A stretch of 64,000 nt of DNA, from contig JAFQLS010000002.1 of the NCBI GenBank assembly GCA_017396555.1, positions 1-64,000 of the forward strand, read 5' to 3'. The notes below the pieces were generated by a model. The model had not been told where the DNA came from and ran no database searches. It saw only the letters and a list, made by a program, of their open reading frames with translations. The translations under genes were made by a program, and so were the position numbers. Origin of the DNA: Lachnospiraceae bacterium (GTDB taxonomy: Bacteria > Bacillota > Clostridia > Lachnospirales > Lachnospiraceae). Shown in pieces: positions 1 through 64,000 of this stretch. Position 1 is the first letter of the stretch; every line of letters starts with the position of its first letter.

Positions 1-76
1 CAAAAGTAAGCGAAGCACTTTTTGTTACAAGATTTTCTGCCTTTTTTACAAGCATTTTTTCAATAGTTCTCTTCAT
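1..76 (-). CDS. truncated small ORF (5' end only), possible signalling peptide precursor
   Basis: Twenty-five codons are visible before the window edge, starting MKRTIEKMLV and ending at ..TKSASLTF. The ATG at 76 has a good ribosome site (AAAGGAGA, about 8 bases upstream), and a promoter with a LytTR-like repeat lies just upstream. The visible part is a basic, amphipathic helix-like stretch. Such a start is seen in AgrD-type autoinducer precursors, but the diagnostic core and C-terminus are outside the window, so this identity is speculation. It could equally be the start of an ordinary gene. Confidence 0.55.
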   Translation of the reverse strand, partial: MKRTIEKMLVKKAENLVTKSASLTF

Positions 77-133
77 AAAGTTTTTCTCCTTTCGTATATT
101 TAATAAATTACGCGCCAATTCATTATAAATTCA

Positions 134-161
134 ATTATATGTAAACTTTATCTCAAATCAA
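134..161 (-). promoter_or_regulatory. sigma-A-type promoter for the truncated ORF
   Basis: Reading the minus strand, TTGATT (156-161) and TATAAT (134-139) are separated by 16 bases. The ATG at 76 lies about 50 bases downstream. The direct-repeat operator at 171-207 ends 9 bases upstream of the -35 box, so the promoter is probably activated from there. Confidence 0.6.
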
Positions 162-170
162 TACTTCCAG

Positions 171-207
171 CCCCAACGACACTTTTCAGACCCCCAACGA
201 CACTTTT
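171..207 (-). promoter_or_regulatory. LytTR-type direct repeat operator (21-bp period)
   Basis: The 16-base unit CCCCAACGACACTTTT (plus strand) occurs at 171-186 and again exactly at 192-207, a 21-bp period or two helical turns. LytTR regulators such as AgrA, VirR and ComE bind paired direct repeats of about 9 bp spaced this way. On the minus strand each unit contains GTCGTTGGG, which partly matches the LytTR consensus around the GTT core. The pair lies immediately upstream of the -35 box of the minus-strand promoter, and a LytTR regulator is encoded at 7076-7834. Confidence 0.6.
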
Positions 208-211
208 TTGT

Positions 212-237
212 ATAAAAAGAGTTTGTAAGCAAACTCT
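212..237 (-). terminator. intrinsic terminator of the ABC/lipoprotein operon
   Basis: AGAGTTTG (218-225) pairs with CAAACTCT (230-237) across the 4-base loop TAAG. On the minus strand the hairpin is followed by TTTTTATA. It lies about 170 bases after the last gene of the operon. A weaker hairpin (GGTGCT/AGCACC, 255-281) sits between it and the gene. Confidence 0.6.
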
Positions 238-409
238 CAGACTACAAATAAAGCGGTGCTAAGATACAAAGTCCAAGCACCACTTTTCTTTGTTTATTTA
301 AATTACTCATTCCAATTGTATAACGAATAAATTCGCATATCTCCATATGTAATAATTTTGTCATTAATAACATAAATTTTATTTATATTCCCCTCTGAAT
401 CATACGCAA
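238..409 (-). other. intergenic stretch with a gene-tail-like remnant
   Basis: No intact gene is visible. On the minus strand an open frame without a start runs from inside the permease 3' end to a stop at 303-305. It reads as protein-like sequence (..LIAYDSEGNINKIYVINDK.., ending ..YSLYNWNE). It may be the decayed tail of a lost gene. A GGTGCT/AGCACC hairpin lies at 255-281. Confidence 0.35.
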
Positions 410-1444
410 TCAGTATATATATCTTTTTATCAAATAATAACCACTTCCCAAAAGAACACTTCCAAAAACCAAATAAATAAAAACACTCATATACATTATT
501 TGAAATCCGAATATTCTTTTTGCCGAACTCAATAAAGGATATGCTTCTAGTCCTTTTGAAATAATCAATATATTATCTGTTATTAACACCGGAATAAACA
601 CAATACCTAAAGATGTCATAAACATTACAATGTATTTATGTACACAAATTGCAACAACACTAAAAATTATACCTACAATTATTCCAAAAAAAGTTCTATA
701 AATAATTGTCAAAAGTATATATTCTAAAATTGTTACATTTAAAGTTGTATTTTTCATACACATCAGGCTACTAATATTAGCATTTATATCACCAAGATTC
801 ATTAACAATATTTTTACACCAAACTCTCCAATATAAAATACAACGCTTAAAGTAATCGAACATATGCACACACACATCATTCTATTAAAACACAAAATAT
901 TCTTTCCATTTTTCGATGAACGAATCATACTTATTGTATTAGAATAATAATCTTCACAAAAAAAGAATGAAACAATTAATATAAGACAAATCAATAACGG
1001 TATATTTACACTCATATTTTCAATATAATCGTTAACATCAATATCATAAAAATATGATGGCATATTTTTACATTGAGAATAATACTGCGTCTTTTCTACA
1101 ACATATTCTATTGTTTTGATTCTACTTTTTGCCATAGATATGTCTGATGAAATTTCTTTATATTCATTTACAGATAAAATCTTATCCTTATATTGTTGTA
1201 AATAGCTACCTTCTTTTGCCAACAAATCTTGCATTTCTGCATATTCATTCATAACTCGTATATACTTATCTTCGTTGTATTCACCCTGCAGACTCTCCAT
1301 ATAAAATTCATATACTTTGGAATTAAAGCCTTCATACATTACTGTTGAATTTCTAGTTGCAAGAAAAATATTAATTCCAAACATTACCACGATTATAATG
1401 ATTATTTTTTTATTAGAAAACAATTTTATAAATTCATATCTCAT
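410..1444 (-). CDS. ABC transporter permease (ABC-2-like), last gene of peptide/lipoprotein operon
   Basis: The 344-residue protein has an N-terminal membrane segment (about residues 13-30). A soluble, probably extracytoplasmic region of about 110 residues follows, then five or six hydrophobic segments between about residues 148 and 340. This is the layout of ABC-2-type permeases in which the first helix and the rest of the membrane domain flank an outside loop. Its ATG overlaps the ATPase stop codon (TAATG), so translation is probably coupled. With the ATPase at 1444-2151 and the sister permease at 2151-3281 it should form a heteromeric transporter. The substrate is unknown. LanFEG-type immunity exporters have a similar gene set, but no sequence signature here proves that. 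Confidence 0.75.
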   Translation of the reverse strand: MRYEFIKLFSNKKIIIIIVVMFGINIFLATRNSTVMYEGFNSKVYEFYMESLQGEYNEDKYIRVMNEYAEMQDLLAKEGSYLQQYKDKILSVNEYKEISSDISMAKSRIKTIEYVVEKTQYYSQCKNMPSYFYDIDVNDYIENMSVNIPLLICLILIVSFFFCEDYYSNTISMIRSSKNGKNILCFNRMMCVCICSITLSVVFYIGEFGVKILLMNLGDINANISSLMCMKNTTLNVTILEYILLTIIYRTFFGIIVGIIFSVVAICVHKYIVMFMTSLGIVFIPVLITDNILIISKGLEAYPLLSSAKRIFGFQIMYMSVFIYLVFGSVLLGSGYYLIKRYIY

Positions 1445-2151
1445 TACTCACATCCCTCAAAATACTTCATATACATTTCTTCAATAGTGGTATCTTTTAG
1501 AATATTCTCTTTAGAATCAATTTTAACAACATTTCCTTCTTTTAGAAAAATCAAACAATCAGCAATTTCATCCACATCAGATACAATATGTGTAGACAAT
1601 ATAATAATCTTTTCTTTTCCTAACTCTGCAATTATCTTTCTAAAATTAATTCGTTCCTTAGGATCAAGCCCTACTGTCGGCTCATCTAAAACTAAAATCT
1701 CAGGATTTGCTACCATTGCTATAGCAATGCCAAGACGTTGCTTCATTCCTCCTGAAAATGTTTTGACCTTTTGCTTTGCATTCTGTTGTAAATTAACAAG
1801 CTGTAACACTTCATTAATTCGATTAGAATATTGCGATTTTTCCACTCCCCTTAAATTTGCAAAATATTCTAAAGTGGTATATGCCGTAAAGTTATCATAA
1901 TAACCCACATGTTGTGGAAGATAACCTATGTGTATTCTATATTCACCCTTTAATTTATGAATATCAGTTCCGTTATACAATATTTCTCCTCTTGTTGGAT
2001 TTAGAACATCCGCAATAATATTCATAAGAGTTGATTTACCTGCACCATTAGGTCCAAGTAACCCATACACTCCTTTTTCAAATTTCAAACTAAAATTATG
2101 AAGTACTTCTTTATTCTTGTAAGATTTACACACATCTATTAATTCTAACAT
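1444..2151 (-). CDS. ABC transporter ATP-binding protein
   Basis: This 235-residue nucleotide-binding protein energises the two flanking permeases. Visible motifs are Walker A (GPNGAGKST, about residues 34-42), the Q-loop region (GYLPQHVGYY), the signature FSGGMKQRLG (about 133), Walker B ILVLDEPTVGLDP (about 154) and the H-loop STHIVSD. The class resembles the CcmA/NatA/BcrA-like exporters that pair with ABC-2 permeases. Start and stop codons overlap those of the neighbouring genes (TAATG on both sides). Confidence 0.92.
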   Translation of the reverse strand: MLELIDVCKSYKNKEVLHNFSLKFEKGVYGLLGPNGAGKSTLMNIIADVLNPTRGEILYNGTDIHKLKGEYRIHIGYLPQHVGYYDNFTAYTTLEYFANLRGVEKSQYSNRINEVLQLVNLQQNAKQKVKTFSGGMKQRLGIAIAMVANPEILVLDEPTVGLDPKERINFRKIIAELGKEKIIILSTHIVSDVDEIADCLIFLKEGNVVKIDSKENILKDTTIEEMYMKYFEGCE

Positions 2152-3281
2152 TACGCACCTTTCCTTCGATAAATTCTATATCCTAATACTGCTGCAATCA
2201 CTATTACCATAATATTTATACAAACATTTACATATAACATTTCCACAGGTTGTCCTAAAATATTAAGCGATTCATATTTCTTTAAAAACACACCATTATC
2301 ATTCAAAAGTCCAAACACACTGTAATTTTTTAATTTGCAATATATTTCATACTTTTGTTCAATAACACTTAACCCATCGATAGTATAATATTCATAATAT
2401 CCATATAAAAGCAATCCTCCTACCAGTACAATACAATTTATGATTATCGGGAAAATGCTTCTCTTGAAGAAAATTGTTACAAATATACAAATAATTCCAA
2501 TTGTCATATATCCTATCCCTCTAAGTATGGTCAGAATAATTACTAATTGTAAAAGATTTATATTACCAGGTGCATATCTATACATTTCAACACTTTGTAT
2601 GGGTAATAACCAATTTTGCATATCTCCTAATCCAAAAGTTAATATGCAGACACATATACTAGTAATTACAGATAACATAAATGAAAATATTGCAATACAT
2701 GCAATCTTTCTGGTATATGTGATCAATCTGCCTCCATAAGAAGAAAATATCATCGGATATATTTTAGCGGTATGTTCAATTATAAATATAACGGATACCA
2801 TAACAATTATGATTATCACATTAAAAATATCTATATTACTTAACACCGAAAAGATATTCGTAACATTTTTTATCTTAGTAGTATCACATATTTTCAAAAC
2901 AAGTGTATCACTGAATTTTCCTTCAATTTCTGCATTTACTTTTGCTATATAAGAATCATTACTATTCTTCAGACGTTTTGCATTACTTAATACATTATTT
3001 CTGTATTCCAATACTTCCTTATAATTTCCTGCCTGACTATAACAATCTAAATACCCAAAGAACAAAAAGTCTTCCTCTGTAATTTTTTCCATTTGTTCGC
3101 TTAATAATTTGTATTTTTCTTCTGTGTATTCTCCATAATATTTATCATCAACTCTCTGATATTCATTTGATAAATCAAATCCATATATCAAATAGGAATA
3201 ATGTATGATGTACGCAATCAAAACTATCAGACCAATGCAAATAACTTTGTTTGAAAATATTTTTTTGAACTCAAATCGCAT
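2151..3281 (-). CDS. ABC transporter permease
   Basis: A 376-residue membrane protein starts MRFEFKKIFSNK. I chose this ATG (3281) because it follows the upstream gene's stop by two bases and has a GGTGGTG ribosome site; an in-frame start 24 bases upstream would lie inside that gene. One N-terminal helix (about residues 12-30), a long soluble loop and about six C-terminal helices match the other permease (410-1444) in layout and in the starting motif (both read MRYEF/MRFEF then FSNK). The two are probably diverged paralogues forming a heterodimer. Confidence 0.75.
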   Translation of the reverse strand: MRFEFKKIFSNKVICIGLIVLIAYIIHYSYLIYGFDLSNEYQRVDDKYYGEYTEEKYKLLSEQMEKITEEDFLFFGYLDCYSQAGNYKEVLEYRNNVLSNAKRLKNSNDSYIAKVNAEIEGKFSDTLVLKICDTTKIKNVTNIFSVLSNIDIFNVIIIIVMVSVIFIIEHTAKIYPMIFSSYGGRLITYTRKIACIAIFSFMLSVITSICVCILTFGLGDMQNWLLPIQSVEMYRYAPGNINLLQLVIILTILRGIGYMTIGIICIFVTIFFKRSIFPIIINCIVLVGGLLLYGYYEYYTIDGLSVIEQKYEIYCKLKNYSVFGLLNDNGVFLKKYESLNILGQPVEMLYVNVCINIMVIVIAAVLGYRIYRRKGA

Positions 3282-3283
3282 TA

Positions 3284-4333
3284 TTAAACACCACCCTGCT
3301 CCCACACTATTTCTTTATAATCTGAGCCATCCTCCTTCATCATCGCAATACCATTTTCATATGTGCAATATATCATATCTCTTATTTTTATGAAGCTATC
3401 ACTACAAACCATATTAGTATATTCTGTATAATCTTTAATTAAATTTCCGTTAATATCCATGATTCTCTTATTTTTATTTTGACCACCTTCTGCATATATA
3501 TATCCATCATAAATCGAAAAAAACGCTACCTTTTCAGATATTTTACATTTTTCTTTATCTTTTAATGAATATCTGTACAAATCTTCAAATTCATCCGAAT
3601 AGAATATATAATCTTTATATGCCCCTCCAAGAAAGCAATTGTTTTCTAATTCTATAACCTCTGACTCACCTGTCTTTATATTCACATTAACTAATTGATA
3701 CAAATCATTTATATAGTAATATTTGTCTTCATACAGAGTCCCCCATGGAAACTTTCCTACATCATCATACATGCATATCACTTCAAAATTCTTGTCTAAA
3801 ATATATGCATGCCTATGCCCCTCCACCTTAAGATAATCCTCGTTTATTACTCTTACATAATATATCTCCGTACTATCATCTATTTTTTTCCCCTCATCCA
3901 TTTCCTCTGGAACAGGATTATCAAATACAATATCATTATTTTGACAATCTTTAATAAAACCACTGTAAATAATCGACGATTGACTAATACTTGATTCATT
4001 ATAAAATCTATATAGCTTATTATTGAATATAAAATATTCCCCTGCATTTACTGCTGCTTTACATTCCTGCGTATCATGAAGACATGTAGCTATCATACAA
4101 TTAACATTCAACTCATTATTCTTATCTAATCTTAGAAGAGCTTCATGTTTAAATGTAATGTATATATTTTCATCATCATATAATACATTCCTTCCATTTA
4201 CACGTTCACAATACTGTATGTCACCTGTCCCTCCAAAGTAATTTACCGAATCTTTCTTCTGCTCCACACATCCTGACAGCACACTTCCAACTGCAATAAC
4301 AATAACTAATACCTTGTATATATTTTTTGTCAT
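3284..4333 (-). CDS. lipoprotein, possible beta-propeller-like surface protein
   Basis: The 349-residue product starts with a lipoprotein signal peptide: a basic start, the hydrophobic run VLVIVIAVGSV, then the lipobox LSGC with Cys22. The mature part has repeated short motifs of the kind DKYYYINDLYQLVN, YIFYSDEFEDLYRY and YDGYIYAEGGQ. These resemble blades of the DUF5050-like propeller fold; that fold is inference. It overlaps the preceding lipoprotein gene by four bases (ATGA). Its place between a peptide gene and an ABC exporter suggests a surface receptor, substrate-binding or immunity role. Confidence 0.65.
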   Translation of the reverse strand: MTKNIYKVLVIVIAVGSVLSGCVEQKKDSVNYFGGTGDIQYCERVNGRNVLYDDENIYITFKHEALLRLDKNNELNVNCMIATCLHDTQECKAAVNAGEYFIFNNKLYRFYNESSISQSSIIYSGFIKDCQNNDIVFDNPVPEEMDEGKKIDDSTEIYYVRVINEDYLKVEGHRHAYILDKNFEVICMYDDVGKFPWGTLYEDKYYYINDLYQLVNVNIKTGESEVIELENNCFLGGAYKDYIFYSDEFEDLYRYSLKDKEKCKISEKVAFFSIYDGYIYAEGGQNKNKRIMDINGNLIKDYTEYTNMVCSDSFIKIRDMIYCTYENGIAMMKEDGSDYKEIVWEQGGV

Positions 4334-5304
4334 TTAACTACCTCCGTCTTTATTGATTTAAGACAATCCATGACTGTTCCTTCATTATCCATACCTATAG
4401 TTACTGCATAAAAAGTGTGACTTCCTTCTGTTAATGATGTCATATCAATTTTCATATGTACTTGCCCTTCCAAATTCTTTTCTACATATAATCTGTTACA
4501 ACCGTTAAATCCATTATATAACTTATCATCACAGAACAGCAAAGTTATATAATTCCCTTCCTGATAATCCCCCATATAATACAAATCTCCTTTTTCATTC
4601 TGTAATATATAATCCATAACAATACCGTTATATTCTGAAATCTCATGCAACTCTTTATTGTAAACATTTTTACAGGTATCAAAAAAATATCCCTCTATAC
4701 ACATAGAACTTGTATCATTATCATTTTCAGTGCTTTCTACATTAGATTTTATTTTACCTGAAAAGTTCATTACATGAATTTCATCTTCTTGATGAACGTA
4801 ACTACTAATCAAAGGGACACCTATAAACATAAAATTATATAATTTATCCTTTTCTAGGTTATCAGGTTTGAAGCTTATTAATTTTTGTATATCAGTTGCC
4901 TTCTCTATCTCGATTTTATGTAATACAGCCTTTTCTCCCTCATCATAGGAAAATGGAACAAATTCATTATCCACCATAAGCATAGTCAGCAATGTTACAT
5001 TCTTAACATCTTTAGATGCACCATTCATATACATCGTTAATCCAAATTCTAATTCTTCCCCTGAATATACAATTTCTTTTCCCAGTAATGAACCAAACTG
5101 TATTTCCCCTGTTGACTCATCTCTTCTAACCTTCTGAATATTTATTCCCATATCCATTCCTTGTGTTAACGAATCATCCTCAGTCTCAATATCACTTTGG
5201 TATTCCAAGTCTTCATTAGTACTTTTATTTTCAAACTCCCCCTTATTACTACAACTACATAATAGCGGAAAGATTATTAAAACAACATAGATTTTTTTCT
5301 TCAT
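4330..5304 (-). CDS. lipoprotein of unknown function
   Basis: A 324-residue exported lipoprotein with signal sequence KKKIYVVLIIFPLLCSC; lipobox-like LLCSC gives a lipidated Cys around residue 16-18. An acidic linker rich in Asp, Glu, Ser and Thr follows, then a soluble domain that I do not recognise. It is the second gene of a tightly packed operon. Its ATG overlaps the stop of the 23-codon ORF (ATGA), and its own stop overlaps the next lipoprotein start. Confidence 0.65.
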   Translation of the reverse strand: MKKKIYVVLIIFPLLCSCSNKGEFENKSTNEDLEYQSDIETEDDSLTQGMDMGINIQKVRRDESTGEIQFGSLLGKEIVYSGEELEFGLTMYMNGASKDVKNVTLLTMLMVDNEFVPFSYDEGEKAVLHKIEIEKATDIQKLISFKPDNLEKDKLYNFMFIGVPLISSYVHQEDEIHVMNFSGKIKSNVESTENDNDTSSMCIEGYFFDTCKNVYNKELHEISEYNGIVMDYILQNEKGDLYYMGDYQEGNYITLLFCDDKLYNGFNGCNRLYVEKNLEGQVHMKIDMTSLTEGSHTFYAVTIGMDNEGTVMDCLKSIKTEVVK

Positions 5305-5372
5305 ACTATCACTCCTAGACTTTTAAATAAGTTACAAAATTTTGATGCATTTTTAATTAAAAAGTTTTTCAT
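5301..5372 (-). CDS. 23-residue peptide ORF, first gene of the operon
   Basis: The ORF begins MKNFLIKNAS and ends ..SLGVIV. It has a near-consensus ribosome site (AAAGGAGG, 8 bases upstream of the ATG), much better than that of the following gene. Its stop codon overlaps the next ATG (ATGA). It is the first reading frame after a promoter with a LytTR-like operator. The peptide is basic, amphipathic and contains one Cys. It may be a secreted signal, a bacteriocin-like peptide or a leader peptide that couples translation of the lipoprotein gene. No family is recognised. Confidence 0.55.
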   Translation of the reverse strand: MKNFLIKNASKFCNLFKSLGVIV

Positions 5373-5398
5373 CTAAGGTACCTCCTTTGTTTTTTCTA

Positions 5399-5427
5399 AA
5401 ATTACAAAAAAATTAATTGATTTTCAA
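5399..5427 (-). promoter_or_regulatory. promoter of the peptide/lipoprotein/ABC operon
   Basis: On the minus strand TTGAAA (5422-5427) and TAATTT (5399-5404) are separated by 17 bases. The start codon of the 23-codon ORF lies about 27 bases after the -10 box. The operator repeat at 5434-5467 abuts the -35 box with a 6-base gap. Confidence 0.55.
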
Positions 5428-5433
5428 GGAGAT

Positions 5434-5467
5434 GTCCGTTTTTTGCAGAATTTTGTCCGTTTTTTGT
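5434..5467 (-). promoter_or_regulatory. LytTR-type direct repeat operator (21-bp period)
   Basis: TGTCCGTTTTTTG (plus strand) occurs at 5434-5446 and again at 5455-5467, a period of exactly 21 bp. The core TCCGTTTTT matches eight of nine positions of the LytTR consensus [TA][AC][CA]GTTN[AG][TG]. The geometry relative to the -35 box is like that of the site at 171-207, though the repeat reads in the opposite direction relative to its gene. The regulator is most likely the product of 7076-7834. Confidence 0.65.
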
Positions 5468-5694
5468 ATTTTTTATTATTTAATTAGTACTTGACATTTG
5501 AATTTTAATATGATTTTTTCTCCCCAGACCTTACACTAGTGTTACCCATAACAACTGAATCATATTATTATGTTGAGTTTGAACATATATAGAGTCATCA
5601 CTATGTACTGTTGATACATCAGGTGTTGATACACCTACAACTACCATTGTCTTTACTAATGACATTCGCGTTTTTTGCAAAGATTTTATTTTTT
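5468..5694. other. intergenic stretch without a supported gene
   Basis: A 44-codon open frame is present on the minus strand (5531-5665; hydrophobic start MSLVKTMVVVGVS). It has no ribosome site. It may be chance or a relic of a small secreted protein. Nothing else is recognised. Confidence 0.4.
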
Positions 5695-5739
5695 TACATA
5701 AAAAAATGTCACAATTATGATAAAAATCATAATTGTGAC
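5695..5739 (-). terminator. intrinsic terminator of the kinase gene
   Basis: A perfect 14-bp stem (5708-5721 with 5726-5739) encloses the loop AAAA. On the minus strand it is followed by ATTTTTTTATG, nine bases after the kinase stop codon. It separates the regulator/kinase unit from the target operon. Confidence 0.85.
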
Positions 5740-5747
5740 GAGCACTA

Positions 5748-7067
5748 CTATTTATTATTTATATTTAAAACCAATGTTGATGTAAATACATTTTCAACCA
5801 CATTCAAATCTAAAATACCATTATATTTTTCAGCTATGTGCAATACACTTTTTATACCAAATCCATGACTTTTTTTATCTTCTTTTGTAGTTAGGTACTT
5901 TTCATTTTCTACTTGTATATTTCCTGTACAACTATTAATACATTTAAAAACTAATATATTATTCTCATTTTGCATATATATCCTTAATTTTACATATTTA
6001 TTATCCTCGCATTCTGATGCTCCACGTATAGCATTATCTAAAAGATTACCAAACATTGCTATCAAATCAATTTCTTTAATTGATTCAACATTAACATTAG
6101 GTTCAACCAGCACATCATATTCAACACCTGCATTCCCTGCATCAATTGACTTTTCACTCAGTATTGTATTTAATATAGTGTCAAAGCTATATATTGACAT
6201 TATACTATTTTCTAATTCTTCTGTTAAATCCTTTAATACAGCATCAACTTTCTCATTTTCTCCGTCCTTAACTAAGGATTCAATAATTTTTATATAATTG
6301 CTAGTATCATGGATTAACTCCTGATGTTTTTCGTTTCTTTGTACTGTTTTATGTAGATATTCCAATTCTTCATTTTGTTTCATTATAAGCATTGAATTCT
6401 CAGCATTACTATTTACCTCTCTTGAATATCTTGCAAAAGCAAAATACACCAACATATTACTACCAAGCATTAGCAACATAAAAATTGTCATCAAAGCATG
6501 ATGTATACCTATCTTTTGAAAATCTATCCCCGAATAAAACACTGTAAGCATCATTCCTAATGTCGCAATAGGTAAACACATATATGTTAGTAAAGTCTTG
6601 TTATCCATTACTTTAATGGTTTTTGATGAAAACTGCTTAACTATAGTATATGCAATAAATGTTATTAATTTAACTGCAATAACATGCATAATATTATATG
6701 ACAAGTCAATAGCCTCACCACTCATCATTACTTTTGCTGACAATTGTGTAATAATCGCATATAAAAATTCACATCCAATATTAATTGAAAAAGCTACAAC
6801 AAAATAATAGATTCTTTCTCTTATCCCTAATTCAAACAAAATGTAAACATAACTCAACATAATAATAGGGAAACAAATTAAATTTAAAGATGAATTATTT
6901 GCTGAATTAACCAAAAATAGCAAAACTATTACTATTAAACTTATTAGTAATACTTTTTTACCTCTTATTTTGTTTCTTTTATTGGTAATGTTATTGTGTA
7001 AATCATAAATTAAAAACACCTCAACAACACATACAAATAACTTAACTAAAATTTTCACCCAATCCAT
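5748..7067 (-). CDS. AgrC/GHKL-family membrane sensor histidine kinase
   Basis: The 439-residue kinase has six or seven hydrophobic segments in the first ~215 residues, a coiled linker, then the catalytic part. Visible are the phospho-acceptor region ELIHDTSNY (His at about 253), N-box NLLDNAIRGA (about 340-350) and G-box HGFGIKSV (about 401-408). This domain order is that of peptide-sensing AgrC-like kinases of the HATPase_c_5 (GHKL) group. I place the start at ATG 7067, which has GAGG six bases upstream; an in-frame TTG lies four codons earlier. It follows the LytTR regulator gene by 8 bases and is probably its cognate partner. Confidence 0.88.
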   Translation of the reverse strand: MDWVKILVKLFVCVVEVFLIYDLHNNITNKRNKIRGKKVLLISLIVIVLLFLVNSANNSSLNLICFPIIMLSYVYILFELGIRERIYYFVVAFSINIGCEFLYAIITQLSAKVMMSGEAIDLSYNIMHVIAVKLITFIAYTIVKQFSSKTIKVMDNKTLLTYMCLPIATLGMMLTVFYSGIDFQKIGIHHALMTIFMLLMLGSNMLVYFAFARYSREVNSNAENSMLIMKQNEELEYLHKTVQRNEKHQELIHDTSNYIKIIESLVKDGENEKVDAVLKDLTEELENSIMSIYSFDTILNTILSEKSIDAGNAGVEYDVLVEPNVNVESIKEIDLIAMFGNLLDNAIRGASECEDNKYVKLRIYMQNENNILVFKCINSCTGNIQVENEKYLTTKEDKKSHGFGIKSVLHIAEKYNGILDLNVVENVFTSTLVLNINNK

Positions 7068-7075
7068 ACAATACC

Positions 7076-7834
7076 TCAATATTTTTTACCTACATAATCT
7101 GTAAACGCCTTCTTAAATGCTTTTATTTTGGAACGAGAAATAGGTAAAATTTCATCTTCTTTTCTTGCGTTTATTAAATACACATCATTATTAGTAATCT
7201 TTTTAATATACTGTAAATTAACTATATAACTACTATTAGCGTACTCAAAACCATAATTTTTTATTTTTTCATAAATTTCATCCAAATTTTTATCAGATAA
7301 GATTTTGCCATCTATATCCTTATTCTTATCTCGAAATTTTGAAATAGCGTGAATTTCCGAACCACGTTTTGAGGTTTCAATAAATAATATATCCTTAAGA
7401 TTTAATCTTATTTGATTATGATAATGATGTGCAAGCACCTCCGGAATTTTAACATTCTCAAACATTTTGTTAATAATATCATTAATTTCCTGAGACATCT
7501 TTTCATCCCTATATTCCTTATACAAATATCTATATGGCAATACTTTGATACTATTATCAGTTGGTTTTCTAACTCCAGAGCAAAAAGCTATAACTGAATT
7601 AGGATATTTCTCCCTTATAGATATGGCAACCCGTTCACCATCAATCCCGGGCAAATCCACATCAAGTATTACCATATCACAGCAAATATCTTTGTTACTT
7701 ATATAACGAATCAGACTTTCACCATTTGTAAATTCTTTAATATTAAAAGGGATATCACTCTCACAGATTAATATTTTACTTTTTAAATATTTTAGATATT
7801 CGATGTTATCATCACATATAAGTATGTTATACAT
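7076..7834 (-). CDS. LytTR-family response regulator (AgrA-like)
   Basis: The 252-residue protein has a receiver domain (residues 1 to about 125) with acidic pair D8/D9 and phospho-acceptor D58 in VILDVDLPGIDG. A LytTR DNA-binding domain (about 140-245) follows, with the typical IETSKRGSEI and ..NSSYIVNLQYIKKI segments. LytTR regulators bind paired direct repeats two helical turns apart. Exactly such repeats occur at 171-207 and 5434-5467, so these two promoters are its likely targets. The gene is first in a two-gene unit with the kinase. Confidence 0.92.
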   Translation of the reverse strand: MYNILICDDNIEYLKYLKSKILICESDIPFNIKEFTNGESLIRYISNKDICCDMVILDVDLPGIDGERVAISIREKYPNSVIAFCSGVRKPTDNSIKVLPYRYLYKEYRDEKMSQEINDIINKMFENVKIPEVLAHHYHNQIRLNLKDILFIETSKRGSEIHAISKFRDKNKDIDGKILSDKNLDEIYEKIKNYGFEYANSSYIVNLQYIKKITNNDVYLINARKEDEILPISRSKIKAFKKAFTDYVGKKY

Positions 7835-7873
7835 TTTTACTCCTATCTTCTCTTTGGTTGTTAATATAATTAC

Positions 7874-7901
7874 ATTATCTTAGCACAAAAAATAGTGTAA
7901 A
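7874..7901 (-). promoter_or_regulatory. promoter of the regulator/kinase operon
   Basis: On the minus strand TTTACA (7896-7901) and GATAAT (7874-7879) are separated by 16 bases. The regulator ATG is 40 bases downstream. No LytTR-type repeat is visible here, so autoregulation is not obvious. Confidence 0.5.
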
Positions 7902-7955
7902 ACAATTCGACAAATCGTTATTATATATATTATTCCTCGTTATAAGAATTTTCCC

Positions 7956-10325
7956 TTACTCCCCATACACCAACTTAGCCACATCCACACTTTCCTTAGC
8001 GTCCTTAGCATAGTAATCAGCACCAATTTCCTTAGCATACGACTCAGTTAACACAGCGCCTCCTACTACAACCTTACAATCCACATTATTCTCTCTAAGC
8101 AATGCAATGGTTTCCTTCATTGATACAAGTGTTGTAGTCATAAGTGCTGAAAGCCCCACAAGCTTTGCCTTGTGAGTTATTGCAGCATCAACTACTTCCT
8201 GATAATCCACATCTTTACCGAGGTCGATTACCTTGTAGCCATAATTTTCAAGTAGAACTTTAACGATATTTTTACCTATATCATGAATATCTCCCTTTAC
8301 AGTAGCAAGAACAACCTTTCCCTTTTCAACTGTTTGGGAACCGTTCTTAGATATTTCTTCCTTAATAACTGCAAATGCTGCCTGTGCTACCTCAGCAGAT
8401 AATATGAGCTGTGGTAGGAATATCTTGCCAGCCTCGAACTTACTTCCTGCTTCATCAAGGGCTGGAATAAGAATATCATTAACTATTTCCATCGAATCCT
8501 TTTCCTTTAATAATTCTCTGGTTATGTCAGCGCCTTCATTTTTAAGACCTTTAGAAATAGCATAAGCAAGGTCACGTTTATCACTAACTACAGTCTGCGC
8601 CTTAGCTGCTCCTGTAGCCACATTATTATATGCTTCAATATATTCCTGTGAATTTTTATCTATTCCTTTTAACAATCTGTACGCACGCACACTTCCGGAC
8701 ATTGTTGCAACATTTGGATTAATAATAGGTAAATCCAATCCATTTTCAAGAGCAAGCGTCAAAAATGTATGATTAATAAGTTCTCTGTTAGGTAAACCAA
8801 ACGAAATATTTGATACTCCAAGTACAGTCTTTAAACCAAGTCTTGTTTTTACCATATTAACAGCTTTAAGTGTCTCCACTACTCCATCCTGTTCTGCTGA
8901 TGCAGTAAGAGTTAGACAGTCTATATATATATTCTCCTTAGGTATTCCATATTCCAAGGCTCTGTTAAGAATTTTTTCTGCAATTGCAAATCTTTCCTCT
9001 GCCTTTTTAGGGATTCCGCCTTCGTCAAGAGTAAGACCTACCACTGCTGCACCATATTTCTTAACTAGTGGCAATACTGTATCAAGGGATTTTTCCTCAC
9101 CATTAACCGAATTAACAATGGGCTTACCACAATATACTCTTAGAGCAGCTTCAAGTACCTCCGGAATGGTTGAATCTATCTGTAACGGAACCTCAACAAT
9201 ACTCTGAACACCCTTTATGGCTCTAATCATCATTTCCTTTTCATCTATTCCCGGAAGACCAACATTTACATCAAGTATTTCAGCTCCGCCATTAACCTGT
9301 TCAACGGCCTGATTAAGTATATAATCCATATCATTATTAAGAAGTGCTTCTTTGAACTTCTTCTTGCCTGTTGGATTTATACGCTCACCTATTATTCTTG
9401 GTCCGTTAATAACAACCGTATCTGTTGCTGAACATACGGCTGCTTCGATAGTTTTGTCAGTCTTAACATATTTGTGTGATGAGGTCATTTCTACAAGTGA
9501 CTTGATATATTCAGGGGATGTACCACAGCATCCACCTACGAATTTCACACCATATTCAAGCATTTCCTCCATATATTCAGCAAACTGAGAAGGTGTAATA
9601 TCATATGTATTAGTAACAGGGTCAGGTAATCCTGCATTTGCCTTAACTATAATAGGAAGTCTTGTCCATTTTGACATTTCTTCAACTACAGGCTTAAGCT
9701 CCTTTGGTCCAAGTGAGCAGTTAACACCTATAGCATCTACGCCAAGACCTTCAAGTGTAAGTGCCATAGCTGATACACTACATCCTGTAAATGTTCTCAT
9801 ATTCTGTTCAAATGTCATAGTACACAGAATTGGTAACTCTGAGTTTTCCTTTGCTGCTAACACACCAGCTTTTAATTCTAACAGATCTGTCATAGTTTCG
9901 AACACAATAACATCTGCATCCTTACCAGCTATAATCTGCTGCTTAAACATATCATAAGCCTCTTCAAAGGATAAGGTCCCTGTTGGCTCTAGTAACTGAC
10001 CTATCGGCCCTATATCAAGGGCAACAAGTGTATCCGTCCCCTCACATGCCTTTCTTGCATTACTAACACCGGCTGCTATAAGCTCTTCTACAGAATGGCC
10101 TGCATCCTTCATCTTGTATCTGTTAGCACCAAAGGTATTAGTGTACACAATATTAGAGCCGGCATTGATATACTCTTTATGAATCTCGGTAATCATATCC
10201 GGATTTGTGATATTAAGAACCTCTGGAATTCCTCCGAGCTCCAAACCCCTTGCCTGAAGCATTGTTCCCATTGCACCATCTAGTACTACAAATTCTCTAT
10301 CAAAAATATTATTGTTTACCACCAC
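7956..10325 (-). CDS. metH: cobalamin-dependent methionine synthase, core subunit lacking the activation domain
   Basis: The enzyme transfers a methyl group from methyltetrahydrofolate to homocysteine via cobalamin. Domains in its 789 residues: homocysteine methyltransferase (1 to about 290) with zinc-ligand cysteines in VNCSLG and GGCCGTSP; pterin-binding domain (about 305-560, IIGERINPTGKKK); cobalamin cap and B12-binding domains (about 575-789) with the base-off motif DIHDIGK near 677. E. coli MetH is about 1,230 residues because it carries a C-terminal AdoMet reactivation domain. Here that domain is a separate protein encoded just upstream, overlapping by 17 bases. Confidence 0.95.
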   Translation of the reverse strand: MVVNNNIFDREFVVLDGAMGTMLQARGLELGGIPEVLNITNPDMITEIHKEYINAGSNIVYTNTFGANRYKMKDAGHSVEELIAAGVSNARKACEGTDTLVALDIGPIGQLLEPTGTLSFEEAYDMFKQQIIAGKDADVIVFETMTDLLELKAGVLAAKENSELPILCTMTFEQNMRTFTGCSVSAMALTLEGLGVDAIGVNCSLGPKELKPVVEEMSKWTRLPIIVKANAGLPDPVTNTYDITPSQFAEYMEEMLEYGVKFVGGCCGTSPEYIKSLVEMTSSHKYVKTDKTIEAAVCSATDTVVINGPRIIGERINPTGKKKFKEALLNNDMDYILNQAVEQVNGGAEILDVNVGLPGIDEKEMMIRAIKGVQSIVEVPLQIDSTIPEVLEAALRVYCGKPIVNSVNGEEKSLDTVLPLVKKYGAAVVGLTLDEGGIPKKAEERFAIAEKILNRALEYGIPKENIYIDCLTLTASAEQDGVVETLKAVNMVKTRLGLKTVLGVSNISFGLPNRELINHTFLTLALENGLDLPIINPNVATMSGSVRAYRLLKGIDKNSQEYIEAYNNVATGAAKAQTVVSDKRDLAYAISKGLKNEGADITRELLKEKDSMEIVNDILIPALDEAGSKFEAGKIFLPQLILSAEVAQAAFAVIKEEISKNGSQTVEKGKVVLATVKGDIHDIGKNIVKVLLENYGYKVIDLGKDVDYQEVVDAAITHKAKLVGLSALMTTTLVSMKETIALLRENNVDCKVVVGGAVLTESYAKEIGADYYAKDAKESVDVAKLVYGE

Positions 10326-10998
10326 AACTACCGCCTTCCTTACTTATTGCACATTTATCCTTGAAGTTACATTTTGAACACGAAGCCTCGCCATCCACTT
10401 CTTTTTTACTAAGTCCTATAACACAGGTCACAGACTTTCTAGGTGTTAAAATGTTATTATCATTAGCACATACACCCACATACTTAGGTGCATTTAATAT
10501 ATTTAAGAATTCCTTCTGGGTATCCATAGGGAAATCACCATATCCAACTCCAAAACGCCAGGTTCTGTTATATTCAGGCATTGTGGCACTTATAAATAAT
10601 TCCGCCACATCACATAACTGTTCCACAGCTGCATTTGCCAGACCATCCAGAACAAGAGCACCAAATATATTCGAAATTTCATTCTGTCTTATAAGCTTGT
10701 CCACATCCTGAGATATAGTCGCACACATTATTACAGCCTTGTCACAATCCTTAAGATGATTAGACACAGCCTCTCCTTTGAGTGTCAGAGTAGTTCCAAT
10801 TAATTCCACACCCTTGTCATTCTTGTTAATATCAAAGCAGTCAAAGATAAACTTAGGTCTCATTACACCTAATAATTCCTTCTCCTTCTCATCTATTATC
10901 TTCATAATATTTTCATCAGGTTCAGTGTTACCAAATCCCATATATCTGTATGCTTCAGCCCTATTAACAGCCTTTAATTCTATTTCCTGTATTTGCAT
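10309..10998 (-). CDS. methionine synthase activation-domain protein (separate subunit)
   Basis: The 229-residue protein matches the AdoMet-dependent reactivation domain normally fused to the C-terminus of MetH. Examples are the N-terminal YRYMGFGNTEPD and the central TWRFGVGYGDFPMDTQKEFL segment. It ends in a cysteine cluster (CSKCNFKDKC...SCGG) that could bind a metal or Fe-S centre. Its end overlaps the metH start by 17 bases, so the two are co-translated and probably act as one enzyme. The ATG at 10998 has AAGGATGA upstream. Confidence 0.85.
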   Translation of the reverse strand: MQIQEIELKAVNRAEAYRYMGFGNTEPDENIMKIIDEKEKELLGVMRPKFIFDCFDINKNDKGVELIGTTLTLKGEAVSNHLKDCDKAVIMCATISQDVDKLIRQNEISNIFGALVLDGLANAAVEQLCDVAELFISATMPEYNRTWRFGVGYGDFPMDTQKEFLNILNAPKYVGVCANDNNILTPRKSVTCVIGLSKKEVDGEASCSKCNFKDKCAISKEGGSCGGKQ

Positions 10999-11012
10999 AA
11001 TATTTCATCCTT

Positions 11013-11150
11013 TTAACCACAAAACAAATTATATCCTACAATCAGACAGCCAACCAGCAGACATATCGAAAAAAAACTGCAACCAAGATAAAATCCGATT
11101 GCCATACCAACTGCTATCCAAAACAAAATAAACCCACAAATTCTTCGCAC
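11013..11150 (-). CDS. 45-residue cysteine-rich small membrane protein
   Basis: The frame starts at GTG (11148-11150), six bases after a GAGG site. It encodes two hydrophobic segments (FILFWIAVGMAIGFYLG and ICLLVGCLIVGYNLF) and ends ..GYNLFCG, with five cysteines in 45 residues. Small Clostridia proteins with such a GYNLFCC-like ending are common in my recollection, but I cannot name a function. Its stop lies 14 bases before the activation-subunit start, so it may be co-transcribed with the metH genes. Confidence 0.6.
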   Translation of the reverse strand: MRRICGFILFWIAVGMAIGFYLGCSFFSICLLVGCLIVGYNLFCG

Positions 11151-11215
11151 ACTACACCTCAACACAAACAATTGTTATTATATAGATATGCTGGAATTTG
11201 TGGATTGATACAAAC

Positions 11216-11587
11216 TTATTCTACAACTATTTCCTCAGCGTCATCGTCGCCCTTCTTGCCTGTGAACTTCTCGATAAAATCCGGAACCATATCAAGAATC
11301 TTAGTAAGACCATCCTGTTCCTTAATGTTAACAAGCTTTGGAACACCATCCTTAATTACAAGAACAGCACTAGGAGACATTTTTCCTCCCATGCCACCAC
11401 CGCTGTTACTGTTCTTATCTGCAAGTGCTGCACCAGCGCCTACACCAAAGCTAACATCTACAAGTGGTAAAATGATAGTATTATCATCAAGCTTAATTGC
11501 ATCACCTACAACTGTCTTGCTATTGATAAAATTCTCCATTCCTTTAAACAATGATTCCACTGTGTTGTCAAAATTGTTTTCTGCCAT
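11216..11587 (-). CDS. GerW/YtfJ family protein
   Basis: The 123-residue protein carries the family's landmarks: the N-terminal ..VESLFKGMENFI segment, the central DNTIILPLVDVSFGVGAGAA and the glycine-rich GGGMGGKMSP followed by SAVLVIKDG. YtfJ/GerW of Bacillus is a spore protein needed for germination. The family also occurs in clostridia not known to sporulate, so sporulation is not proven. It directly follows the DUF2953 gene (18-base gap), a pairing I know from other Firmicutes. Confidence 0.88.
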   Translation of the reverse strand: MAENNFDNTVESLFKGMENFINSKTVVGDAIKLDDNTIILPLVDVSFGVGAGAALADKNSNSGGGMGGKMSPSAVLVIKDGVPKLVNIKEQDGLTKILDMVPDFIEKFTGKKGDDDAEEIVVE

Positions 11588-11605
11588 TACAAAAATCCTC
11601 CTTAA

Positions 11606-12484
11606 TTATATTTGCTTAGCCCTTTCAATTGTATTTTTAATAGGTTCATTTCTCCATAACTTCAGAAATACTACCAATAATCTTATTACACGAATTCTTC
11701 CCTTAAAGGTAGTTTCTCCTTCAAATACAACATTTTCAAAATCCGGGTAAATCTGAAATTTCTTCGTAAACCCGTAAAACATATATATTATTCCGAGCAA
11801 CTTGCCTGTATTAGACGGATCCTCAAACCCAAACTTCATATACAGTTCAAGCTTTGTCGGTAAAATATACTTAATTAACTTAATTAATTCTTCCTTGCCC
11901 ACCTTCCACGCAATCTTAGTATCCTCTTCTCTAAGAAAAGCTAGAAAATTATTTTTTCTTTCATTAATCTTCTTAAGTTTATCACAAAATGCTCTGATTT
12001 TAAATCTAATTTTTCTAATAAATTCAAAAGGACTCTTCCATTTCTTCTTTTTATAAGTAATAGGTTCCTGTACGGTAACCTCTTTCTTTCCAGTGTCCTT
12101 TTTAGGCTCTGTAAGAGTTATTGTACGAGGTGTATCATCCTCAGGCTCTTTAAACGTATCTGCTTGCTTTTCCTGTTGTTTTTCCTGCTGTATTTTCTTA
12201 TTTTTGACCTTTTTTTTCTTATTTTTATTCCACGGATTAAATTTTATACCAAATAGCTTATACTTTACATCCGTTTCACCATTGTCATACGTAATATGAA
12301 TCGAAATAATGTGAAGCAACCACGATACGATAATCTTACCATGCTTTTCATCGTACCACTGACCTTTTCCTTTGTATCTAACAGGCACAAATAATATACA
12401 GATTAAGGCTAAAAGCAATAAGCCTAATATTAACAGTAATACTATTCCAATTATTTTTAAAATCAACAGTATAATATGTAGCAT
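11606..12484 (-). CDS. DUF2953 family membrane-anchored protein
   Basis: A 292-residue protein with one N-terminal membrane segment (about residues 5-32, rich in Leu and Ile), then VPVRYKGKG, typical of DUF2953. A lysine-rich low-complexity linker (KNKKKKVKNKKIQQEKQ, about 90-110) precedes a basic region and a C-terminal domain with EDPSNTGKLLG. It lies next to the GerW-like gene. The function is unknown; the cognate Bacillus gene ytfI is also beside ytfJ. Confidence 0.75.
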   Translation of the reverse strand: MLHIILLILKIIGIVLLLILGLLLLALICILFVPVRYKGKGQWYDEKHGKIIVSWLLHIISIHITYDNGETDVKYKLFGIKFNPWNKNKKKKVKNKKIQQEKQQEKQADTFKEPEDDTPRTITLTEPKKDTGKKEVTVQEPITYKKKKWKSPFEFIRKIRFKIRAFCDKLKKINERKNNFLAFLREEDTKIAWKVGKEELIKLIKYILPTKLELYMKFGFEDPSNTGKLLGIIYMFYGFTKKFQIYPDFENVVFEGETTFKGRIRVIRLLVVFLKLWRNEPIKNTIERAKQI

Positions 12485-12492
12485 ATCTGCTC

Positions 12493-12807
12493 CTAACTAT
12501 ATTTTTCTACTAAATCTTTAACCCTATAAGAACCTGTCTCATTAATAGAGTCTGTAATAATTTGCATCATAAGTTCGAAGGCTTCATCTTTTCCCTTGGC
12601 GATGCCTATAATAAGCTGATTGCTTTTCTTAAAATGCTCCTGCAATAATACCTGCGCCGGATAAATATCCATTACATTTTCCTCATTTGCAGGTAAAGCA
12701 AGTACATAAATACCAAGCTGAACTTTATTATTTTTAATTTTTTTAACAATAGTTTTTTTATGTGGTTCTGCCATTTCACCCACATATAATCTGTTATTCC
12801 ATAACAT
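12493..12807 (-). CDS. hypothetical protein, 104 residues
   Basis: The small soluble protein starts three bases after the stop of the 465-residue gene and ends 8 bases before the DUF2953 gene. No signal peptide or membrane segment is seen. A segment LIIGIAKGKDEAFELMMQII suggests an alpha/beta fold. I do not recognise a family. Conserved context with both neighbours supports it being real. Confidence 0.65.
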   Translation of the reverse strand: MLWNNRLYVGEMAEPHKKTIVKKIKNNKVQLGIYVLALPANEENVMDIYPAQVLLQEHFKKSNQLIIGIAKGKDEAFELMMQIITDSINETGSYRVKDLVEKYS

Positions 12808-12810
12808 ATA

Positions 12811-14208
12811 TTAATCAGCCTCAATTATAGTATTAATAATCTCTATACTTCCTAACTTCTCTGCTTCATCTCTACAGGAATCAAATGCAGCAATTACATA
12901 ATCCTTAACTTCATTCATATTATTAAAGAATACCGGAAGCGTAGATAACACCGACGCCATAACAGCTCTATTAAGCATCTTATCTCTACCTTCGAAGCTT
13001 TCTTTAATATCTGAAATTATTTTATCTCTCTGGCTTACAAAATATGCCTCTTCAAGTGCTGTATCATTATTTTCTCCATCTAAGTCAATAAATAAACTTC
13101 CTGACATAAGCTTCTGGCACATAAATAAAGCTTCATATTCACCACTACAGTTTAATTCATCAACCGAATCCATATGACTTTCTCTTATTACATCAAGAGC
13201 ATACTCATTAGCTGCACATTCCATTCCAATATTCTCCGGAACACCTTCGAGCTTAACTAACAATTCTTCTGTCTCCTCATCAATTGTAACATATTCGCCC
13301 TTCGCAAACAAATCAAATATGTTATCATCTATCTTCTTGCAGATATTGATTTCATCGTCATTTTCTATATAAGGTGTAGCAAGTATCATAACATATACTT
13401 GATTGATGAGTTCACTCACCATCATATAGATATCAACCATTTCATTTGTAGAATCTATTACATATGTAAGCTTATCAAATAAATCCTTGTATTCATTCTC
13501 TTCAAGCTTAGAAAAATTTGCATTTTCAAAGCTTTTAAGAATATTTCTAAATTCCGGCAATACCGAATCAAATCTCTCATCTCTATCAAGAAGTGCATTA
13601 GTTCTAATCATATACACAAAATCATCAAAGCTCTTCTTATCTGCCTCTGAATATACATTTATACCTTCATTTACATATTCAAAAAACTTATTTTTTACCA
13701 TTCTTACGGGTAACTGGCCTATCATTTCTGTTATTTTATAATTGATAACTGCGTTATCTTCATTGGAAATGATATACCTCATAACGTTTTTAGCCATTTC
13801 CTCATCAGAATAATCACAAGGAAGCTTTTCATCTCTGAATCTGTATTCAATACGATTCATTACATACTCATATCTTCCAAAAATATCAACATACGCTGTA
13901 AGCACCTTCATTGTATCCATTACATTTTTACGAAGTCCGGCAATCTCTTTAACGGAAGCTTCTATGTCTTCCGAAACAGTGTTAATAACACATTTGTCTA
14001 CAAGTGCATTAAGCCTTAACAAAATATCTTCTATTTCCTTCTTGTTATTACCTGCATATTCAGCTATAACCTCATAATATGTATAGTAATTCATTGTAAA
14101 CTGCACATTTGCGGATTTATTATACACATTCATCATATACTCAGCATAAGCAGGAATATTAGTTTCAAGATTCTTGCCTCTTGCAATTTCATTTATCTTA
14201 TTCATCAT
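12811..14208 (-). CDS. hypothetical helical protein, 465 residues
   Basis: The protein is acidic, almost entirely helical by composition, has no signal peptide and no recognisable motif. Start codons ATG ATG at 14208 follow the decarboxylase stop by about 20 bases. It is co-directional with and close to the decarboxylase and the small protein 12493-12807, probably in one operon. The function cannot be inferred. Confidence 0.7.
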   Translation of the reverse strand: MMNKINEIARGKNLETNIPAYAEYMMNVYNKSANVQFTMNYYTYYEVIAEYAGNNKKEIEDILLRLNALVDKCVINTVSEDIEASVKEIAGLRKNVMDTMKVLTAYVDIFGRYEYVMNRIEYRFRDEKLPCDYSDEEMAKNVMRYIISNEDNAVINYKITEMIGQLPVRMVKNKFFEYVNEGINVYSEADKKSFDDFVYMIRTNALLDRDERFDSVLPEFRNILKSFENANFSKLEENEYKDLFDKLTYVIDSTNEMVDIYMMVSELINQVYVMILATPYIENDDEINICKKIDDNIFDLFAKGEYVTIDEETEELLVKLEGVPENIGMECAANEYALDVIRESHMDSVDELNCSGEYEALFMCQKLMSGSLFIDLDGENNDTALEEAYFVSQRDKIISDIKESFEGRDKMLNRAVMASVLSTLPVFFNNMNEVKDYVIAAFDSCRDEAEKLGSIEIINTIIEAD

Positions 14209-14227
14209 TACTTTAATAACCTTTCAA

Positions 14228-15487
14228 TTATTTCATTATATCACAGAAATCAAATGTAGCAAAATAATCTTCTGGTGTTTCTGCTCTTCTAATCATCTGA
14301 ACACTTCCGTCTTCTTTAAGAAGAAGCTCTGCTGACTTTAATTTACCATTATAGCTGTATCCCATAGCAAATCCATGTGCTCCCGTGTCATGAATAACAA
14401 GAAAATCACCTATATCAATCTTAGGTAACATCCTGTCTATTGCAAATTTATCATTATTCTCGCATAAAGAACCGGTAATATCATACATATGGTCACAAGG
14501 CTCATCTTCCTTACCCATAACAGTTATATGATGATAAGCTCCATACATGGCAGGTCTCATAAGATTAACTGCACATGCATCGAGTCCAATATATTCCTTA
14601 TGAATATGCTTCTCATGTATAGCCTTAGCAACCAAGCATCCATATGGTCCTAACATAAACCTTCCAAGCTCTGTATATATAGCAACATCTGTAAGACCAG
14701 CTGGTACAAGAATTTCTTCAAATGCCTTTCTTACACCTTCACCAATTGCAATAATATCATTTGGCTCTTTATCCGGTGTATATGGAATACCGATACCACC
14801 TGAAAGATTGATAAATGCAAGCTCAACACCGCATTTTTCCTTAATCTCTACCGCAAGCTCAAATAACACCTTTGCAAGTGTCGGATAATATTCATTAGTA
14901 ACTGTATTACTTGCGAGAAAAGCGTGAAGACCAAATCTCTTAGCACCCTTTTCCTTTAAAATCTTATATCCCTCAAGGAGTTGTTCCTTAGTAAATCCAT
15001 ACTTAGCATCACCCGGCTTGTCCATAATATCTGTACTAATCTTGAACATTCCACCCGGATTAAATCTACAGCAAATAGTCTCCGGAATACTTCCGGTAAC
15101 CTTCTCTAAAAACTCAATATGTGTAAAATCATCTAGGTTTATCTGTGCATTAAGCTCTCTTGCATACTCAAAATCCTTAGCTGGTGTGGCATTTGACGAA
15201 AACATAATCTCATCGCCCGCAAATCCAAGCTTGTCTGCCATCATAAGCTCCGTATATGATGAACAATCCACACCACATCCACATTCCTTAAGAATGTTAA
15301 TGATAAACGGATTTGGTGTAGCCTTAATTGCAAAATATTCCTTAAATCCTTTATTCCATGAAAATGCCTGCTTAAGCTTCATGGCATTTTCTCTTATACC
15401 CCTTTCATCATATAAATGAAACGGTGTAGGATATGTCTTTTCTATTTCCTTTAACTGTTCTAATGTTACAAATGTTTCCTTCTTCAC
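14228..15487 (-). CDS. lysA: diaminopimelate decarboxylase-like PLP enzyme (fold type III)
   Basis: The 419-residue enzyme belongs to the alanine-racemase-like decarboxylases, whose best-known member makes lysine from meso-diaminopimelate. Visible: the PLP lysine in YFAIKATPNP (about residue 52), the glycine-rich phosphate loop FINLSGGIGIPY, the ELGRFM segment and the active-site cysteine region SLCENND. It differs from classical LysA in spacing and sequence (KATPNP in place of KAN). It fits a clostridial DAP decarboxylase variant, but a different amino acid or carboxynorspermidine-type substrate is possible. Confidence 0.75.
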   Translation of the reverse strand: MKKETFVTLEQLKEIEKTYPTPFHLYDERGIRENAMKLKQAFSWNKGFKEYFAIKATPNPFIINILKECGCGVDCSSYTELMMADKLGFAGDEIMFSSNATPAKDFEYARELNAQINLDDFTHIEFLEKVTGSIPETICCRFNPGGMFKISTDIMDKPGDAKYGFTKEQLLEGYKILKEKGAKRFGLHAFLASNTVTNEYYPTLAKVLFELAVEIKEKCGVELAFINLSGGIGIPYTPDKEPNDIIAIGEGVRKAFEEILVPAGLTDVAIYTELGRFMLGPYGCLVAKAIHEKHIHKEYIGLDACAVNLMRPAMYGAYHHITVMGKEDEPCDHMYDITGSLCENNDKFAIDRMLPKIDIGDFLVIHDTGAHGFAMGYSYNGKLKSAELLLKEDGSVQMIRRAETPEDYFATFDFCDIMK

Positions 15488-15505
15488 TCTAGTACCTCCT
15501 GTGTG

Positions 15506-16402
15506 TTATTTTATATGTTCATGTGACCACAAATGATCCTGACAATATTCATATGCTCCATTACATTTTGAACAATATCTAAATTGTAAGCTTGCATCAT
15601 CTTTATCTGTTCTTCCACAAATCGCACATTTATGAACTTTAATCACATTATTTGAATTAACTTTTTTCTCAAAAGCTTGCTTTCTCTTCTTTTGTTTCCT
15701 AGATACACTGCCATAACTACGCATCAGCATATACATTATTCCAAATGTAATTAACGAAAACAATGCCGATGCCGCAAATATAGGAAACGGAATAATTCCT
15801 ATATTGGCAAGTCCCTGCATTAAACCGGCACTAAGGTTATCTGTATACAACATAAATGTAAAACCAACTGTTCCAATCAAAACAGCAAGTGTAAATGCCG
15901 CTAACCACTTCATTTTAATAGGAATAATAAACATAAGCAACACTCTTACATCTGGTGCTGACATTCCAACAAGCACAAATAATGCCATCGTCAAATAATA
16001 CGAACCGTACATATATGGGACATTACCGACATTAATTCCCATAAAAATGTAAATTAAAATTGCCCCAACAATATGAAGCCCCATTCCAATAAAGAAAAAT
16101 AAATTAAGAGCAAACGAACCCCACATATTTTCCATTAACTGTCCTATAAAATATAAAAAGTAAAAATTAATTATAACAAACACTATGTTATCATAAGATG
16201 GTGGCAAAAAGATAATCGTAATAAGACGCCACACCTGCCCCTTGAATACCAATTCCATATCAGGATTAAGCATAGTATAAAATATTGCAGGTGCAAAATT
16301 CATTATTCCCCACATTATCGCATACCCGATAATAAAGTATAACATTAAATTCTTTATTGCATATTTACCATATTTTCTATCCCATTTCGCTAATAAATTC
16401 AT
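15506..16402 (-). CDS. rhomboid-like membrane protein with C-terminal zinc-ribbon-like tail
   Basis: The 298-residue protein has about six membrane helices (residues 20-225) arranged as in rhomboid/Der1-like proteins, including the WRLITIIFLPP segment after the first helix. The rhomboid GxSx catalytic motif is not clear: the corresponding helix reads MYGSYYLTMA. It may therefore be a pseudoprotease. The cytoplasmic tail has paired cysteines (CAICGRTD...YCSKCNGAYEYCQDH) and histidines that could bind zinc. It lies between the antiporter and the decarboxylase, 75 bases from the former. Confidence 0.65.
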   Translation of the reverse strand: MNLLAKWDRKYGKYAIKNLMLYFIIGYAIMWGIMNFAPAIFYTMLNPDMELVFKGQVWRLITIIFLPPSYDNIVFVIINFYFLYFIGQLMENMWGSFALNLFFFIGMGLHIVGAILIYIFMGINVGNVPYMYGSYYLTMALFVLVGMSAPDVRVLLMFIIPIKMKWLAAFTLAVLIGTVGFTFMLYTDNLSAGLMQGLANIGIIPFPIFAASALFSLITFGIMYMLMRSYGSVSRKQKKRKQAFEKKVNSNNVIKVHKCAICGRTDKDDASLQFRYCSKCNGAYEYCQDHLWSHEHIK

Positions 16403-16477
16403 TTATAAAAACCTCACTAATTTTAATATGATAATTATAGAATTATGATGTCCTTTTGTCAAATATTTATAAGGATT

Positions 16478-17767
16478 TTACTTTAAATTATGTGTAGCCT
16501 TAGGCTGATTTTTACTTCTTGCACTTGTCTTACCTTCCGGCTTGATTTCTCCGGCATTTGTAAGTGCGATTTTAGTAAGTGTCGGACCTATTAATTCATA
16601 TACAAGAACACTAAATAAAACAACATTACGAATTACCGCACCATCAGAAAGTGTTGCTGCTGTCAATGACATCCCAAGCGCCACTCCTGCCTGTGGAAAT
16701 AGGGTTACGCCAAGATATTTCTTTATCTTAACATTACATTTTGTAGCCATACTTGAGATATATGCTCCATAATACTTACCTGCTGTTCTTGATAAAATAT
16801 AAAGTCCTCCTATTAATAATACAACAGGATTACTTAAAATATTCAAATCAAGCTCAGCTCCTGAAATCACAAAGAATAATATATTAAGTGGCGCTGTCCA
16901 TACATCAATACGCCCCATTAATTCTTCTGAAGTCTCACATATATTGCAAAATACCGTTCCAGCCATCATACATACAAGCAATAGGGAGGTTCCAAAATGA
17001 ATTCCAAACGCTTCGAACTTAATCATAGACAAACCAACAGCAAGCATAACAAATGCTATTGATACAGCAAGTCTTTTGCTTCTTGAATGAAAGAATCTTT
17101 CAACCAAATTAAGTAACAAACCTATTACTGCACCAAGAACAAGTGATAGTACGATTTCAATAATCGGTTCAAATACCATACCATTAACATTTATGCTTCC
17201 AAGTTCAATAGCATGTGCTATTCCATAAGAAATCGCAAATAAAACAAGACCTACCGCATCATCAATAGCAACTACCATCATAAGAAGCTTTGTAAGTGGT
17301 CCGTCTGCCTTATACTGCTTAATTACCATAAGTGTAGCTGCCGGTGCTGTTGCAGATGCTATTGCACCTAATACAATTGCTGCCGGTAATGAAATCATTT
17401 CCGGGAACATAAAATGTAATGATATTAATACTATGTCCACAACAATTGTTGTAAATATCGCCTGCACAATACCTATAACAACTGCCTGCTTACCCATTGA
17501 CTTTAGCTGTGTTAACCTAAACTCGTTTCCTATTGTAAACGCAATAAATCCCATTGCTGCCTGAGATAAAATACTAAATGACTCAACCTGTTCAAGAGAA
17601 ATAAATCCTATTCCTGATACACCTAACTGTCCTAAACAAAACGGTCCAATAAGCACACCCGCTATTAAATATGCTGTAACTGCTGGCAAATTGAGAATTT
17701 TTGCCAATCTTGATAAAATCAATCCTACCAATATTGCTATTGATAGACACAAATATATATCCTGCAT
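16478..17767 (-). CDS. CPA2-family cation:proton antiporter
   Basis: A 429-residue integral membrane protein with about 12 helices. It carries the family features AYLIAGVLIGPFCLG near residues 33-47, GAIASATAPAATLMV (about 134-148) and the ion-binding aspartate pair in VVAIDDAVGLV (about 167). It lacks the TrkA-N/RCK domains of KefB/KefC and ends in a short basic tail. It most likely exchanges Na+ or K+ for protons. It is divergent from the 1,414-residue gene across a 173-base gap. Confidence 0.88.
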   Translation of the reverse strand: MQDIYLCLSIAILVGLILSRLAKILNLPAVTAYLIAGVLIGPFCLGQLGVSGIGFISLEQVESFSILSQAAMGFIAFTIGNEFRLTQLKSMGKQAVVIGIVQAIFTTIVVDIVLISLHFMFPEMISLPAAIVLGAIASATAPAATLMVIKQYKADGPLTKLLMMVVAIDDAVGLVLFAISYGIAHAIELGSINVNGMVFEPIIEIVLSLVLGAVIGLLLNLVERFFHSRSKRLAVSIAFVMLAVGLSMIKFEAFGIHFGTSLLLVCMMAGTVFCNICETSEELMGRIDVWTAPLNILFFVISGAELDLNILSNPVVLLIGGLYILSRTAGKYYGAYISSMATKCNVKIKKYLGVTLFPQAGVALGMSLTAATLSDGAVIRNVVLFSVLVYELIGPTLTKIALTNAGEIKPEGKTSARSKNQPKATHNLK

Positions 17768-17858
17768 TGTAAATATTCCTTCCTTTATCTATGTATTAAT
17801 AATGTAAAACGTTTTTTATTATATCACTATGTAAAATTTTTTCAAGGATATAATAATG

Positions 17859-17887
17859 TTGAATTTTGTAAAAAACTGTATTATAAT
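17859..17887 (+). promoter_or_regulatory. promoter of the activase-like gene
   Basis: TTGAAT (17859-17864) and a perfect TATAAT (17882-17887) are separated by 17 bases. The start codon is 53 bases downstream. No operator repeat is evident. Confidence 0.65.
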
Positions 17888-17940
17888 AGGAAAGATTTGA
17901 TTTTTTATCATAGGTTTTATGTTATAGATTGGAGATTTTT

Positions 17941-20900
17941 ATGGAGAAAAAATATTCATTAGGAATAGATATTGGCTCAACCACAGTTAAAATAGCTATT
18001 CTTGACAAAGAAAATAACATCGTATTTTCTGATTACGAACGTCATTATGCAAATATACAGGAAACTCTTGCACTTCTTCTTAAGAAGGCTTATGAATTAA
18101 CCGGTGAAATAGCACTTTATCCTGTAATTACAGGTTCAGGCGGACTTACATTATCAAAACACCTTGATATTCCATTTGTCCAAGAGGTAGTAGCAGTCTC
18201 TACTGCCCTTAATGATTATGCACCTCAAACTGATGTTGCCATCGAGCTTGGTGGTGAAGATGCTAAGATTATTTATTTTACAAATGGCGTAGAACAAAGA
18301 ATGAATGGTATCTGTGCCGGTGGTACAGGTTCTTTTATCGACCAGATGGCTTCTTTATTACAAACAGATGCCGGTGGTCTTAATGAATATGCAAAAAATT
18401 ATAAAGCAATTTATCCAATCGCTGCAAGATGTGGTGTATTTGCAAAAACCGATATTCAGCCACTTATTAACGAAGGTGCTACAAAAGAAGACTTATCTGC
18501 TTCTATTTTTCAGGCTGTAGTTAACCAGACAATCAGTGGCCTTGCTTGTGGTAAACCAATCAGAGGTAATGTTGCATTTCTTGGAGGACCTCTCCATTTC
18601 CTCCCAGAACTCAAAAATGCATTTATCAGAACACTCAAGTTAACGGACGAACAAATAATTGCACCTGAACATTCGCATTTATTTGCTGCAACAGGTGCAG
18701 CTCTTAATCATAAAGAAAAATACGAAGCTTCAATAAGCACACTTATTGATAAGCTTTCTACAGGAATAAAAATGGAATTCGAAATCAAACGTATGGATCC
18801 TCTATTCTCAAACCAGGACGAATATGACAAATTCCTTAACAGACATAATGAAAACAGCGTTGCTACTGCTGATATTTCTACATATGAAGGTGATTGCTTC
18901 TTAGGTATTGATGCCGGTTCTACAACCACTAAGGTTGCTTTAGTAGGTGAAGATGGTTCTCTTCTCTATTCTTTCTACAGCAATAATAATGGTAGCCCTC
19001 TTGCTACCACTATTCGTGCAATGAAAGAAATTTATGATTTATTACCTCCATCTGCCAAGATTGTTTACTCATGTTCAACAGGCTATGGAGAAGCACTTAT
19101 TAAAGCTGCACTTATGCTTGATGAAGGTGAAGTTGAAACGGTATCTCATTATTATGCAGCAGCATTCTTTGAACCTGAGGTTGATTGTATCCTTGACATC
19201 GGTGGTCAGGATATGAAATGTATCAAAATCAAGAACAACACTGTCGATAGCGTACAGCTTAATGAAGCTTGTTCTTCAGGTTGTGGTTCATTTATAGAAA
19301 CATTTGCAAAATCTCTTAACTACTCAGTTGAAGATTTTGCAAAAGAAGCTTTATTTGCCGAAAATCCAATTGACCTTGGTACACGTTGTACTGTATTTAT
19401 GAACTCAAATGTTAAGCAGGCTCAGAAAGAAGGCGCTTCTGTTGCTGATATTTCTGCCGGACTTGCTTATTCTGTAATAAAAAATGCTTTATATAAGGTT
19501 ATTAAGATTACAGACCCTTCTGACCTTGGTTCAAAGGTTGTAGTTCAGGGTGGTACCTTCTACAACGATGCTGTACTTAGAAGTTTCGAAAAAATTTCCG
19601 GATGTAATGCCGTAAGGCCTGATATTGCAGGTATTATGGGTGCTTTTGGTGCTGCTCTTGTAGCTAGAGAGAGATACGATGAAAATTCACAGACAACTAT
19701 GCTTCCAATAGAGAAAATCCTTTCTCTTCAATTTTCCACATCTATGGCAAGATGTAAGGGTTGTACTAACAGTTGTCTTCTTACAATTAATAAATTTACA
19801 GGCGGACGCCAGTTTGTAACAGGAAACAGATGCGAACGTGGTATCGGCAAAGAAAAGAACAAGGAAAATATTCCTAACCTATTCGAATATAAGAACAAAA
19901 AAATATTTGGTTACGAATCTCTTACCGCTGACGAAGCCAAGAGAGGTACTATTGGTATTCCAAGAGTTCTTAATATGTATGAAAATTATCCATTCTGGGC
20001 AATATTTTTCAAAAAGCTTGGTTTCAGAGTTGTACTTTCACCTGAATCCACAAGAAAAATTTATGAACTGGGTATTGAATCAATCCCAAGCGAATCAGAA
20101 TGTTATCCTGCAAAATTAGTACACGGACACATTTCTTACCTTATAAAGCATGGTATAGATACAATATTCTATCCATGTATACCATACGAAAGAAATGAAA
20201 CACCTGATGCAAACAATCACTATAATTGTCCTATCGTTACTTCTTATGCAGAAAATATAAAGAATAATGTAGAAGAAATAACAAATGGTAAAATAGATTT
20301 TATGAATCCATTTATGTCTTTTACAAATCGTGACACAATAACAGAACGTCTTGTAGAAGAATTTAGTAAAAAATACAAAATTGATCCTTCCGAAATCATT
20401 TCTGCCTCATTTGATGCATGGGATGAATTAATAAGTGTTCGAGAAGATATTGCAAAAAAAGGCGAGGAAGTTATTAAATATCTTGAAACAACCGGCAAAC
20501 GTGGTATTGTTCTTGCAGGTCGTCCATATCATATTGACCCGGAAATCAACCATGGTATTCCTGAGTTAATTAATTCATATGGCATTGCCGTACTTACAGA
20601 GGATTCAATCTCTCATCTTGCAGAGGTTGAACGACCATTAATTGTTATGGATCAGTGGATGTATCATTCAAGATTATACAAAGCTGCAAACTATGTTAAA
20701 ACAAAGGATAATCTTGACTTAATTCAGCTAAATTCATTTGGATGTGGTCTTGATGCAGTTACAACCGACTGTGTAAATGATATCCTTACAAAATCTGGTA
20801 AGATATACACTGTACTTAAGATTGATGAGGTCAATAACCTTGGTGCAGCAAGAATAAGAATACGTTCTCTTATTTCAGCAATTAAGGTTAGAGAAAAAAA

Positions 20901-22185
20901 TAAAACTGAAAGAACTATCGTTCCTGCTAATATTAACAGAGTTGAATTTACAGAGGAAATGCGTAGTAATAACTACACTATTCTCTGTCCACAAATGTCA
21001 CCTATTCACTTTGATTTGGTTGAACCTGCTATATCAGCATGTGGATATAATATAGTAGTTCTTGATAGAGAAGATAAAAAAGCTGTAGACACAGGCCTTA
21101 AATATGTTAACAACGATGCCTGCTACCCTTCTCTTATCGTTATCGGTCAGATTATGGATGCTCTCTTATCAGGCGAATATGATTTAAACAAGACTGCCGT
21201 TATTATTACTCAGACAGGTGGTGGATGTCGTGCAAGTAATTATATAGGCTTTATCAGACGTGCTCTTGAAAAAGCCGGAATGGAACAAATTCCTGTTATT
21301 TCATTAAGTGTTCAAGGTCTTGAAAAAAATAGCGGTTTTAAGATTACTCCAAAGCTTGCCCTAAAAGGAATGCAGGCTGTTATATATGGCGATATTTTCA
21401 TGAAAGTTGTCTACAAAATGAGACCTTATGAAAAAATCCCGGGAACTACCGATGCCCTTCATGAAAAATGGAAAAAGAAATGTATAGAGTCTATATCTAA
21501 GCCTTCTATTTCAATGGGTGAATTCAAGAAAAATATCAAAGGTATTATCAGAGATTTTGACCAAATTGAGATTAATGATATTAAGAAGCCAAAAGTCGGT
21601 ATAGTAGGTGAAATTCTTGTTAAATTCCATCCGGCAGCTAACAATCATCTTGTTGAGTTATTAGAAGCTGAAGGTGCAGAAGCCGTTATGCCTGACTTAC
21701 TTGATTTCCTTATGTACAGTTTCTATAACGGAAACTTTAAGTACAAATATTTAGGATTTACTAAGAAGAATGCACGGATATGTAACCTTGGTATATGGTT
21801 CCTTGAAAAATTACGAGCTACTGCAACCAAAGAATTTATAAGAAGCAAACATTTTACACCTCCTGCCAAGATTTCTCACATAGCAAATCTTGCAGCACCA
21901 ATAACCTCTATTGGTAACCAAACCGGTGAAGGTTGGTTCTTAACTGGTGAAATGCTTGAATTAATAGAAAATGATGTGCCAAACATCGTGTGTACACAGC
22001 CATTTGCATGCTTACCTAACCACATTGTAGGTAAAGGTGTTATAAAAGAAATCCGTAGACGTAACCCTGATGCAAACATCGTTGCTGTTGATTATGACCC
22101 TGGGGCAAGCGAAGTTAACCAGCTTAATCGAATTAAGCTTATGCTTGCGACAGCACAAAGAAACTTAAAGAAAAAAGATTCATAA
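17941..22185 (+). CDS. giant 2-hydroxyacyl-CoA dehydratase activase-like fusion protein
   Basis: The 1,414-residue protein starts at ATG 17941 (GGAG six bases upstream). It has two BcrAD/BadFG/HgdC-type ASKHA ATPase domains: residues 1 to about 265 ([10 protein letters not shown]) and about 317-575 ([10 protein letters not shown]). Each has cysteine motifs that in HgdC hold a subunit-bridging [4Fe-4S] cluster ([19 protein letters not shown] and [18 protein letters not shown]). A CKGCTNSC motif (about 601), a DUF2229 domain (about 670-890) and a dehydratase-D-like region (about 1010-1400, [10 protein letters not shown]) follow. Such proteins are widespread in Clostridia without an assigned substrate. 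A single protein carrying both the ATP-driven reductase and a dehydratase-like module is the inferred role. Confidence 0.9.
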
Positions 22186-22197
22186 GCATTTATTAAA

Positions 22198-22221
22198 AGC
22201 CCTTGGCGTTTGCCAAGGGCT
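22198..22221. terminator. bidirectional terminator between the activase-like gene and ung
   Basis: A perfect 10-bp GC-rich stem AGCCCTTGGC/GCCAAGGGCT encloses GTTT. It lies between the convergent genes, 12 bases after one stop and 12 before the other. The minus-strand side is followed by TTTTAAT, the plus-strand side by TATTCT. Confidence 0.85.
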
Positions 22222-22233
22222 TATTCTACATCA

Positions 22234-22908
22234 TTATATATTTTCAATCTGCCAGTCAATTGGCTCTAATCCATTTTCAACCAAAAATTGATTAGTTTTA
22301 CTAAAATGTTTACAACCAAAGAATCCTCTATAAGCTGATAATGGACTTGGATGCGGTGCCTTTAATATAAGATGCTTCGAATTATTAAGCATAGCACTTT
22401 TCATCTGTGCCGGCTTTCCCCACAACAAAAATACTATTGGTCTATCCACATCATTTAACGCATTAATTGCTGCATCTGTAAACTCCTCCCAACCTATTCC
22501 CTTATGAGAAAAAGCATTGTGTGCACGAACTGTAAGAAGTGTATTAAGCATCAACACTCCCTGCTCTGCCCATTTAACCAAATATCCATTATTAGGTATA
22601 TTTATACCCACATCATCCGCCAATTCTTTATAAATATTTACAAGTGATGGCGGAATATCTATTTCCGGCTTAACAGAAAAGCTAAGACCATGCGCTTGTC
22701 CCGGTTCATGATATGGGTCCTGACCGATTATAACCACTTTTACCTTGCTTAAAGGTGTCAGATGAAATGCAGTAAAAATCTCATCTGCCGGTGGATATAC
22801 AACACATTTTGAATATTCATCCTTAATAAATTCATATAATTTTTTATAATATGGCTTAACAAATTCCTTAGACAAAGGTTCAAGCCAGTCATTATTTATC
22901 TGTGCCAT
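22234..22908 (-). CDS. ung: uracil-DNA glycosylase (family 1)
   Basis: Removes uracil from DNA. Motif [19 protein letters not shown] holds the catalytic Asp. The C-terminal [17 protein letters not shown] holds the catalytic His and the minor-groove loop. I start it at MAQINNDW (22908), giving 224 residues, the usual family length. An upstream in-frame codon would add residues encoded inside hisF. The start still overlaps the hisF end by 17 bases, so translation is probably coupled. Confidence 0.95.
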
Positions 22909-23665
22909 AACGAACCGAAACACCCTTTCCCTTAAGATATTTCTTAAGTTCATTAATCTCTAATTCTTTATAATGGAACAATGATGCCGCAAGCGCTGCA
23001 TCCGCTTTACCCTCTGTTAATGCATCATAAAAATGTTCCATACTCCCGGCCCCACCGGATGCTATTACAGGTACAGATACATTCTCAGCTATAATCCTTG
23101 TAAGCTCAATATCATATCCATCCTTAGTTCCATCACAATCCATACTTGTAAGAAGAATCTCTCCTGCTCCAAGCTTATCTGCCTTAATTGCCCATTCAAC
23201 AGCATCTATTCCTGTATCTATTCTTCCGCCATTTTTAAAAATATTCCAACCATTGCCATCCTCACGTCTTCTGGCATCAATCGCTACAACAACACACTGA
23301 CTTCCAAATTTGTCAGCAGCATCACTAATTAACTGTGGATTATTTATTGCTGCTGAATTTATGGCAATCTTATCTGCACCTTCTCTTAACAGTTCCTTAA
23401 AATTATCTACCGTTCTTATTCCTCCACCAACTGTAAACGGAATAAATACATTCTCCGCAACCTTTCTAACCATCTCTACAACAGTTCCTCTGTTATCAGA
23501 AGATGCCGTAATATCAAGAAATACAAGTTCATCTGCTCCAGCTTTATCATATGCCTTTGCAACTTCCACCGGATCACCTGCATCTCTTAAATTAACAAAA
23601 TTTATACCTTTAACCACTCTGTTATTATTAACATCCAAACATGGAATAATTCTCTTTGTATGCAT
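22892..23665 (-). CDS. hisF: imidazole glycerol phosphate synthase, cyclase subunit
   Basis: With HisH it makes IGP and AICAR in histidine biosynthesis. The (beta/alpha)8 barrel is shown by [13 protein letters not shown] with catalytic Asp11, VVVAIDARR with catalytic Asp near 130, and the C-terminal phosphate loop VIASGGAGS. Length 257 is typical. It follows hisH by 11 bases. No other his gene is near, so the pair is separated from the rest of the pathway. Confidence 0.95.
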
Positions 23666-23676
23666 AATTCACTCTC

Positions 23677-24282
23677 CTATAATTCTGCAAAATTACGTAA
23701 TATTGTAAGACCCACTTCACTACTTTTCTCCGGATGAAATTGACAAGCAAATACATTGTCTTTTTCAACAGACGCATGAATATGTGTTCCATATTCGGTT
23801 GATGCCTTTACAATACTCTCTTCTTTTGCTTTCAAATAATAAGAATGTACAAAATATACATATGACTGATTATCTATACCCTTATATAATCTTCCATTAT
23901 TGGTAAGTTCAAGAGAATTCCAACCAATATGAGGAATCTTAAGTCCTTGAGTATCCGGTATTCTCAATATTTCACCATCTAATATACCAAGACCTATAGC
24001 TCCCGGTGTCTCATCACTAGTTTTAAATAACAATTGCAGTCCTAAGCAAATCCCAAGAAATGGCGTTTTTTTATCAACAACATCATAAATGGTATTTTCA
24101 AGATTATACTTTCTTATCTTTTCCATTGCATCTCCAAAGCTTCCAACACCCGGTAAAATAACCTTATCTGCCGCCAATATCTCATCTCTATCTCTTGATA
24201 TCACAGCCTTTTCTCCCAAATAACTAAAAGCTTTTTCAACACTCTTCAGATTTCCTGCGTCATAATCAATAATTGCAATCAT
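23677..24282 (-). CDS. hisH: imidazole glycerol phosphate synthase, glutamine amidotransferase subunit
   Basis: A class I amidotransferase of 201 residues that supplies ammonia to HisF. The nucleophile elbow GICLGLQLLF (Cys near 78) and the CQFHPEKSSEVG segment with catalytic His and Glu are intact. The N-terminal IAIIDYDAGNLKSVEKA is typical. The arrangement hisH-hisF-ung with tiny gaps and one overlap suggests a single transcript. Confidence 0.95.
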   Translation of the reverse strand: MIAIIDYDAGNLKSVEKAFSYLGEKAVISRDRDEILAADKVILPGVGSFGDAMEKIRKYNLENTIYDVVDKKTPFLGICLGLQLLFKTSDETPGAIGLGILDGEILRIPDTQGLKIPHIGWNSLELTNNGRLYKGIDNQSYVYFVHSYYLKAKEESIVKASTEYGTHIHASVEKDNVFACQFHPEKSSEVGLTILRNFAEL

Positions 24283-24303
24283 TACGTCGTTCCTCCAATG
24301 TTA

Positions 24304-26001
24304 TTACTTTTCTAATTTTTCTTCATTCTCCTTAGAAATATTATTTTCTATATTTAACAAGCTATCTTGTACCACCTGTCTTATCTTATCTGAATATTCT
24401 TCTTCATTTATAATACCGGCAATAGCTCTTGCTTCTTTCTCCGATAAAGAAAAATCATACTTTAAGGCTGTAAGTATCTTTGTATATGATATTTCTATAT
24501 CATCTAATACATTCAAATCATTAGCTGTATTTTTATGTCTGTCATATTTATCTATACCTTTAAGTAAAGAATTTAATGCTCTTTCATAATCCTCAATTTT
24601 TCGATAATTGTTGTAAGATAAATATTGCTTTTCAACATACATTATTGTTACAACCTGATCATAAAAATTCTTATCACTACTCTTAATATCCATTCCAGCC
24701 AGATAATCATATGCTTTACTATAATCATCCTTAACAAATGCCTTAGTAGCAGCATTAATATCTGAATTATAACTAAGAGTCTTACTTCCAAAGAAAACTA
24801 ACAGTCCTATTCCGGTAACAACAGAAAATATTAATATATACATAACTAAAGGTATCTTTATAATCTCAACTGGTGGTTTTACCCTCTTAGCCTTTTCTTC
24901 TGCTTTCTTTTTTGCTTTTTCTGCTTTTTCTGCCTTAGCCTGCTCTTTCTTTTCTTTCTTTTCCTGAGCCTTTTTAGCTTTCTCCTCTTCTTTTTCTTTT
25001 TTAGCTTTCTCTTTTTCATTAGCTTCTGTTCTATCTTCAATATCTGATAAATCAAAATCATCAAATGATACGAGTTCTGAATCCGGTTGATTTAATTCTT
25101 TTTTAGCTTTTTTTTCATCCTTTTTCTCTTTATTTTTTTTACCGAAAAGTCTAGAAAACAGTCCTTCTTTCTTTTCTTCTGTAGGTTCCACTTCCTCAGA
25201 AATAGTTTTCGCCGTTTCTTCTTCCTCCTCGGCGAGACCACTAAGTTCACTAAGCATCTTGCTTAGTTCATCCATATCACTTGAATCGTTTGTATTTTCC
25301 TGTACATTTTCCTCTGCTGTATCTTCTGTTTCAGTACCTAACAGTTCTTCCGGCAATTCAAAAATTTCCTCTGTTAATTCTGAATTTTGTTCTGGTGATT
25401 CAGTAATTTCCTGATGAATCTCTTCTCCCATAGCAATACTATTTAATAAATCAGCAAAGTCTTCGTCTATTTCTTCCTGTCCAACATTTTCTTCTATAGG
25501 AGTAGCTTCTGGCAAACTTGGCTCTTGAATTGAGTCAAAATCAGAATTTAACATTTCAAAGAGTTCTTGCATATCAGAGCTTTCTTCTTCCGTAGAATAA
25601 TCTGACACCTCTTCAATATCATCCGATTTAACGTCCGTAACCTCTTCTTCAATACCATCCGGTTCAACGTCCGTAACCTCTTCTTCAATACCATCCGGTT
25701 TAACGTCCGTAACCTCTTCTTCAATACTATCGCTTGACGCAGAACTAGCTGCATCCTCTTTAAAATCAAGAGAATCCAGCTCATCCTGTAAAGACTTATC
25801 AAGCAAATCATCAAATGATATATCTCCAAAATCAAACCATGAATCGTCTGAATCATCTGATAAAACGCCAAAATTTTCATCTATATTCATTTGTTCATCA
25901 TTATCTTGAAGCCTTTGTTCCGTTTCATTATTAACTACCGAATTCAACAGGCTATCAAGATAATCTTCATCTGAAATATTAGTTTCGTCAATCTTTGCCA
26001 T
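24304..26001 (-). CDS. acidic single-pass membrane protein with a 12-residue tandem repeat
   Basis: The 565-residue protein has a long, very acidic N-terminal half (rich in Asp, Glu, Ser). It includes about three copies of a 12-residue repeat (EEEVTDVKPDGI type, encoded at 25621-25735). A basic, highly charged Lys/Glu coiled-coil-like segment (about 270-375) precedes one membrane helix (about 383-405, VMYILIFSVVTGIGLLVFF). The outside domain of about 160 residues looks TPR-like. No signal peptide is present, so the charged half should be cytoplasmic. It lies 21 bases after cheV, which hints at a link with chemotaxis or polarity; the function is unknown. Confidence 0.65.
   Translation of the reverse strand: MAKIDETNISDEDYLDSLLNSVVNNETEQRLQDNDEQMNIDENFGVLSDDSDDSWFDFGDISFDDLLDKSLQDELDSLDFKEDAASSASSDSIEEEVTDVKPDGIEEEVTDVEPDGIEEEVTDVKSDDIEEVSDYSTEEESSDMQELFEMLNSDFDSIQEPSLPEATPIEENVGQEEIDEDFADLLNSIAMGEEIHQEITESPEQNSELTEEIFELPEELLGTETEDTAEENVQENTNDSSDMDELSKMLSELSGLAEEEEETAKTISEEVEPTEEKKEGLFSRLFGKKNKEKKDEKKAKKELNQPDSELVSFDDFDLSDIEDRTEANEKEKAKKEKEEEKAKKAQEKKEKKEQAKAEKAEKAKKKAEEKAKRVKPPVEIIKIPLVMYILIFSVVTGIGLLVFFGSKTLSYNSDINAATKAFVKDDYSKAYDYLAGMDIKSSDKNFYDQVVTIMYVEKQYLSYNNYRKIEDYERALNSLLKGIDKYDRHKNTANDLNVLDDIEISYTKILTALKYDFSLSEKEARAIAGIINEEEYSDKIRQVVQDSLLNIENNISKENEEKLEK
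25621..25735. repeat. 36-bp in-frame tandem repeat
   Basis: The segment starting AACGTCCGTAACCTCTTCTT recurs at 25630, 25666 and 25702, a period of exactly 36 bp (12 codons). The first two full units are nearly identical at DNA level. It encodes part of the acidic region of the 565-residue protein and is a likely site of copy-number change. Confidence 0.85.
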
Positions 26002-26022
26002 TATACTGCTTTGCCTTTCGTA

Positions 26023-26928
26023 TTATTCTGCATTTGCAATCAAATCATCTATAATTTGTACAAGTTGTCCTATTTCCGGCTTCGATAACTGTGCATCAGC
26101 TCCTAAAGCCATACCCTTTGCTCTCATTTCATCATTTACTAAAGATGAGAATATAACGAGTGGTATATTTTTAATAACTTCATCTTCTTTACAAAGCTTA
26201 GTAAGTCTGTGTCCATCCATAAGTGGCATTTCTATATCTGTAATAATGCATTTAACCTTATCTCTAACATTTCCTTCTGCTTTAAATTCCTGCAACTTAT
26301 CCCAAGCTTCTTGTCCGTTATCATTATGTATAACATTAACATATCCTGCTTTATGAAGTGAATCACATATGAGTGATCTGAGCAATGGTGAATCCTCTGC
26401 CATAAGTATTGGTGCCTCAGAACGACTTCTTGCACCAAGCTCATCAATATCAGAAACCTTAAGACCTGTCTCAGGACTAATATCTGCAACAATTTTTTCG
26501 AAGTCAAGAATAATTATTAATTTATTATCTCTTTTAATAACACCTGTTGCAACACCTTTATTATCAATATTAAGAGTTGAATCCGGCACAATTATATCAG
26601 CCCATGACACACGGTGAATACCCATAACAGATTCAACATGAAATCCAATATTAAGCTTATTAAAATTAGTTATAATAAGCATATCTGTAGGCTTAAATGT
26701 ATCATTAAGATTAAGCACTTTGATAAGATCAATAACAGTAATCATTGTATCTCTAGGCATAAATATTCCTTCAATACTAGGATGTGAATTAGGCACCATG
26801 GTTATAGTCTGATATGGCAATATTTCTCTAATCTTTGCAACATTAATTCCATAACTATTACCTGCCACCGTAAATTCAAGCACTTCCAATTCATTAGTTC
26901 CATTTTCAAGTAAGATATTTGTATCCAT
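26023..26928 (-). CDS. cheV: chemotaxis coupling protein CheV (CheW-receiver fusion)
   Basis: The 301-residue protein has an N-terminal CheW domain (about 10-150; EVLEFTVAGNSYGINVAKIREI) and a C-terminal receiver (about 170-300) with acidic residues in ILMAEDSPLLR and phospho-acceptor Asp in CIITDIEMPLMDG. CheV couples chemoreceptors to CheA and adapts by phosphorylation. I start it at ATG 26928, after GGAGGGAAAAAT. It indicates a motile organism. Neighbours are not other che genes. Confidence 0.88.
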   Translation of the reverse strand: MDTNILLENGTNELEVLEFTVAGNSYGINVAKIREILPYQTITMVPNSHPSIEGIFMPRDTMITVIDLIKVLNLNDTFKPTDMLIITNFNKLNIGFHVESVMGIHRVSWADIIVPDSTLNIDNKGVATGVIKRDNKLIIILDFEKIVADISPETGLKVSDIDELGARSRSEAPILMAEDSPLLRSLICDSLHKAGYVNVIHNDNGQEAWDKLQEFKAEGNVRDKVKCIITDIEMPLMDGHRLTKLCKEDEVIKNIPLVIFSSLVNDEMRAKGMALGADAQLSKPEIGQLVQIIDDLIANAE

Positions 26929-26954
26929 ATTTTTCCCTCCGTACATTATAAATT

Positions 26955-27686
26955 TTATTTAAGAGTAATTGTTCCCTGCTTTTCTCCACAATATATATCA
27001 AGACTCATATTCTTAATATCGCTTTTAGATTTTACATTTGTCTGAAATACAAGAACCATTTCCTCTGATTTATTGGCTTTAATTGTACCCTCGTATGTAT
27101 TGAACGCATTTAACAATAATGTTATCTGAGCCACCAGCTTGTCAGAATCATTAATGACCGTTCTATATTTGGCATTACTTTTCATAATATTAAGAGCAAT
27201 ATCATTTCCCGATACATTCTTAACATCGAATCTAAGTATAAGAAGCTTGGTACCCTTAACAGCCTTCATAACAAAGAAGTTATCCTTTGAATCATTTGGA
27301 TATGTATCTGTTAAAAGAAAGTCCTTATATGTTACCTTGATTCCATCAATGCCTAATATCTGTTCAATACTACTAAGCACCGGCTCCGTAGTGGTCTCCT
27401 CAACCGGCTTCGTGGTCTCTTTTCCATCTGCGTTATCTTTTTTACCAGACGTAGACTCTTCTGGAGTAGTATACTCAATTTCTTCAGCAAATGTAGCTTC
27501 CTCAGTAGTTGGCTGGCTCTCAACATATTTATCACTATAATTCTTATCATATTTAAGTAATATATCTGCTGCATATTCAGCAATAATATCGCCCTGTTCT
27601 TCTGTTAAATCGGATGTAACCGTAGAGCACGCTGTCATAAAGCAAGCCAGTGAAACAAATGCGAAGCAAAACAACTTTTTCATCAA
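26955..27686 (-). CDS. lipoprotein with Thr/Glu-rich linker and DUF4352-like domain
   Basis: The 243-residue product has a lipoprotein signal (ALACFMTAC-like lipobox; the sequence reads SLACFMTACST, Cys20). A linker rich in Thr, Glu and Pro (about 60-110) follows, then a beta-rich C-terminal domain containing LLILRFDVKNVSGNDIALN, typical of DUF4352-type Ig-like exported proteins. It precedes cheV by 26 bases. Its role is unknown. Confidence 0.65.
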   Translation of the reverse strand: MMKKLFCFAFVSLACFMTACSTVTSDLTEEQGDIIAEYAADILLKYDKNYSDKYVESQPTTEEATFAEEIEYTTPEESTSGKKDNADGKETTKPVEETTTEPVLSSIEQILGIDGIKVTYKDFLLTDTYPNDSKDNFFVMKAVKGTKLLILRFDVKNVSGNDIALNIMKSNAKYRTVINDSDKLVAQITLLLNAFNTYEGTIKANKSEEMVLVFQTNVKSKSDIKNMSLDIYCGEKQGTITLK

Positions 27687-27739
27687 TGTTTCCTCCGTTC
27701 TAAATCATAACTCTATTTTACCATTTTAAGCTACTTTCT

Positions 27740-29215
27740 TCAACTTAATTTTGCGTCTAACTCAAACCAAAATTCTACACCATCAGTTGTATTACAAACA
27801 CCATAATTTTGATTATGCGAATCCATAATTGCCTTTACAATCGACAGACCTATTCCACTACCTCCATATTCTCTGCTCCTTGCCTTATCTATCTTATAAA
27901 ACTTAACCCATATTTTATCAATCTCATCCTCCGGAATAATATTTCCGGTATTAAACACACTTACTCTTACTTTATAATCTAGCTTTTTCACCGAAATCTT
28001 AATGAGTTTTTCACCTTCACAATGATTAATCGCATTACTGATATAATTAGAAACAACTTCCTCTATCCTAAACTCATCCGCCCATACCATCATATTATTT
28101 TCCATTTCCAGTTCACATTTAATACCATTTTGTTCAAAAACAATATCAAATGACTGCTTAATCCCATCGATAACCTGACAGATATCAAAATGCTCCATCT
28201 CTGTAATTTCCAGCCCTGACTCAAGCTTATTTAACGATAATATCTGTTTAACCATTTTATTCATTTTATTTGCTTCATCCATAATCACTTCACAATAGTA
28301 ATTACGGCTCTCTTCATCATCATTAACGCAATCTGCAAGCCCTTCGGCGTAACCACTTATTAGGGCTAACGGAGTCTTTAATTCATGAGAAACATTTGAA
28401 ATAAATTCCTTTCGCATTTCATCAATTTCAGTTCTTTTTTGAATATCCTTCTGTAGTTCATTATTAGCCTTTTTCAACTCTGAAATTGTCTGCTCTAATT
28501 TATACGACATCTCATTCATGCTATGTCCCAAAACACCTATTTCGTCACTGCTCGTACCGATATATTTCGCTCCAAAATCAAGATTTGTCATTCTTTTAGA
28601 AATATCGGCAAGCTCTAAAACCGGCTTTGAAAATCTTTTTGCAACAAAAAACATCGTTATTATTCCAATAACAATAACAACACAACTGATAATCACAAAA
28701 AATTTGTTAAATACGCTGATACTATCCCTTATACTTTCAACACCCATTCGCATTATAAAACTGGCATCATTATCCAAAAAACCATACATTTCTAAATACG
28801 GCTGGTTCTCTATTCTTTTATTTGTATACTGCTGCAACACATATTCATCTGTTTCTTTGATTATTTTTATTTCTCCCGGATTGCGTTCAAAAAACACGCT
28901 GTTAATACGATTTGCAAGCATCGCTATATTACCTGTTTTAACAACCTCTCTTCCATCTATCCCTGTTACAAGCATAGATATACCATATTTATCACAAATA
29001 TCATAAATATTACTTCTGACATCCTCATCAATATTACCTTCATATTCTCTTAAAATATCATTTATATCAGAATATGCCTCAAGCAAATCATCCTGCTTAG
29101 AACTAATGTAATAATTTTCAAGAAAAATGCCATTCAAAATAACATACATAATACACATACCTGCAATAAGAACACAAAATATTAATGTTAGTTTTAAACG
29201 TATTGAATGTTTCAT
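27740..29215 (-). CDS. two-component sensor histidine kinase (HisKA, HAMP)
   Basis: The 491-residue kinase starts at ATG 29215, overlapping the regulator stop (TAATG). Two membrane helices (about 7-30 and 170-192) flank an outside sensor. A HAMP domain (about 195-245), a HisKA domain with the phospho-acceptor in NVSHELKTPLALISGYAEG, and an HATPase_c domain with GGSGIGLSIVKAIMDSHN follow. It pairs with the OmpR-type regulator directly upstream. The signal is unknown. Confidence 0.92.
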   Translation of the reverse strand: MKHSIRLKLTLIFCVLIAGMCIMYVILNGIFLENYYISSKQDDLLEAYSDINDILREYEGNIDEDVRSNIYDICDKYGISMLVTGIDGREVVKTGNIAMLANRINSVFFERNPGEIKIIKETDEYVLQQYTNKRIENQPYLEMYGFLDNDASFIMRMGVESIRDSISVFNKFFVIISCVVIVIGIITMFFVAKRFSKPVLELADISKRMTNLDFGAKYIGTSSDEIGVLGHSMNEMSYKLEQTISELKKANNELQKDIQKRTEIDEMRKEFISNVSHELKTPLALISGYAEGLADCVNDDEESRNYYCEVIMDEANKMNKMVKQILSLNKLESGLEITEMEHFDICQVIDGIKQSFDIVFEQNGIKCELEMENNMMVWADEFRIEEVVSNYISNAINHCEGEKLIKISVKKLDYKVRVSVFNTGNIIPEDEIDKIWVKFYKIDKARSREYGGSGIGLSIVKAIMDSHNQNYGVCNTTDGVEFWFELDAKLS

Positions 29216-29892
29216 TATTCTACCTCGTATTTGTACCCTGTTCCCCAAATTGTTTTTATATATCTCCCAGCTTCACCAAGCTTACTTCTTAATTTTTTCA
29301 CATGTGTATCAACTGTTCTCGCATCTCCATAATAGTCATAATCCCACACACTGTTTAGAATTTTTTCTCTTGACAACGCAAGCTTTTCATTCTCTATAAA
29401 ATATTCAAGCAATTCAAACTCTTTATGACTTAAATCTACGCCTTGTCCATTCACCATAACCGAATGTTCAGCTTTATTAAAAGTAATCATACCTGAAGTA
29501 ATATTTTCATCACGATTAAGCTTATTACTCCTTCTTAATATAGCTTCTATTCTTGCTACAAGTATCTTAGGACTGAATGGTTTTGTTATGTATTCATCAA
29601 CCCCAAGCTCAAATCCCTTTAATTCATCCTGCTCCTCTGCTTTTGCAGTAAGCATAATAATCGGTACATTAGATATCTTCCTAATTTCTCTACATGTTTC
29701 TTTTCCATCCATTCTTGGCATCATAACATCTAAAATAACAAGCGCAATGTCTTTATCATTTACAAATGTCTCAAAAGCCTCTTCGCCATCTGCCGCTTCA
29801 AGTACAACAAAATCTCTTTTTACAAGAAAATCTTTAATTAATTTTCTCATTCTAGATTCATCATCAACTATTAATATTTTTAAATTATCCAT
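29215..29892 (-). CDS. OmpR/PhoB-family response regulator
   Basis: The 225-residue regulator has a receiver domain with Asp pair in ILIVDDESRMRK, phospho-acceptor in LVILDVMMPRMDG and the K-loop ITKPFSPK. A winged-helix DNA-binding domain follows (about 130-225; DARTVDTHVKKLRSKLGEAG...IKTIWGTGYKYE). It is translationally coupled to the kinase. It is divergent from the transglutaminase gene at 29975 across 82 bases, a possible target. Confidence 0.95.
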   Translation of the reverse strand: MDNLKILIVDDESRMRKLIKDFLVKRDFVVLEAADGEEAFETFVNDKDIALVILDVMMPRMDGKETCREIRKISNVPIIMLTAKAEEQDELKGFELGVDEYITKPFSPKILVARIEAILRRSNKLNRDENITSGMITFNKAEHSVMVNGQGVDLSHKEFELLEYFIENEKLALSREKILNSVWDYDYYGDARTVDTHVKKLRSKLGEAGRYIKTIWGTGYKYEVE

Positions 29893-29974
29893 AATACCTC
29901 CAAACTAATGCTCCTTGACTTATCCGTATTTTACCATTACAATCTCATTAATAACATAGAAAGGTGTATAAATT

Positions 29975-30850
29975 GTGAAAAACAGACTTCGAACCATATT
30001 ATTATTTATATTATTAATAGCTTTACTTCCTATACTGTATAATAAAGTATATAATCCTAAACCTTTGGATGAAATTGTCACTGAAAACATTTCACCTGAA
30101 GTAAAACAGGCTATCACAAAAGTAATCTCTGAAAATATAACACCTGATATGTCTGAATATGATAAGGTCAAAGCCATACACGATTACATAGTATTAACTA
30201 CAGAATTTGACATAAAAAACCTAAATAATAATACTCTCTCAGATGACAGCTATAGTGCAAAAGGTGTTCTAATCAACAAATTGGCTGTATGCCAGGGATA
30301 TGCTGAGGCTTTTAAGCTTATAATGACAGAGCTTGGAATAGGCTGCCATATAATAACAGGTCATGCAAAAGATGAACTTCATGCATGGAATATAGTTAGA
30401 ATAGATAACGAATGGTATCAGGTCGATGTAACCTGGGATGATCCTGTCCCAAATGAAAATTCTCCAACTAACATGGTAAATGATACCTCGAACCTAATAT
30501 ATAACTATTTTCTAATTACTGATGAAGTTATGTATCAGGATCACACTCCCGATGACAAGCCTCAAATATGCACCTCCGAAAAATATCTCTATGGAGAAAA
30601 AAAACAAGGAGTTCCTTATTTTATATTAGACAGTGCATATTCCATACCAAATCATTATCTTAACAGTTACCTTCAGGGAAACAAAACAGTAACCTTCTAT
30701 TTCCCTGATATTCCAAACGAAAGTCTTATGAGTATTTTTGAAAAAACAGGTCAAAGACTTGTTGCCTCCGGAGCAAGTATTACTAATGCAGTGTATACAC
30801 CTGTTGTAAATCAAGGCGATTATTGTTTTACAACTATAACCTTCGAATAA
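29975..30850 (+). CDS. exported transglutaminase-like protein
   Basis: A 291-residue protein starts at GTG (AGAAAGGTG upstream). It has one N-terminal membrane segment (about 7-24). The transglutaminase core shows the catalytic Cys in VCQGYAEAFKLI, His in LHAWNIVRI and Asp in YQVDVTWDD. Such domains act as peptidases or cross-linkers on the cell surface. The C-terminal 80 residues do not match a known domain. It is divergent from a two-component regulator and convergent with the MBL gene. Confidence 0.85.
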   Translation: MKNRLRTILLFILLIALLPILYNKVYNPKPLDEIVTENISPEVKQAITKVISENITPDMSEYDKVKAIHDYIVLTTEFDIKNLNNNTLSDDSYSAKGVLINKLAVCQGYAEAFKLIMTELGIGCHIITGHAKDELHAWNIVRIDNEWYQVDVTWDDPVPNENSPTNMVNDTSNLIYNYFLITDEVMYQDHTPDDKPQICTSEKYLYGEKKQGVPYFILDSAYSIPNHYLNSYLQGNKTVTFYFPDIPNESLMSIFEKTGQRLVASGASITNAVYTPVVNQGDYCFTTITFE

Positions 30851-30853
30851 CTT

Positions 30854-31930
30854 TTATGGGTTACATTTCTTGCATGATTTGTAGCCCATTTTGTTCAACT
30901 CTTCTTTCGTACCATAAAAATAAAGCTTATTATATTTGCTCATATCTGCAACACTGTCACATTTTTTATTATGGTAAATTCCGGAATTCATATTAACAAC
31001 ATAGTTAACCTTTTTACTTTCCGACGCATCAAAAACATTTTTGTTATTATCGCATTTAACATTTAGATTATTTCCATTTGTGGAAATGATTATATTTCCA
31101 AGCTTATCTGTTCTATATATTTTAGAATCCACAGCCTTTAATCTTTTCATAACCTTTTTCGTTGGATGACCATATTCATTATCAGCTCCGACACTAATCA
31201 CACTAATAGCCGGTGTTACCGCCTCCAAAAATTTCTTTGTACTTGAAGTCGAACTACCATGATGGCTAACAAGGTAAACGTCACTATCAATGTTAATATC
31301 ATTACTTAGCATATCCTCTTCGCTATAACGTGTAGCATCTCCACAAATCAAAAAAGACTTTTCTCCATACTCTATTCTAAAGCCTATACTATAATCATTT
31401 TCATCCTTATATTCGTCACCTACCGGTGAAACACAGGTTAACTTAGCATCATACAATTCAATTACCTCTCCAATCTTAGGCTGTCTTGATGTCTTGTCTA
31501 TCGCTTTTAAAGCATTTCTAAACGAGCGATATATTTTAGTATTAACCTTATATTCAGGTGCCAATATCTCTCCAACATCGAAACGATACATAATATTAAC
31601 AATACCATATAAATGGTCTGTATCATAATGTGTTGCTATAACATAATCTAATTTTTCAACACCTATATGTTCTAGATATTCTGTTAAAATTATTACCGAA
31701 TCTGCATCTCCTCCATCAATCAATGCATAATGATTGTGAATTTCAAGTAACGTTGCATGACCCTGACCAACATCTATAAAGTGAACTGTCAATGTGCCTT
31801 TTTTAGGAGAATTATCAAAAACTCCAAATTTGTACGCAAATAAACCTACAGCAATTACTGCAAGTATGAAAACAAATTTTGCAATTCTTGATATTCTTAT
31901 GCGTTTAAACATTTTCTGTATACTCCACAT
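30854..31930 (-). CDS. ComEC/Rec2-type MBL-fold hydrolase with C-terminal Ada-like zinc site
   Basis: The 358-residue protein has an N-terminal membrane anchor (about 17-36). A metallo-beta-lactamase domain like the C-terminal domain of ComEC follows, with FIDVGQGHATLL and the metal motif THYDTDH, and VSHHGSSTSST later. The last about 50 residues (YHNKKCDSV ... GYKSCKKCNP) resemble the Ada-type zinc-binding fold. Free-standing ComEC-like hydrolases of this layout are secreted or surface nucleases/phosphodiesterases in Firmicutes. The stop is four bases from that of the convergent transglutaminase. Confidence 0.85.
   Translation of the reverse strand: MWSIQKMFKRIRISRIAKFVFILAVIAVGLFAYKFGVFDNSPKKGTLTVHFIDVGQGHATLLEIHNHYALIDGGDADSVIILTEYLEHIGVEKLDYVIATHYDTDHLYGIVNIMYRFDVGEILAPEYKVNTKIYRSFRNALKAIDKTSRQPKIGEVIELYDAKLTCVSPVGDEYKDENDYSIGFRIEYGEKSFLICGDATRYSEEDMLSNDINIDSDVYLVSHHGSSTSSTKKFLEAVTPAISVISVGADNEYGHPTKKVMKRLKAVDSKIYRTDKLGNIIISTNGNNLNVKCDNNKNVFDASESKKVNYVVNMNSGIYHNKKCDSVADMSKYNKLYFYGTKEELNKMGYKSCKKCNP
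30856..30889 (+). terminator. probable terminator of the transglutaminase gene inside the convergent gene's 3' end
   Basis: ATGGGTTAC (30856-30864) can pair with GTAGCCCAT (30881-30889), with one G-T pair, followed on the plus strand by TTTG. It lies six bases after the transglutaminase stop, within the last codons of the MBL gene. The T-run is short. Confidence 0.4.
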
Positions 31931-32008
31931 TTTTACTATATATTATAATTATATTCAATTTATAATATCATAATCTTATCATTTTTACAATTATATCAAA
32001 AATAAAAG

Positions 32009-32043
32009 GACTTTATACCAAAGCACAACTTTGATATAAAGTC
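32009..32043 (-). terminator. intrinsic terminator of the PilZ gene
   Basis: A 15-bp stem (32009-32023 with 32029-32043; one wobble pair) encloses a 5-base loop. On the minus strand it is followed by CTTTTATTTTTG. It lies 18 bases after the PilZ stop codon. Confidence 0.85.
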
Positions 32044-32060
32044 ATATAACTATCGCTTAA

Positions 32061-32669
32061 TTATCTCTTGCCCTTCATGGCTCTTCTTCTCTGTTCTTCC
32101 GAAATAAATCTGTCAATATCTACACTGGCTCTTATTGTACACCCATATAAATATTTATCATCTTTTTCCTCTTCTCTTACAATCTCTCCTGAAACATACA
32201 CATCTTCATATCCACCAAGAAATTTAAGAGTAACAGGAGTTCCAACCATCTTTCTTGTATCTTTATTTGTATAAAAAGATATTCCCGTAGAACTTATATC
32301 ATGAACAATAACCTTTTCGCTTCTATTAAGCACACCTTGAACATCCAAATTAAGTCTAAATGATATTCTTCTATTAAATACTACACCTGGATTTCTGCAC
32401 GCCAAAGCAATATATGGTAGATTCTGTATTCTGAGTATCTTAAATACTACATTCTTCCATATAATAGGTTTCTCTTCAGTCTCATGTATAACGCTTATCG
32501 TCAACTCATCATCCGCTACATTAACGTATTTACCATCATAAACAATAGGTTCAACAACAATAGTATCCGACTGAACCTTATACACCCTTGTCTCAACCGT
32601 AATAGACTGCTTCTGTCTCTGTAATTTAAGTATTATAGGGCTACCTTCCACCAGATCATGAAAAAACAT
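32061..32669 (-). CDS. PilZ-domain c-di-GMP receptor (YcgR-like)
   Basis: The 202-residue protein has an N-terminal YcgR-type PilZN domain (about 1-95) and a PilZ domain with the ligand motif RRISFRLNLD (RxxxR type, about 108) and the downstream HDISSTGISFY (D/NxSxxG). Such proteins bind c-di-GMP and brake flagellar rotation. I start it at ATG 32669 after AAAGAGGA. It fits the GGDEF-EAL protein at 62436 and cheV in pointing to c-di-GMP-controlled motility. Confidence 0.88.
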   Translation of the reverse strand: MFFHDLVEGSPIILKLQRQKQSITVETRVYKVQSDTIVVEPIVYDGKYVNVADDELTISVIHETEEKPIIWKNVVFKILRIQNLPYIALACRNPGVVFNRRISFRLNLDVQGVLNRSEKVIVHDISSTGISFYTNKDTRKMVGTPVTLKFLGGYEDVYVSGEIVREEEKDDKYLYGCTIRASVDIDRFISEEQRRRAMKGKR

Positions 32670-32708
32670 ATATAGTCCTCTTTCTATCACATTAATATAC
32701 TACTTAAT

Positions 32709-32737
32709 ATTATATACTTTTTTCCTACCCTCTGCAA
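32709..32737 (-). promoter_or_regulatory. promoter of the PilZ gene
   Basis: On the minus strand TTGCAG (32732-32737) and TATAAT (32709-32714) are separated by 17 bases. The chosen start codon is 39 bases downstream. Confidence 0.6.
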
Positions 32738-32754
32738 CATATTTCGACATAAAC

Positions 32755-34098
32755 TTACCTAATTAGCTTTGTAATCAAATCCTTATTCTTTTTCCATGTT
32801 TTCTTATATTCCGATTCCGGCAATGGACATACCCCATAACCATTTTCAATAATAATCTCCGGTATATTCTTATCAAGTATAGTCCAATTATAGCTTAATC
32901 CCTCAGGCTCTGACTGTTCACCTAAAGGATATCCGGTTATCTTCGAAATCTTTCGAGCCAATTTGTAGGTTTCTGTATAAATTTCGCCACTTTGTCCAAT
33001 GTCCCAATACACTAAATTTCCCATTGAATGGTAAGAAATAATAAAATCAAAATTGTATTTATTAACAATTCTCTTAATTATTCTTGTTTCTCGTTCCGAA
33101 TCAGCCTTTCTGCCAGAATACATAGAACTTCCCGGTGTTCCTGTCCTCTCCCAATGATTACTAAAATTACGATTAATATCTACGCCTCTGGCGTTTGCTT
33201 TCCATCTCTCATAATTAGATATACCTGACATTCCTTTGAGTTTGTTTCTAAGTTCTTTATTCTTGATTCCATTTGCACCAAACTGACTAATACACACTCC
33301 ATCCGGATTTAGCATAGGCATCATATATACACAGGTTCTATTAAACAAATCTCCATATGTGAATTTCTCATCATACATAGCATTCCAATTATTTAAATAA
33401 TATTCAAGCTGGGCCATACATATTGCTGAGTTCATATATTCACGTCCATGTATGGTTGACTGTGCCAAAATTTTCTTATCTGCATTTTTATTTCCAAGAC
33501 ATATGATATAAATATTTCTTCCATCATAGGTTTTCCCAGCCACCTTATATGTAAAATAGTCAGGATATTTTTCTTTCAATAATTTCAAGTCATTATGCAT
33601 TTCTTTGTATGTATATAATTTCTCCCTAATCTCTACAATTCTAAGCTTATTCTTTTTATTCTTAACCTTACTTTTCACCTTAATTATTGAAGAATAATCA
33701 CTATATATCTTCTTATTTTCATTTTCAATATAGGTCCTTACCTTATAGTAGTAGGTATCAGTAGCTTTAACCTTATCCTCATAGGTATTTTCAGCAGTTG
33801 TTGCTACCCTTCTATATCTTCCATCTTTCTCTTTTGACCTATACACACAATAACCATCTGCATTTTTAATCTTTTTCCATTTCAATTTGATAGTTCTTGC
33901 ATATTTTCTTGTATACTTAATTATTTTAGCAGACTTTGGTCTTTCCATCTCACTATCCTCTGATTCACTATTTAAGTCTTCACTACTATAATAATTAACA
34001 TCTGTGTCAGATATGACATTTTCCTCAGCAAATGCACATCTAATATTTATTAAACAAGCACAAACAGCAATAAATAATACTCTATTAATCTTACTCAT
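32755..34098 (-). CDS. secreted M14 zinc carboxypeptidase with fibronectin-III-like domain
   Basis: The 447-residue protein has a cleavable signal peptide (ending ..IRCAFAEE). A fibronectin type III-like domain follows (about 55-135; ARTIKLKWKKIKNADGYCVYRS). The M14 peptidase domain (about 150-447) shows zinc ligands in TIHGREYMNS and ISYHSMGN, substrate-carboxylate residues in RGVDINRNFSNHW, and a catalytic Glu in EIIIENGYG. It resembles gamma-D-glutamyl-diaminopimelate endopeptidases acting on peptidoglycan peptides, but the substrate is not proven. Confidence 0.88.
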   Translation of the reverse strand: MSKINRVLFIAVCACLINIRCAFAEENVISDTDVNYYSSEDLNSESEDSEMERPKSAKIIKYTRKYARTIKLKWKKIKNADGYCVYRSKEKDGRYRRVATTAENTYEDKVKATDTYYYKVRTYIENENKKIYSDYSSIIKVKSKVKNKKNKLRIVEIREKLYTYKEMHNDLKLLKEKYPDYFTYKVAGKTYDGRNIYIICLGNKNADKKILAQSTIHGREYMNSAICMAQLEYYLNNWNAMYDEKFTYGDLFNRTCVYMMPMLNPDGVCISQFGANGIKNKELRNKLKGMSGISNYERWKANARGVDINRNFSNHWERTGTPGSSMYSGRKADSERETRIIKRIVNKYNFDFIISYHSMGNLVYWDIGQSGEIYTETYKLARKISKITGYPLGEQSEPEGLSYNWTILDKNIPEIIIENGYGVCPLPESEYKKTWKKNKDLITKLIR

Positions 34099-34157
34099 AA
34101 ATTATTTTTCCTTTTTATTTTATTATAGCATTAAATAAATTTTTTTGTTGATTTTTG

Positions 34158-34186
34158 TTGACAAAACAAATTATTTTTGTTAAATT
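34158..34186 (+). promoter_or_regulatory. promoter of the riboswitch-ABC operon
   Basis: A perfect TTGACA (34158-34163) and TAAATT (34181-34186) are separated by 17 bases. Transcription would start about 34193, a few bases before the first paired region of the aptamer. Confidence 0.7.
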
Positions 34187-34286
34187 AAATAAAACTTCTT
34201 AAGGGAGTAGTCGGCATCCTAAGATGCGATAAATCAACATCATGATTTCATATAAACATATTGAAATCTGGTTTATCTTAATTGAC

Positions 34287-34325
34287 GAGACTTAAGTATA
34301 GCTAAGCTGTACTTGTCTCTTTTTT
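34287..34325 (+). terminator. first (aptamer-proximal) riboswitch terminator
   Basis: GAGAC plus AAGTATAG (with a TT bulge) pairs with the segment ending GTCTC (34307-34319). Six T follow (34320-34325). Its 5' arm overlaps the 3' strand of aptamer helix P1, so the two cannot form together. Confidence 0.75.
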
Positions 34326-34326
34326 C

Positions 34327-34355
34327 ACAAGTACAGCAAACGTACTTGTTTTTTT
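34327..34355 (+). terminator. second riboswitch terminator
   Basis: ACAAGTAC (34327-34334) and GTACTTGT (34342-34349) form a perfect 8-bp stem with loop AGCAAAC, running into seven T (34349-34355). Its 5' arm is also the 3' arm of the alternative hairpin starting at 34306. Confidence 0.8.
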
Positions 34356-34386
34356 ATTGCATTTTATAAGGAGAAAAGAGGAAATT

Positions 34387-35085
34387 ATGAAAATCAAAAT
34401 TAATGACATCCACAAATTTTATGGAGAAAACGAAAGTCGCGTTGAGGTTCTTAAAGGAATTGACTGTGAGATTAATGATGGTGAAATCTGTGTTTTACTT
34501 GGTCCATCAGGTTCAGGCAAATCTACACTTCTTAACATTATCGGTGGAATAGAATCTGCGGATTCAGGAAATATAGAAATCGGCGACAGCAACACCTTAA
34601 ATATGAACGAAAAGGATTTAACCCTATATCGACGTAACCATCTTGGATTTGTATTTCAGTTCTATAATCTTATTCCAAATCTTACAGTTAAAGAAAATAT
34701 TGAAGTTTGCGCATATATAAGTTCAAATCCGTTAGATATTGACGAATTACTTAATGTACTTGGCTTATATGAACACAAGGACAAAATTCCTTCTCAATTA
34801 TCAGGCGGACAACAGCAACGTTGTGCTATAGGAAGAGCTCTTGTAAAGAATCCTGCAATCCTTTTATGTGATGAACCGACAGGTGCTCTTGATTACCATA
34901 CATCTAAGGAAATTCTGACATTGATAGAAAGAATTAATAAAAAATACAATAACACAATAATAATTGTAACTCATAACGATGCCATCAAAAATATGGCCAA
35001 CAGGGTATTAAAAATGCATGATGGACAAATCACACAAAATTACATAAACGAAGCTCCGATATCTGCTACAGATTTAGATTGGTAG
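34387..35085 (+). CDS. MacB/LolD-type ABC transporter ATP-binding protein
   Basis: The 232-residue ATPase starts at ATG 34387 (GAGGAAATT upstream). Walker A GPSGSGKST, Q-loop FVFQFYNLIPNLTVKEN, signature LSGGQQQRCAIGRA, Walker B ILLCDEPTGALD and H-loop VTHN are complete. The class pairs with FtsX-like permeases that move substrates by mechanotransmission rather than through a channel. It directly precedes such a permease. Control by a probable Mn2+ riboswitch suggests a role in metal stress or envelope adaptation. Confidence 0.93.
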   Translation: MKIKINDIHKFYGENESRVEVLKGIDCEINDGEICVLLGPSGSGKSTLLNIIGGIESADSGNIEIGDSNTLNMNEKDLTLYRRNHLGFVFQFYNLIPNLTVKENIEVCAYISSNPLDIDELLNVLGLYEHKDKIPSQLSGGQQQRCAIGRALVKNPAILLCDEPTGALDYHTSKEILTLIERINKKYNNTIIIVTHNDAIKNMANRVLKMHDGQITQNYINEAPISATDLDW

Positions 35086-35094
35086 GTGATTCAA

Positions 35095-37356
35095 ATGAGA
35101 AACCCATTAAACAAAAGGCTTCCAAGAGAACTAAGAGCAAATGCAGGAAAATACATAGGTCTATTATTAATTTTTGTTGTAACCATCATGGTAGGTTCAG
35201 CATTTATGGTTGCACTTGACTGTTCTAATAATGCACTTAAGGAAAACGAAAAAGAATGTCTTGTTGAAGACGGACAATTCGAGCTTTTGGAAAAGCTGGA
35301 TAAAGAAGTACTTGAAGAACTGTCAAAACATGGAATAACCCTATGTTCTAACTTCTACTCAAGCACAAACGGCTATAATAAAAATGCAAAAATCATAACC
35401 TTTAATGAAAGAAATGAAATGAACCTACCTTCAATATTTGAAGGTAAATTACCATCAACAGATAATGAAGTAGCTATAGACCGATTATTCGCATACAACA
35501 ATAATTTATCTGTAGGAGATGAAATAGAACTTTTAGGCAATAAATTTATTATTTCCGCTACAATTTCTCTACCTGATTATACTTCACTATTTAAAAACAA
35601 TCAGGATCTTATGATGAATGCTTATGATTTTGGTGTAAGTATTGTAACTGAAGAAGGATTTGAAAAATTTGACGAAAATCAAATTACCTATCGTTATTCT
35701 TATCGTTTCAACGATACTTCATTAACGTATGATGAAAAAAATGAGATTGTAACAGATATTCAGACTACTTTGGTACAAAATGGTGCAAATATCCAAAGCT
35801 ATCTCACAGCAAAAGAGAATCAAAGTATAACATTTTTAAAGCTGGACATGGGCAAGGATGGTCCTGTAATGCAGGTATTCATCCATATTCTTATATTGGT
35901 AATTGCATTTGTATTTACTATTCTAGCTAACAACACAATCGAATCTGAAGCAGCAATAATCGGAACACTTAGAGCCTCAGGTTATCATAAATATGAGATA
36001 GTTTTACATTATTTATGGCCAACCATAATCATTGCTCTTATTGGTTCAATAATTGGTAACATTTTAGGATACAGTATTATGCTTGAGCCATTTAAAAACC
36101 TGTACTACTCTACATACTGTCTGCCTCCAATGGAATTAAGTTTTAACACCAATGCATTTATTACAACAACCATACTTCCTATTCTTATTATGATACTTAC
36201 AAATGTTATTATTTTATACAAAAAGCTTTCTCTCTCACCTTTAAAATTCTTAAGAAAAGACCTTAAAAAGAAAAAGCAGAAAAAAGCCATACATTTACCT
36301 ATGTTTTCATTTATAAATAGGTTTCGAATAAGAATTATATTACAAAATAAAGTTAATTATCTTATTTTATTCTTTGGGATATTTATTTCAAGCTTTCTTC
36401 TTATGTTTGGTATAGGTTTAAAACCGCTCATGGAACATTACTGTGAAGAAATTGACGATACTCTTCCATATGAATATCAATATATATTAAAAACGCCTGA
36501 AGAAATTGATGATGTAACTGCCGAAAAGATGCAATTATATAACTTAGTCACTTACTATAAGCTTGGTGATTTAGATATAAATGTTTCATTTATGGGTATA
36601 ACAGATGATACAAAATATTTTAAAAATATTAAACTTCCGGATAAAGAAGGCTGTATAACGGTCACTAAGCCTTTAGCTCAAAAGCTTAATCTAAAAATTG
36701 GTGACAAAATAACTTTTGAGGACGAGTACACTAACAAAGAATACTCATTAGAGGTTACAGAAATCTGTACTTATACCAGCAGTATGGGTGTATTTATGAA
36801 AATCCAGCAGTTAAATAATATGCTCAATTTGGACACTGCCAGCTACAATTCATATATTTCAAACGAAAAGCTACCTATCAACGAGTCAAATATTATAAAA
36901 TATATTACTCGTGATGATTTAATTGGTACAACTCTGCAAATGCTGGACTCCTTTAATGGTATATTTGAGATAGTAAATGTATTTTCTATCCTTATATATA
37001 TTGTAATAATGTATATTTTAACAAAAACGGTTATTGAAAAAAACTCGCTATATATTTCATTTATGAAGGTATTTGGATATAAAACAAAGGAAATTAACAA
37101 ACTATACCTTAATGCGACTACATTTACAGTTATAGTTTCATTATTCATTTGTATACCAATTGAAATAATTTGCTTTAAATATGCACTTGTATATATTTCG
37201 AGCTTAATTGAAGGATATCTGCCATTTTATCTACCAACAAGTGTATATATTACAATACTCCTTACCGGTATAATAGCTTACCTTTTAATAAATTCCCTTT
37301 TAATTCTAAAGGTAAGAAAAATACCTATGAACGAAGCTCTTAAAAATAGAGAATAA
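35095..37356 (+). CDS. FtsX-like ABC transporter permease (two FtsX domains)
   Basis: The 753-residue protein is chosen to start at ATG 35095, with AGGTGAT upstream; a GTG lies 9 bases earlier. Helix 1 (about 20-40) is followed by an outside domain of about 210 residues and three helices (about 260-375, with the FtsX motif ESEAAIIGTLRASGYHKYEI). A second half repeats this: helix about 420-440, outside domain, then helices about 630-745 (FMKVFGYKTKEINKLYL). This 8-helix layout is that of MacB-class permeases of Gram-positives such as YknZ- or BceB-like systems. The substrate is unknown. Confidence 0.88.
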   Translation: MRNPLNKRLPRELRANAGKYIGLLLIFVVTIMVGSAFMVALDCSNNALKENEKECLVEDGQFELLEKLDKEVLEELSKHGITLCSNFYSSTNGYNKNAKIITFNERNEMNLPSIFEGKLPSTDNEVAIDRLFAYNNNLSVGDEIELLGNKFIISATISLPDYTSLFKNNQDLMMNAYDFGVSIVTEEGFEKFDENQITYRYSYRFNDTSLTYDEKNEIVTDIQTTLVQNGANIQSYLTAKENQSITFLKLDMGKDGPVMQVFIHILILVIAFVFTILANNTIESEAAIIGTLRASGYHKYEIVLHYLWPTIIIALIGSIIGNILGYSIMLEPFKNLYYSTYCLPPMELSFNTNAFITTTILPILIMILTNVIILYKKLSLSPLKFLRKDLKKKKQKKAIHLPMFSFINRFRIRIILQNKVNYLILFFGIFISSFLLMFGIGLKPLMEHYCEEIDDTLPYEYQYILKTPEEIDDVTAEKMQLYNLVTYYKLGDLDINVSFMGITDDTKYFKNIKLPDKEGCITVTKPLAQKLNLKIGDKITFEDEYTNKEYSLEVTEICTYTSSMGVFMKIQQLNNMLNLDTASYNSYISNEKLPINESNIIKYITRDDLIGTTLQMLDSFNGIFEIVNVFSILIYIVIMYILTKTVIEKNSLYISFMKVFGYKTKEINKLYLNATTFTVIVSLFICIPIEIICFKYALVYISSLIEGYLPFYLPTSVYITILLTGIIAYLLINSLLILKVRKIPMNEALKNRE

Positions 37357-37380
37357 AGATTTTGATATCTCACTAAAAAA

Positions 37381-37446
37381 GATATGTTCCCTCCTGAGTA
37401 ACACGTTTATGTTATTTCACTTGTCTACCCAGAAGGGGAACATATC
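37381..37446. terminator. bidirectional long-loop terminator
   Basis: GATATGTTCCC (37381-37391) pairs perfectly with GGGAACATATC (37436-37446) around a 44-base loop. T-runs follow on both strands: ATTTTTTATT on plus and TTTTTTAG on minus. It separates the convergent permease and DUF4097 genes. Confidence 0.8.
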
Positions 37447-37520
37447 ATTTTTTATTCTCCCAATTTTTGTGTTTGTTTTTTACAGTACTATATATTGATT
37501 CAAGCTTTTCAATTTTATCA

Positions 37521-38432
37521 TCAACTTTGTTCAACCGTTATCCTAATATCTCCTGTATCTGTAATAATCTCACATTTACCTCCGTTTGTAGTCTTTGGAA
37601 CATCAACTTTTCCTAAATCTGTATCTGTAATAAAGCTTTTATCGGTAAGCAGATTACCCTCCACATCTCCTGTATCAGTTTCCACAAAAATTTCATTAGC
37701 ATCGGAAGCATCAAATCTAACATTGCCTGTATCTCGTTTAATTGAAATTGTTTCACTTGCAATAACATTATTCAAATATATATTTCCGGTATTTCCACGC
37801 GAAGTAAGGTTTTTACACTCAAAATTATTTAACTTAGTTTTACCGGTTGATACCTTAAAGCTTGCATCACCTTCACAACTTACATTAGAAGCAGTTATTC
37901 CACCTGTTGAAGTCGAAAGCTCAAGATTTCCTACCATTGCTTCTTCTACACATATACTACCTGTACTTGACGAAATACTAACATTCTCAAACATAAAACC
38001 TGCTTGTATTTCAACATCTCCTGTACTTTCTTTTATAGACAGTTCCATGTATTCAGATTTCGGAAGATACACAGTTACCTTAGGTGAACCAATATTAATA
38101 CCTATATAATCATACCACGCCCTATTATTGTTAACTTCAATAATAAGTTTATCCTCTTCAACATTAACAGAATGTTTTGATTTTTCTTCTTCGTAACATT
38201 CTACCTTGCATTTCTCATTCTCAGATAATACAAATTTTATATCTGCAATATCCATATCCATAGAAATACTACTAAATTCCTCATCTATTTCATAAATATT
38301 TGTTTCATATTTTCTTGTATTAATTTTATCAAAATCCCACTTACAGACCGACATTACAATCACAAAAATGATTAGTCCGATAATCACAAATGAAGTTGCT
38401 ACACCAAGCCATACTTTTGTAACTTTTCTCAT
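37521..38432 (-). CDS. DUF4097 family membrane-anchored beta-helix protein
   Basis: The 303-residue protein has one N-terminal membrane helix (about 10-30). A series of short repeats about 18-22 residues apart follows, of the kind STGSICVEEAMVGNLELSTSTG, ending ITDTGDIRITVEQS. This is the DUF4097 pattern and predicts a beta-helix. With PadR and DUF1700 upstream it forms the widespread Firmicute PadR-DUF1700-DUF4097 envelope module. The precise function is unknown. Confidence 0.85.
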   Translation of the reverse strand: MRKVTKVWLGVATSFVIIGLIIFVIVMSVCKWDFDKINTRKYETNIYEIDEEFSSISMDMDIADIKFVLSENEKCKVECYEEEKSKHSVNVEEDKLIIEVNNNRAWYDYIGINIGSPKVTVYLPKSEYMELSIKESTGDVEIQAGFMFENVSISSSTGSICVEEAMVGNLELSTSTGGITASNVSCEGDASFKVSTGKTKLNNFECKNLTSRGNTGNIYLNNVIASETISIKRDTGNVRFDASDANEIFVETDTGDVEGNLLTDKSFITDTDLGKVDVPKTTNGGKCEIITDTGDIRITVEQS

Positions 38433-39031
38433 TATGCTTCCTCCTTTTTCACAAAACAGTTCTTTATTACTAATACCAGTTTTTTTGTAAAAACTAAAAT
38501 ACCTTTTGTTACGACCTTACATCCATAAAATGTAAAAATAGAAAATCCCACACATACAAGTCCTGCTGATATCATTGCCATTCCGGGTAATAGACTGCCA
38601 TTACACATCAAGCCAATGCCTGCTATGATACTTCCAAACGAACTCGCTGCCAATGCCACAAAAACTGACCATAACGAAATAATAACCGACCAAAATGCAG
38701 CATATAATGAGATGAATACTGCAATTATCGCAATACCTAACGGAAGCCATATTACCGAACTCAATATTAAAAGCACAATCTCTAATCTATTTAATCGTCT
38801 TTTCGGTTTTACTCTTTCTTTTGCCAGCTTTGCAAGAGGAATATCTGATATTGTCTGACTGATAATCGTATCAATATCTCCGGCCTCTGCAACAGCTTCC
38901 TCTTCCGGAAGCCCTTCCTCCATTCTATCCTCAATCATTTCATTGTAAAAAGTCAATCTCTCTTCTATATCATCCTGTGGTAAACCTGACAACCCTTTTC
39001 GTAATTTCTTAAGAAATTCTTGTTTAGTCAT
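38432..39031 (-). CDS. DUF1700 family membrane protein
   Basis: The 199-residue protein begins with the typical DUF1700 helix pair (KQEFLKKLRKGLSGLPQDDI, ..FYNEMIEDRMEEGLPEEEAV) and continues with three or four membrane helices (about 80-185). It starts at ATG 39031 (AAGGAGGAT upstream), overlapping the padR stop by 8 bases. It ends at the first base of the DUF4097 start. In this family the N-terminal domain is thought to regulate or partner the DUF4097 protein. Confidence 0.85.
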   Translation of the reverse strand: MTKQEFLKKLRKGLSGLPQDDIEERLTFYNEMIEDRMEEGLPEEEAVAEAGDIDTIISQTISDIPLAKLAKERVKPKRRLNRLEIVLLILSSVIWLPLGIAIIAVFISLYAAFWSVIISLWSVFVALAASSFGSIIAGIGLMCNGSLLPGMAMISAGLVCVGFSIFTFYGCKVVTKGILVFTKKLVLVIKNCFVKKEEA

Positions 39032-39344
39032 TATTATCATCCTCCTTAGTTACAAACTTGTATATAGCTAAAATTTCTTTCCAATCTTCCATAAAATCTT
39101 CAATACGCTTCAAGCCCTGACCTGTAATATGGTAATATTTTCTTAACCTTCCACTATGCTCAACCGTATAAACTGTAAGCATATCCGCTGTCTCCAAGCG
39201 TTTCAAAATTGTATACAAGGTAGATTCAGAAAGCTCCAAATATGGTTTCATATCTTTAATAATTTTATAACCATATGAATCTTCACTTTTTATTGCTGCC
39301 AAAACACAGACATCTAAAAGTCCTCTTTTTAACTGAATATCCAT
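39024..39344 (-). CDS. PadR-family transcriptional regulator
   Basis: The 106-residue repressor starts at ATG 39344 (AAAGGAGG upstream). The winged helix shows LKRGLLDVCVLAAI, DSYGYKIIKDM and ESTLYTILKRLETADM, and the dimerisation helix follows ITGQGLKRIEDF. It is first in the operon with DUF1700 and DUF4097 and very likely represses its own promoter through the palindrome at 39363-39387. Confidence 0.92.
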   Translation of the reverse strand: MDIQLKRGLLDVCVLAAIKSEDSYGYKIIKDMKPYLELSESTLYTILKRLETADMLTVYTVEHSGRLRKYYHITGQGLKRIEDFMEDWKEILAIYKFVTKEDDNND

Positions 39345-39362
39345 ACAATACCTCCTTTTATG

Positions 39363-39387
39363 CAATACATCGTACCACGAAGTATTG
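39363..39387. promoter_or_regulatory. palindromic PadR operator
   Basis: CAATAC (39363-39368) and GTATTG (39382-39387) are inverted repeats, and inner TCGT (39370-39373) and ACGA (39377-39380) continue the symmetry. Twenty of 25 positions agree with the reverse complement. The site covers the -10 box and most of the spacer of the padR promoter. Confidence 0.75.
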
Positions 39388-39397
39388 TGTTTGTCAA
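39369..39397 (-). promoter_or_regulatory. promoter of the padR-DUF1700-DUF4097 operon
   Basis: On the minus strand a perfect TTGACA (39392-39397) and TACGAT (39369-39374) are separated by 17 bases. The operator overlaps it, which predicts repression by steric block. Confidence 0.75.
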
Positions 39398-39406
39398 GAT
39401 TTTATC

Positions 39407-39441
39407 AAAAAAGACGATATAGCATTATGCCATATCGTCTT
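39407..39441 (-). terminator. intrinsic terminator of the rubrerythrin gene
   Basis: AAGACGATAT (39411-39420) pairs with ATATCGTCTT (39432-39441), extended by GC pairs in the loop. On the minus strand TTTTTTG follows. It lies 36 bases after the rubrerythrin stop and just before the padR promoter. Confidence 0.85.
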
Positions 39442-39476
39442 TCAACATCATTATTATACTGTTTATACACCTTTTC

Positions 39477-40019
39477 TTAATAATTCTCTGCTCTTACTTC
39501 AAAGAATGCCTGTGGATGATAACAAACAGGACATACCTCAGGTGCTTCAAGACCAACTACAACATGTCCACAATTTCTACATTCCCACATTGTAACTCCA
39601 CTCTTCTTAAATACCTCCATAGCTTCAACATTATGAAGTAAGGCTCTATATCTTTCTTCATGCATTTTCTCAATTGCTGCCACACCTCTAAACTGTGCTG
39701 CTAATTCAGTAAATCCTTCTTCTTCTGCATCTTTAGCCATTCTTTCATACATATCTGTCCATTCAGCATTTTCACCTTCAGCTGCATGAAGAAGATTTTC
39801 AGGTGTACTTCCAAGTTCACCTAATGCTTTAAACCAAAGCTTTGCATGTTCCTTTTCATTTTCGGCAGTTTTTAAAAACATAGCAGCAATCTGCTCATAA
39901 CCAGCTTTTTTTGCCACAGATGCAAAATATGTGTATTTGTTTCTTGCCTGTGACTCACCAGCAAATGCCTCCCATAAATTTTTCTCTGTTTTTGTTCCTG
40001 CATACTTATTTGTTGCCAT
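39477..40019 (-). CDS. rubrerythrin
   Basis: The 180-residue non-haem di-iron peroxidase protects anaerobes from H2O2. The ferritin-like domain (1 to about 140) shows paired EExxH-type ligands ([38 protein letters not shown]). A C-terminal rubredoxin-like domain shows ECRNCG and CPVCYHP. Length and order are standard. The gene starts 27 bases after the 758-residue gene and may share its transcript. Confidence 0.95.
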
Positions 40020-40046
40020 GACTAATTCTCCTTTTCATTATATTTA

Positions 40047-42323
40047 TTACATTTGGTAATATAAAATATTATCTTTAAGTTCCTGTGTTATTATTCCACC
40101 GGACTTTTGATACTTCTCATATACTCCTTTATATCTTTGGAGTTTTCTCATAACCTCTACCTCATATCTTTGAATGGAATTCTGATACATTGGGTTAATT
40201 TTTAATTCATTTCTAATATTCTTAACAAATGGGCAATACCTTACTAAAATATCTCTCGAAATTTTATTCAATCTAAAACTTCCCTTTGATTCAAATTTAA
40301 TCCAATTGACATAATCTCTCACAAACACTTCTCTATAATTGTTCTTAACTTTAGTCAATGTACTCTTAACCTTTTCCTTCGCCTCTGCTGATAATTCGTT
40401 GTTCTTACGATAAAACTGAATATAAGCACAATACTCTGCTGTAAGAGATTTATCACGAATATCATTCCAGTGAACGCCCTGAATCTTACGACACATTTCC
40501 CAACGGAATCTTGCTACTGTCTCGAGCATCATGTCTGATAAATCCACCGATGTAAATATCGGAAACATAAATCTTCCCGGTGTATCTCTTTTGATTCCGG
40601 CAGTTTCCTGCCACATCATTGCTCTAATACCAACATTTGGCATTAATATTATATCCGGTAAAATTTCCTTCATTATCAATTCCTTGTTAATTCCCTTCGC
40701 TGCATCAGCAAAATTAACTTCTCTGTAAAACAAAGAGAAATCCACCTTTCTAATGTCATTTAAGGCATTTTCTATCTTCTCTGATGTAACTAGCATCTTA
40801 TCAATAGAATTTATCAGATCATATTCATTTAATATCGGGCAAAAGGATGTAATCTTACCATAGGTTGTCTTATTAACTGTAGCAAACATATTTTTTATCT
40901 CATATTCAACCTTCATAATGCAGTCATCTCTAAGTTCCATTTCCTGCTGCTTTGTAATCTTTCCTGCTGTCCTCTCTTCTGCAAGATAATTCAAAAAGTC
41001 CATATCAAATTCATTTTTAGATGGCTCTTTTTTCCCTTGATAAATAGCCTTAAGCCATGTATAGATGGTATAAATGTTCTCTGACTGACATATGTCCATA
41101 TGAGCAGTCATATCATATAATGCCCTAGCCTTCTCCTCACCGACAAGTTCCAAATCCATAAAACCAAAATTCAGAAACATTTCAATTATAGGTGTCAGTG
41201 TACTTTCATCCAATACCGCCTTAAGAAATACTTTTCTATATATCTCATAAAACATAGGCGTTATAGTTCTTCTGAGCTTATATGCTACCTCATCTGTAGA
41301 ATGCATATCTGGTAACGATTTATATTTATTTATCTTAGTACAAATTTCTTCAATCTCATTATTGCTGTAACCTGCATATCTTAAAATATGATCCAGACAA
41401 TCTACAGATACAATATCCATTTCCTTACGCACCGGTACATTACCGTCATTATTATTTTCTGATACAATTTCAAAATCATGATTATCATATTCCATCAGTC
41501 TTCTTGAAACTAGTCTTATATTATATATACCTAATTCCTTTGTAAAATTACCTATATTGTGTAGTTGTTCAGTTATTGATGTTATCTCATATTTCTTATT
41601 ATAGGTTTCTATTGCCAAATCAAAATACAGTTTGAATATATCATTCTCATTTTCCGACATCAATATATCCTTATTATATGCCAGATAATACTCCATTTCA
41701 TTAATACCAAGCGTTACTCTTCGCATCTGTGCAGATGCCTCTAATATAACACCAAGAGTAAGACTGTCATCTTTCTCCATTAATTGCAGATATTCAGACA
41801 TATACTTCTTTACAAGGCTAATACTATTCTTAACTTCCCATTCCTCCGCTCTGTGCTTCATTTCAAGAGGTTTAAAATATTCCATCTTTGAGAAATTACC
41901 TAACTCAATCTTAAACTTATTACAGAGCACCTCATACTGATTATAAATATTTTCCACAAATGTATGAAATTTTCTAGATTTTGTATAAAGATTTGCATAT
42001 ACCTCGAACATTTGATTACGTTGTTCCAGTGCTGCCTTAAGAAATATCTTACGCAATTTCTCCTGACCTATCAAAATCTTCTTAAGATCATCACTATTTT
42101 CACAGGTAAACGCAGCTAAAACTGTATCTTCTCCAGCAATATAATCACACAAAAATCTGTCACTTTCAAGAATACCAATTATTGCATTTCTTCCAAGCTT
42201 TACTTCAGAAAAGCCAAATTTCTGAATAACCGTACCCTCTTGAATAAGGTACCAGTCCTTAACCTTATCCTTTTTACTTGCAATAACTTGATCCTTCTGA
42301 ACTTTTACTAATTCCATATTCAC
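40047..42323 (-). CDS. large hypothetical protein with N-terminal cyclic-nucleotide-binding-like domain
   Basis: The first about 110 residues of 758 resemble a degenerate Crp-type cNMP-binding fold (WYLIQEGTVIQKFGF, ..IIGILESDRFLCDYIAGEDT). The rest is mostly helical, acidic, cytoplasmic and without a motif I can name. Late in the protein a segment (PNVGIRAMMWQETAGIKRD, ..RFRWEMCRKIQG) looks well folded. There is no output domain of a known class, so a sensor or scaffold role is only a guess. It precedes rubrerythrin closely. Confidence 0.65.
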   Translation of the reverse strand: MNMELVKVQKDQVIASKKDKVKDWYLIQEGTVIQKFGFSEVKLGRNAIIGILESDRFLCDYIAGEDTVLAAFTCENSDDLKKILIGQEKLRKIFLKAALEQRNQMFEVYANLYTKSRKFHTFVENIYNQYEVLCNKFKIELGNFSKMEYFKPLEMKHRAEEWEVKNSISLVKKYMSEYLQLMEKDDSLTLGVILEASAQMRRVTLGINEMEYYLAYNKDILMSENENDIFKLYFDLAIETYNKKYEITSITEQLHNIGNFTKELGIYNIRLVSRRLMEYDNHDFEIVSENNNDGNVPVRKEMDIVSVDCLDHILRYAGYSNNEIEEICTKINKYKSLPDMHSTDEVAYKLRRTITPMFYEIYRKVFLKAVLDESTLTPIIEMFLNFGFMDLELVGEEKARALYDMTAHMDICQSENIYTIYTWLKAIYQGKKEPSKNEFDMDFLNYLAEERTAGKITKQQEMELRDDCIMKVEYEIKNMFATVNKTTYGKITSFCPILNEYDLINSIDKMLVTSEKIENALNDIRKVDFSLFYREVNFADAAKGINKELIMKEILPDIILMPNVGIRAMMWQETAGIKRDTPGRFMFPIFTSVDLSDMMLETVARFRWEMCRKIQGVHWNDIRDKSLTAEYCAYIQFYRKNNELSAEAKEKVKSTLTKVKNNYREVFVRDYVNWIKFESKGSFRLNKISRDILVRYCPFVKNIRNELKINPMYQNSIQRYEVEVMRKLQRYKGVYEKYQKSGGIITQELKDNILYYQM

Positions 42324-42382
42324 GCCACCTATCTTTTAAAGTCCTAATAATCATTATAACACTTTATTTTACAAATTCATAC

Positions 42383-42427
42383 AAAAAAAGAGCTTTTATA
42401 AGTAGTATTTTCTTCCTATAAAAGCTC
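42383..42427 (-). terminator. intrinsic terminator of the DUF6033 gene
   Basis: GAGCTTTTATA (42390-42400) pairs with TATAAAAGCTC (42417-42427). On the minus strand seven T follow (42383-42389). It lies 64 bases after the stop codon. Confidence 0.85.
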
Positions 42428-42490
42428 CAAATCATAATTAAGATTTTATTTCCTCTTTACAGACTTCTTAGCGGACCATGCTGAATATTA

Positions 42491-43186
42491 TCAGCAATTA
42501 AAATCTATATGCTGACCTAACATTTTTTCTTCCTTAGTCTGAACATTATCAGTTCTTTCTTCCATTCCATAATCACTAATCTTCTGAATTAATTCTTCTA
42601 TTGAATTAGCTGTTATTGTAACTGTATCAGACTTATGGTATCTCTCCTCAAGTTCTTCCTTTGCTTTTAGCTTCTTTTCTTCTTTTCTTTCCTCAGCTTT
42701 CTCTTCAATTCTTTCTCTTTGAAGTTCATAGCCTCTGTCAAGAACTGCAAAATACGATGTCAGACCATTATCATTCACCTGTATTCCATAACCTTTTACC
42801 TTTGTTCCAATAGTGCCTACACTCTGTTGAATCTGTGATAATTGATTTCTAGCATTACTAATGATTCCCTCGTATTTTTTCCTAAAATTCTCATCAGTTG
42901 CCATTTTCTCAAGCTTTTCTTCATCAATAAGAACAACTGTCTTCGTAGGATTAGCAAATTTTGCTGCCTGACTCTGTGCATAATCCTTCATATCAGAACT
43001 AACAAGTACAAATTCCATATCTCCATACTTCTTCTTTAGTTCTTCATAATACTTGCTTGCTTCTTCGCTAAGCTTAGGAGTTCCTATAGTTTTACCATAC
43101 TCCCATGTCTTATCCATTGGTTTTGAATCCTTTACATAAGACGAATAAATTTCTTTTCCTGCATCCATACTTGTTTTTTCAAACAT
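42491..43186 (-). CDS. DUF6033 family protein
   Basis: The 231-residue soluble protein starts at ATG 43186 (AAGGAGG seven bases upstream). The segments LSEEASKYYEELKKKYGDMEFVL and AKFANPTKTVVLIDEEKLEKMA match what I recall of DUF6033. A charged coiled coil (EERKEEKKLKAKEELEERY, about 180-200) precedes a C-terminal VTITANSIEELIQKISDYG motif. The function is unknown. Homologues are frequent in motile Lachnospiraceae. Confidence 0.75.
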   Translation of the reverse strand: MFEKTSMDAGKEIYSSYVKDSKPMDKTWEYGKTIGTPKLSEEASKYYEELKKKYGDMEFVLVSSDMKDYAQSQAAKFANPTKTVVLIDEEKLEKMATDENFRKKYEGIISNARNQLSQIQQSVGTIGTKVKGYGIQVNDNGLTSYFAVLDRGYELQRERIEEKAEERKEEKKLKAKEELEERYHKSDTVTITANSIEELIQKISDYGMEERTDNVQTKEEKMLGQHIDFNC

Positions 43187-43284
43187 ACACATTCCTCCTT
43201 GAAAATATAACTGCAAATCCATTTGCACATACCACCAGTTATCAATATATATATCGGACAGTTATTAGAATTTCTTAATAACAA

Positions 43285-44445
43285 TCATTCACAAATTGGA
43301 TATTTATTTATCTCATATGTATGGTCAGGTGTATTCAAGATATAATCAGCCCCAACATTAAAGTAACTCCACTCATCCACACCTTCATCCCACAATGCAT
43401 CACAGTGGTAATATTTTCCATCTATTTTAACAATGTTCCATGCATGTGTTTCACTATTACATACGTAAGCCTCTATACCTGCATGATTTGCAAGTAAACA
43501 AAAACCATCTGCATAATGACCACATACACCTACGCCTCCTATAAGAGCCTCATAACCAAATGCCGTAGCATTTCCGTCTACCACATCATATTCAACATTA
43601 TCTATAATATACTGATAAATCACCTTCTCAAGTTCAAGTTCTGTAAGATTCTTAGGAAATGCTTTAACAATTGATTTTGCCTTTTCCTCTACTTCAATAC
43701 AATACGAAACTTTGCATTGCGAAAAATAATCTATCGCTTCTATCAATCCAAGACTATCTTTTATTGTGTAATAATCAAGTATACAGTTACCGTCTATAAC
43801 CAAGCCTTCTAAAAAATTACAATCTGCCATAGGGCTAATACTTTTAATTCTATTACAACTAAGGTCTACATATCTAAGACTTGTAACCTTACTAATCGGA
43901 GTTACGTCCTCTATAAGATTTCCTCCAAGGTATAGGCTGGATAAATTTTCAAGAACTGAGAAATCCGGAATTTCTGTAACATAACAATTAGCAATATCTA
44001 TAAATGTAAGATTTTTTAATTCCTTAAGTTCACTTATATCCCTAATATTACCCTTACTTATATGTAGTTCTGTAAGATTAACAAGCTTTGATATTCCGGC
44101 AAGCGAATCAATATTTGTCTCAAATGCCGCAAGATATGTCATTTCCTTCAACATATCATCTGTAAGTTCTGCCTCTGCAGTTATTCCAAGTTCAATCCTT
44201 ATAGCTTCCTCCAAAGTTGGGTCAAGCTCTACTTCTTTCTCTGTTGTTTCCTCTGTTGTTTCTTCTGTTGTTTCTTTTGTTGTTTCTTCTGTTGCAGGCT
44301 CAATAGTTGTATTCTCTGAGGTTAACAACTCTGTGCTTGCTTCCGTCGTGGTTTTCTCGCTATTTGTAACATTCTGCTTAACATCCCTTTTACCACAACC
44401 AGTGAAAAATACACATATAATAATTAATAATGTTATCTTTTTCAT
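43285..44445 (-). CDS. surface lipoprotein with leucine-rich repeats and transglutaminase domain
   Basis: The 386-residue protein has a lipoprotein signal (IIICVFFTGCGK, Cys17) and a Thr/Glu-rich linker with ETTEETTEETT-type repeats (about 30-70). About five internalin-like leucine-rich repeats follow (about 110-220; LVNLTELHIS, LKNLTFIDIA, LENLSSLYLG, VTSLRYVDLS). The transglutaminase core has Cys in GVCGHYADGFCLL, His in THAWNIVKID and Asp in YHCDALWDEG. The triad is complete. It probably acts on cell-surface or host proteins; the substrate is unknown. Confidence 0.85.
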   Translation of the reverse strand: MKKITLLIIICVFFTGCGKRDVKQNVTNSEKTTTEASTELLTSENTTIEPATEETTKETTEETTEETTEKEVELDPTLEEAIRIELGITAEAELTDDMLKEMTYLAAFETNIDSLAGISKLVNLTELHISKGNIRDISELKELKNLTFIDIANCYVTEIPDFSVLENLSSLYLGGNLIEDVTPISKVTSLRYVDLSCNRIKSISPMADCNFLEGLVIDGNCILDYYTIKDSLGLIEAIDYFSQCKVSYCIEVEEKAKSIVKAFPKNLTELELEKVIYQYIIDNVEYDVVDGNATAFGYEALIGGVGVCGHYADGFCLLANHAGIEAYVCNSETHAWNIVKIDGKYYHCDALWDEGVDEWSYFNVGADYILNTPDHTYEINKYPICE

Positions 44446-44698
44446 TTGTCACACACCTTTCTATACCTTCTTATATTAAGATTATTTTACCATATAAATG
44501 GTTCCTGCTTAACATAAAAACTCATAAAATTAACAACATTTTTTATTATATACCTTCTGAATTTATTAATATCTTCAACATCAATCCGTTTATATATCTT
44601 ATCGTTAGTACTGTAAAGTATTATATCCGATATATAAACTTGGATTACATATATTTTTACTACATTACTTTCTTTAACTAAAAACAAAGAAGTTGTTT
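44446..44698. other. AT-rich intergenic stretch, nothing recognised
   Basis: Very AT-rich sequence upstream of the lipoprotein gene. Open frames of 60-80 codons on both strands lack ribosome sites and have biased composition, so I do not call genes. It must contain the lipoprotein promoter; no convincing pair of boxes was found. Confidence 0.5.
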
Positions 44699-44800
44699 AC
44701 GGACTCCACGCCTGCTACGGGTCACATTGCGACATCTTCCGCTCCGACGCAGTGTGCAGCCCGCCGGAAGCTTTTGATTCATAGAAATTTCCTATGAATT
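44699..44800. repeat. GC-rich structured island, possible intergenic repeat element
   Basis: About 70 bases (44703-44771) are far richer in GC than the surroundings. They contain nested inverted repeats: CACATTGCG (44733 region) with CGCAGTGTG, and CTTCCG with CGGAAG. A second hairpin, ATTCATAG/CTATGAAT, follows (about 44777-44799). It lies directly beyond the tmRNA terminator. A smaller element of similar character lies at 57960-58077. It may be a degenerate member of a palindromic repeat family or a structured RNA. Confidence 0.45.
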
Positions 44801-44847
44801 AAAAAAGCTACAAACTTCAGAAACATTAAATTTCCTAAGTTTGTAGC
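44801..44847 (-). terminator. intrinsic terminator of the tmRNA gene
   Basis: GCTACAAACTT (44807-44817) pairs perfectly with AAGTTTGTAGC (44837-44847). On the minus strand TTTTTTAATTC follows. It begins three bases after the tmRNA 3' CCA. Confidence 0.9.
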
Positions 44848-44850
44848 CTA

Positions 44851-45193
44851 TGGAGCTGAGGGGAATCGAACCCCTGTCCGAAATCTCTTCCATTAAGGCA
44901 TCTCCCACTACAGTCAGTGTATTAACATTCCCTCACTGATACGCCCACTAACAGGCTTATCAGATTAGTAGCTTCATAATTCTTCCGCTATCTCAAAGCT
45001 TTGACAGCGAAGTGCCTCGCAAAGTCGATGCCGAACTCTTAAGCAGCGAGTGACTTAAGGTCGACAGCTGCCATTAGGCAGCGTAAGCAAAATTATCGTT
45101 TGCGTTTATATTTAATTTCGGTTTACTAAGACGGTCCCGACCCGCCAGTGGCTTCCCTAACTTCTAAAACCCCGTCGAAACCAGTACAACCCC
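44851..45193 (-). ncRNA. ssrA: transfer-messenger RNA
   Basis: The 343-nt RNA rescues stalled ribosomes with SmpB. The 5' end GGGGTTGTACTGGTTTCGAC and the 3' end with GGTTCGATTCC (T-loop) and CAGCTCCA form the tRNA-like domain; the acceptor arms pair over seven bases. The reading frame at 45074-45103 encodes tag ANDNFAYAA with resume codon GCA and stop TAA. The gene has its own promoter and terminator. smpB lies about 2.2 kb upstream, separated by two other genes. Confidence 0.97.
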
Positions 45194-45234
45194 TAAAAAG
45201 TTGACTGTTGCAAACGTATTAATTAGGTTTATTC

Positions 45235-45263
45235 ATAATAATACAATTAAATAAAAATATCAA
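45235..45263 (-). promoter_or_regulatory. ssrA: promoter of ssrA
   Basis: On the minus strand TTGATA (45258-45263) and TATTAT (45235-45240) are separated by 17 bases. Initiation near 45228 would leave a leader of about 35 bases before the mature 5' end, to be removed by RNase P. Confidence 0.6.
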
Positions 45264-45298
45264 GTATTTTACTTACATTTACTAATATTTTTTCTAAA

Positions 45299-46243
45299 TC
45301 ACACAAAATTATACTCGTTATACAACCTATTTCTCAATTGCTTATCTGTCAGCATATCCGCTAAGTCTTTATATCTATTTTCTTCTGTTAATTTTTTTAC
45401 CAACTTAGCCAATCTTTCTTCTCCTTCTTCTCTTCCTTCTTCTCTTCCAATATTTCTTTCATCCTTACGAATATCTTGTATAGCCTTGCACACGTTATTT
45501 TCCACCTCCTCTGATATCTCGATTTCAGCATTAACGCATGTATTTAATAATTCAACAGCATCTTTACTTAGAAATATATTTTCTTTGGCGAGAAAATTTT
45601 TTTCAAATTCTTCTCTGTTATCTGCATATGCAATAAACTTAAAAACATTACCCAACTCTGTCTTAAATTTATTAAAATCATCTATTTCACCGGGTACAAT
45701 TAAATTCAACCAATAATTAGGAACATATTCCAACAATTCTTTGTCTTCTACATCCAACATCTCATGCAAACTTCTCATACCATCCCATGAACCCGAATTC
45801 CAATATACAGTTATTGTAATAACCGGTATCAATTTACCATATTTGCTAAATCTTGATATATATTCTGCACCTGTTAAATCTTTTTTCTCGTTATTGTTCC
45901 TAGTCCTTTCATCAACTTGAGCCGAATAATTAAGAGCATCATATACCATATTTCTAATAACCATAGCATAATGAACCTCTGCCTGATTCTCTATTCCAAT
46001 AATCATATAAGAAATTCCTTTAGATGTCTTAACAACACATCTTTTAATAGTATCTCTTAACTTCTGCACCGATATCATTTTATTCTTTTTTTCTTTAAAT
46101 GTAAGTAATTCTGTTATATCCCTATCTTCTAATTCTTCAGCTTTTATAACAGATTCTCCATTAAATAAATAATAATTACATACATCTGCAAATTTATCAT
46201 TATGTCTTATATACTTCTTAGTAACTGCATCAATTCCTCCCAA
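45299..46243 (-). CDS. Rpn-family recombination-promoting nuclease (PD-(D/E)XK transposase-like)
   Basis: The 314-residue protein is typical of the family. The N-terminal KYIRHNDKFADVCNYYLFNG is followed by a PD-(D/E)XK core with IGIENQAEVHYAM (ExQ-type) and PVITITVYWNSGSWDG. The tail is Glu/Arg-rich (GREEGREEGEERLAKL) as usual. Rpn proteins are DNA endonucleases that promote RecA-independent recombination and are found in multiple copies in Clostridia genomes. The start is TTG at 46243, eight bases after AAAGGGG; no in-frame ATG fits. It lies between smpB/patatin and ssrA, suggesting insertion there. Confidence 0.85.
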   Translation of the reverse strand: MGGIDAVTKKYIRHNDKFADVCNYYLFNGESVIKAEELEDRDITELLTFKEKKNKMISVQKLRDTIKRCVVKTSKGISYMIIGIENQAEVHYAMVIRNMVYDALNYSAQVDERTRNNNEKKDLTGAEYISRFSKYGKLIPVITITVYWNSGSWDGMRSLHEMLDVEDKELLEYVPNYWLNLIVPGEIDDFNKFKTELGNVFKFIAYADNREEFEKNFLAKENIFLSKDAVELLNTCVNAEIEISEEVENNVCKAIQDIRKDERNIGREEGREEGEERLAKLVKKLTEENRYKDLADMLTDKQLRNRLYNEYNFV

Positions 46244-46354
46244 TAAGCGTTCCCCTTTCTATTGTCTATATTTAATATTTTTATTATATTATAGCACAAT
46301 ATACATTCGTTGTCTATGTTTAAAATATTATATTTCTAATATGTATTGTTTTTC

Positions 46355-46401
46355 AAAAAAACTAAGTGCTAAACCATTACACTTATTCATTGGTTTAGCA
46401 C
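46355..46401 (-). terminator. intrinsic terminator of the rnr-smpB-patatin unit
   Basis: GTGCTAAACCA (46366-46376) pairs perfectly with TGGTTTAGCAC (46391-46401). On the minus strand TTAGTTTTTTTG follows. It is 15 bases after the patatin stop. Confidence 0.9.
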
Positions 46402-46415
46402 CTATTTTTAGACAC

Positions 46416-47360
46416 TTATAAATTTATATCATATTTATCAAAATATGCATTTACACTACTTACTTCATTCTCGATATAACTACCAATAGCGTCTACTTTA
46501 TATTTATTGCAAAATTGCCTATACTCTTCATCCGCCATTTCCATCATTTTAAGTTTAAATGCAGGGCTATCATAAGCAGCATCGTTATAATACTTAATAA
46601 ATCTCTTGGCTTCAGTATATCCCATTTCCATTCTGATATTAGCACCTGTACTGCTAAAATCAAGAGTTCCTCTTATCAAATCCCCCAAATCTCTGCTTGG
46701 TCGAATCTCAAAGAAATTAGCATTCGGAAATCTGTCATATGCAATCTTAGTATTTGGAGATAACATAATCACAATAAAATTTCTAATACCCTCATCATAT
46801 AAAGGCTTAATTGGAAGATTATCTGTTAATCCTCCATCTCTATATATGTAGTCGCCAATCTTTACAGGTTCATATACAATTGGCAATGCAGAAGATGCGA
46901 GTAAAACATCCTTAACAACCTCAAAATCAAGATTATTAATCTTTATATATTCGCATTCCATTTCTTTCATTGTCATATCCTTGTATCTGCTAAGTGAAGC
47001 GTACATAGGAGTTGTCTCTCCCATCAACTTATCTCTGTTAATATTACCTTCAATAATTTGTAGCAAACCATCACGACTAATAAACCCTTCTATTCCATCA
47101 AACATTTTATCTGTTTCAATTTCAAGAAACTGATTTGGCGAAATACTTTTCCATACAGATTCAACCATTTCAATATTACCCATGTCAAAAAGTGCCATAT
47201 TAAGGGCTCCAACACTAGCTCCGGACACAGCAACAATGTTCTTATCAAGTCCTGTCTCGACTAATGCCTTATATGCACCAACCTGATAAGCACCTTTCCC
47301 ACCACCTCCGGCAAGTACCAAGCCCCATTTCTTTTCCATTAATTCAGCAATCCCTGGCAT
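46416..47360 (-). CDS. patatin-like phospholipase
   Basis: The 314-residue acyl hydrolase has the oxyanion-hole motif GGGGKGAYQVGAYKAL (about 18-33), nucleophile elbow SGASVGALN (Ser about 46) and the catalytic DGG motif in YIYRDGGLTDNLPI (about 173). The Ser-Asp dyad is therefore intact. It is the last gene of the unit rnr-smpB-patatin. It may be a lysophospholipase-type enzyme like YchK/RssA; the substrate is not known. Confidence 0.9.
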   Translation of the reverse strand: MPGIAELMEKKWGLVLAGGGGKGAYQVGAYKALVETGLDKNIVAVSGASVGALNMALFDMGNIEMVESVWKSISPNQFLEIETDKMFDGIEGFISRDGLLQIIEGNINRDKLMGETTPMYASLSRYKDMTMKEMECEYIKINNLDFEVVKDVLLASSALPIVYEPVKIGDYIYRDGGLTDNLPIKPLYDEGIRNFIVIMLSPNTKIAYDRFPNANFFEIRPSRDLGDLIRGTLDFSSTGANIRMEMGYTEAKRFIKYYNDAAYDSPAFKLKMMEMADEEYRQFCNKYKVDAIGSYIENEVSSVNAYFDKYDINL

Positions 47361-47384
47361 ATTACTAATCCTCCATCATATTAA

Positions 47385-47855
47385 TCATCCAAGATTTCTT
47401 ATCTTAAATTCCTTCTCTGCCTCTCTTCTCTGATCCTTCTTAGCAATATCCTGCCTCTTATCATAGAGTTTCTTACCCTTCGCAAGACCAACCTCAACCT
47501 TAACAAGACTTCCTTTAAAATATACTTTTGTCGGAACCAGCGTATATCCCTTCTCAGTCATTTTACCCATAATCTTGTTAATCTCATATCTGTGAAGCAT
47601 TAACTTCTTAATCCTTAGAGGGTCTTTATTAAATATGTTACCCTTTTCATAAGGACTAATATGCATATTATAGACAAACACCTCTCCATTTTCTATTCGT
47701 ATAAATGATTCCTTTATACTACATTTTCCCATTCTAAGAGACTTTACCTCTGTCCCATGAAGGCAGATTCCTGCCTCATAGGTTGCCTCTATAAAATAAT
47801 CATGATATGCCTTCTTATTATTAGCTATCAATTTAATTGATTCTTTACTGCTCAT
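47385..47855 (-). CDS. smpB: SsrA-binding protein
   Basis: SmpB binds the tmRNA tRNA-like domain and brings it to stalled ribosomes. The 156-residue protein shows [31 protein letters not shown]-type core elements (I list: [21 protein letters not shown]-like tail [14 protein letters not shown]). I start it at ATG 47855 with GAGGAAA upstream, giving the standard length; it overlaps the rnr stop by 11 bases. The classical rnr-smpB-ssrA order is kept apart from two inserted genes. Confidence 0.96.
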
Positions 47856-49986
47856 TTTCCTCTTCCTCAAATAATTCAAAATCTATCTGTCTTAAAAGCC
47901 TGTCAGTTCCGGCAACAACCACCTTCAGTTTCTGACCAAGCTTAAAAGTTCTCTTTGTGGTTTCACCCACTAATTCATAATGTTCCTCATCATAATAGTA
48001 ATAATCATCCTTGATGTTGGTTATTCTAACCATACCTTCTACAGTATTAGGCAACTCAACATACATTCCCCAATTAGTTATACTTGAAACTACACCTTCA
48101 AATATTTCTCCATGGTGTTTTTCCATATATTCAACCATCTTAAGCTTATCTGTATCTCGCTCAGCATCATCAGCCCTACGTTCCATCATACTACTTTGCT
48201 CTGCAACACCATTTAAAATCCTCTCATAATGCTTAATTCTCTTATCTGTAAGCCCGCCACGAAGATTTTCCTTTATAATTCTATGAATCTGCAAATCAGG
48301 ATATCTTCTGATTGGCGAAGTAAAATGACAATAATACTTAGTCGCAAGACCAAAATGTCCCGTACTTGATGTCGTATATTTAGCCTGTTTCATAGAACGG
48401 AGTGTTATTCTGCTAATTAATGCTTCTTCAGGTGTGCCTTCTACCTTATCAATAAGTTTTTGTAATTCCTTTGGATGAATATCCTCTTGTGTCATCTTAA
48501 TTGCATATCCAAAGTTATTAATAAACATACCAAGCTTCATAATTTTCTCTGGATCAGGAGTATCATGAGTACGATACACAAATGGTAGTTCCTGCCAGAA
48601 GAAATCCTCTGCAATTGTTTCATTTGCTGCAAGCATAAAATCTTCTATTATCTTAGTAGCCACATTTCTCTCATATGGAATAATATCCTGTGGGACACCT
48701 TTTTCATCAAGAATTATCTTGCTCTCTGGAAATTCAAAATCAATTGCACCGCGTTTCATTCTTCTTTCTCGAAGAATTGTTGATAACTCTTCCATAAGCT
48801 TAAACATAGGAATTAATTCCTTGTATTCTTCTATTTCCTTTTCATCATTATCTACAAGTATCTTTTTAACGCTTGTATAACTCATTCTTCTATCAATTCT
48901 GAGTACTGTCTCCGCAATCTTATGCCCAATTATATTTCCCTTAGCATCAATATCCATAATACAGCTAAGTGCTAATCTGTCTACACCTGCATTAAGCGAA
49001 CAAATTCCGTTAGAAAGCTTGTGTGGAAGCATAGGAATAACTCTGTCAACAAGATAGACACTTGTACCTCTCTTAAGTGCTTCCTTATCCAGCGGACTAT
49101 TTTCTGTAACATAGTGAGTAACATCCGCAATGTGCACACCCAGTTTATATTTATCACCATTTTTAATGATTGAAATTGCATCATCAAGGTCTTTTGCATC
49201 TTCTCCATCAATAGTAACCATCTGCCAGTCTCTAATATCAAGCCTGCCAGCAAAATCTTTTGACTCCACCTCTGATGGAATTTCAGATACCTGTTTCATC
49301 ACATCCTCTGGGAAATCCGTAGGCAAACCAAACCCCTTTACAATAGACATAATATCCGTACCAGGGTCATTAACGTGACCTATTATTTCCTTTATATTGC
49401 CTTCTGGTTTCTTATTTTTTGAACCATAATCGGTGATATGAACCACAACCTTGTGACCGGTAACGGCTCCCTTTGTCTTTTCTTCCGGAATAAATATATC
49501 CTTACCCATCTTGGTATTATCAGGAACAACAAATCCAAAACCTTTTCCCTTTTGAAAGGTTCCTACTACATCTGTTAATTCATGTGCAAGTATCTTAACA
49601 ACTTCGCCCTCGCGTCTTCTTCCTTCTCGTCCATCCCTAATAACTACCTGAACTGTATCTCCATGTATAGCTCCTGCAGTTGCACTCCCTGGAATAAATA
49701 CATCTTCTCCTTCTCCTTCAATACGCACGAATCCAAAGCCTCTGCTATTACCCTCAAACACTCCGGTAAGAATCAAAGAACTCATTTTGCTATATTTTCC
49801 TTTTTTAGAAATTCCAATTTTACCTTCCGCAACAAGAGCATCCAAAACCTCCACCAATTCATCTCTGTCTTCTCTTGACACATTAAGCAAAATGGCAAGT
49901 TCCTTTACTTTCATAGGTACGTAATGCTCATCATTAATGATGTCCAAAATTATTTGTTTTCTCTCTTTTAATCTAGCCTCGTCCAT
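47845..49986 (-). CDS. rnr: ribonuclease R
   Basis: A 713-residue 3'-5' exoribonuclease of the RNB family that degrades structured RNA and works with tmRNA on non-stop messages. It has an N-terminal winged helix (about 1-60) and cold-shock domains (about 65-220; [34 protein letters not shown]). The RNB catalytic domain (about 245-575) has the metal aspartates in [14 protein letters not shown], and an S1 domain lies at about 620-705. I prefer ATG 49986 (GGTGAT upstream) over an in-frame codon four residues earlier. Confidence 0.95.
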
Positions 49987-50052
49987 ACATATCACCATAC
50001 CTTTCCCTTATCCATATTTTACCACACAACCTCACCAAATAATAGTTATTTG

Positions 50053-50090
50053 TATAAAAAATAAAAGGTACTCCTTTTCAGGAATACCTT
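50053..50090 (-). terminator. intrinsic terminator after secG
   Basis: AAGGTACTCCT (50065-50075) pairs with AGGAATACCTT (50080-50090), with one mismatch. On the minus strand TTATTTTTTATA follows. It lies 14 bases after the secG stop and isolates rnr from the eno-secG unit. Confidence 0.8.
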
Positions 50091-50103
50091 GAATAATCTA
50101 TGA

Positions 50104-50343
50104 TTATTTAACCCACTTAGATGCAAGTATTGCAGCTAGAACAAAGAATACAAATGCAAGAATCTTTGTTAAAAGTTCAAGCTTTCCTTCCTTGGAACGT
50201 CCTTTATTCTTTCCCCAATATGTGTCTGTAGAACCTCCACCTATTGCACCAAGACCAGCTGATTTACCTTCCTGAAGTAATACAAGAGTAGTCAATACTA
50301 TTGAAACAACTATCATAACGATAGATAAAATCTTTACTAACAT
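50104..50343 (-). CDS. secG: preprotein translocase subunit SecG
   Basis: The 79-residue protein has two membrane helices (about 2-22 and 55-75) flanking a polar loop with LLQEGKSAGLGAIGGGSTDTYWG (the conserved LLQEGK and GxGxx elements). It is part of the SecYEG channel. The start at ATG 50343 follows AGGAGGTG and gives the usual length; the longer frame upstream is not needed. Position between eno and rnr is common in Clostridia. Confidence 0.93.
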   Translation of the reverse strand: MLVKILSIVMIVVSIVLTTLVLLQEGKSAGLGAIGGGSTDTYWGKNKGRSKEGKLELLTKILAFVFFVLAAILASKWVK

Positions 50344-50411
50344 GAATACACCTCCTATTCGCTCAATTACACCATATTTTAGCACATAGAAGATATATAA
50401 TCAAGCTATTT

Positions 50412-51680
50412 TTATTGTATTTCTTCTTGAATTTTTAACAAACGATTATATTTAGCTGTTCTTTCACCTCTGCAAGGAGCTCCCGTCTTAATAAAACCTG
50501 TATTTAATCCAACTGATAAATCCGCAATAATTGTATCTTCTGTCTCTCCTGAACGATGTGACATTATCGTTTTATAGCCATTATCTTTTGCTAATTTTAT
50601 AGCATTCATTGTCTCTGTCAATGTTCCAATTTGATTTGGTTTAATCAGGATAGCATTTGCACACCCCTCATCAATACCCTTTTGCAAACGTTCTGTATTA
50701 GTAACAAATAAATCATCACCTACAAGCATTATCTTATCACCCAAACGTTTTGTAAGCTTCTTCCAGCCTTCCCAGTCCTCTTCATCAAGACCATCCTCCA
50801 ATGATATTATTGGAAAATGATTGACAAGCTTCTCATAATAATCAATCATTTCGTCAGCATCTCTGGCAACCCCTTTTTCAAGGACTTTACTTTCACCCGG
50901 GAATACATACCTCTTTAAGTTAGAATCATATAACTCACTTGCTGCTGCATCAATTGCAATAGATATATCCTTACCTGTTTCATACCCTGCAATCTTAACT
51001 GCCTCACATATAAAGGTTAACACCTCAACAGCATCCTTAAGATTTGGTGCAAAGCCACCTTCATCACCAACACCGGTTGACATTCCCTTTTTAACTAAAA
51101 GCTTCTTAAGACACTGATATACTTCACAGCACATTCTTAAACCTTCCTTAAAATTAGGTGCTCCTATTGGCATAATCATAAATTCCTGAAAATCAACCGT
51201 GTTATCTGCGTGCTTACCTCCATTTAAAATGTTCATCATAGGTATAGGAAGTGTTTTACCATTAATACCACCAATATATCTGTATAATGGCATTTCATAT
51301 TTCTTTGCTGCCGCATCTGCTATTGCAAGTGACACACCTAGCATCGCGTTCGCTCCAAGATTACTTTTATTTGGTGTCTCGTCTAAAGTAAGCATAAGCT
51401 TATCAAGCATCTCCTGTCTAGTAACCTTTACACCCTTTAAACCCTTATTTATAACAGTTTCAATGTTAGTAACAGCATTTTCTACACCTTGCTTAAAAAA
51501 TCTATCTGTTCCATCTCTAAGCTCAACTGCCTCATATTTTCCTGTAGATGCACCCGAAGGCACACAGGCACATCCTGTAGTTCCATCTAACAATTCAACC
51601 TCTGCCAAAACTGTAGGATTTCCTCTCGAATCAATTATTTCTCGTCCTCGTATTTCAGTTATTTCTAAAAATTTATGCAT
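50412..51680 (-). CDS. eno: enolase
   Basis: Converts 2-phosphoglycerate to phosphoenolpyruvate. The 422-residue protein shows [15 protein letters not shown] at the start, the metal ligands in [21 protein letters not shown] and [11 protein letters not shown], and the catalytic Lys and substrate loop in LIKPNQIGT and [11 protein letters not shown] start it at ATG 51680, nine bases after GGAGG. The 54 upstream in-frame bases include an AT-rich hairpin, not protein. It lies 60 bases after the CapA-like gene. Confidence 0.97.
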
Positions 51681-51740
51681 AAAAAAAGGCCTCCTTATAA
51701 ACTCATATTTATAAGTATGACCTTTTAAGTTCAAAATATA

Positions 51741-52979
51741 CTATTTTATCCAATCTCCAAGAACTTCGTTGGCTGTATTCTGAAGTCGCTCAAGTGAAAA
51801 TGATGAATCAAATCTATTGTAAATATCATGAATCTTTGCCATTTCTTCAGTATAATCACTTAAACGATATGTCTGAATTAAAGGCTTTGCACCACGTCTG
51901 TCATTCTGAGTAACAATAGGAACCATACCTGTATTTTCTTCATCAATATATGTTCCTGTCTCATCTTTGATAATTGTAACAGTTGCCATACCACCAAGCA
52001 CCTCGTTAAGCTCCTGCTGATTTGAAATATAATTACCTACTGAGTAATAGCACAAAGACTTATTTCCTGCTTCTGTTTCAATCCATTCAACCTTCTCAAG
52101 CACATGTGGATGTGCACCAATTATCAAATCTACACCGGCATCCGTAAATATATTTGCCCAGTTTTTCTGCCAGTCAGATGGCTCACCTAACCAATCTTCA
52201 TTTCCCCAATGAGGAAATACAATAACGAAGTCAGCTTCTTCTTTTGCCTTCTGTATTTCACTAACAATAAGTTCTCTATTACTATCGTCAAGAAGATTTA
52301 CTCGATATTCTTCTCCCTCTGGAAGTACATAACCATTAAGTCCATATGTGTAATTGAACATTGCAAACTTGATTCCGTTTTTCTCAATATATTTAGGCTT
52401 ACAAAGTTCTTCTGCTGTTTCGTTAAATCCAAGCATTGTAATGGCATCACCCTTTTTCTTCCAATATTCAATAGTATTGTGAACGCCTTGTATTCTTACA
52501 TCCATTGAATGATTTGTTGCCTGTAAAACTACATCAAATCCAGCATCAACAATTGCATCTCCTACTTCATCAGGCGAATTAAAGTTAGGATATCCGTCAT
52601 ATCCAAGTTCCGGTCCGCCAAGAACACTTTCCTGATTAACCACTGCTATATCTGCAGATTCAAAATCAGACTTCATTATTTCAAATAAAAACTTGAAATC
52701 ATAGCTTCCATCTTCCTGTAATCCTTCAGCAAGCAATGGAGTATGAATAAGAATATCACCAACAGCCACTAATTTGACACTTGTACTCTGAGGCTCTGGT
52801 TCTGTTGTAGGTTCCGTTGTAGGTTCTTCTGTCGTTTTTTCCTCTGTTGATTTAGTTGTAGTCTTTTGAGTTGCAGGCTCTTTGTCTGAAACCTTATAAT
52901 CTGCATAAACAGCAACACCAACTAACGCAATCAAAGAAATCATCAAAACAATTAATAGTGCTTGAAATTTTTTCATCAT
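51741..52979 (-). CDS. CapA-family (PgsA-like) metallophosphatase-fold surface protein
   Basis: The protein of about 412 residues has an N-terminal anchor (about 6-24) and a Thr/Glu/Pro-rich linker (about 35-65). The CapA domain follows (KLVAVGDILIHTPL, AVVNQESVLGG, LQATNHSMD, VIVFPHWGNE, DLIIGAHPHVLEKVE), with the metal-binding residues of the calcineurin-like fold. Relatives take part in poly-gamma-glutamate capsule synthesis, but most family members have unknown substrates. GGAG lies just before tandem ATG codons at 52979 and 52976; either could be the start. Confidence 0.88.
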   Translation of the reverse strand: MMKKFQALLIVLMISLIALVGVAVYADYKVSDKEPATQKTTTKSTEEKTTEEPTTEPTTEPEPQSTSVKLVAVGDILIHTPLLAEGLQEDGSYDFKFLFEIMKSDFESADIAVVNQESVLGGPELGYDGYPNFNSPDEVGDAIVDAGFDVVLQATNHSMDVRIQGVHNTIEYWKKKGDAITMLGFNETAEELCKPKYIEKNGIKFAMFNYTYGLNGYVLPEGEEYRVNLLDDSNRELIVSEIQKAKEEADFVIVFPHWGNEDWLGEPSDWQKNWANIFTDAGVDLIIGAHPHVLEKVEWIETEAGNKSLCYYSVGNYISNQQELNEVLGGMATVTIIKDETGTYIDEENTGMVPIVTQNDRRGAKPLIQTYRLSDYTEEMAKIHDIYNRFDSSFSLERLQNTANEVLGDWIK

Positions 52980-53019
52980 AATCTCCAATCCCTCATCATA
53001 TGTTTTTTACAACAATAAA

Positions 53020-54561
53020 TTATTTAACAATAAGTGACTTACCTGTCATTTCAACAGGCTGCTCTAATCCCATAATCTCAATAAGTGTAGGTACGATATC
53101 TGCAAGACATCCGCCCTCTCTTAACTTATAAACAGGATCAGCATTTACAAGGATAAATGGTACCGGATTAGTTGTATGCGCTGTAAAGCTTGCTCCTGTT
53201 TCATAATCAACAAGCTGCTCTGCGTTACCATGGTCTGCACAAATGAACATCTGTCCATCAACTTCCCTGATAGCCTCTACAGCTCTGCCTACACATTCAT
53301 CCACAGCCTCTACGGCCTTAATTGCAGCTTCTTCAATTCCTGTATGTCCAACCATATCCGGATTAGCAAAGTTAATAATTATTACGTCATATTTCTGGCT
53401 CTTAATAGCCTCTACTAATTTATCACATACCTCGTAGGCACTCATTTCAGGCTTAAGGTCATATGTTGCAACCTCCTTAGGTGAATTAACAAGAATTCTG
53501 TCTTCACCTTCATTTGGTTCTTCCACACCACCGTTAAAGAAGAATGTAACGTGTGCATACTTCTCAGTTTCAGCGATTCTTGCCTGCTTAAGTCCCTTAT
53601 TTGCAAGATATTCACCAAATGTATTAGTTACCTCTACCTTCTTAAATGCGATTAATTTATTTGGAATAGTTACATCATATTCTGTAAAGCATACAAATAC
53701 TACATCAAGTCTGTCTCCTCTATCAAATCCATTGAAATCATCAGCACAAAATGCTCTTGTTATCTGACGTGCTCTATCCGGTCTAAAGTTACAGAATACT
53801 ACTGAATCACCATTCTGTACCACACCAACTGCTGCGCCATCCTTTTCAATAACTGTTGGAAGAACAAATTCATCATTAACATCCTGTTCATACGAGTCTG
53901 CAATTGCCTGTACAGGATCAGTCGCCTTAACGCCTTCACCCTTAGTAATAGCATCATAAGCCTTAACAACTCTATCCCAGTTATTATCTCTATCCATCGC
54001 ATAATAACGCCCAGTAACTGTTGCCACTTCACCAACACCGATTTCAGCCATCTTAGCAACCATCTCTTCCATAAATCCCTTACCTGATGTAGGAGCTGTA
54101 TCTCTACCATCAAGGAATGCATGCATATATACCTTGTTAAGACCAAATCTCTTAGCCATTTCTATCGCACCGTAAATATGTGTATTATGACTATGAACAC
54201 CACCATCTGATAAAAGACCAAATAAGTGAAGAGCACTGTCATTCTTCTTACAATTTTCCATTGCCTTAACTAATTCTTCATTTGTAAAGAATGTTTCGTC
54301 CTGAATTTCTTTTGTAATTCTTGTAAGCTCCTGATATACAATTCTACCAGCACCCATATTAAGATGACCAACCTCTGAGTTACCCATCTGACCATCCGGT
54401 AAACCAACTGCCATACCACTTGCATTTCCCTTTACAAAAGGACATTCAGCCATTAATTTATCTAAAACAGGAGTCTTTCCCTGCGCAACGGCATTTCCCT
54501 TAGCCTCCTCATTTAAACCATATCCATCAAGAATCATTAATACTGTAGGTTTCTTACTCAT
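53020..54561 (-). CDS. gpmI: 2,3-bisphosphoglycerate-independent phosphoglycerate mutase
   Basis: Interconverts 3- and 2-phosphoglycerate with two Mn2+ ions. Of 513 residues, the alkaline-phosphatase-like domain shows LMILDGYG with metal Asp, the phosphoserine in PDGQMGNSEVGHLNMGAGR (Ser about 62), and C-terminal metal ligands in FANPDMVGHTG and ICADHGNAEQ. It has its own promoter and is followed after 40 bases by the CapA-like gene. Confidence 0.96.
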   Translation of the reverse strand: MSKKPTVLMILDGYGLNEEAKGNAVAQGKTPVLDKLMAECPFVKGNASGMAVGLPDGQMGNSEVGHLNMGAGRIVYQELTRITKEIQDETFFTNEELVKAMENCKKNDSALHLFGLLSDGGVHSHNTHIYGAIEMAKRFGLNKVYMHAFLDGRDTAPTSGKGFMEEMVAKMAEIGVGEVATVTGRYYAMDRDNNWDRVVKAYDAITKGEGVKATDPVQAIADSYEQDVNDEFVLPTVIEKDGAAVGVVQNGDSVVFCNFRPDRARQITRAFCADDFNGFDRGDRLDVVFVCFTEYDVTIPNKLIAFKKVEVTNTFGEYLANKGLKQARIAETEKYAHVTFFFNGGVEEPNEGEDRILVNSPKEVATYDLKPEMSAYEVCDKLVEAIKSQKYDVIIINFANPDMVGHTGIEEAAIKAVEAVDECVGRAVEAIREVDGQMFICADHGNAEQLVDYETGASFTAHTTNPVPFILVNADPVYKLREGGCLADIVPTLIEIMGLEQPVEMTGKSLIVK

Positions 54562-54603
54562 TTTAAAATTCTCCTTCTATATAATTTAGCTTTTCACTTG
54601 TAT

Positions 54604-54632
54604 AATATACCTTTTTAATAAAATGTTGTCAA
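54604..54632 (-). promoter_or_regulatory. gpmI: promoter upstream of gpmI
   Basis: On the minus strand a perfect TTGACA (54627-54632) and TATATT (54604-54609) are separated by 17 bases, 42 bases before the gpmI start. It begins right after the TIR gene, so gpmI need not depend on upstream transcription. Confidence 0.65.
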
Positions 54633-54645
54633 TTAGATAAAACAA

Positions 54646-56055
54646 TTAATCCAATTTAGTTAAATCAACAGTGATAGCCGGACGAATACCAAAACCCTCT
54701 GCTCCAACATAAAAGCTTCCGTCAATAGGTTCTGACGCCGAATCAATACTTACCATATAACATTTAGAAGGACTATCATTAACCGGTGTTCTAAGTCTCC
54801 ATAATAAAGTATCTGTTTCATATCCCTCCTGCATCATTTCGGTATATGTAAGTGTTTCATCCTTATCAATAGCATCCTTAGTCGGCTTAGCATAAATCTG
54901 AAGTCCGGCTTCCTTTAACCAATCAACCTCGTCTACTGATAGCAAAAACACCTTATCATTAGTTTCTACTATCTCTTTATCAGACAGCATATTTCCTTCA
55001 GTCGAAATTGTTTTTTCGATAATTGCATTTCTTTCTTCTTCTGTAAAATTATATAAAAATCCAGGTTCTACATCATATCCATTGGAATTATCTGCAAATC
55101 TCTTTGATTCAGGTACAAAATCTGTATATTCTACGATTTTATCAGAAGAGTTTAACCATTTTCTAATGGTTGATGTTTCCCAACTATTTTCTCCAAATGC
55201 ATATGCCTGTACTTCCATATCTGTATTGGCAAGTGCATCACTAAACACCTGATTTTCACCGTTATACAAACCCCATTTTTCTTTAGAAGGATTAAAGCCC
55301 TTCATAGTCAAAATATCTTTGGATAATAATACAGCCTCTTTTCCATCTTCTGATATTTTAATAACATACCAAACAATATCCGCATTATTATATCTTCCAA
55401 ATACCACTTCTTCTCCCAGCTTGGCATTTTTAATTGTCTGAGAATTTATAGATGCTTCCATATTATCTTCACTTGATGAATCCTCATTATGTTCTATCAT
55501 AGTACTTTCAATATTATGCTTATTACCACTTTTAACAATAAAACTGCCAACTATTATTGCAATAGAAACAACAAGGGCAGACACACCGATAACCATAGGA
55601 AGTATCGACTTAAAAACTTTCTTTTGAGGTTCTGCCACAGGAGTACTTTCCGGCTTATCATCTTTATTATTTTTACCGTCTAATTCATTTATACTTTTAA
55701 CAATTTCAGCAAAGCCCGCCTCCGAAGCATTAATCCATTGGTGAGTCATAAGGAAATATTCCATTGACTTAGATAATTCCACTTCTTCAAGCTTATATAG
55801 AATTATTGGAATAGATTTACTAACCGCTCTCTCAACTTCTCTTAATATATGTGGGGATTCATTTGCTTCCTTTGATAATAGTAATACCATTACATCTGAA
55901 TTATCTATTCCGATTACTATCTCAGATGCATATTCATGTCCCAATCTGATATCTCTTGGGGCAATGAAGCATTTATGCCCTGCATCCTCTATATCTTTAC
56001 ATAATTTCTGAGCAAGCCCTGCGTTAACAGATGAATGTGATATAAATATATTCAA
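54646..56055 (-). CDS. TIR-domain single-pass membrane protein with C-terminal DUF6273-like domain
   Basis: The 469-residue protein starts at TTG 56055 (GAGGTG six bases upstream; a GTG lies 9 bases earlier). A TIR domain (about 1-130) begins NIFISHSSVNAGLAQKL and contains SPHILREVERAV, with Glu near 73 at the position of the NADase glutamate. One membrane helix (about 150-175) precedes an outside DUF6273-like domain (about 210-467) with VVFGRYNNADIVWYVI, WETSTIRKWLN and GFGIRPAITVDL. The domain order suggests an outside sensor linked to a cytoplasmic TIR scaffold or NADase. It sits between glycolytic genes next to a TPR membrane protein. Confidence 0.8.
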   Translation of the reverse strand: MNIFISHSSVNAGLAQKLCKDIEDAGHKCFIAPRDIRLGHEYASEIVIGIDNSDVMVLLLSKEANESPHILREVERAVSKSIPIILYKLEEVELSKSMEYFLMTHQWINASEAGFAEIVKSINELDGKNNKDDKPESTPVAEPQKKVFKSILPMVIGVSALVVSIAIIVGSFIVKSGNKHNIESTMIEHNEDSSSEDNMEASINSQTIKNAKLGEEVVFGRYNNADIVWYVIKISEDGKEAVLLSKDILTMKGFNPSKEKWGLYNGENQVFSDALANTDMEVQAYAFGENSWETSTIRKWLNSSDKIVEYTDFVPESKRFADNSNGYDVEPGFLYNFTEEERNAIIEKTISTEGNMLSDKEIVETNDKVFLLSVDEVDWLKEAGLQIYAKPTKDAIDKDETLTYTEMMQEGYETDTLLWRLRTPVNDSPSKCYMVSIDSASEPIDGSFYVGAEGFGIRPAITVDLTKLD

Positions 56056-56092
56056 AACTAACACCTCTTTATCTTTTCTAATTACAGATTAC

Positions 56093-57004
56093 TTAGACTA
56101 TCACCGAACTGATCAAACCAATTATTATTACTAAAAATACTATAGCATAAATGATTTTTATTATTTTTCTTGATTTTGGTATCGGAATATTAGACATATC
56201 TGTATCTAAAGTTATTTGTTCCGGTATATACTCATTACTATTTTCTATCGCTTCTAAATACCTTTTCGATAGTTCTGAATAACGAAAAGCCGGCGCGGTA
56301 GCTATTACATCATTAAACAATTCAGTAGCTTTATCAAAATCACCACATTTATAACAACAAATAGCATATGTAAATTTTACAGAAACATCATTTAATTTTA
56401 TTTTGTTTTGATTTTTCTTTTGCCCTAAATAAATTTTTTCGTAAAGTTCTTTTGCAGCTGAGAACTCACCCAATAAGTAAAATTCAACAAACTTAAAATA
56501 AATAAACTTCTCTTTTATCTTGTTTCCATTCTTATTGGTTGCTACATAGTTTTTAAACATTTCATTTACTTTGCCAAGATTTTCAAAATCGCCCATTTCA
56601 AAGTAACAACGAGCAAGCATAAGTAAATAAAAATGCTTATATTTCTCATACTTTTTATTTTCAAGTTTTATATTACAAATATTAATTGCTTTATTATAAT
56701 CGCCCGAATAATATGCGATATATAGATGTTCAAGCAGATTATTTGAAACAAATTTTCCTGTTTCTATTAAATCAATATATTTAGGAAGATTCATTTCTGT
56801 TGTTAAAATAGAATTAAAGAATTTATTATAAAGAATCATTCCGAATATTTTAATGGATAAAACTGCCACAAGTAGTGATAAATAATACACAAAATAGTTA
56901 TCAGTTAAATACAACAGTAGTATTGTGATTATTACAAATACAACACCCACACCTATCAAACTAAGTCTGTATTTATTTATTATTGATTTTGCATTGTAGT
57001 TCAC
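56093..57004 (-). CDS. membrane protein with TPR-like repeats
   Basis: The 303-residue protein has two N-terminal membrane helices (about 13-58), a helical cytoplasmic region with TPR-like pairs (LEHLYIAYYSGDYNKAINIC, LLMLARCYFEMGDFENLGKV, FTYAICCYKCGDFDKATELF; about 95-260) and a C-terminal membrane helix (about 280-302). It lies 37 bases upstream of the TIR gene on the same strand and probably shares its transcript. A partner or scaffold role for the TIR protein is inference. Confidence 0.7.
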   Translation of the reverse strand: MNYNAKSIINKYRLSLIGVGVVFVIITILLLYLTDNYFVYYLSLLVAVLSIKIFGMILYNKFFNSILTTEMNLPKYIDLIETGKFVSNNLLEHLYIAYYSGDYNKAINICNIKLENKKYEKYKHFYLLMLARCYFEMGDFENLGKVNEMFKNYVATNKNGNKIKEKFIYFKFVEFYLLGEFSAAKELYEKIYLGQKKNQNKIKLNDVSVKFTYAICCYKCGDFDKATELFNDVIATAPAFRYSELSKRYLEAIENSNEYIPEQITLDTDMSNIPIPKSRKIIKIIYAIVFLVIIIGLISSVIV

Positions 57005-57090
57005 TATAACACCTCACTTCATAGGTATTATATATTATAAGCTAAATAAAAGCAATATTGGGTCTGATAAAGGGTTTGGGCAAATACAGC

Positions 57091-57141
57091 AAAAAAGGAG
57101 CTGACACTCCAAGAAAATTCTTCTTCAAAGTGACAGTCTCC
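57091..57141 (-). terminator. intrinsic terminator of tpi
   Basis: On the minus strand GGAG-A-CTGTCACT pairs imperfectly with AGTGTCAG-C-TCC, followed by TTTTTTG. It lies 23 bases after the tpi stop and separates tpi from the TPR/TIR pair. Confidence 0.7.
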
Positions 57142-57164
57142 TCTTATGAAATAATTTGACTATA

Positions 57165-57914
57165 TTATTTATAATTTACAATCTGACCAAAATCAGCCTT
57201 AAGTGATGCTCCACCAACTAATCCGCCATCGATATTCTCTTTAGCGAATAATTCAGCTGCATTGTTAGCACCTACAGAACCACCATACTGGATTCTGATT
57301 GCTGCTGCTGTAGCATCATCATAGATTTCAGCGATACATTCACGAATTGCTGCACATACTTCTTCTGCCTGTTCAGAAGTAGCTGTCTTACCTGTTCCAA
57401 TTGCCCAGATTGGCTCGTAAGCAATAACTGCTTCCTTAGCCTGATCTGCTGTAACATTTAAGAAAGCAATCTTAATCTGCTGACGAATCCAGTCAATTGT
57501 AATTCCCTGTTCTCTCTGTGTTAAAGATTCACCACAGCAGATGATAGGTGTAATTCCGTGTTCGAAAGCCTTTAATACCTTCTTATTAACTGTTTCATCT
57601 GTTTCAGCGAAGTATTCTCTTCTTTCTGAATGCCCGATAATTACATATTTAACTCCAACATCTGTTAACATATTTGGAGCGATTTCTCCTGTATAAGCAC
57701 CACTTTCTTCATAGTACATATTCTCTGCACCGATAGAAATGTTGCTTCCCTTAGCAGCTTCCATAGCTGGAATGATAGAAATAGCTGGTACACAGAATAC
57801 AACATCTACTTCTTCATTAGCAACTAATGGCTTTAATTCATTGATTAATGCAACTGCTTCACTTGGAGTCTTATTCATTTTCCAGTTTCCTGCAATAATT
57901 TTCTTTCTTGCCAT
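57165..57914 (-). CDS. tpiA: triosephosphate isomerase
   Basis: Interconverts glyceraldehyde-3-phosphate and dihydroxyacetone phosphate. Of 249 residues, the barrel shows the catalytic Lys in AGNWKMNK, catalytic His in [13 protein letters not shown], catalytic Glu in [11 protein letters not shown] and the phosphate loops IQYGGSVG and GLVGGASL. The ATG follows AAGGAGAAACAATC. The third gene of a gap-pgk-tpi cluster, with its own terminator. Confidence 0.97.
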
Positions 57915-57959
57915 GATTGTTTCTCCTTACTATTCTATAATATTGTACTCGCACTTTGT

Positions 57960-57997
57960 CTGATAGAAAATGTATGTTTACAAACATTTTCTATCAG
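57960..57997. repeat. 14-bp perfect hairpin upstream of tpi
   Basis: CTGATAGAAAATGT (57960-57973) is perfectly complementary to ACATTTTCTATCAG (57984-57997) across 10 bases. No T-run follows on either strand, so it is not a standard terminator. It is part of a cluster with a GC-rich spacer (CACGCGGACTGTCGCCCGC) and the longer hairpin at 58018-58077. Confidence 0.8.
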
Positions 57998-58017
57998 CAC
58001 GCGGACTGTCGCCCGCT

Positions 58018-58077
58018 AACACACCACAAAAATGAATGGAATTATGCAAGCATATTCCATTCTTTTTGTGGTGTGTT
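58018..58077. repeat. 24-bp near-perfect hairpin between pgk and tpi
   Basis: AACACACCACAAAAA plus GAATGGAAT (58018-58042, one bulged T) pairs with ATTCCATTC plus TTTTTGTGGTGTGTT (58054-58077) around an 11-base loop. Long perfect arms and no clear T-run point to an RNase III-type processing site, a repeat element or an unusual terminator of pgk. Confidence 0.8.
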
Positions 58078-58159
58078 GAAGTGCTCGTAGTTTTCGCGTT
58101 TATCGTTTGCTGCAGGCAACCAAGGTGTTGCTGCAACACTTTCAAGTATCTAACTACTT

Positions 58160-59356
58160 CTACTTATCGTTTGCTGCAGCAACACCTGGTAATTCCTTAC
58201 CTTCAAGGAATTCAAGAGAAGCTCCACCACCTGTTGAAATGTGTGTCATCTTGTCACCAAATCCAAGGTTGTTAACTGCTGCTGCTGAGTCACCACCACC
58301 GATGATTGTTGTTGCATCGATTGCTGCTAATGCTTCAGCTACTGCAATTGTACCACCTGCGAAGTTAGGCATTTCGAAACATCCCATTGGTCCATTCCAT
58401 ACTACTGTCTTAGCACTCTTAATTGCATCAGCGAATAATTCTCTTGACTTTGGTCCGATATCAAGACCTTCCATATCTGCTGGAATCTCTCCACGTCCTA
58501 CAACCTTGAAGTTAGCATCGTTAGAGAAGTCATCAGCTACAACTGTATCTACAGGAATTAATAACTTAACGCCCTTAGCTTCAGCTTTCTTTTCCATTTC
58601 AAGTGCATATTCCTTGTAATCCTCTTCAAGAAGTGACTTACCAACTTCTTCACCGTGAGCTGCCATAAATGTATATGCCATACCACCACCGATGATAAGA
58701 GTATCAACCTTATCAAGAAGATTTTCGATTACTGGAATCTTAGAAGAAACCTTAGCGCCGCCAAGAATAGCTACAAATGGTCTCTCAGGATTATTTACTG
58801 CATTTCCAAGGAAATCAATTTCCTTCTGCATTAAATAACCAACTACTGCTGTATCTACAAATTCTGTTACACCTACATTTGAGCAGTGTGCTCTATGAGC
58901 TGTACCAAAAGCATCATTTACAAATACATCACAAAGGCTAGCAAGCTCCTTGCTGAAAGCTTCACCATTCTTTGTCTCTTCTGCACGGTAACGTGTATTT
59001 TCAAGAAGGATTACATCTCCATCGTTCATAGCTGCTACAGCTGCTTTAGCATTTTCACCAACTACTGTATCATCTGCTGCAAACTTAACTTCCTGTCCTA
59101 ATAATTCTGATAATCTCTTAGCAACTGGAGCTAAAGATAATTCAGGCTTAGCTTCTCCCTTTGGTTTACCAAGATGTGAACAAAGGATAAGCTTTCCTCC
59201 ATCTGCGATTAACTTCTTAAGTGTTGGAAGTGCAGCAACAAGACGATTTTCGTCTGTAATATTTCTTTCTGCATCAAGTGGAACGTTGAAATCACAACGA
59301 ACTAATACTCTCTGTCCTTTTACATTGATATCATCTACTGATTTTTTGTTAAGCAT
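58160..59356 (-). CDS. pgk: phosphoglycerate kinase
   Basis: Makes ATP from 1,3-bisphosphoglycerate. The 398-residue protein shows RCDFNVPLD, the substrate His/Arg segment [20 protein letters not shown], the hinge and nucleotide-binding [14 protein letters not shown], and the C-terminal GGGDSAAAV and [19 protein letters not shown] start it at ATG 59356 (AAAGGAG upstream); the in-frame residues before it are not conserved. It lies between a terminator after gap and the hairpin cluster before tpi. Confidence 0.97.
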
Positions 59357-59391
59357 TGTAATTGCTCCTTTCAAAATAAATATTTTATACT

Positions 59392-59420
59392 AAAAACAGG
59401 TCCGGTCCTAAGACCGGACC
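59392..59420 (-). terminator. terminator/attenuator between gap and pgk
   Basis: GGTCCGGTC (59399-59407) pairs perfectly with GACCGGACC (59412-59420) around CTAA. On the minus strand TGTTTTTAG follows. It lies 31 bases after the gap stop and 36 before the pgk start, and should reduce read-through so that gap is made in excess. Confidence 0.85.
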
Positions 59421-59451
59421 CGCATAGGATCTAAATACTGTATGCTTATAA

Positions 59452-60465
59452 TTAAGCTAATTCAGCAAAATACTTGATTGTTCTAACCATCTGGCTTGTG
59501 TATGAGTTTTCGTTATCATACCAAGAAACAACCTGTACTTCATATAAATCATCAGCAACCTTAGAAACCATTGTCTGTGTTGCATCAAATAATGAACCAT
59601 ATCTGATTCCTACGATATCTGAAGATACGATTTCATCTTCATTATATCCGAATGATTCAGAAGCTGCTGCCTTCATAGCTGCATTGATTCCTTCTTTAGT
59701 TACGTCTGTACCCTTAACAACTGCTGTTAAGATTGTTGTAGAACCTGTTGGAACAGGAACTCTCTGTGCAGAACCGATTAACTTTCCGTTTAACTCTGGA
59801 ATAACTAAGCCGATAGCCTTAGCTGCACCTGTTGAGTTAGGAACGATGTTAACAGCACCAGCACGTGCTCTTCTTAAATCACCTTTTCTATGTGGTCCGT
59901 CAAGAATCATCTGATCACCTGTGTAAGCATGAATTGTTGACATAATACCTGACTGGATTGGTGCGTAATCATTAAGAGCCTTAGCCATAGGAGCTAAGCA
60001 GTTTGTTGTACAAGATGCTGCAGAGATGATTGTGTCATCTGCTGTTAATGTATTTTCATTTACGCTAAATACGATTGTCTTAAGGTCGTTACCAGCTGGA
60101 GCTGAAATAACTACTTTCTTAGCACCTGCATTGATATGAGCCTGTGACTTTTCCTTTGAGCAGTAGAAACCTGTACACTCAAGAACTACGTCTACACCGA
60201 TTTCTCCCCAAGGAAGTTCAGCTGCATTAGCCTTTGCATAAATCTTAATATTCTTTCCATCAACTGTAATTGAATCCTCGCCAGCTTCTACTGTATGTCC
60301 ATCATATCTACCCTGTGATGAGTCATACTTTAATAAATGAGCTAACATTTTAGGATCTGTTAAATCGTTGATTGCTACGATTTCATATCCTTCTGCTCCG
60401 AACATCTGTCTGAATGCAAGACGTCCGATACGTCCAAAACCATTGATTGCTACTTTTACTGCCAT
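59452..60465 (-). CDS. gap: glyceraldehyde-3-phosphate dehydrogenase, type I
   Basis: The NAD-dependent glycolytic enzyme of 337 residues. The Rossmann start [16 protein letters not shown], catalytic Cys in [12 protein letters not shown] (about 150-156), His in the following HAYTGDQ and the C-terminal [17 protein letters not shown] are complete. AGGAGGAATTATAATC precedes the ATG. It is the first gene of the glycolytic cluster; the upstream gene is divergent. Confidence 0.97.
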
Positions 60466-60598
60466 GATTATAATTCCTCCTAAAAGTTATATATAATGTG
60501 TTGAGTTTGTTAAAAAAAAATCAACCTGCGAATATTTTACCTAATTATGCTAAAAATATCAAGACTTATTTTCAAAATATTACGAAAAGGTTATTTTG

Positions 60599-60627
60599 TT
60601 GCAAAAAAAGCCAAAATCATTTATTAT
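60599..60627 (+). promoter_or_regulatory. promoter of the PHP phosphatase gene
   Basis: TTGCAA (60599-60604) and TATTAT (60622-60627) are separated by 17 bases, with the ATG 32 bases downstream. Confidence 0.55.
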
Positions 60628-60659
60628 ATTTAGTATTATTTACAAAAGGAGGACATTAT

Positions 60660-61466
60660 ATGCTTTCAGATTTTCATTTACATAGTCATTATTCAGCCGA
60701 CAGTGAGACATTACCAGAGGATGTTATCGAAACTGCTATCAAATTAGGTATGAAATGCATTTGTTTTACAGAACATAACGACTTTGAATTTCCAAAAAAT
60801 CACGATAATTTTGACTTTACACTTGATACCAAAGCATATTTTAACGAATTAAATACATTAAAGGAAAAATATAGTAGCCGTATTGATGTAAGAATCGGCT
60901 TAGAAGCAGGGCTAGAAATCTGCTTTGAAGACAGAATTAACAACTTAATTAATAACAATTCCTTTGATTTTGTAATCGGTTCTTCACATTTAATAAATAG
61001 ATTAGACCCTTATTACCCTGAATTTTTTGAAAATCGCACCGAAAAGGAGTGTTTCGAGGAATATTTTATAAACATTCTTGATAATGTAAAGACATTTGAC
61101 AACTTTGATGTATATGGTCATCTTGACTACATAGTAAGATACCCGGATACAAAGGATAAATACTACTCATACTCTGCTTTCGGTGATATTATTGATGAAA
61201 TTCTAAGAACTCTTATATACAAAGGAAAGGGAATAGAAGTAAATTCCGGCGGACTTCGATGCGGACTAACATTTCCTAACCCACATCCTGATATTATTAA
61301 AAGATACAAGGAGCTTGGTGGTGAAATATTAACCATAGGCTCAGATGCACATACAACCGAATATATCGGAAAATATTTTGACAGGATTGAAGACATAATA
61401 AAAGCCTGCGGTTTTGAATACTATACCATATTCAAAAATCGCAAGCCTGAATTTATTAAGCTTTAA
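60660..61466 (+). CDS. PHP-domain histidinol-phosphatase family protein
   Basis: The 268-residue protein starts at ATG 60660 after AAAAGGAGG; a longer in-frame stretch upstream covers the promoter and is not coding. Metal-binding PHP motifs are DFHLHSHYSADSE, CFTEHNDFE, RIGLEAGLE, VIGSSHL, DVYGHLDYIVRY and the final GSDAHTTE. This is the HisJ/HisK pattern, and the protein probably removes phosphate from histidinol phosphate, although many paralogues have other substrates. Its end overlaps the convergent Cache gene by 11 bases. Confidence 0.85.
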   Translation: MLSDFHLHSHYSADSETLPEDVIETAIKLGMKCICFTEHNDFEFPKNHDNFDFTLDTKAYFNELNTLKEKYSSRIDVRIGLEAGLEICFEDRINNLINNNSFDFVIGSSHLINRLDPYYPEFFENRTEKECFEEYFINILDNVKTFDNFDVYGHLDYIVRYPDTKDKYYSYSAFGDIIDEILRTLIYKGKGIEVNSGGLRCGLTFPNPHPDIIKRYKELGGEILTIGSDAHTTEYIGKYFDRIEDIIKACGFEYYTIFKNRKPEFIKL

Positions 61467-62421
61467 TTTGTTTTTTATGTTCATAAATGCTAATAGCAAT
61501 TATACTAATCAAGAAAACAACAACTCCTGAAGTAATGAGAACATTCAAGATACTATTGGCAGAAATTATTTTATTCGCCTGAGGATCAACTGCATTTTCA
61601 GAAACAATCGTCATTAGGCACCAATCGCTGTTTTCAATCTTTGAATAGCAGATAAATCGTTTATGTTTACCGGATTTTACGCTGGTCACACCCGATTTGC
61701 CCTTTTTTATCTTCTCAACCATTTTAGCTATGGTTTTCTCTGATTTTTTACCTGCATTCTTAGTTAAAGACTCAAACATATTAGGAGTTTCATCAGTAGC
61801 CTCTTTTCTAGTTATCATAGAACCATCTCTCTGAATAACAAACGTAGAGCCTTTCTTATTAAATGCACCATTTTCAATCAAATCGTTAAACATTGTAATA
61901 TTATAAGCACATTGAAGTGTTGCAACCACTTCATCATTTTCCCTTATTGGAATCGCAAATCTGATATATTCCCCATCTTTCTCCTGATAGATATCAGACA
62001 TACGTCTTTCACCTTCCATAGCAAGCTTAAAATATTCATCATCAACATAATCAGAATCAACCTTAACATCTCCCACAACCCTTCCGTCGGGATATGCTAC
62101 AAAAGAATAACTGCTCTGTTCATTTGTTCCCAAAACTCTTACCAGATTATTTACAGTTTCCTCATTTTCAAGTCCAACACTTTCAATACAATCTCCAATA
62201 GTCTCCAGAACGCTAAATTTTTCTTCAATCTTAAGCTGAATCTTACTATTGTTTTCCTGCATAAGATCCTCTAAATATGTATCAACATAATTTTCTTTTA
62301 TATTAAATATTTTCGTCCTATAATTTATAATACAAAGCATTGTATAAACAACAAGTATTACAAACAATACAATTCTAAGAGTATTGAATGTTTTTAATTT
62401 TTCAATGTATTTTTTCATCAT
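61456..62421 (-). CDS. Cache-domain membrane sensor without an output domain
   Basis: The 321-residue protein has a membrane helix (about 15-33), an extracellular Cache-like domain (about 40-270; ..SYSFVAYPDGRVVGDVKVDSDYVDDEYFKLA, given by its landmarks SSYSFVAYPDG, RMSDIYQEKDG and FVIQRDGSMI) and a second helix (about 285-308) followed by a tail of only a dozen residues. Cache domains sense small molecules for kinases, cyclases or chemoreceptors, but no such output is present. It lies 14 bases after the GGDEF-EAL gene and may be its separate sensor subunit. Confidence 0.75.
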   Translation of the reverse strand: MMKKYIEKLKTFNTLRIVLFVILVVYTMLCIINYRTKIFNIKENYVDTYLEDLMQENNSKIQLKIEEKFSVLETIGDCIESVGLENEETVNNLVRVLGTNEQSSYSFVAYPDGRVVGDVKVDSDYVDDEYFKLAMEGERRMSDIYQEKDGEYIRFAIPIRENDEVVATLQCAYNITMFNDLIENGAFNKKGSTFVIQRDGSMITRKEATDETPNMFESLTKNAGKKSEKTIAKMVEKIKKGKSGVTSVKSGKHKRFICYSKIENSDWCLMTIVSENAVDPQANKIISANSILNVLITSGVVVFLISIIAISIYEHKKQIKA

Positions 62422-62435
62422 TAAGTTACCTTTCG

Positions 62436-63866
62436 TTAAGAATAATACTTATGCTCAAAATCATGAACCGGCAAAGGCTTTGAATAGTAATATCCCTGAA
62501 TCTTATCGCATTCCGTTTCAGCTAAAAATTCCAACTGTTCTCTATTCTCAACACCTTCTGTTATAACTGTCATATTAAGTTCCTTTGCCATCTTAATAAT
62601 ATTCTTAATAACAATTCGTCCTCTATCATCAACTGAAGTACCCTGAATAAAGTCTTTATCAATTTTAAGTACATCAACCGGTAAAATATTCAACATATTG
62701 AGCGACGAATATCCCGAACCAAAATCATCCATTGCAATCTTAAATCCTAATTGATGTAATTTATCAATAATATCTATAACATTTTCCTTATCTTCCACGA
62801 ATGTACTTTCTGTTATTTCAAGTTCTATAAGATGTGGCGGAATGTTATAGGCAGTTACGATATCCGCTATCTCATTAACTAAATCACCATTAGTAAAATG
62901 AATAGGAGATACATTTACAGATATCGTAATTGGCTCTTTTTCTTCGTCTATCCATTTTCTTAACAATTTACAAATTTCTTCCCAAATATAAGAATCCAAC
63001 TTAAGAATAAATTTATTTCTCTCAAATAAATCAATAAATTCGCCGGGGCTGACAACCTGATTATTACTAGTAGGATCATTCCATCTTACCAAAGCTTCAG
63101 CCGAAGCAATTTTACCTGTTCTAGTTGAATACTGTGGCTGTAAATAAGGTACAAATTCACCTGCTTCAAGAGCTGCATGCATACTATTTTCAATGCTTTT
63201 CTCTCTAATAAGCTTGTCTCTTATTTTTTTATCAAAAAATGCGTAATAATAAACCGAACTTCCTTTAATTGACTGTTTTGCAAGATTAGCTCTATCAGAC
63301 ATAATATCAATCTGAATCTCATCTTCAATCTTATATATACCAAAATAAGCATTAAGCTTAAATGTTACAGAACAATTCTTAACAGCCTTATTAAATTCGG
63401 TAACTCTCTCAATAAGCTGTTCATCAGATTCATATTCAACAAAAAGACAAAAAACATCCGCATATACTCTTGAAGCAATTTCTCCTGAATTAAGCAATGC
63501 TTTGATATCAGTTGCAATCGCTCTCAAAATTCTATTACCGCCTGATGTTCCATATACGTCATTTACAGTTTTGAATTTATCTATATCAAAATGAATCAAC
63601 GCATATTTCTTGCCTTGATTCTTAGTCAATTTAACCTTTAATTCACTTTTAAAACGTTCCCAGTTGATTAATCCTGTTATCCCGTCAATATCTGTAGCCA
63701 TATGAATATATGCTTTGTATTTTCTATATGAAAACAATATTACAGATGCCGTAAACAGTAATAAAACAATAACTATTCTTAAGATAAAGTACGGATGCTC
63801 AACAAGAAAAAATCCCAAATCCGTCTTTAAATCTGGTAAAACATTTGGAATATTATTACTAGACAT
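62436..63866 (-). CDS. GGDEF-EAL protein, likely c-di-GMP phosphodiesterase
   Basis: The 476-residue protein starts at ATG 63866 (GGAGG nine bases upstream; the earlier in-frame ATG touches the GGAGG). It has one membrane helix (about 28-48). A GGDEF domain (about 65-215) has its signature reduced to SRVYADVF, so cyclase activity is unlikely. The EAL domain (about 225-475) keeps the catalytic residues: AEALVRWND, SVNVSPIHF, EITES, MDDFGSGYSSL, KIDKDF, EGVENREQ and QGYYYSKPL. It should hydrolyse c-di-GMP. It pairs with the PilZ receptor (32061) and with the adjacent Cache protein. Confidence 0.9.
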   Translation of the reverse strand: MSSNNIPNVLPDLKTDLGFFLVEHPYFILRIVIVLLLFTASVILFSYRKYKAYIHMATDIDGITGLINWERFKSELKVKLTKNQGKKYALIHFDIDKFKTVNDVYGTSGGNRILRAIATDIKALLNSGEIASRVYADVFCLFVEYESDEQLIERVTEFNKAVKNCSVTFKLNAYFGIYKIEDEIQIDIMSDRANLAKQSIKGSSVYYYAFFDKKIRDKLIREKSIENSMHAALEAGEFVPYLQPQYSTRTGKIASAEALVRWNDPTSNNQVVSPGEFIDLFERNKFILKLDSYIWEEICKLLRKWIDEEKEPITISVNVSPIHFTNGDLVNEIADIVTAYNIPPHLIELEITESTFVEDKENVIDIIDKLHQLGFKIAMDDFGSGYSSLNMLNILPVDVLKIDKDFIQGTSVDDRGRIVIKNIIKMAKELNMTVITEGVENREQLEFLAETECDKIQGYYYSKPLPVHDFEHKYYS

Positions 63867-63943
63867 ATCTGTCATCCTCCAATGAATACCCCTCTATTTT
63901 AATCACATAACATCTAGTTAATTCTACCACAATTTATATATAT

Positions 63944-64000
63944 TTACAAGACAATTGTTCCCCCACCCATAACATAATCTCCATCGTATAATACTAATGA
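63944..64000 (-). CDS. mnmA: C-terminal tail of tRNA 2-thiouridylase (partial)
   Basis: The last 18 codons before a stop at 63944-63946 read SLVLYDGDYVMGGGTIVL. This closely matches the conserved C-terminal AVFYDGDxxLGGGxI of MnmA/TrmU, which thiolates U34 of Lys, Glu and Gln tRNAs. Only the tail lies in the window, so the identity rests on this motif. Confidence 0.7.
   Translation of the reverse strand, partial: SLVLYDGDYVMGGGTIVL

What the first reader, a model, noticed from the sequence alone, without database searches (positions are those of the whole stretch)
1..7834. Possible undescribed peptide-signalling and export system
A GHKL kinase and LytTR regulator are followed by a terminator and a regulated operon: 23-codon peptide, two lipoproteins, permease, ATPase, permease, all overlapping or within 2 bases. 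Agr systems usually have agrB and agrD beside the kinase; none is visible here. The lipoproteins and heteromeric exporter could bind, export or give immunity to the peptide.
Basis: inference. Interest (0 to 1): 0.8.

Follow-up and report, generated by a model that had tools for sequence, protein, structure and literature searches.

The report
Rewired agr switch before an exporter
A sensor and regulator gene pair related to the agr quorum-sensing system stands here without an agrB gene beside it, and an agr-type DNA site likely lets it switch on a tiny peptide gene plus a lipoprotein and exporter operon; a sister copy of that operon in the same genome lies beside what is likely an undescribed family of micropeptide signals.

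Summary
In detail: LytTR regulator, GHKL kinase, terminator, then a tight operon of a 23-codon ORF, two lipoproteins, permease, ATPase, permease. The regulator pair is AgrA/AgrC-like: 8 of the 11 best kinase relatives have an AgrD beside them, and AgrB was confirmed at 7 of 7 loci tested. In three of the eight, the agrD promoter carries the same double site (GGACA-type cores 21 bp apart, -35-like hexamer five bases on) that the window has before the 23-codon ORF; one other site in the genome, before a protease gene, is near-identical. Best reading: a rewired agr switch, probably signalled in trans, whose operator now drives an exporter operon. The 23-mer is almost certainly translated but is not AgrD-like, and none of 7 other copies of the module has it; these are distant copies, so its role is open. 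No AgrB lies nearby; an AgrD-like leader is cut off by the contig end (76..2). The module's paralogue led to something fresher: 12-18 aa, mostly Trp-rich micro-ORFs beside a GHKL kinase and Spo0A-type regulator, at 13 of 16 loci by a strict rule against 0.06 expected.

The parts
7906..7914 (-). Spo0A-type box TTTGTCGAA upstream of the regulator gene
   Evidence: only exact match in the window, but 0.49 expected by chance; box name recalled
7076..7834 (-). AgrA-type response regulator (Response_reg + LytTR)
   Evidence: Pfam; groups with L099 (96/93) in a 12-row clade (99/97) of which 8 rows are AgrD-linked
5748..7079 (-). AgrC-type GHKL kinase, 7 hydrophobic segments, HD and NLLDNA motifs
   Evidence: Pfam PF14501; relatives; hydropathy; tree
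5708..5739 (-). intrinsic terminator after the kinase
   Evidence: 14-bp stem, 4-base loop, T run
5661..5678 (-). single degenerate copy of the site A repeat
   Evidence: 72% to the reference copy; pattern gave 3 matches where 1.02 expected by chance
5433..5466 (-). site A: predicted double AgrA/LytTR-type operator, 21-bp period
   Evidence: one near-identical copy in the genome; same layout before agrD in three sibling loci
5399..5427 (-). promoter TTGAAA-17-TAATTT just after site A
   Evidence: sequence read directly; TTGAAA at the same distance at C57 and L103
5380..5388 (-). Shine-Dalgarno AAAGGAGGT of the 23-codon ORF
   Evidence: 9-base match
5301..5372 (-). 23-aa ORF MKNFLIKNASKFCNLFKSLGVIV; stop overlaps the start of lipoprotein A
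   Evidence: no family hit
4330..5304 (-). lipoprotein A
   Evidence: Cys18 invariant in all 10 aligned members; signal peptide and lipobox read by eye
3284..4333 (-). lipoprotein B with invariant Cys79, Cys84, His86, Cys91
   Evidence: alignment of 22; lipobox LSGC read by eye
2151..3281 (-). ABC permease A
   Evidence: 41% to the C27 copy, 4 members aligned
1444..2151 (-). ABC ATPase
   Evidence: PF00005; below the cut-off of each of the 25 NCBIfam families shown of 208
410..1444 (-). ABC permease B
   Evidence: alignment with module relatives
171..201 (-). site B: second LytTR-type double repeat GTCGTTGGGG, 21-bp period
   Evidence: 4 matches at 3 places in the genome, 0 in the reversed control
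134..161 (-). promoter-like TTGATT-16-TATAAT after site B
2..76 (-). AgrD-like leader ORF MKRTIEKMLVKKAENLVTKSASLTF..., cut by the contig end
   Evidence: anchored AgrD score p 0.0034, HMM 6 of 1000 shuffles as good; no curated family hit

Best explanation
This is an agr-type AgrA/AgrC pair with no agrB beside it, and a predicted AgrA-type operator stands in front of a 23-codon ORF and a lipoprotein-ABC exporter operon that the pair likely activates when a cyclic agr-type peptide, probably made in trans, binds the kinase. Likely steps: an autoinducing peptide (from the AgrD-like gene cut off at the contig end, from the C38 agr locus or from neighbouring cells) activates the kinase; the phosphorylated regulator binds site A; the operon and a trypsin-like protease gene on contig C57 are switched on together. 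Shown: gene identities, clade membership, operator architecture and its second genomic copy. Inferred: which regulator binds site A, the ligand, activation, and what the exporter moves. The 23-mer is most likely a translated first gene of the operon (cargo or leader) rather than the kinase's signal.
For: Kinase relatives: 299 of 397 family genomes (own included) have a match at E 1e-10. Of the 11 best loci fetched (L099-L109; 33-45% identity, E 5e-101 to 6e-71) 8 have an AgrD ORF within the fetched stretch, all 8 over the TIGR04223 cut-off; AgrB over the Pfam cut-off in 7 of 7 candidates tested. Over all 29 fetched loci L099-L127, 13 have an AgrD-type ORF by pattern and eye. The window pair groups with L099 in both trees (kinase 100/99, regulator 96/93); the regulator's 12-row clade with 8 AgrD-linked rows has 99/97, the kinase's 12-row fork only 85/95. 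A scan for G[GC]ACA-N16-G[GC]ACA (at least one GGACA) over the window, 6 own-genome loci, 29 kinase loci and 3 longer stretches found the window site, C57, the spacers before agrD in L100, L101 and L103, and one match in L122; 20 Markov copies of the window gave none for the GGACA form. In the first five a -35-like hexamer follows the second core after five bases: TTGAAA in window, C57 and L103, weaker in L100 and L101 (hexamers read by eye). No such site lies in the stretches around three other GHKL kinases of the genome (C38, C23, C42). Genome-wide (up to 3 mismatches), site A has two copies, 0 in the reversed control. Site A is also present at all 3 places with site B: 5 kb away in the window, adjacent at C57, as a half-site at C30. 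L056 shows the same module after a full agr locus.
Against: No binding or expression data. The double-site pattern was drawn from the sites themselves. Site A and the sibling sites match the recalled LytTR half-site consensus in only 5-7 of 9 positions. 5 of the 8 AgrD-linked siblings show no GGACA double site (L104 has a different 21-bp repeat; only 45 bases were read before L107's AgrD). Kinase scores fall off gradually (next loci 5e-67, 5e-62), so the set of 11 is a cut, not a natural tier; L110, without AgrD, falls inside the kinase clade. AgrB is missing near the window; the only AgrB in the 85%-complete assembly is at C38. The nearest relative, L099, is a pair without agrBD, so the pair may have left peptide sensing altogether. 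The AgrD-like leader has Phe where the Cys would align and is incomplete.
Confidence: 0.62

Rival explanations
1. The 23-mer is itself the autoinducer: leaderless, exported by the ABC transporter, sensed by the adjacent kinase without AgrB.
For: It sits where most siblings have agrD, right behind the AgrA-type site; 9-base Shine-Dalgarno, the only such micro-ORF in 64 kb. The same genome's C27 copy of the module has a 17-aa micro-ORF beside its kinase; the two align with 6 identities in 14 columns, permutation p 0.0086 local and 0.017 global.
Against: No counterpart at 7 of 7 other module loci; not AgrD-like (permutation p 0.11-0.16; 50 of 1000 shuffles score as high); AT-rich, GC 0.21 against 0.25-0.31 in the operon's other genes; not amphipathic beyond shuffles (p 0.156); siblings of this kinase use AgrB/AgrD. 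The alignment was chosen after the fact.
Confidence: 0.17
2. The 23-codon ORF is only a translational leader: its stop overlaps the lipoprotein A start (ATGA), so it feeds ribosomes to lipoprotein A; or it is what is left of the secreted-protein gene that accompanies this operon in relatives. (Compatible with the best explanation, which leaves cargo or leader open.)
For: ATGA overlap; AT-rich composition; 6 of 7 other module loci carry a secreted-protein gene in or ahead of the lipoprotein genes, which the window and L053 lack.
Against: Lipoprotein A has its own AGGAG, and relatives manage without such a leader.
Confidence: 0.4
3. The operon is an antimicrobial-peptide sensing and resistance system (lantibiotic-immunity type ABC transporter with accessory lipoproteins), and the kinase senses a foreign peptide.
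For: The second-best NCBIfam hit of the ATPase is the lantibiotic protection subunit TIGR03740.
Against: 192.8 bits against a cut-off of 309.75; the pair groups with AgrD-linked pairs; most module relatives come with a secreted protein of their own.
Confidence: 0.15

Closest known systems
agr quorum-sensing systems (AgrBDCA)
   Same: AgrC-type GHKL kinase and AgrA-type LytTR regulator grouping with pairs that adjoin agrD and agrB; double site at the agrD promoter position as in three siblings
   Different: no agrB on either side; the site stands before a 23-codon ORF and a lipoprotein-ABC operon; agrD-like ORF only at the contig end
LytTR regulators with 21-22-bp direct repeats (ComE, PlnC, AgrA, VirR type; recalled)
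   Same: two repeats 21 bp apart just before the -35
   Different: site A has a GGACA core instead of the recalled GTT core (6 and 7 of 9 consensus positions; site B, with GTT, 7 and 7)
ABC-2 type peptide exporters and immunity transporters (LanFEG, PmtABCD, lactococcin 972 type)
   Same: small ATPase with dissimilar permeases
   Different: ATPase below the curated cut-offs of TIGR03740, NF047565, NF047568 and TIGR03608; two lipoproteins without a Pfam or NCBIfam match over a cut-off
Paralogous module at C27 with GHKL kinase, Spo0A_C regulator and 17-aa micro-ORF
   Same: same five transporter and lipoprotein genes, multi-pass GHKL kinase nearby, strong-Shine-Dalgarno micro-ORF
   Different: Spo0A_C instead of LytTR output, secreted-protein gene present, micro-ORF on the opposite strand in the kinase-regulator gap

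Membership tests
agr quorum-sensing system | AgrC-type multi-pass GHKL kinase | tested here: met
   PF14501, 7 hydrophobic segments, grouping with AgrD-linked kinases (fork support 85/95)
agr quorum-sensing system | AgrA-type LytTR response regulator | tested here: met
   (clade support 99/97)
agr quorum-sensing system | AgrB protease in the locus | tested here: not met
   one AgrB in the 85%-complete assembly, at C38; none beside the window pair
agr quorum-sensing system | AgrD precursor in the locus | tested here: inconclusive
   23-mer is not AgrD-like; ORF 76..2 has an AgrD-like leader but is cut by the contig end
agr quorum-sensing system | double operator at the agrD promoter position | tested here: met
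   same layout as L100, L101, L103, 3 of 8 AgrD-linked siblings; binding not tested
agr quorum-sensing system | response to a cyclic peptide | not testable with these tools
   needs a reporter assay
AgrD family cyclic lactone autoinducer (TIGR04223), for the 23-mer | match over the curated cut-off | tested here: not met
   no hit up to E 10
Lantibiotic protection ABC transporter (TIGR03740) | ATPase over the curated cut-off | tested here: not met
   192.8 against 309.75 bits
PSM exporter Pmt (NF047565, NF047568) | ATPases over the curated cut-off | tested here: not met
   131.4 against 350 and 126.8 against 375 bits

The most novel reading that the evidence does not exclude
AgrC-like kinases have escaped the AgrB/AgrD route in this family: leaderless micropeptides, translated from strong ribosome sites and needing no AgrB, are the signals. 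The main branch pairs a multi-pass GHKL kinase and a Spo0A_C regulator with a 12-18 aa, mostly Trp-rich amphipathic micropeptide encoded beside the kinase, usually on the opposite strand; the window's 23-mer, standing in the place of agrD behind an AgrA-type operator, is a parallel case in the LytTR branch, and both branches have captured the same lipoprotein-exporter module.
Probability: 0.3. Interest if true: 0.87.

Novelty: new variant of a known kind. Interest (0 to 1): 0.6.

Why it matters
It points to an agr-type switch detached from its own signal genes and wired, through its operator, to an exporter-lipoprotein module that recurs beside other regulators. If the micropeptide genes beside the Spo0A-type pairs are signals, Lachnospiraceae use a peptide language that gene finders miss because the genes are under 20 codons; the strong ribosome sites make it directly testable with synthetic peptides.

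Tried and rejected
23-mer as a short AgrD: shares A-x3-C spacing by eye, but anchored score and HMM do not separate it from shuffles. ORF 5531-5680 as a decayed agrD: 1763 of 2000 shuffles score as high. 23-mer as kin of the C27 17-mer: p about 0.01, chosen after the fact, left as a hint. Structured RNA: no Rfam match above gathering in the window except tmRNA; one sub-threshold snoRNA-type match in the first 12 kb, taken as chance. Lipoprotein folds: no solved-structure match better than E 0.04; structure prediction could not be run. Relatives in viral contigs: none. Continuation of the contig by overlap: no near-identical stretch. More module loci: lipoprotein B at E 1e-20 in only 4 of 395 genomes, own included. 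Lipoprotein B-like genes in L050 (6.9-kb contig, stop inside) and L052 (no other module gene in 18 kb) were not counted as module loci. Spo0A box 7906-7914: 0.49 expected by chance in the window, so not used as evidence. My notebook entry speaks of a clear kinase subfamily with a gap after L109; the table does not bear out the gap. Literature: (all ten searches) showed no paper on this locus or on micropeptides beside Spo0A_C/GHKL pairs; I saw listings and beginnings of abstracts, and passages of PMC8895600. Subscription papers and preprints are not held, so absence is weak evidence.
Full report
Observation. The operon is tight: the 23-codon ORF ends in the ATGA that starts lipoprotein A, and the rest overlap by 1-4 bases or lie 2 bases apart. 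Direct repeats CAAAAAACGGACA, 21 bp apart (5433-5466, site A), precede TTGAAA-17-TAATTT and the ORF; the double repeat has no match in 100 shuffles of the window. The ORF carries AAAGGAGGT. A scan for 10-60 aa ORFs with a 7-base Shine-Dalgarno match outside large ORFs found this one alone in 64 kb. Under a stricter rule (ATG, 10-24 aa) 3 of 107 control gaps had a hit: the window's 23-mer, the same stretch fetched again as L098, and the C27 17-mer. I take it as a translated gene.

What the regulators are. The kinase has 7 hydrophobic segments and a GHKL domain. In 397 family genomes, own included, 299 had a match (at most 4 candidates scored per genome). I took the 11 best fetched loci of other genomes, L099-L109; scores fall off gradually after them. 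Of these 11, 8 have an AgrD in the fetched locus (not L099, L102, L109); all 8 pass the TIGR04223 cut-off, and 7 of 7 AgrB candidates tested, L109's included, pass Pfam's. Over L099-L127, 13 of 29 loci have an AgrD-type ORF. In L101 and L103 the order is agrB-agrA-agrC-site-agrD. In trees of 27 kinases and 22 regulators the window pair groups with L099 (100/99; 96/93); the wider regulator clade has 99/97, the wider kinase fork 85/95. L099 is a pair with no agrBD in its 7.7-kb contig by eye, and its match to the window kinase ends at residue 402 of 443. L102 also lacks agrD in the fetched stretch; in its longer contig (L128) the pair is followed by a lipoprotein and ABC-type genes, read by eye.

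What the operator is. A scan for G[GC]ACA-N16-G[GC]ACA, a pattern drawn from the sites themselves, across the window, six own-genome loci, L099-L127 and L128-L130 gave the window site, C57, the spacers before agrD in L100, L101 and L103, and one match in L122. In the first five a -35-like hexamer follows after five bases (TTGAAA in three). The other 5 of the 8 AgrD-linked siblings show no such site; L104 has another 21-bp repeat, and before L107's AgrD only 45 bases were read. In the own genome site A has one further copy, one mismatch in 34, at C57:4596-4629, before a gene for a trypsin-like protease (Trypsin_2 21.4 bits, below its 27.6 cut-off), which has an in-frame TAA between its first 86 codons and the rest. 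A second repeat type, site B (GTCGTTGGGG, 21-bp period), occurs at three places: 171-201 in the window, C57 next to site A, and C30 next to half of site A. At 171-201 it precedes a promoter-like sequence and an ORF (76..2) that runs off the contig; its leader scores as AgrD-like (p 0.0034; 6 of 1000 shuffles as good in the HMM), yet curated models do not see it and Phe stands where Cys would align. No other contig shares its start. That A and B occur together suggests one regulon; which regulator binds each is not shown.

What the operon is. Seven other copies of the five-gene module were found: C27 in the same genome (L012), L013, L014 (same contig as L055), L051, L053, L054, L056. Lipoprotein B is the most recognisable member (22 aligned, invariant Cys79, Cys84, His86, Cys91). 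Six of seven carry a secreted-protein gene of about 130-160 aa, in L051 only weakly similar (E 2e-5), that often ends ..TYG....YN; L053 and the window do not. Neighbouring regulators vary: GHKL + Spo0A_C (L012), full agr (L056), a divergent LytTR gene (L014), a gene I read by eye as PadR-like (L013), none directly beside the module in L051, L053, L054 by eye. Gene order varies too, and L051 has three copies of lipoprotein A. None of the seven has a counterpart of the 23-codon ORF directly before its lipoproteins; L054 and L056 have TTG-start ORFs of 25 and 28 aa with strong ribosome-site matches ahead of the secreted-protein gene, unlike the 23-mer by eye. So the module is the conserved unit and the regulators are plugged in. 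No close relative of the window locus was available, so loss or gain of the 23-mer cannot be dated.

The paralogue's surprise. At C27, between the kinase and a Spo0A_C regulator, a 17-codon ORF (MNMLSKMWNAFLNLYWY) lies on the opposite strand behind a 10-bp repeat array. Relatives of that kinase occur in 18 of 397 genomes, own included, at 19 loci (E 1e-10). Regulators of 10 of 10 further loci tested are Spo0A_C; four other peptide-bearing loci (L083, L087, L088, L092) were not tested. Beside the kinase at 16 loci (L091, cut inside the kinase, and the tandem kinases L095 and L097 left out), 13 have an ATG ORF of 12-18 aa with a 7-base or better Shine-Dalgarno match, against 0.06 expected from Markov shuffles; without C27 itself, 12 of 15. 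The rule was fixed after the first look. In L089 the ORF lies before the kinase, its regulator being on the far side; elsewhere it lies in the regulator-kinase gap. It is on the strand opposite the kinase in all but L094. Two more are seen with weaker sites (L087; L088, by eye); L096 has none. In 14 of these peptides Trp makes 28 of 223 residues, 13 having at least one, and helical amphipathicity exceeds shuffles overall (single p 0.003-0.45; combined p 1e-8). The window's 23-mer has no Trp and is not amphipathic beyond chance, so I do not file it there.

Mechanism. I favour: cyclic peptide in trans, AgrC-type kinase, AgrA-type regulator at site A, exporter-lipoprotein operon and protease switched on. 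The 23-mer would be cargo or leader. Signal function for it stays possible because it holds agrD's place. All steps beyond sequence are inferred.

Known or new. The pair is agr-derived; the arrangement is a variant I did not see described in ten full-text searches (listed in Tried and rejected). The micropeptide family is the more novel lead and is reported as such.

Noticed in passing
L012:12664-12717 (own genome C27, about 62663-62716) and L080-L094: Family of 12-18 aa, mostly Trp-rich, often amphipathic micro-ORFs with very strong ribosome sites beside a GHKL kinase and a Spo0A_C regulator: 13 of 16 loci by strict rule, 0.06 expected.
   Followed up: partly
L059 (C57):4596-4629, 4253-3072: Second copy of site A before a trypsin-like protease gene that has an in-frame TAA after 86 codons in this assembly.
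   Followed up: partly
L067:7757-7820 (C30 about 11757-11820): Three site B repeats and half of site A in a spacer between two genes read on the other strand, joined to a coding-like fragment: looks like the relic of a regulon member.
   Followed up: no
L012:11781-11826: Two exact Spo0A-type boxes facing each other in the gap between the Spo0A_C regulator and the secreted-protein gene of the C27 module; the only exact ones in 16 kb.
   Followed up: no
L056:544-3635: A complete agr locus (kinase, AgrD, AgrB, LytTR regulator) before a copy of the exporter module in a Lachnospiraceae MAG.
   Followed up: yes
L128:4240-13198: Sibling AgrA/AgrC pair with no agrD found beside it, followed by a lipoprotein and several ABC-type permease/ATPase genes (types read by eye): a possible second case of an agr pair next to an exporter operon.
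   Followed up: partly
L108:4168-4248: 26-codon ORF with a 9-base Shine-Dalgarno match downstream of agrB in a sibling agr locus.
   Followed up: no
44848-45193: tmRNA with tag ANDNFAYAA.
   Followed up: no
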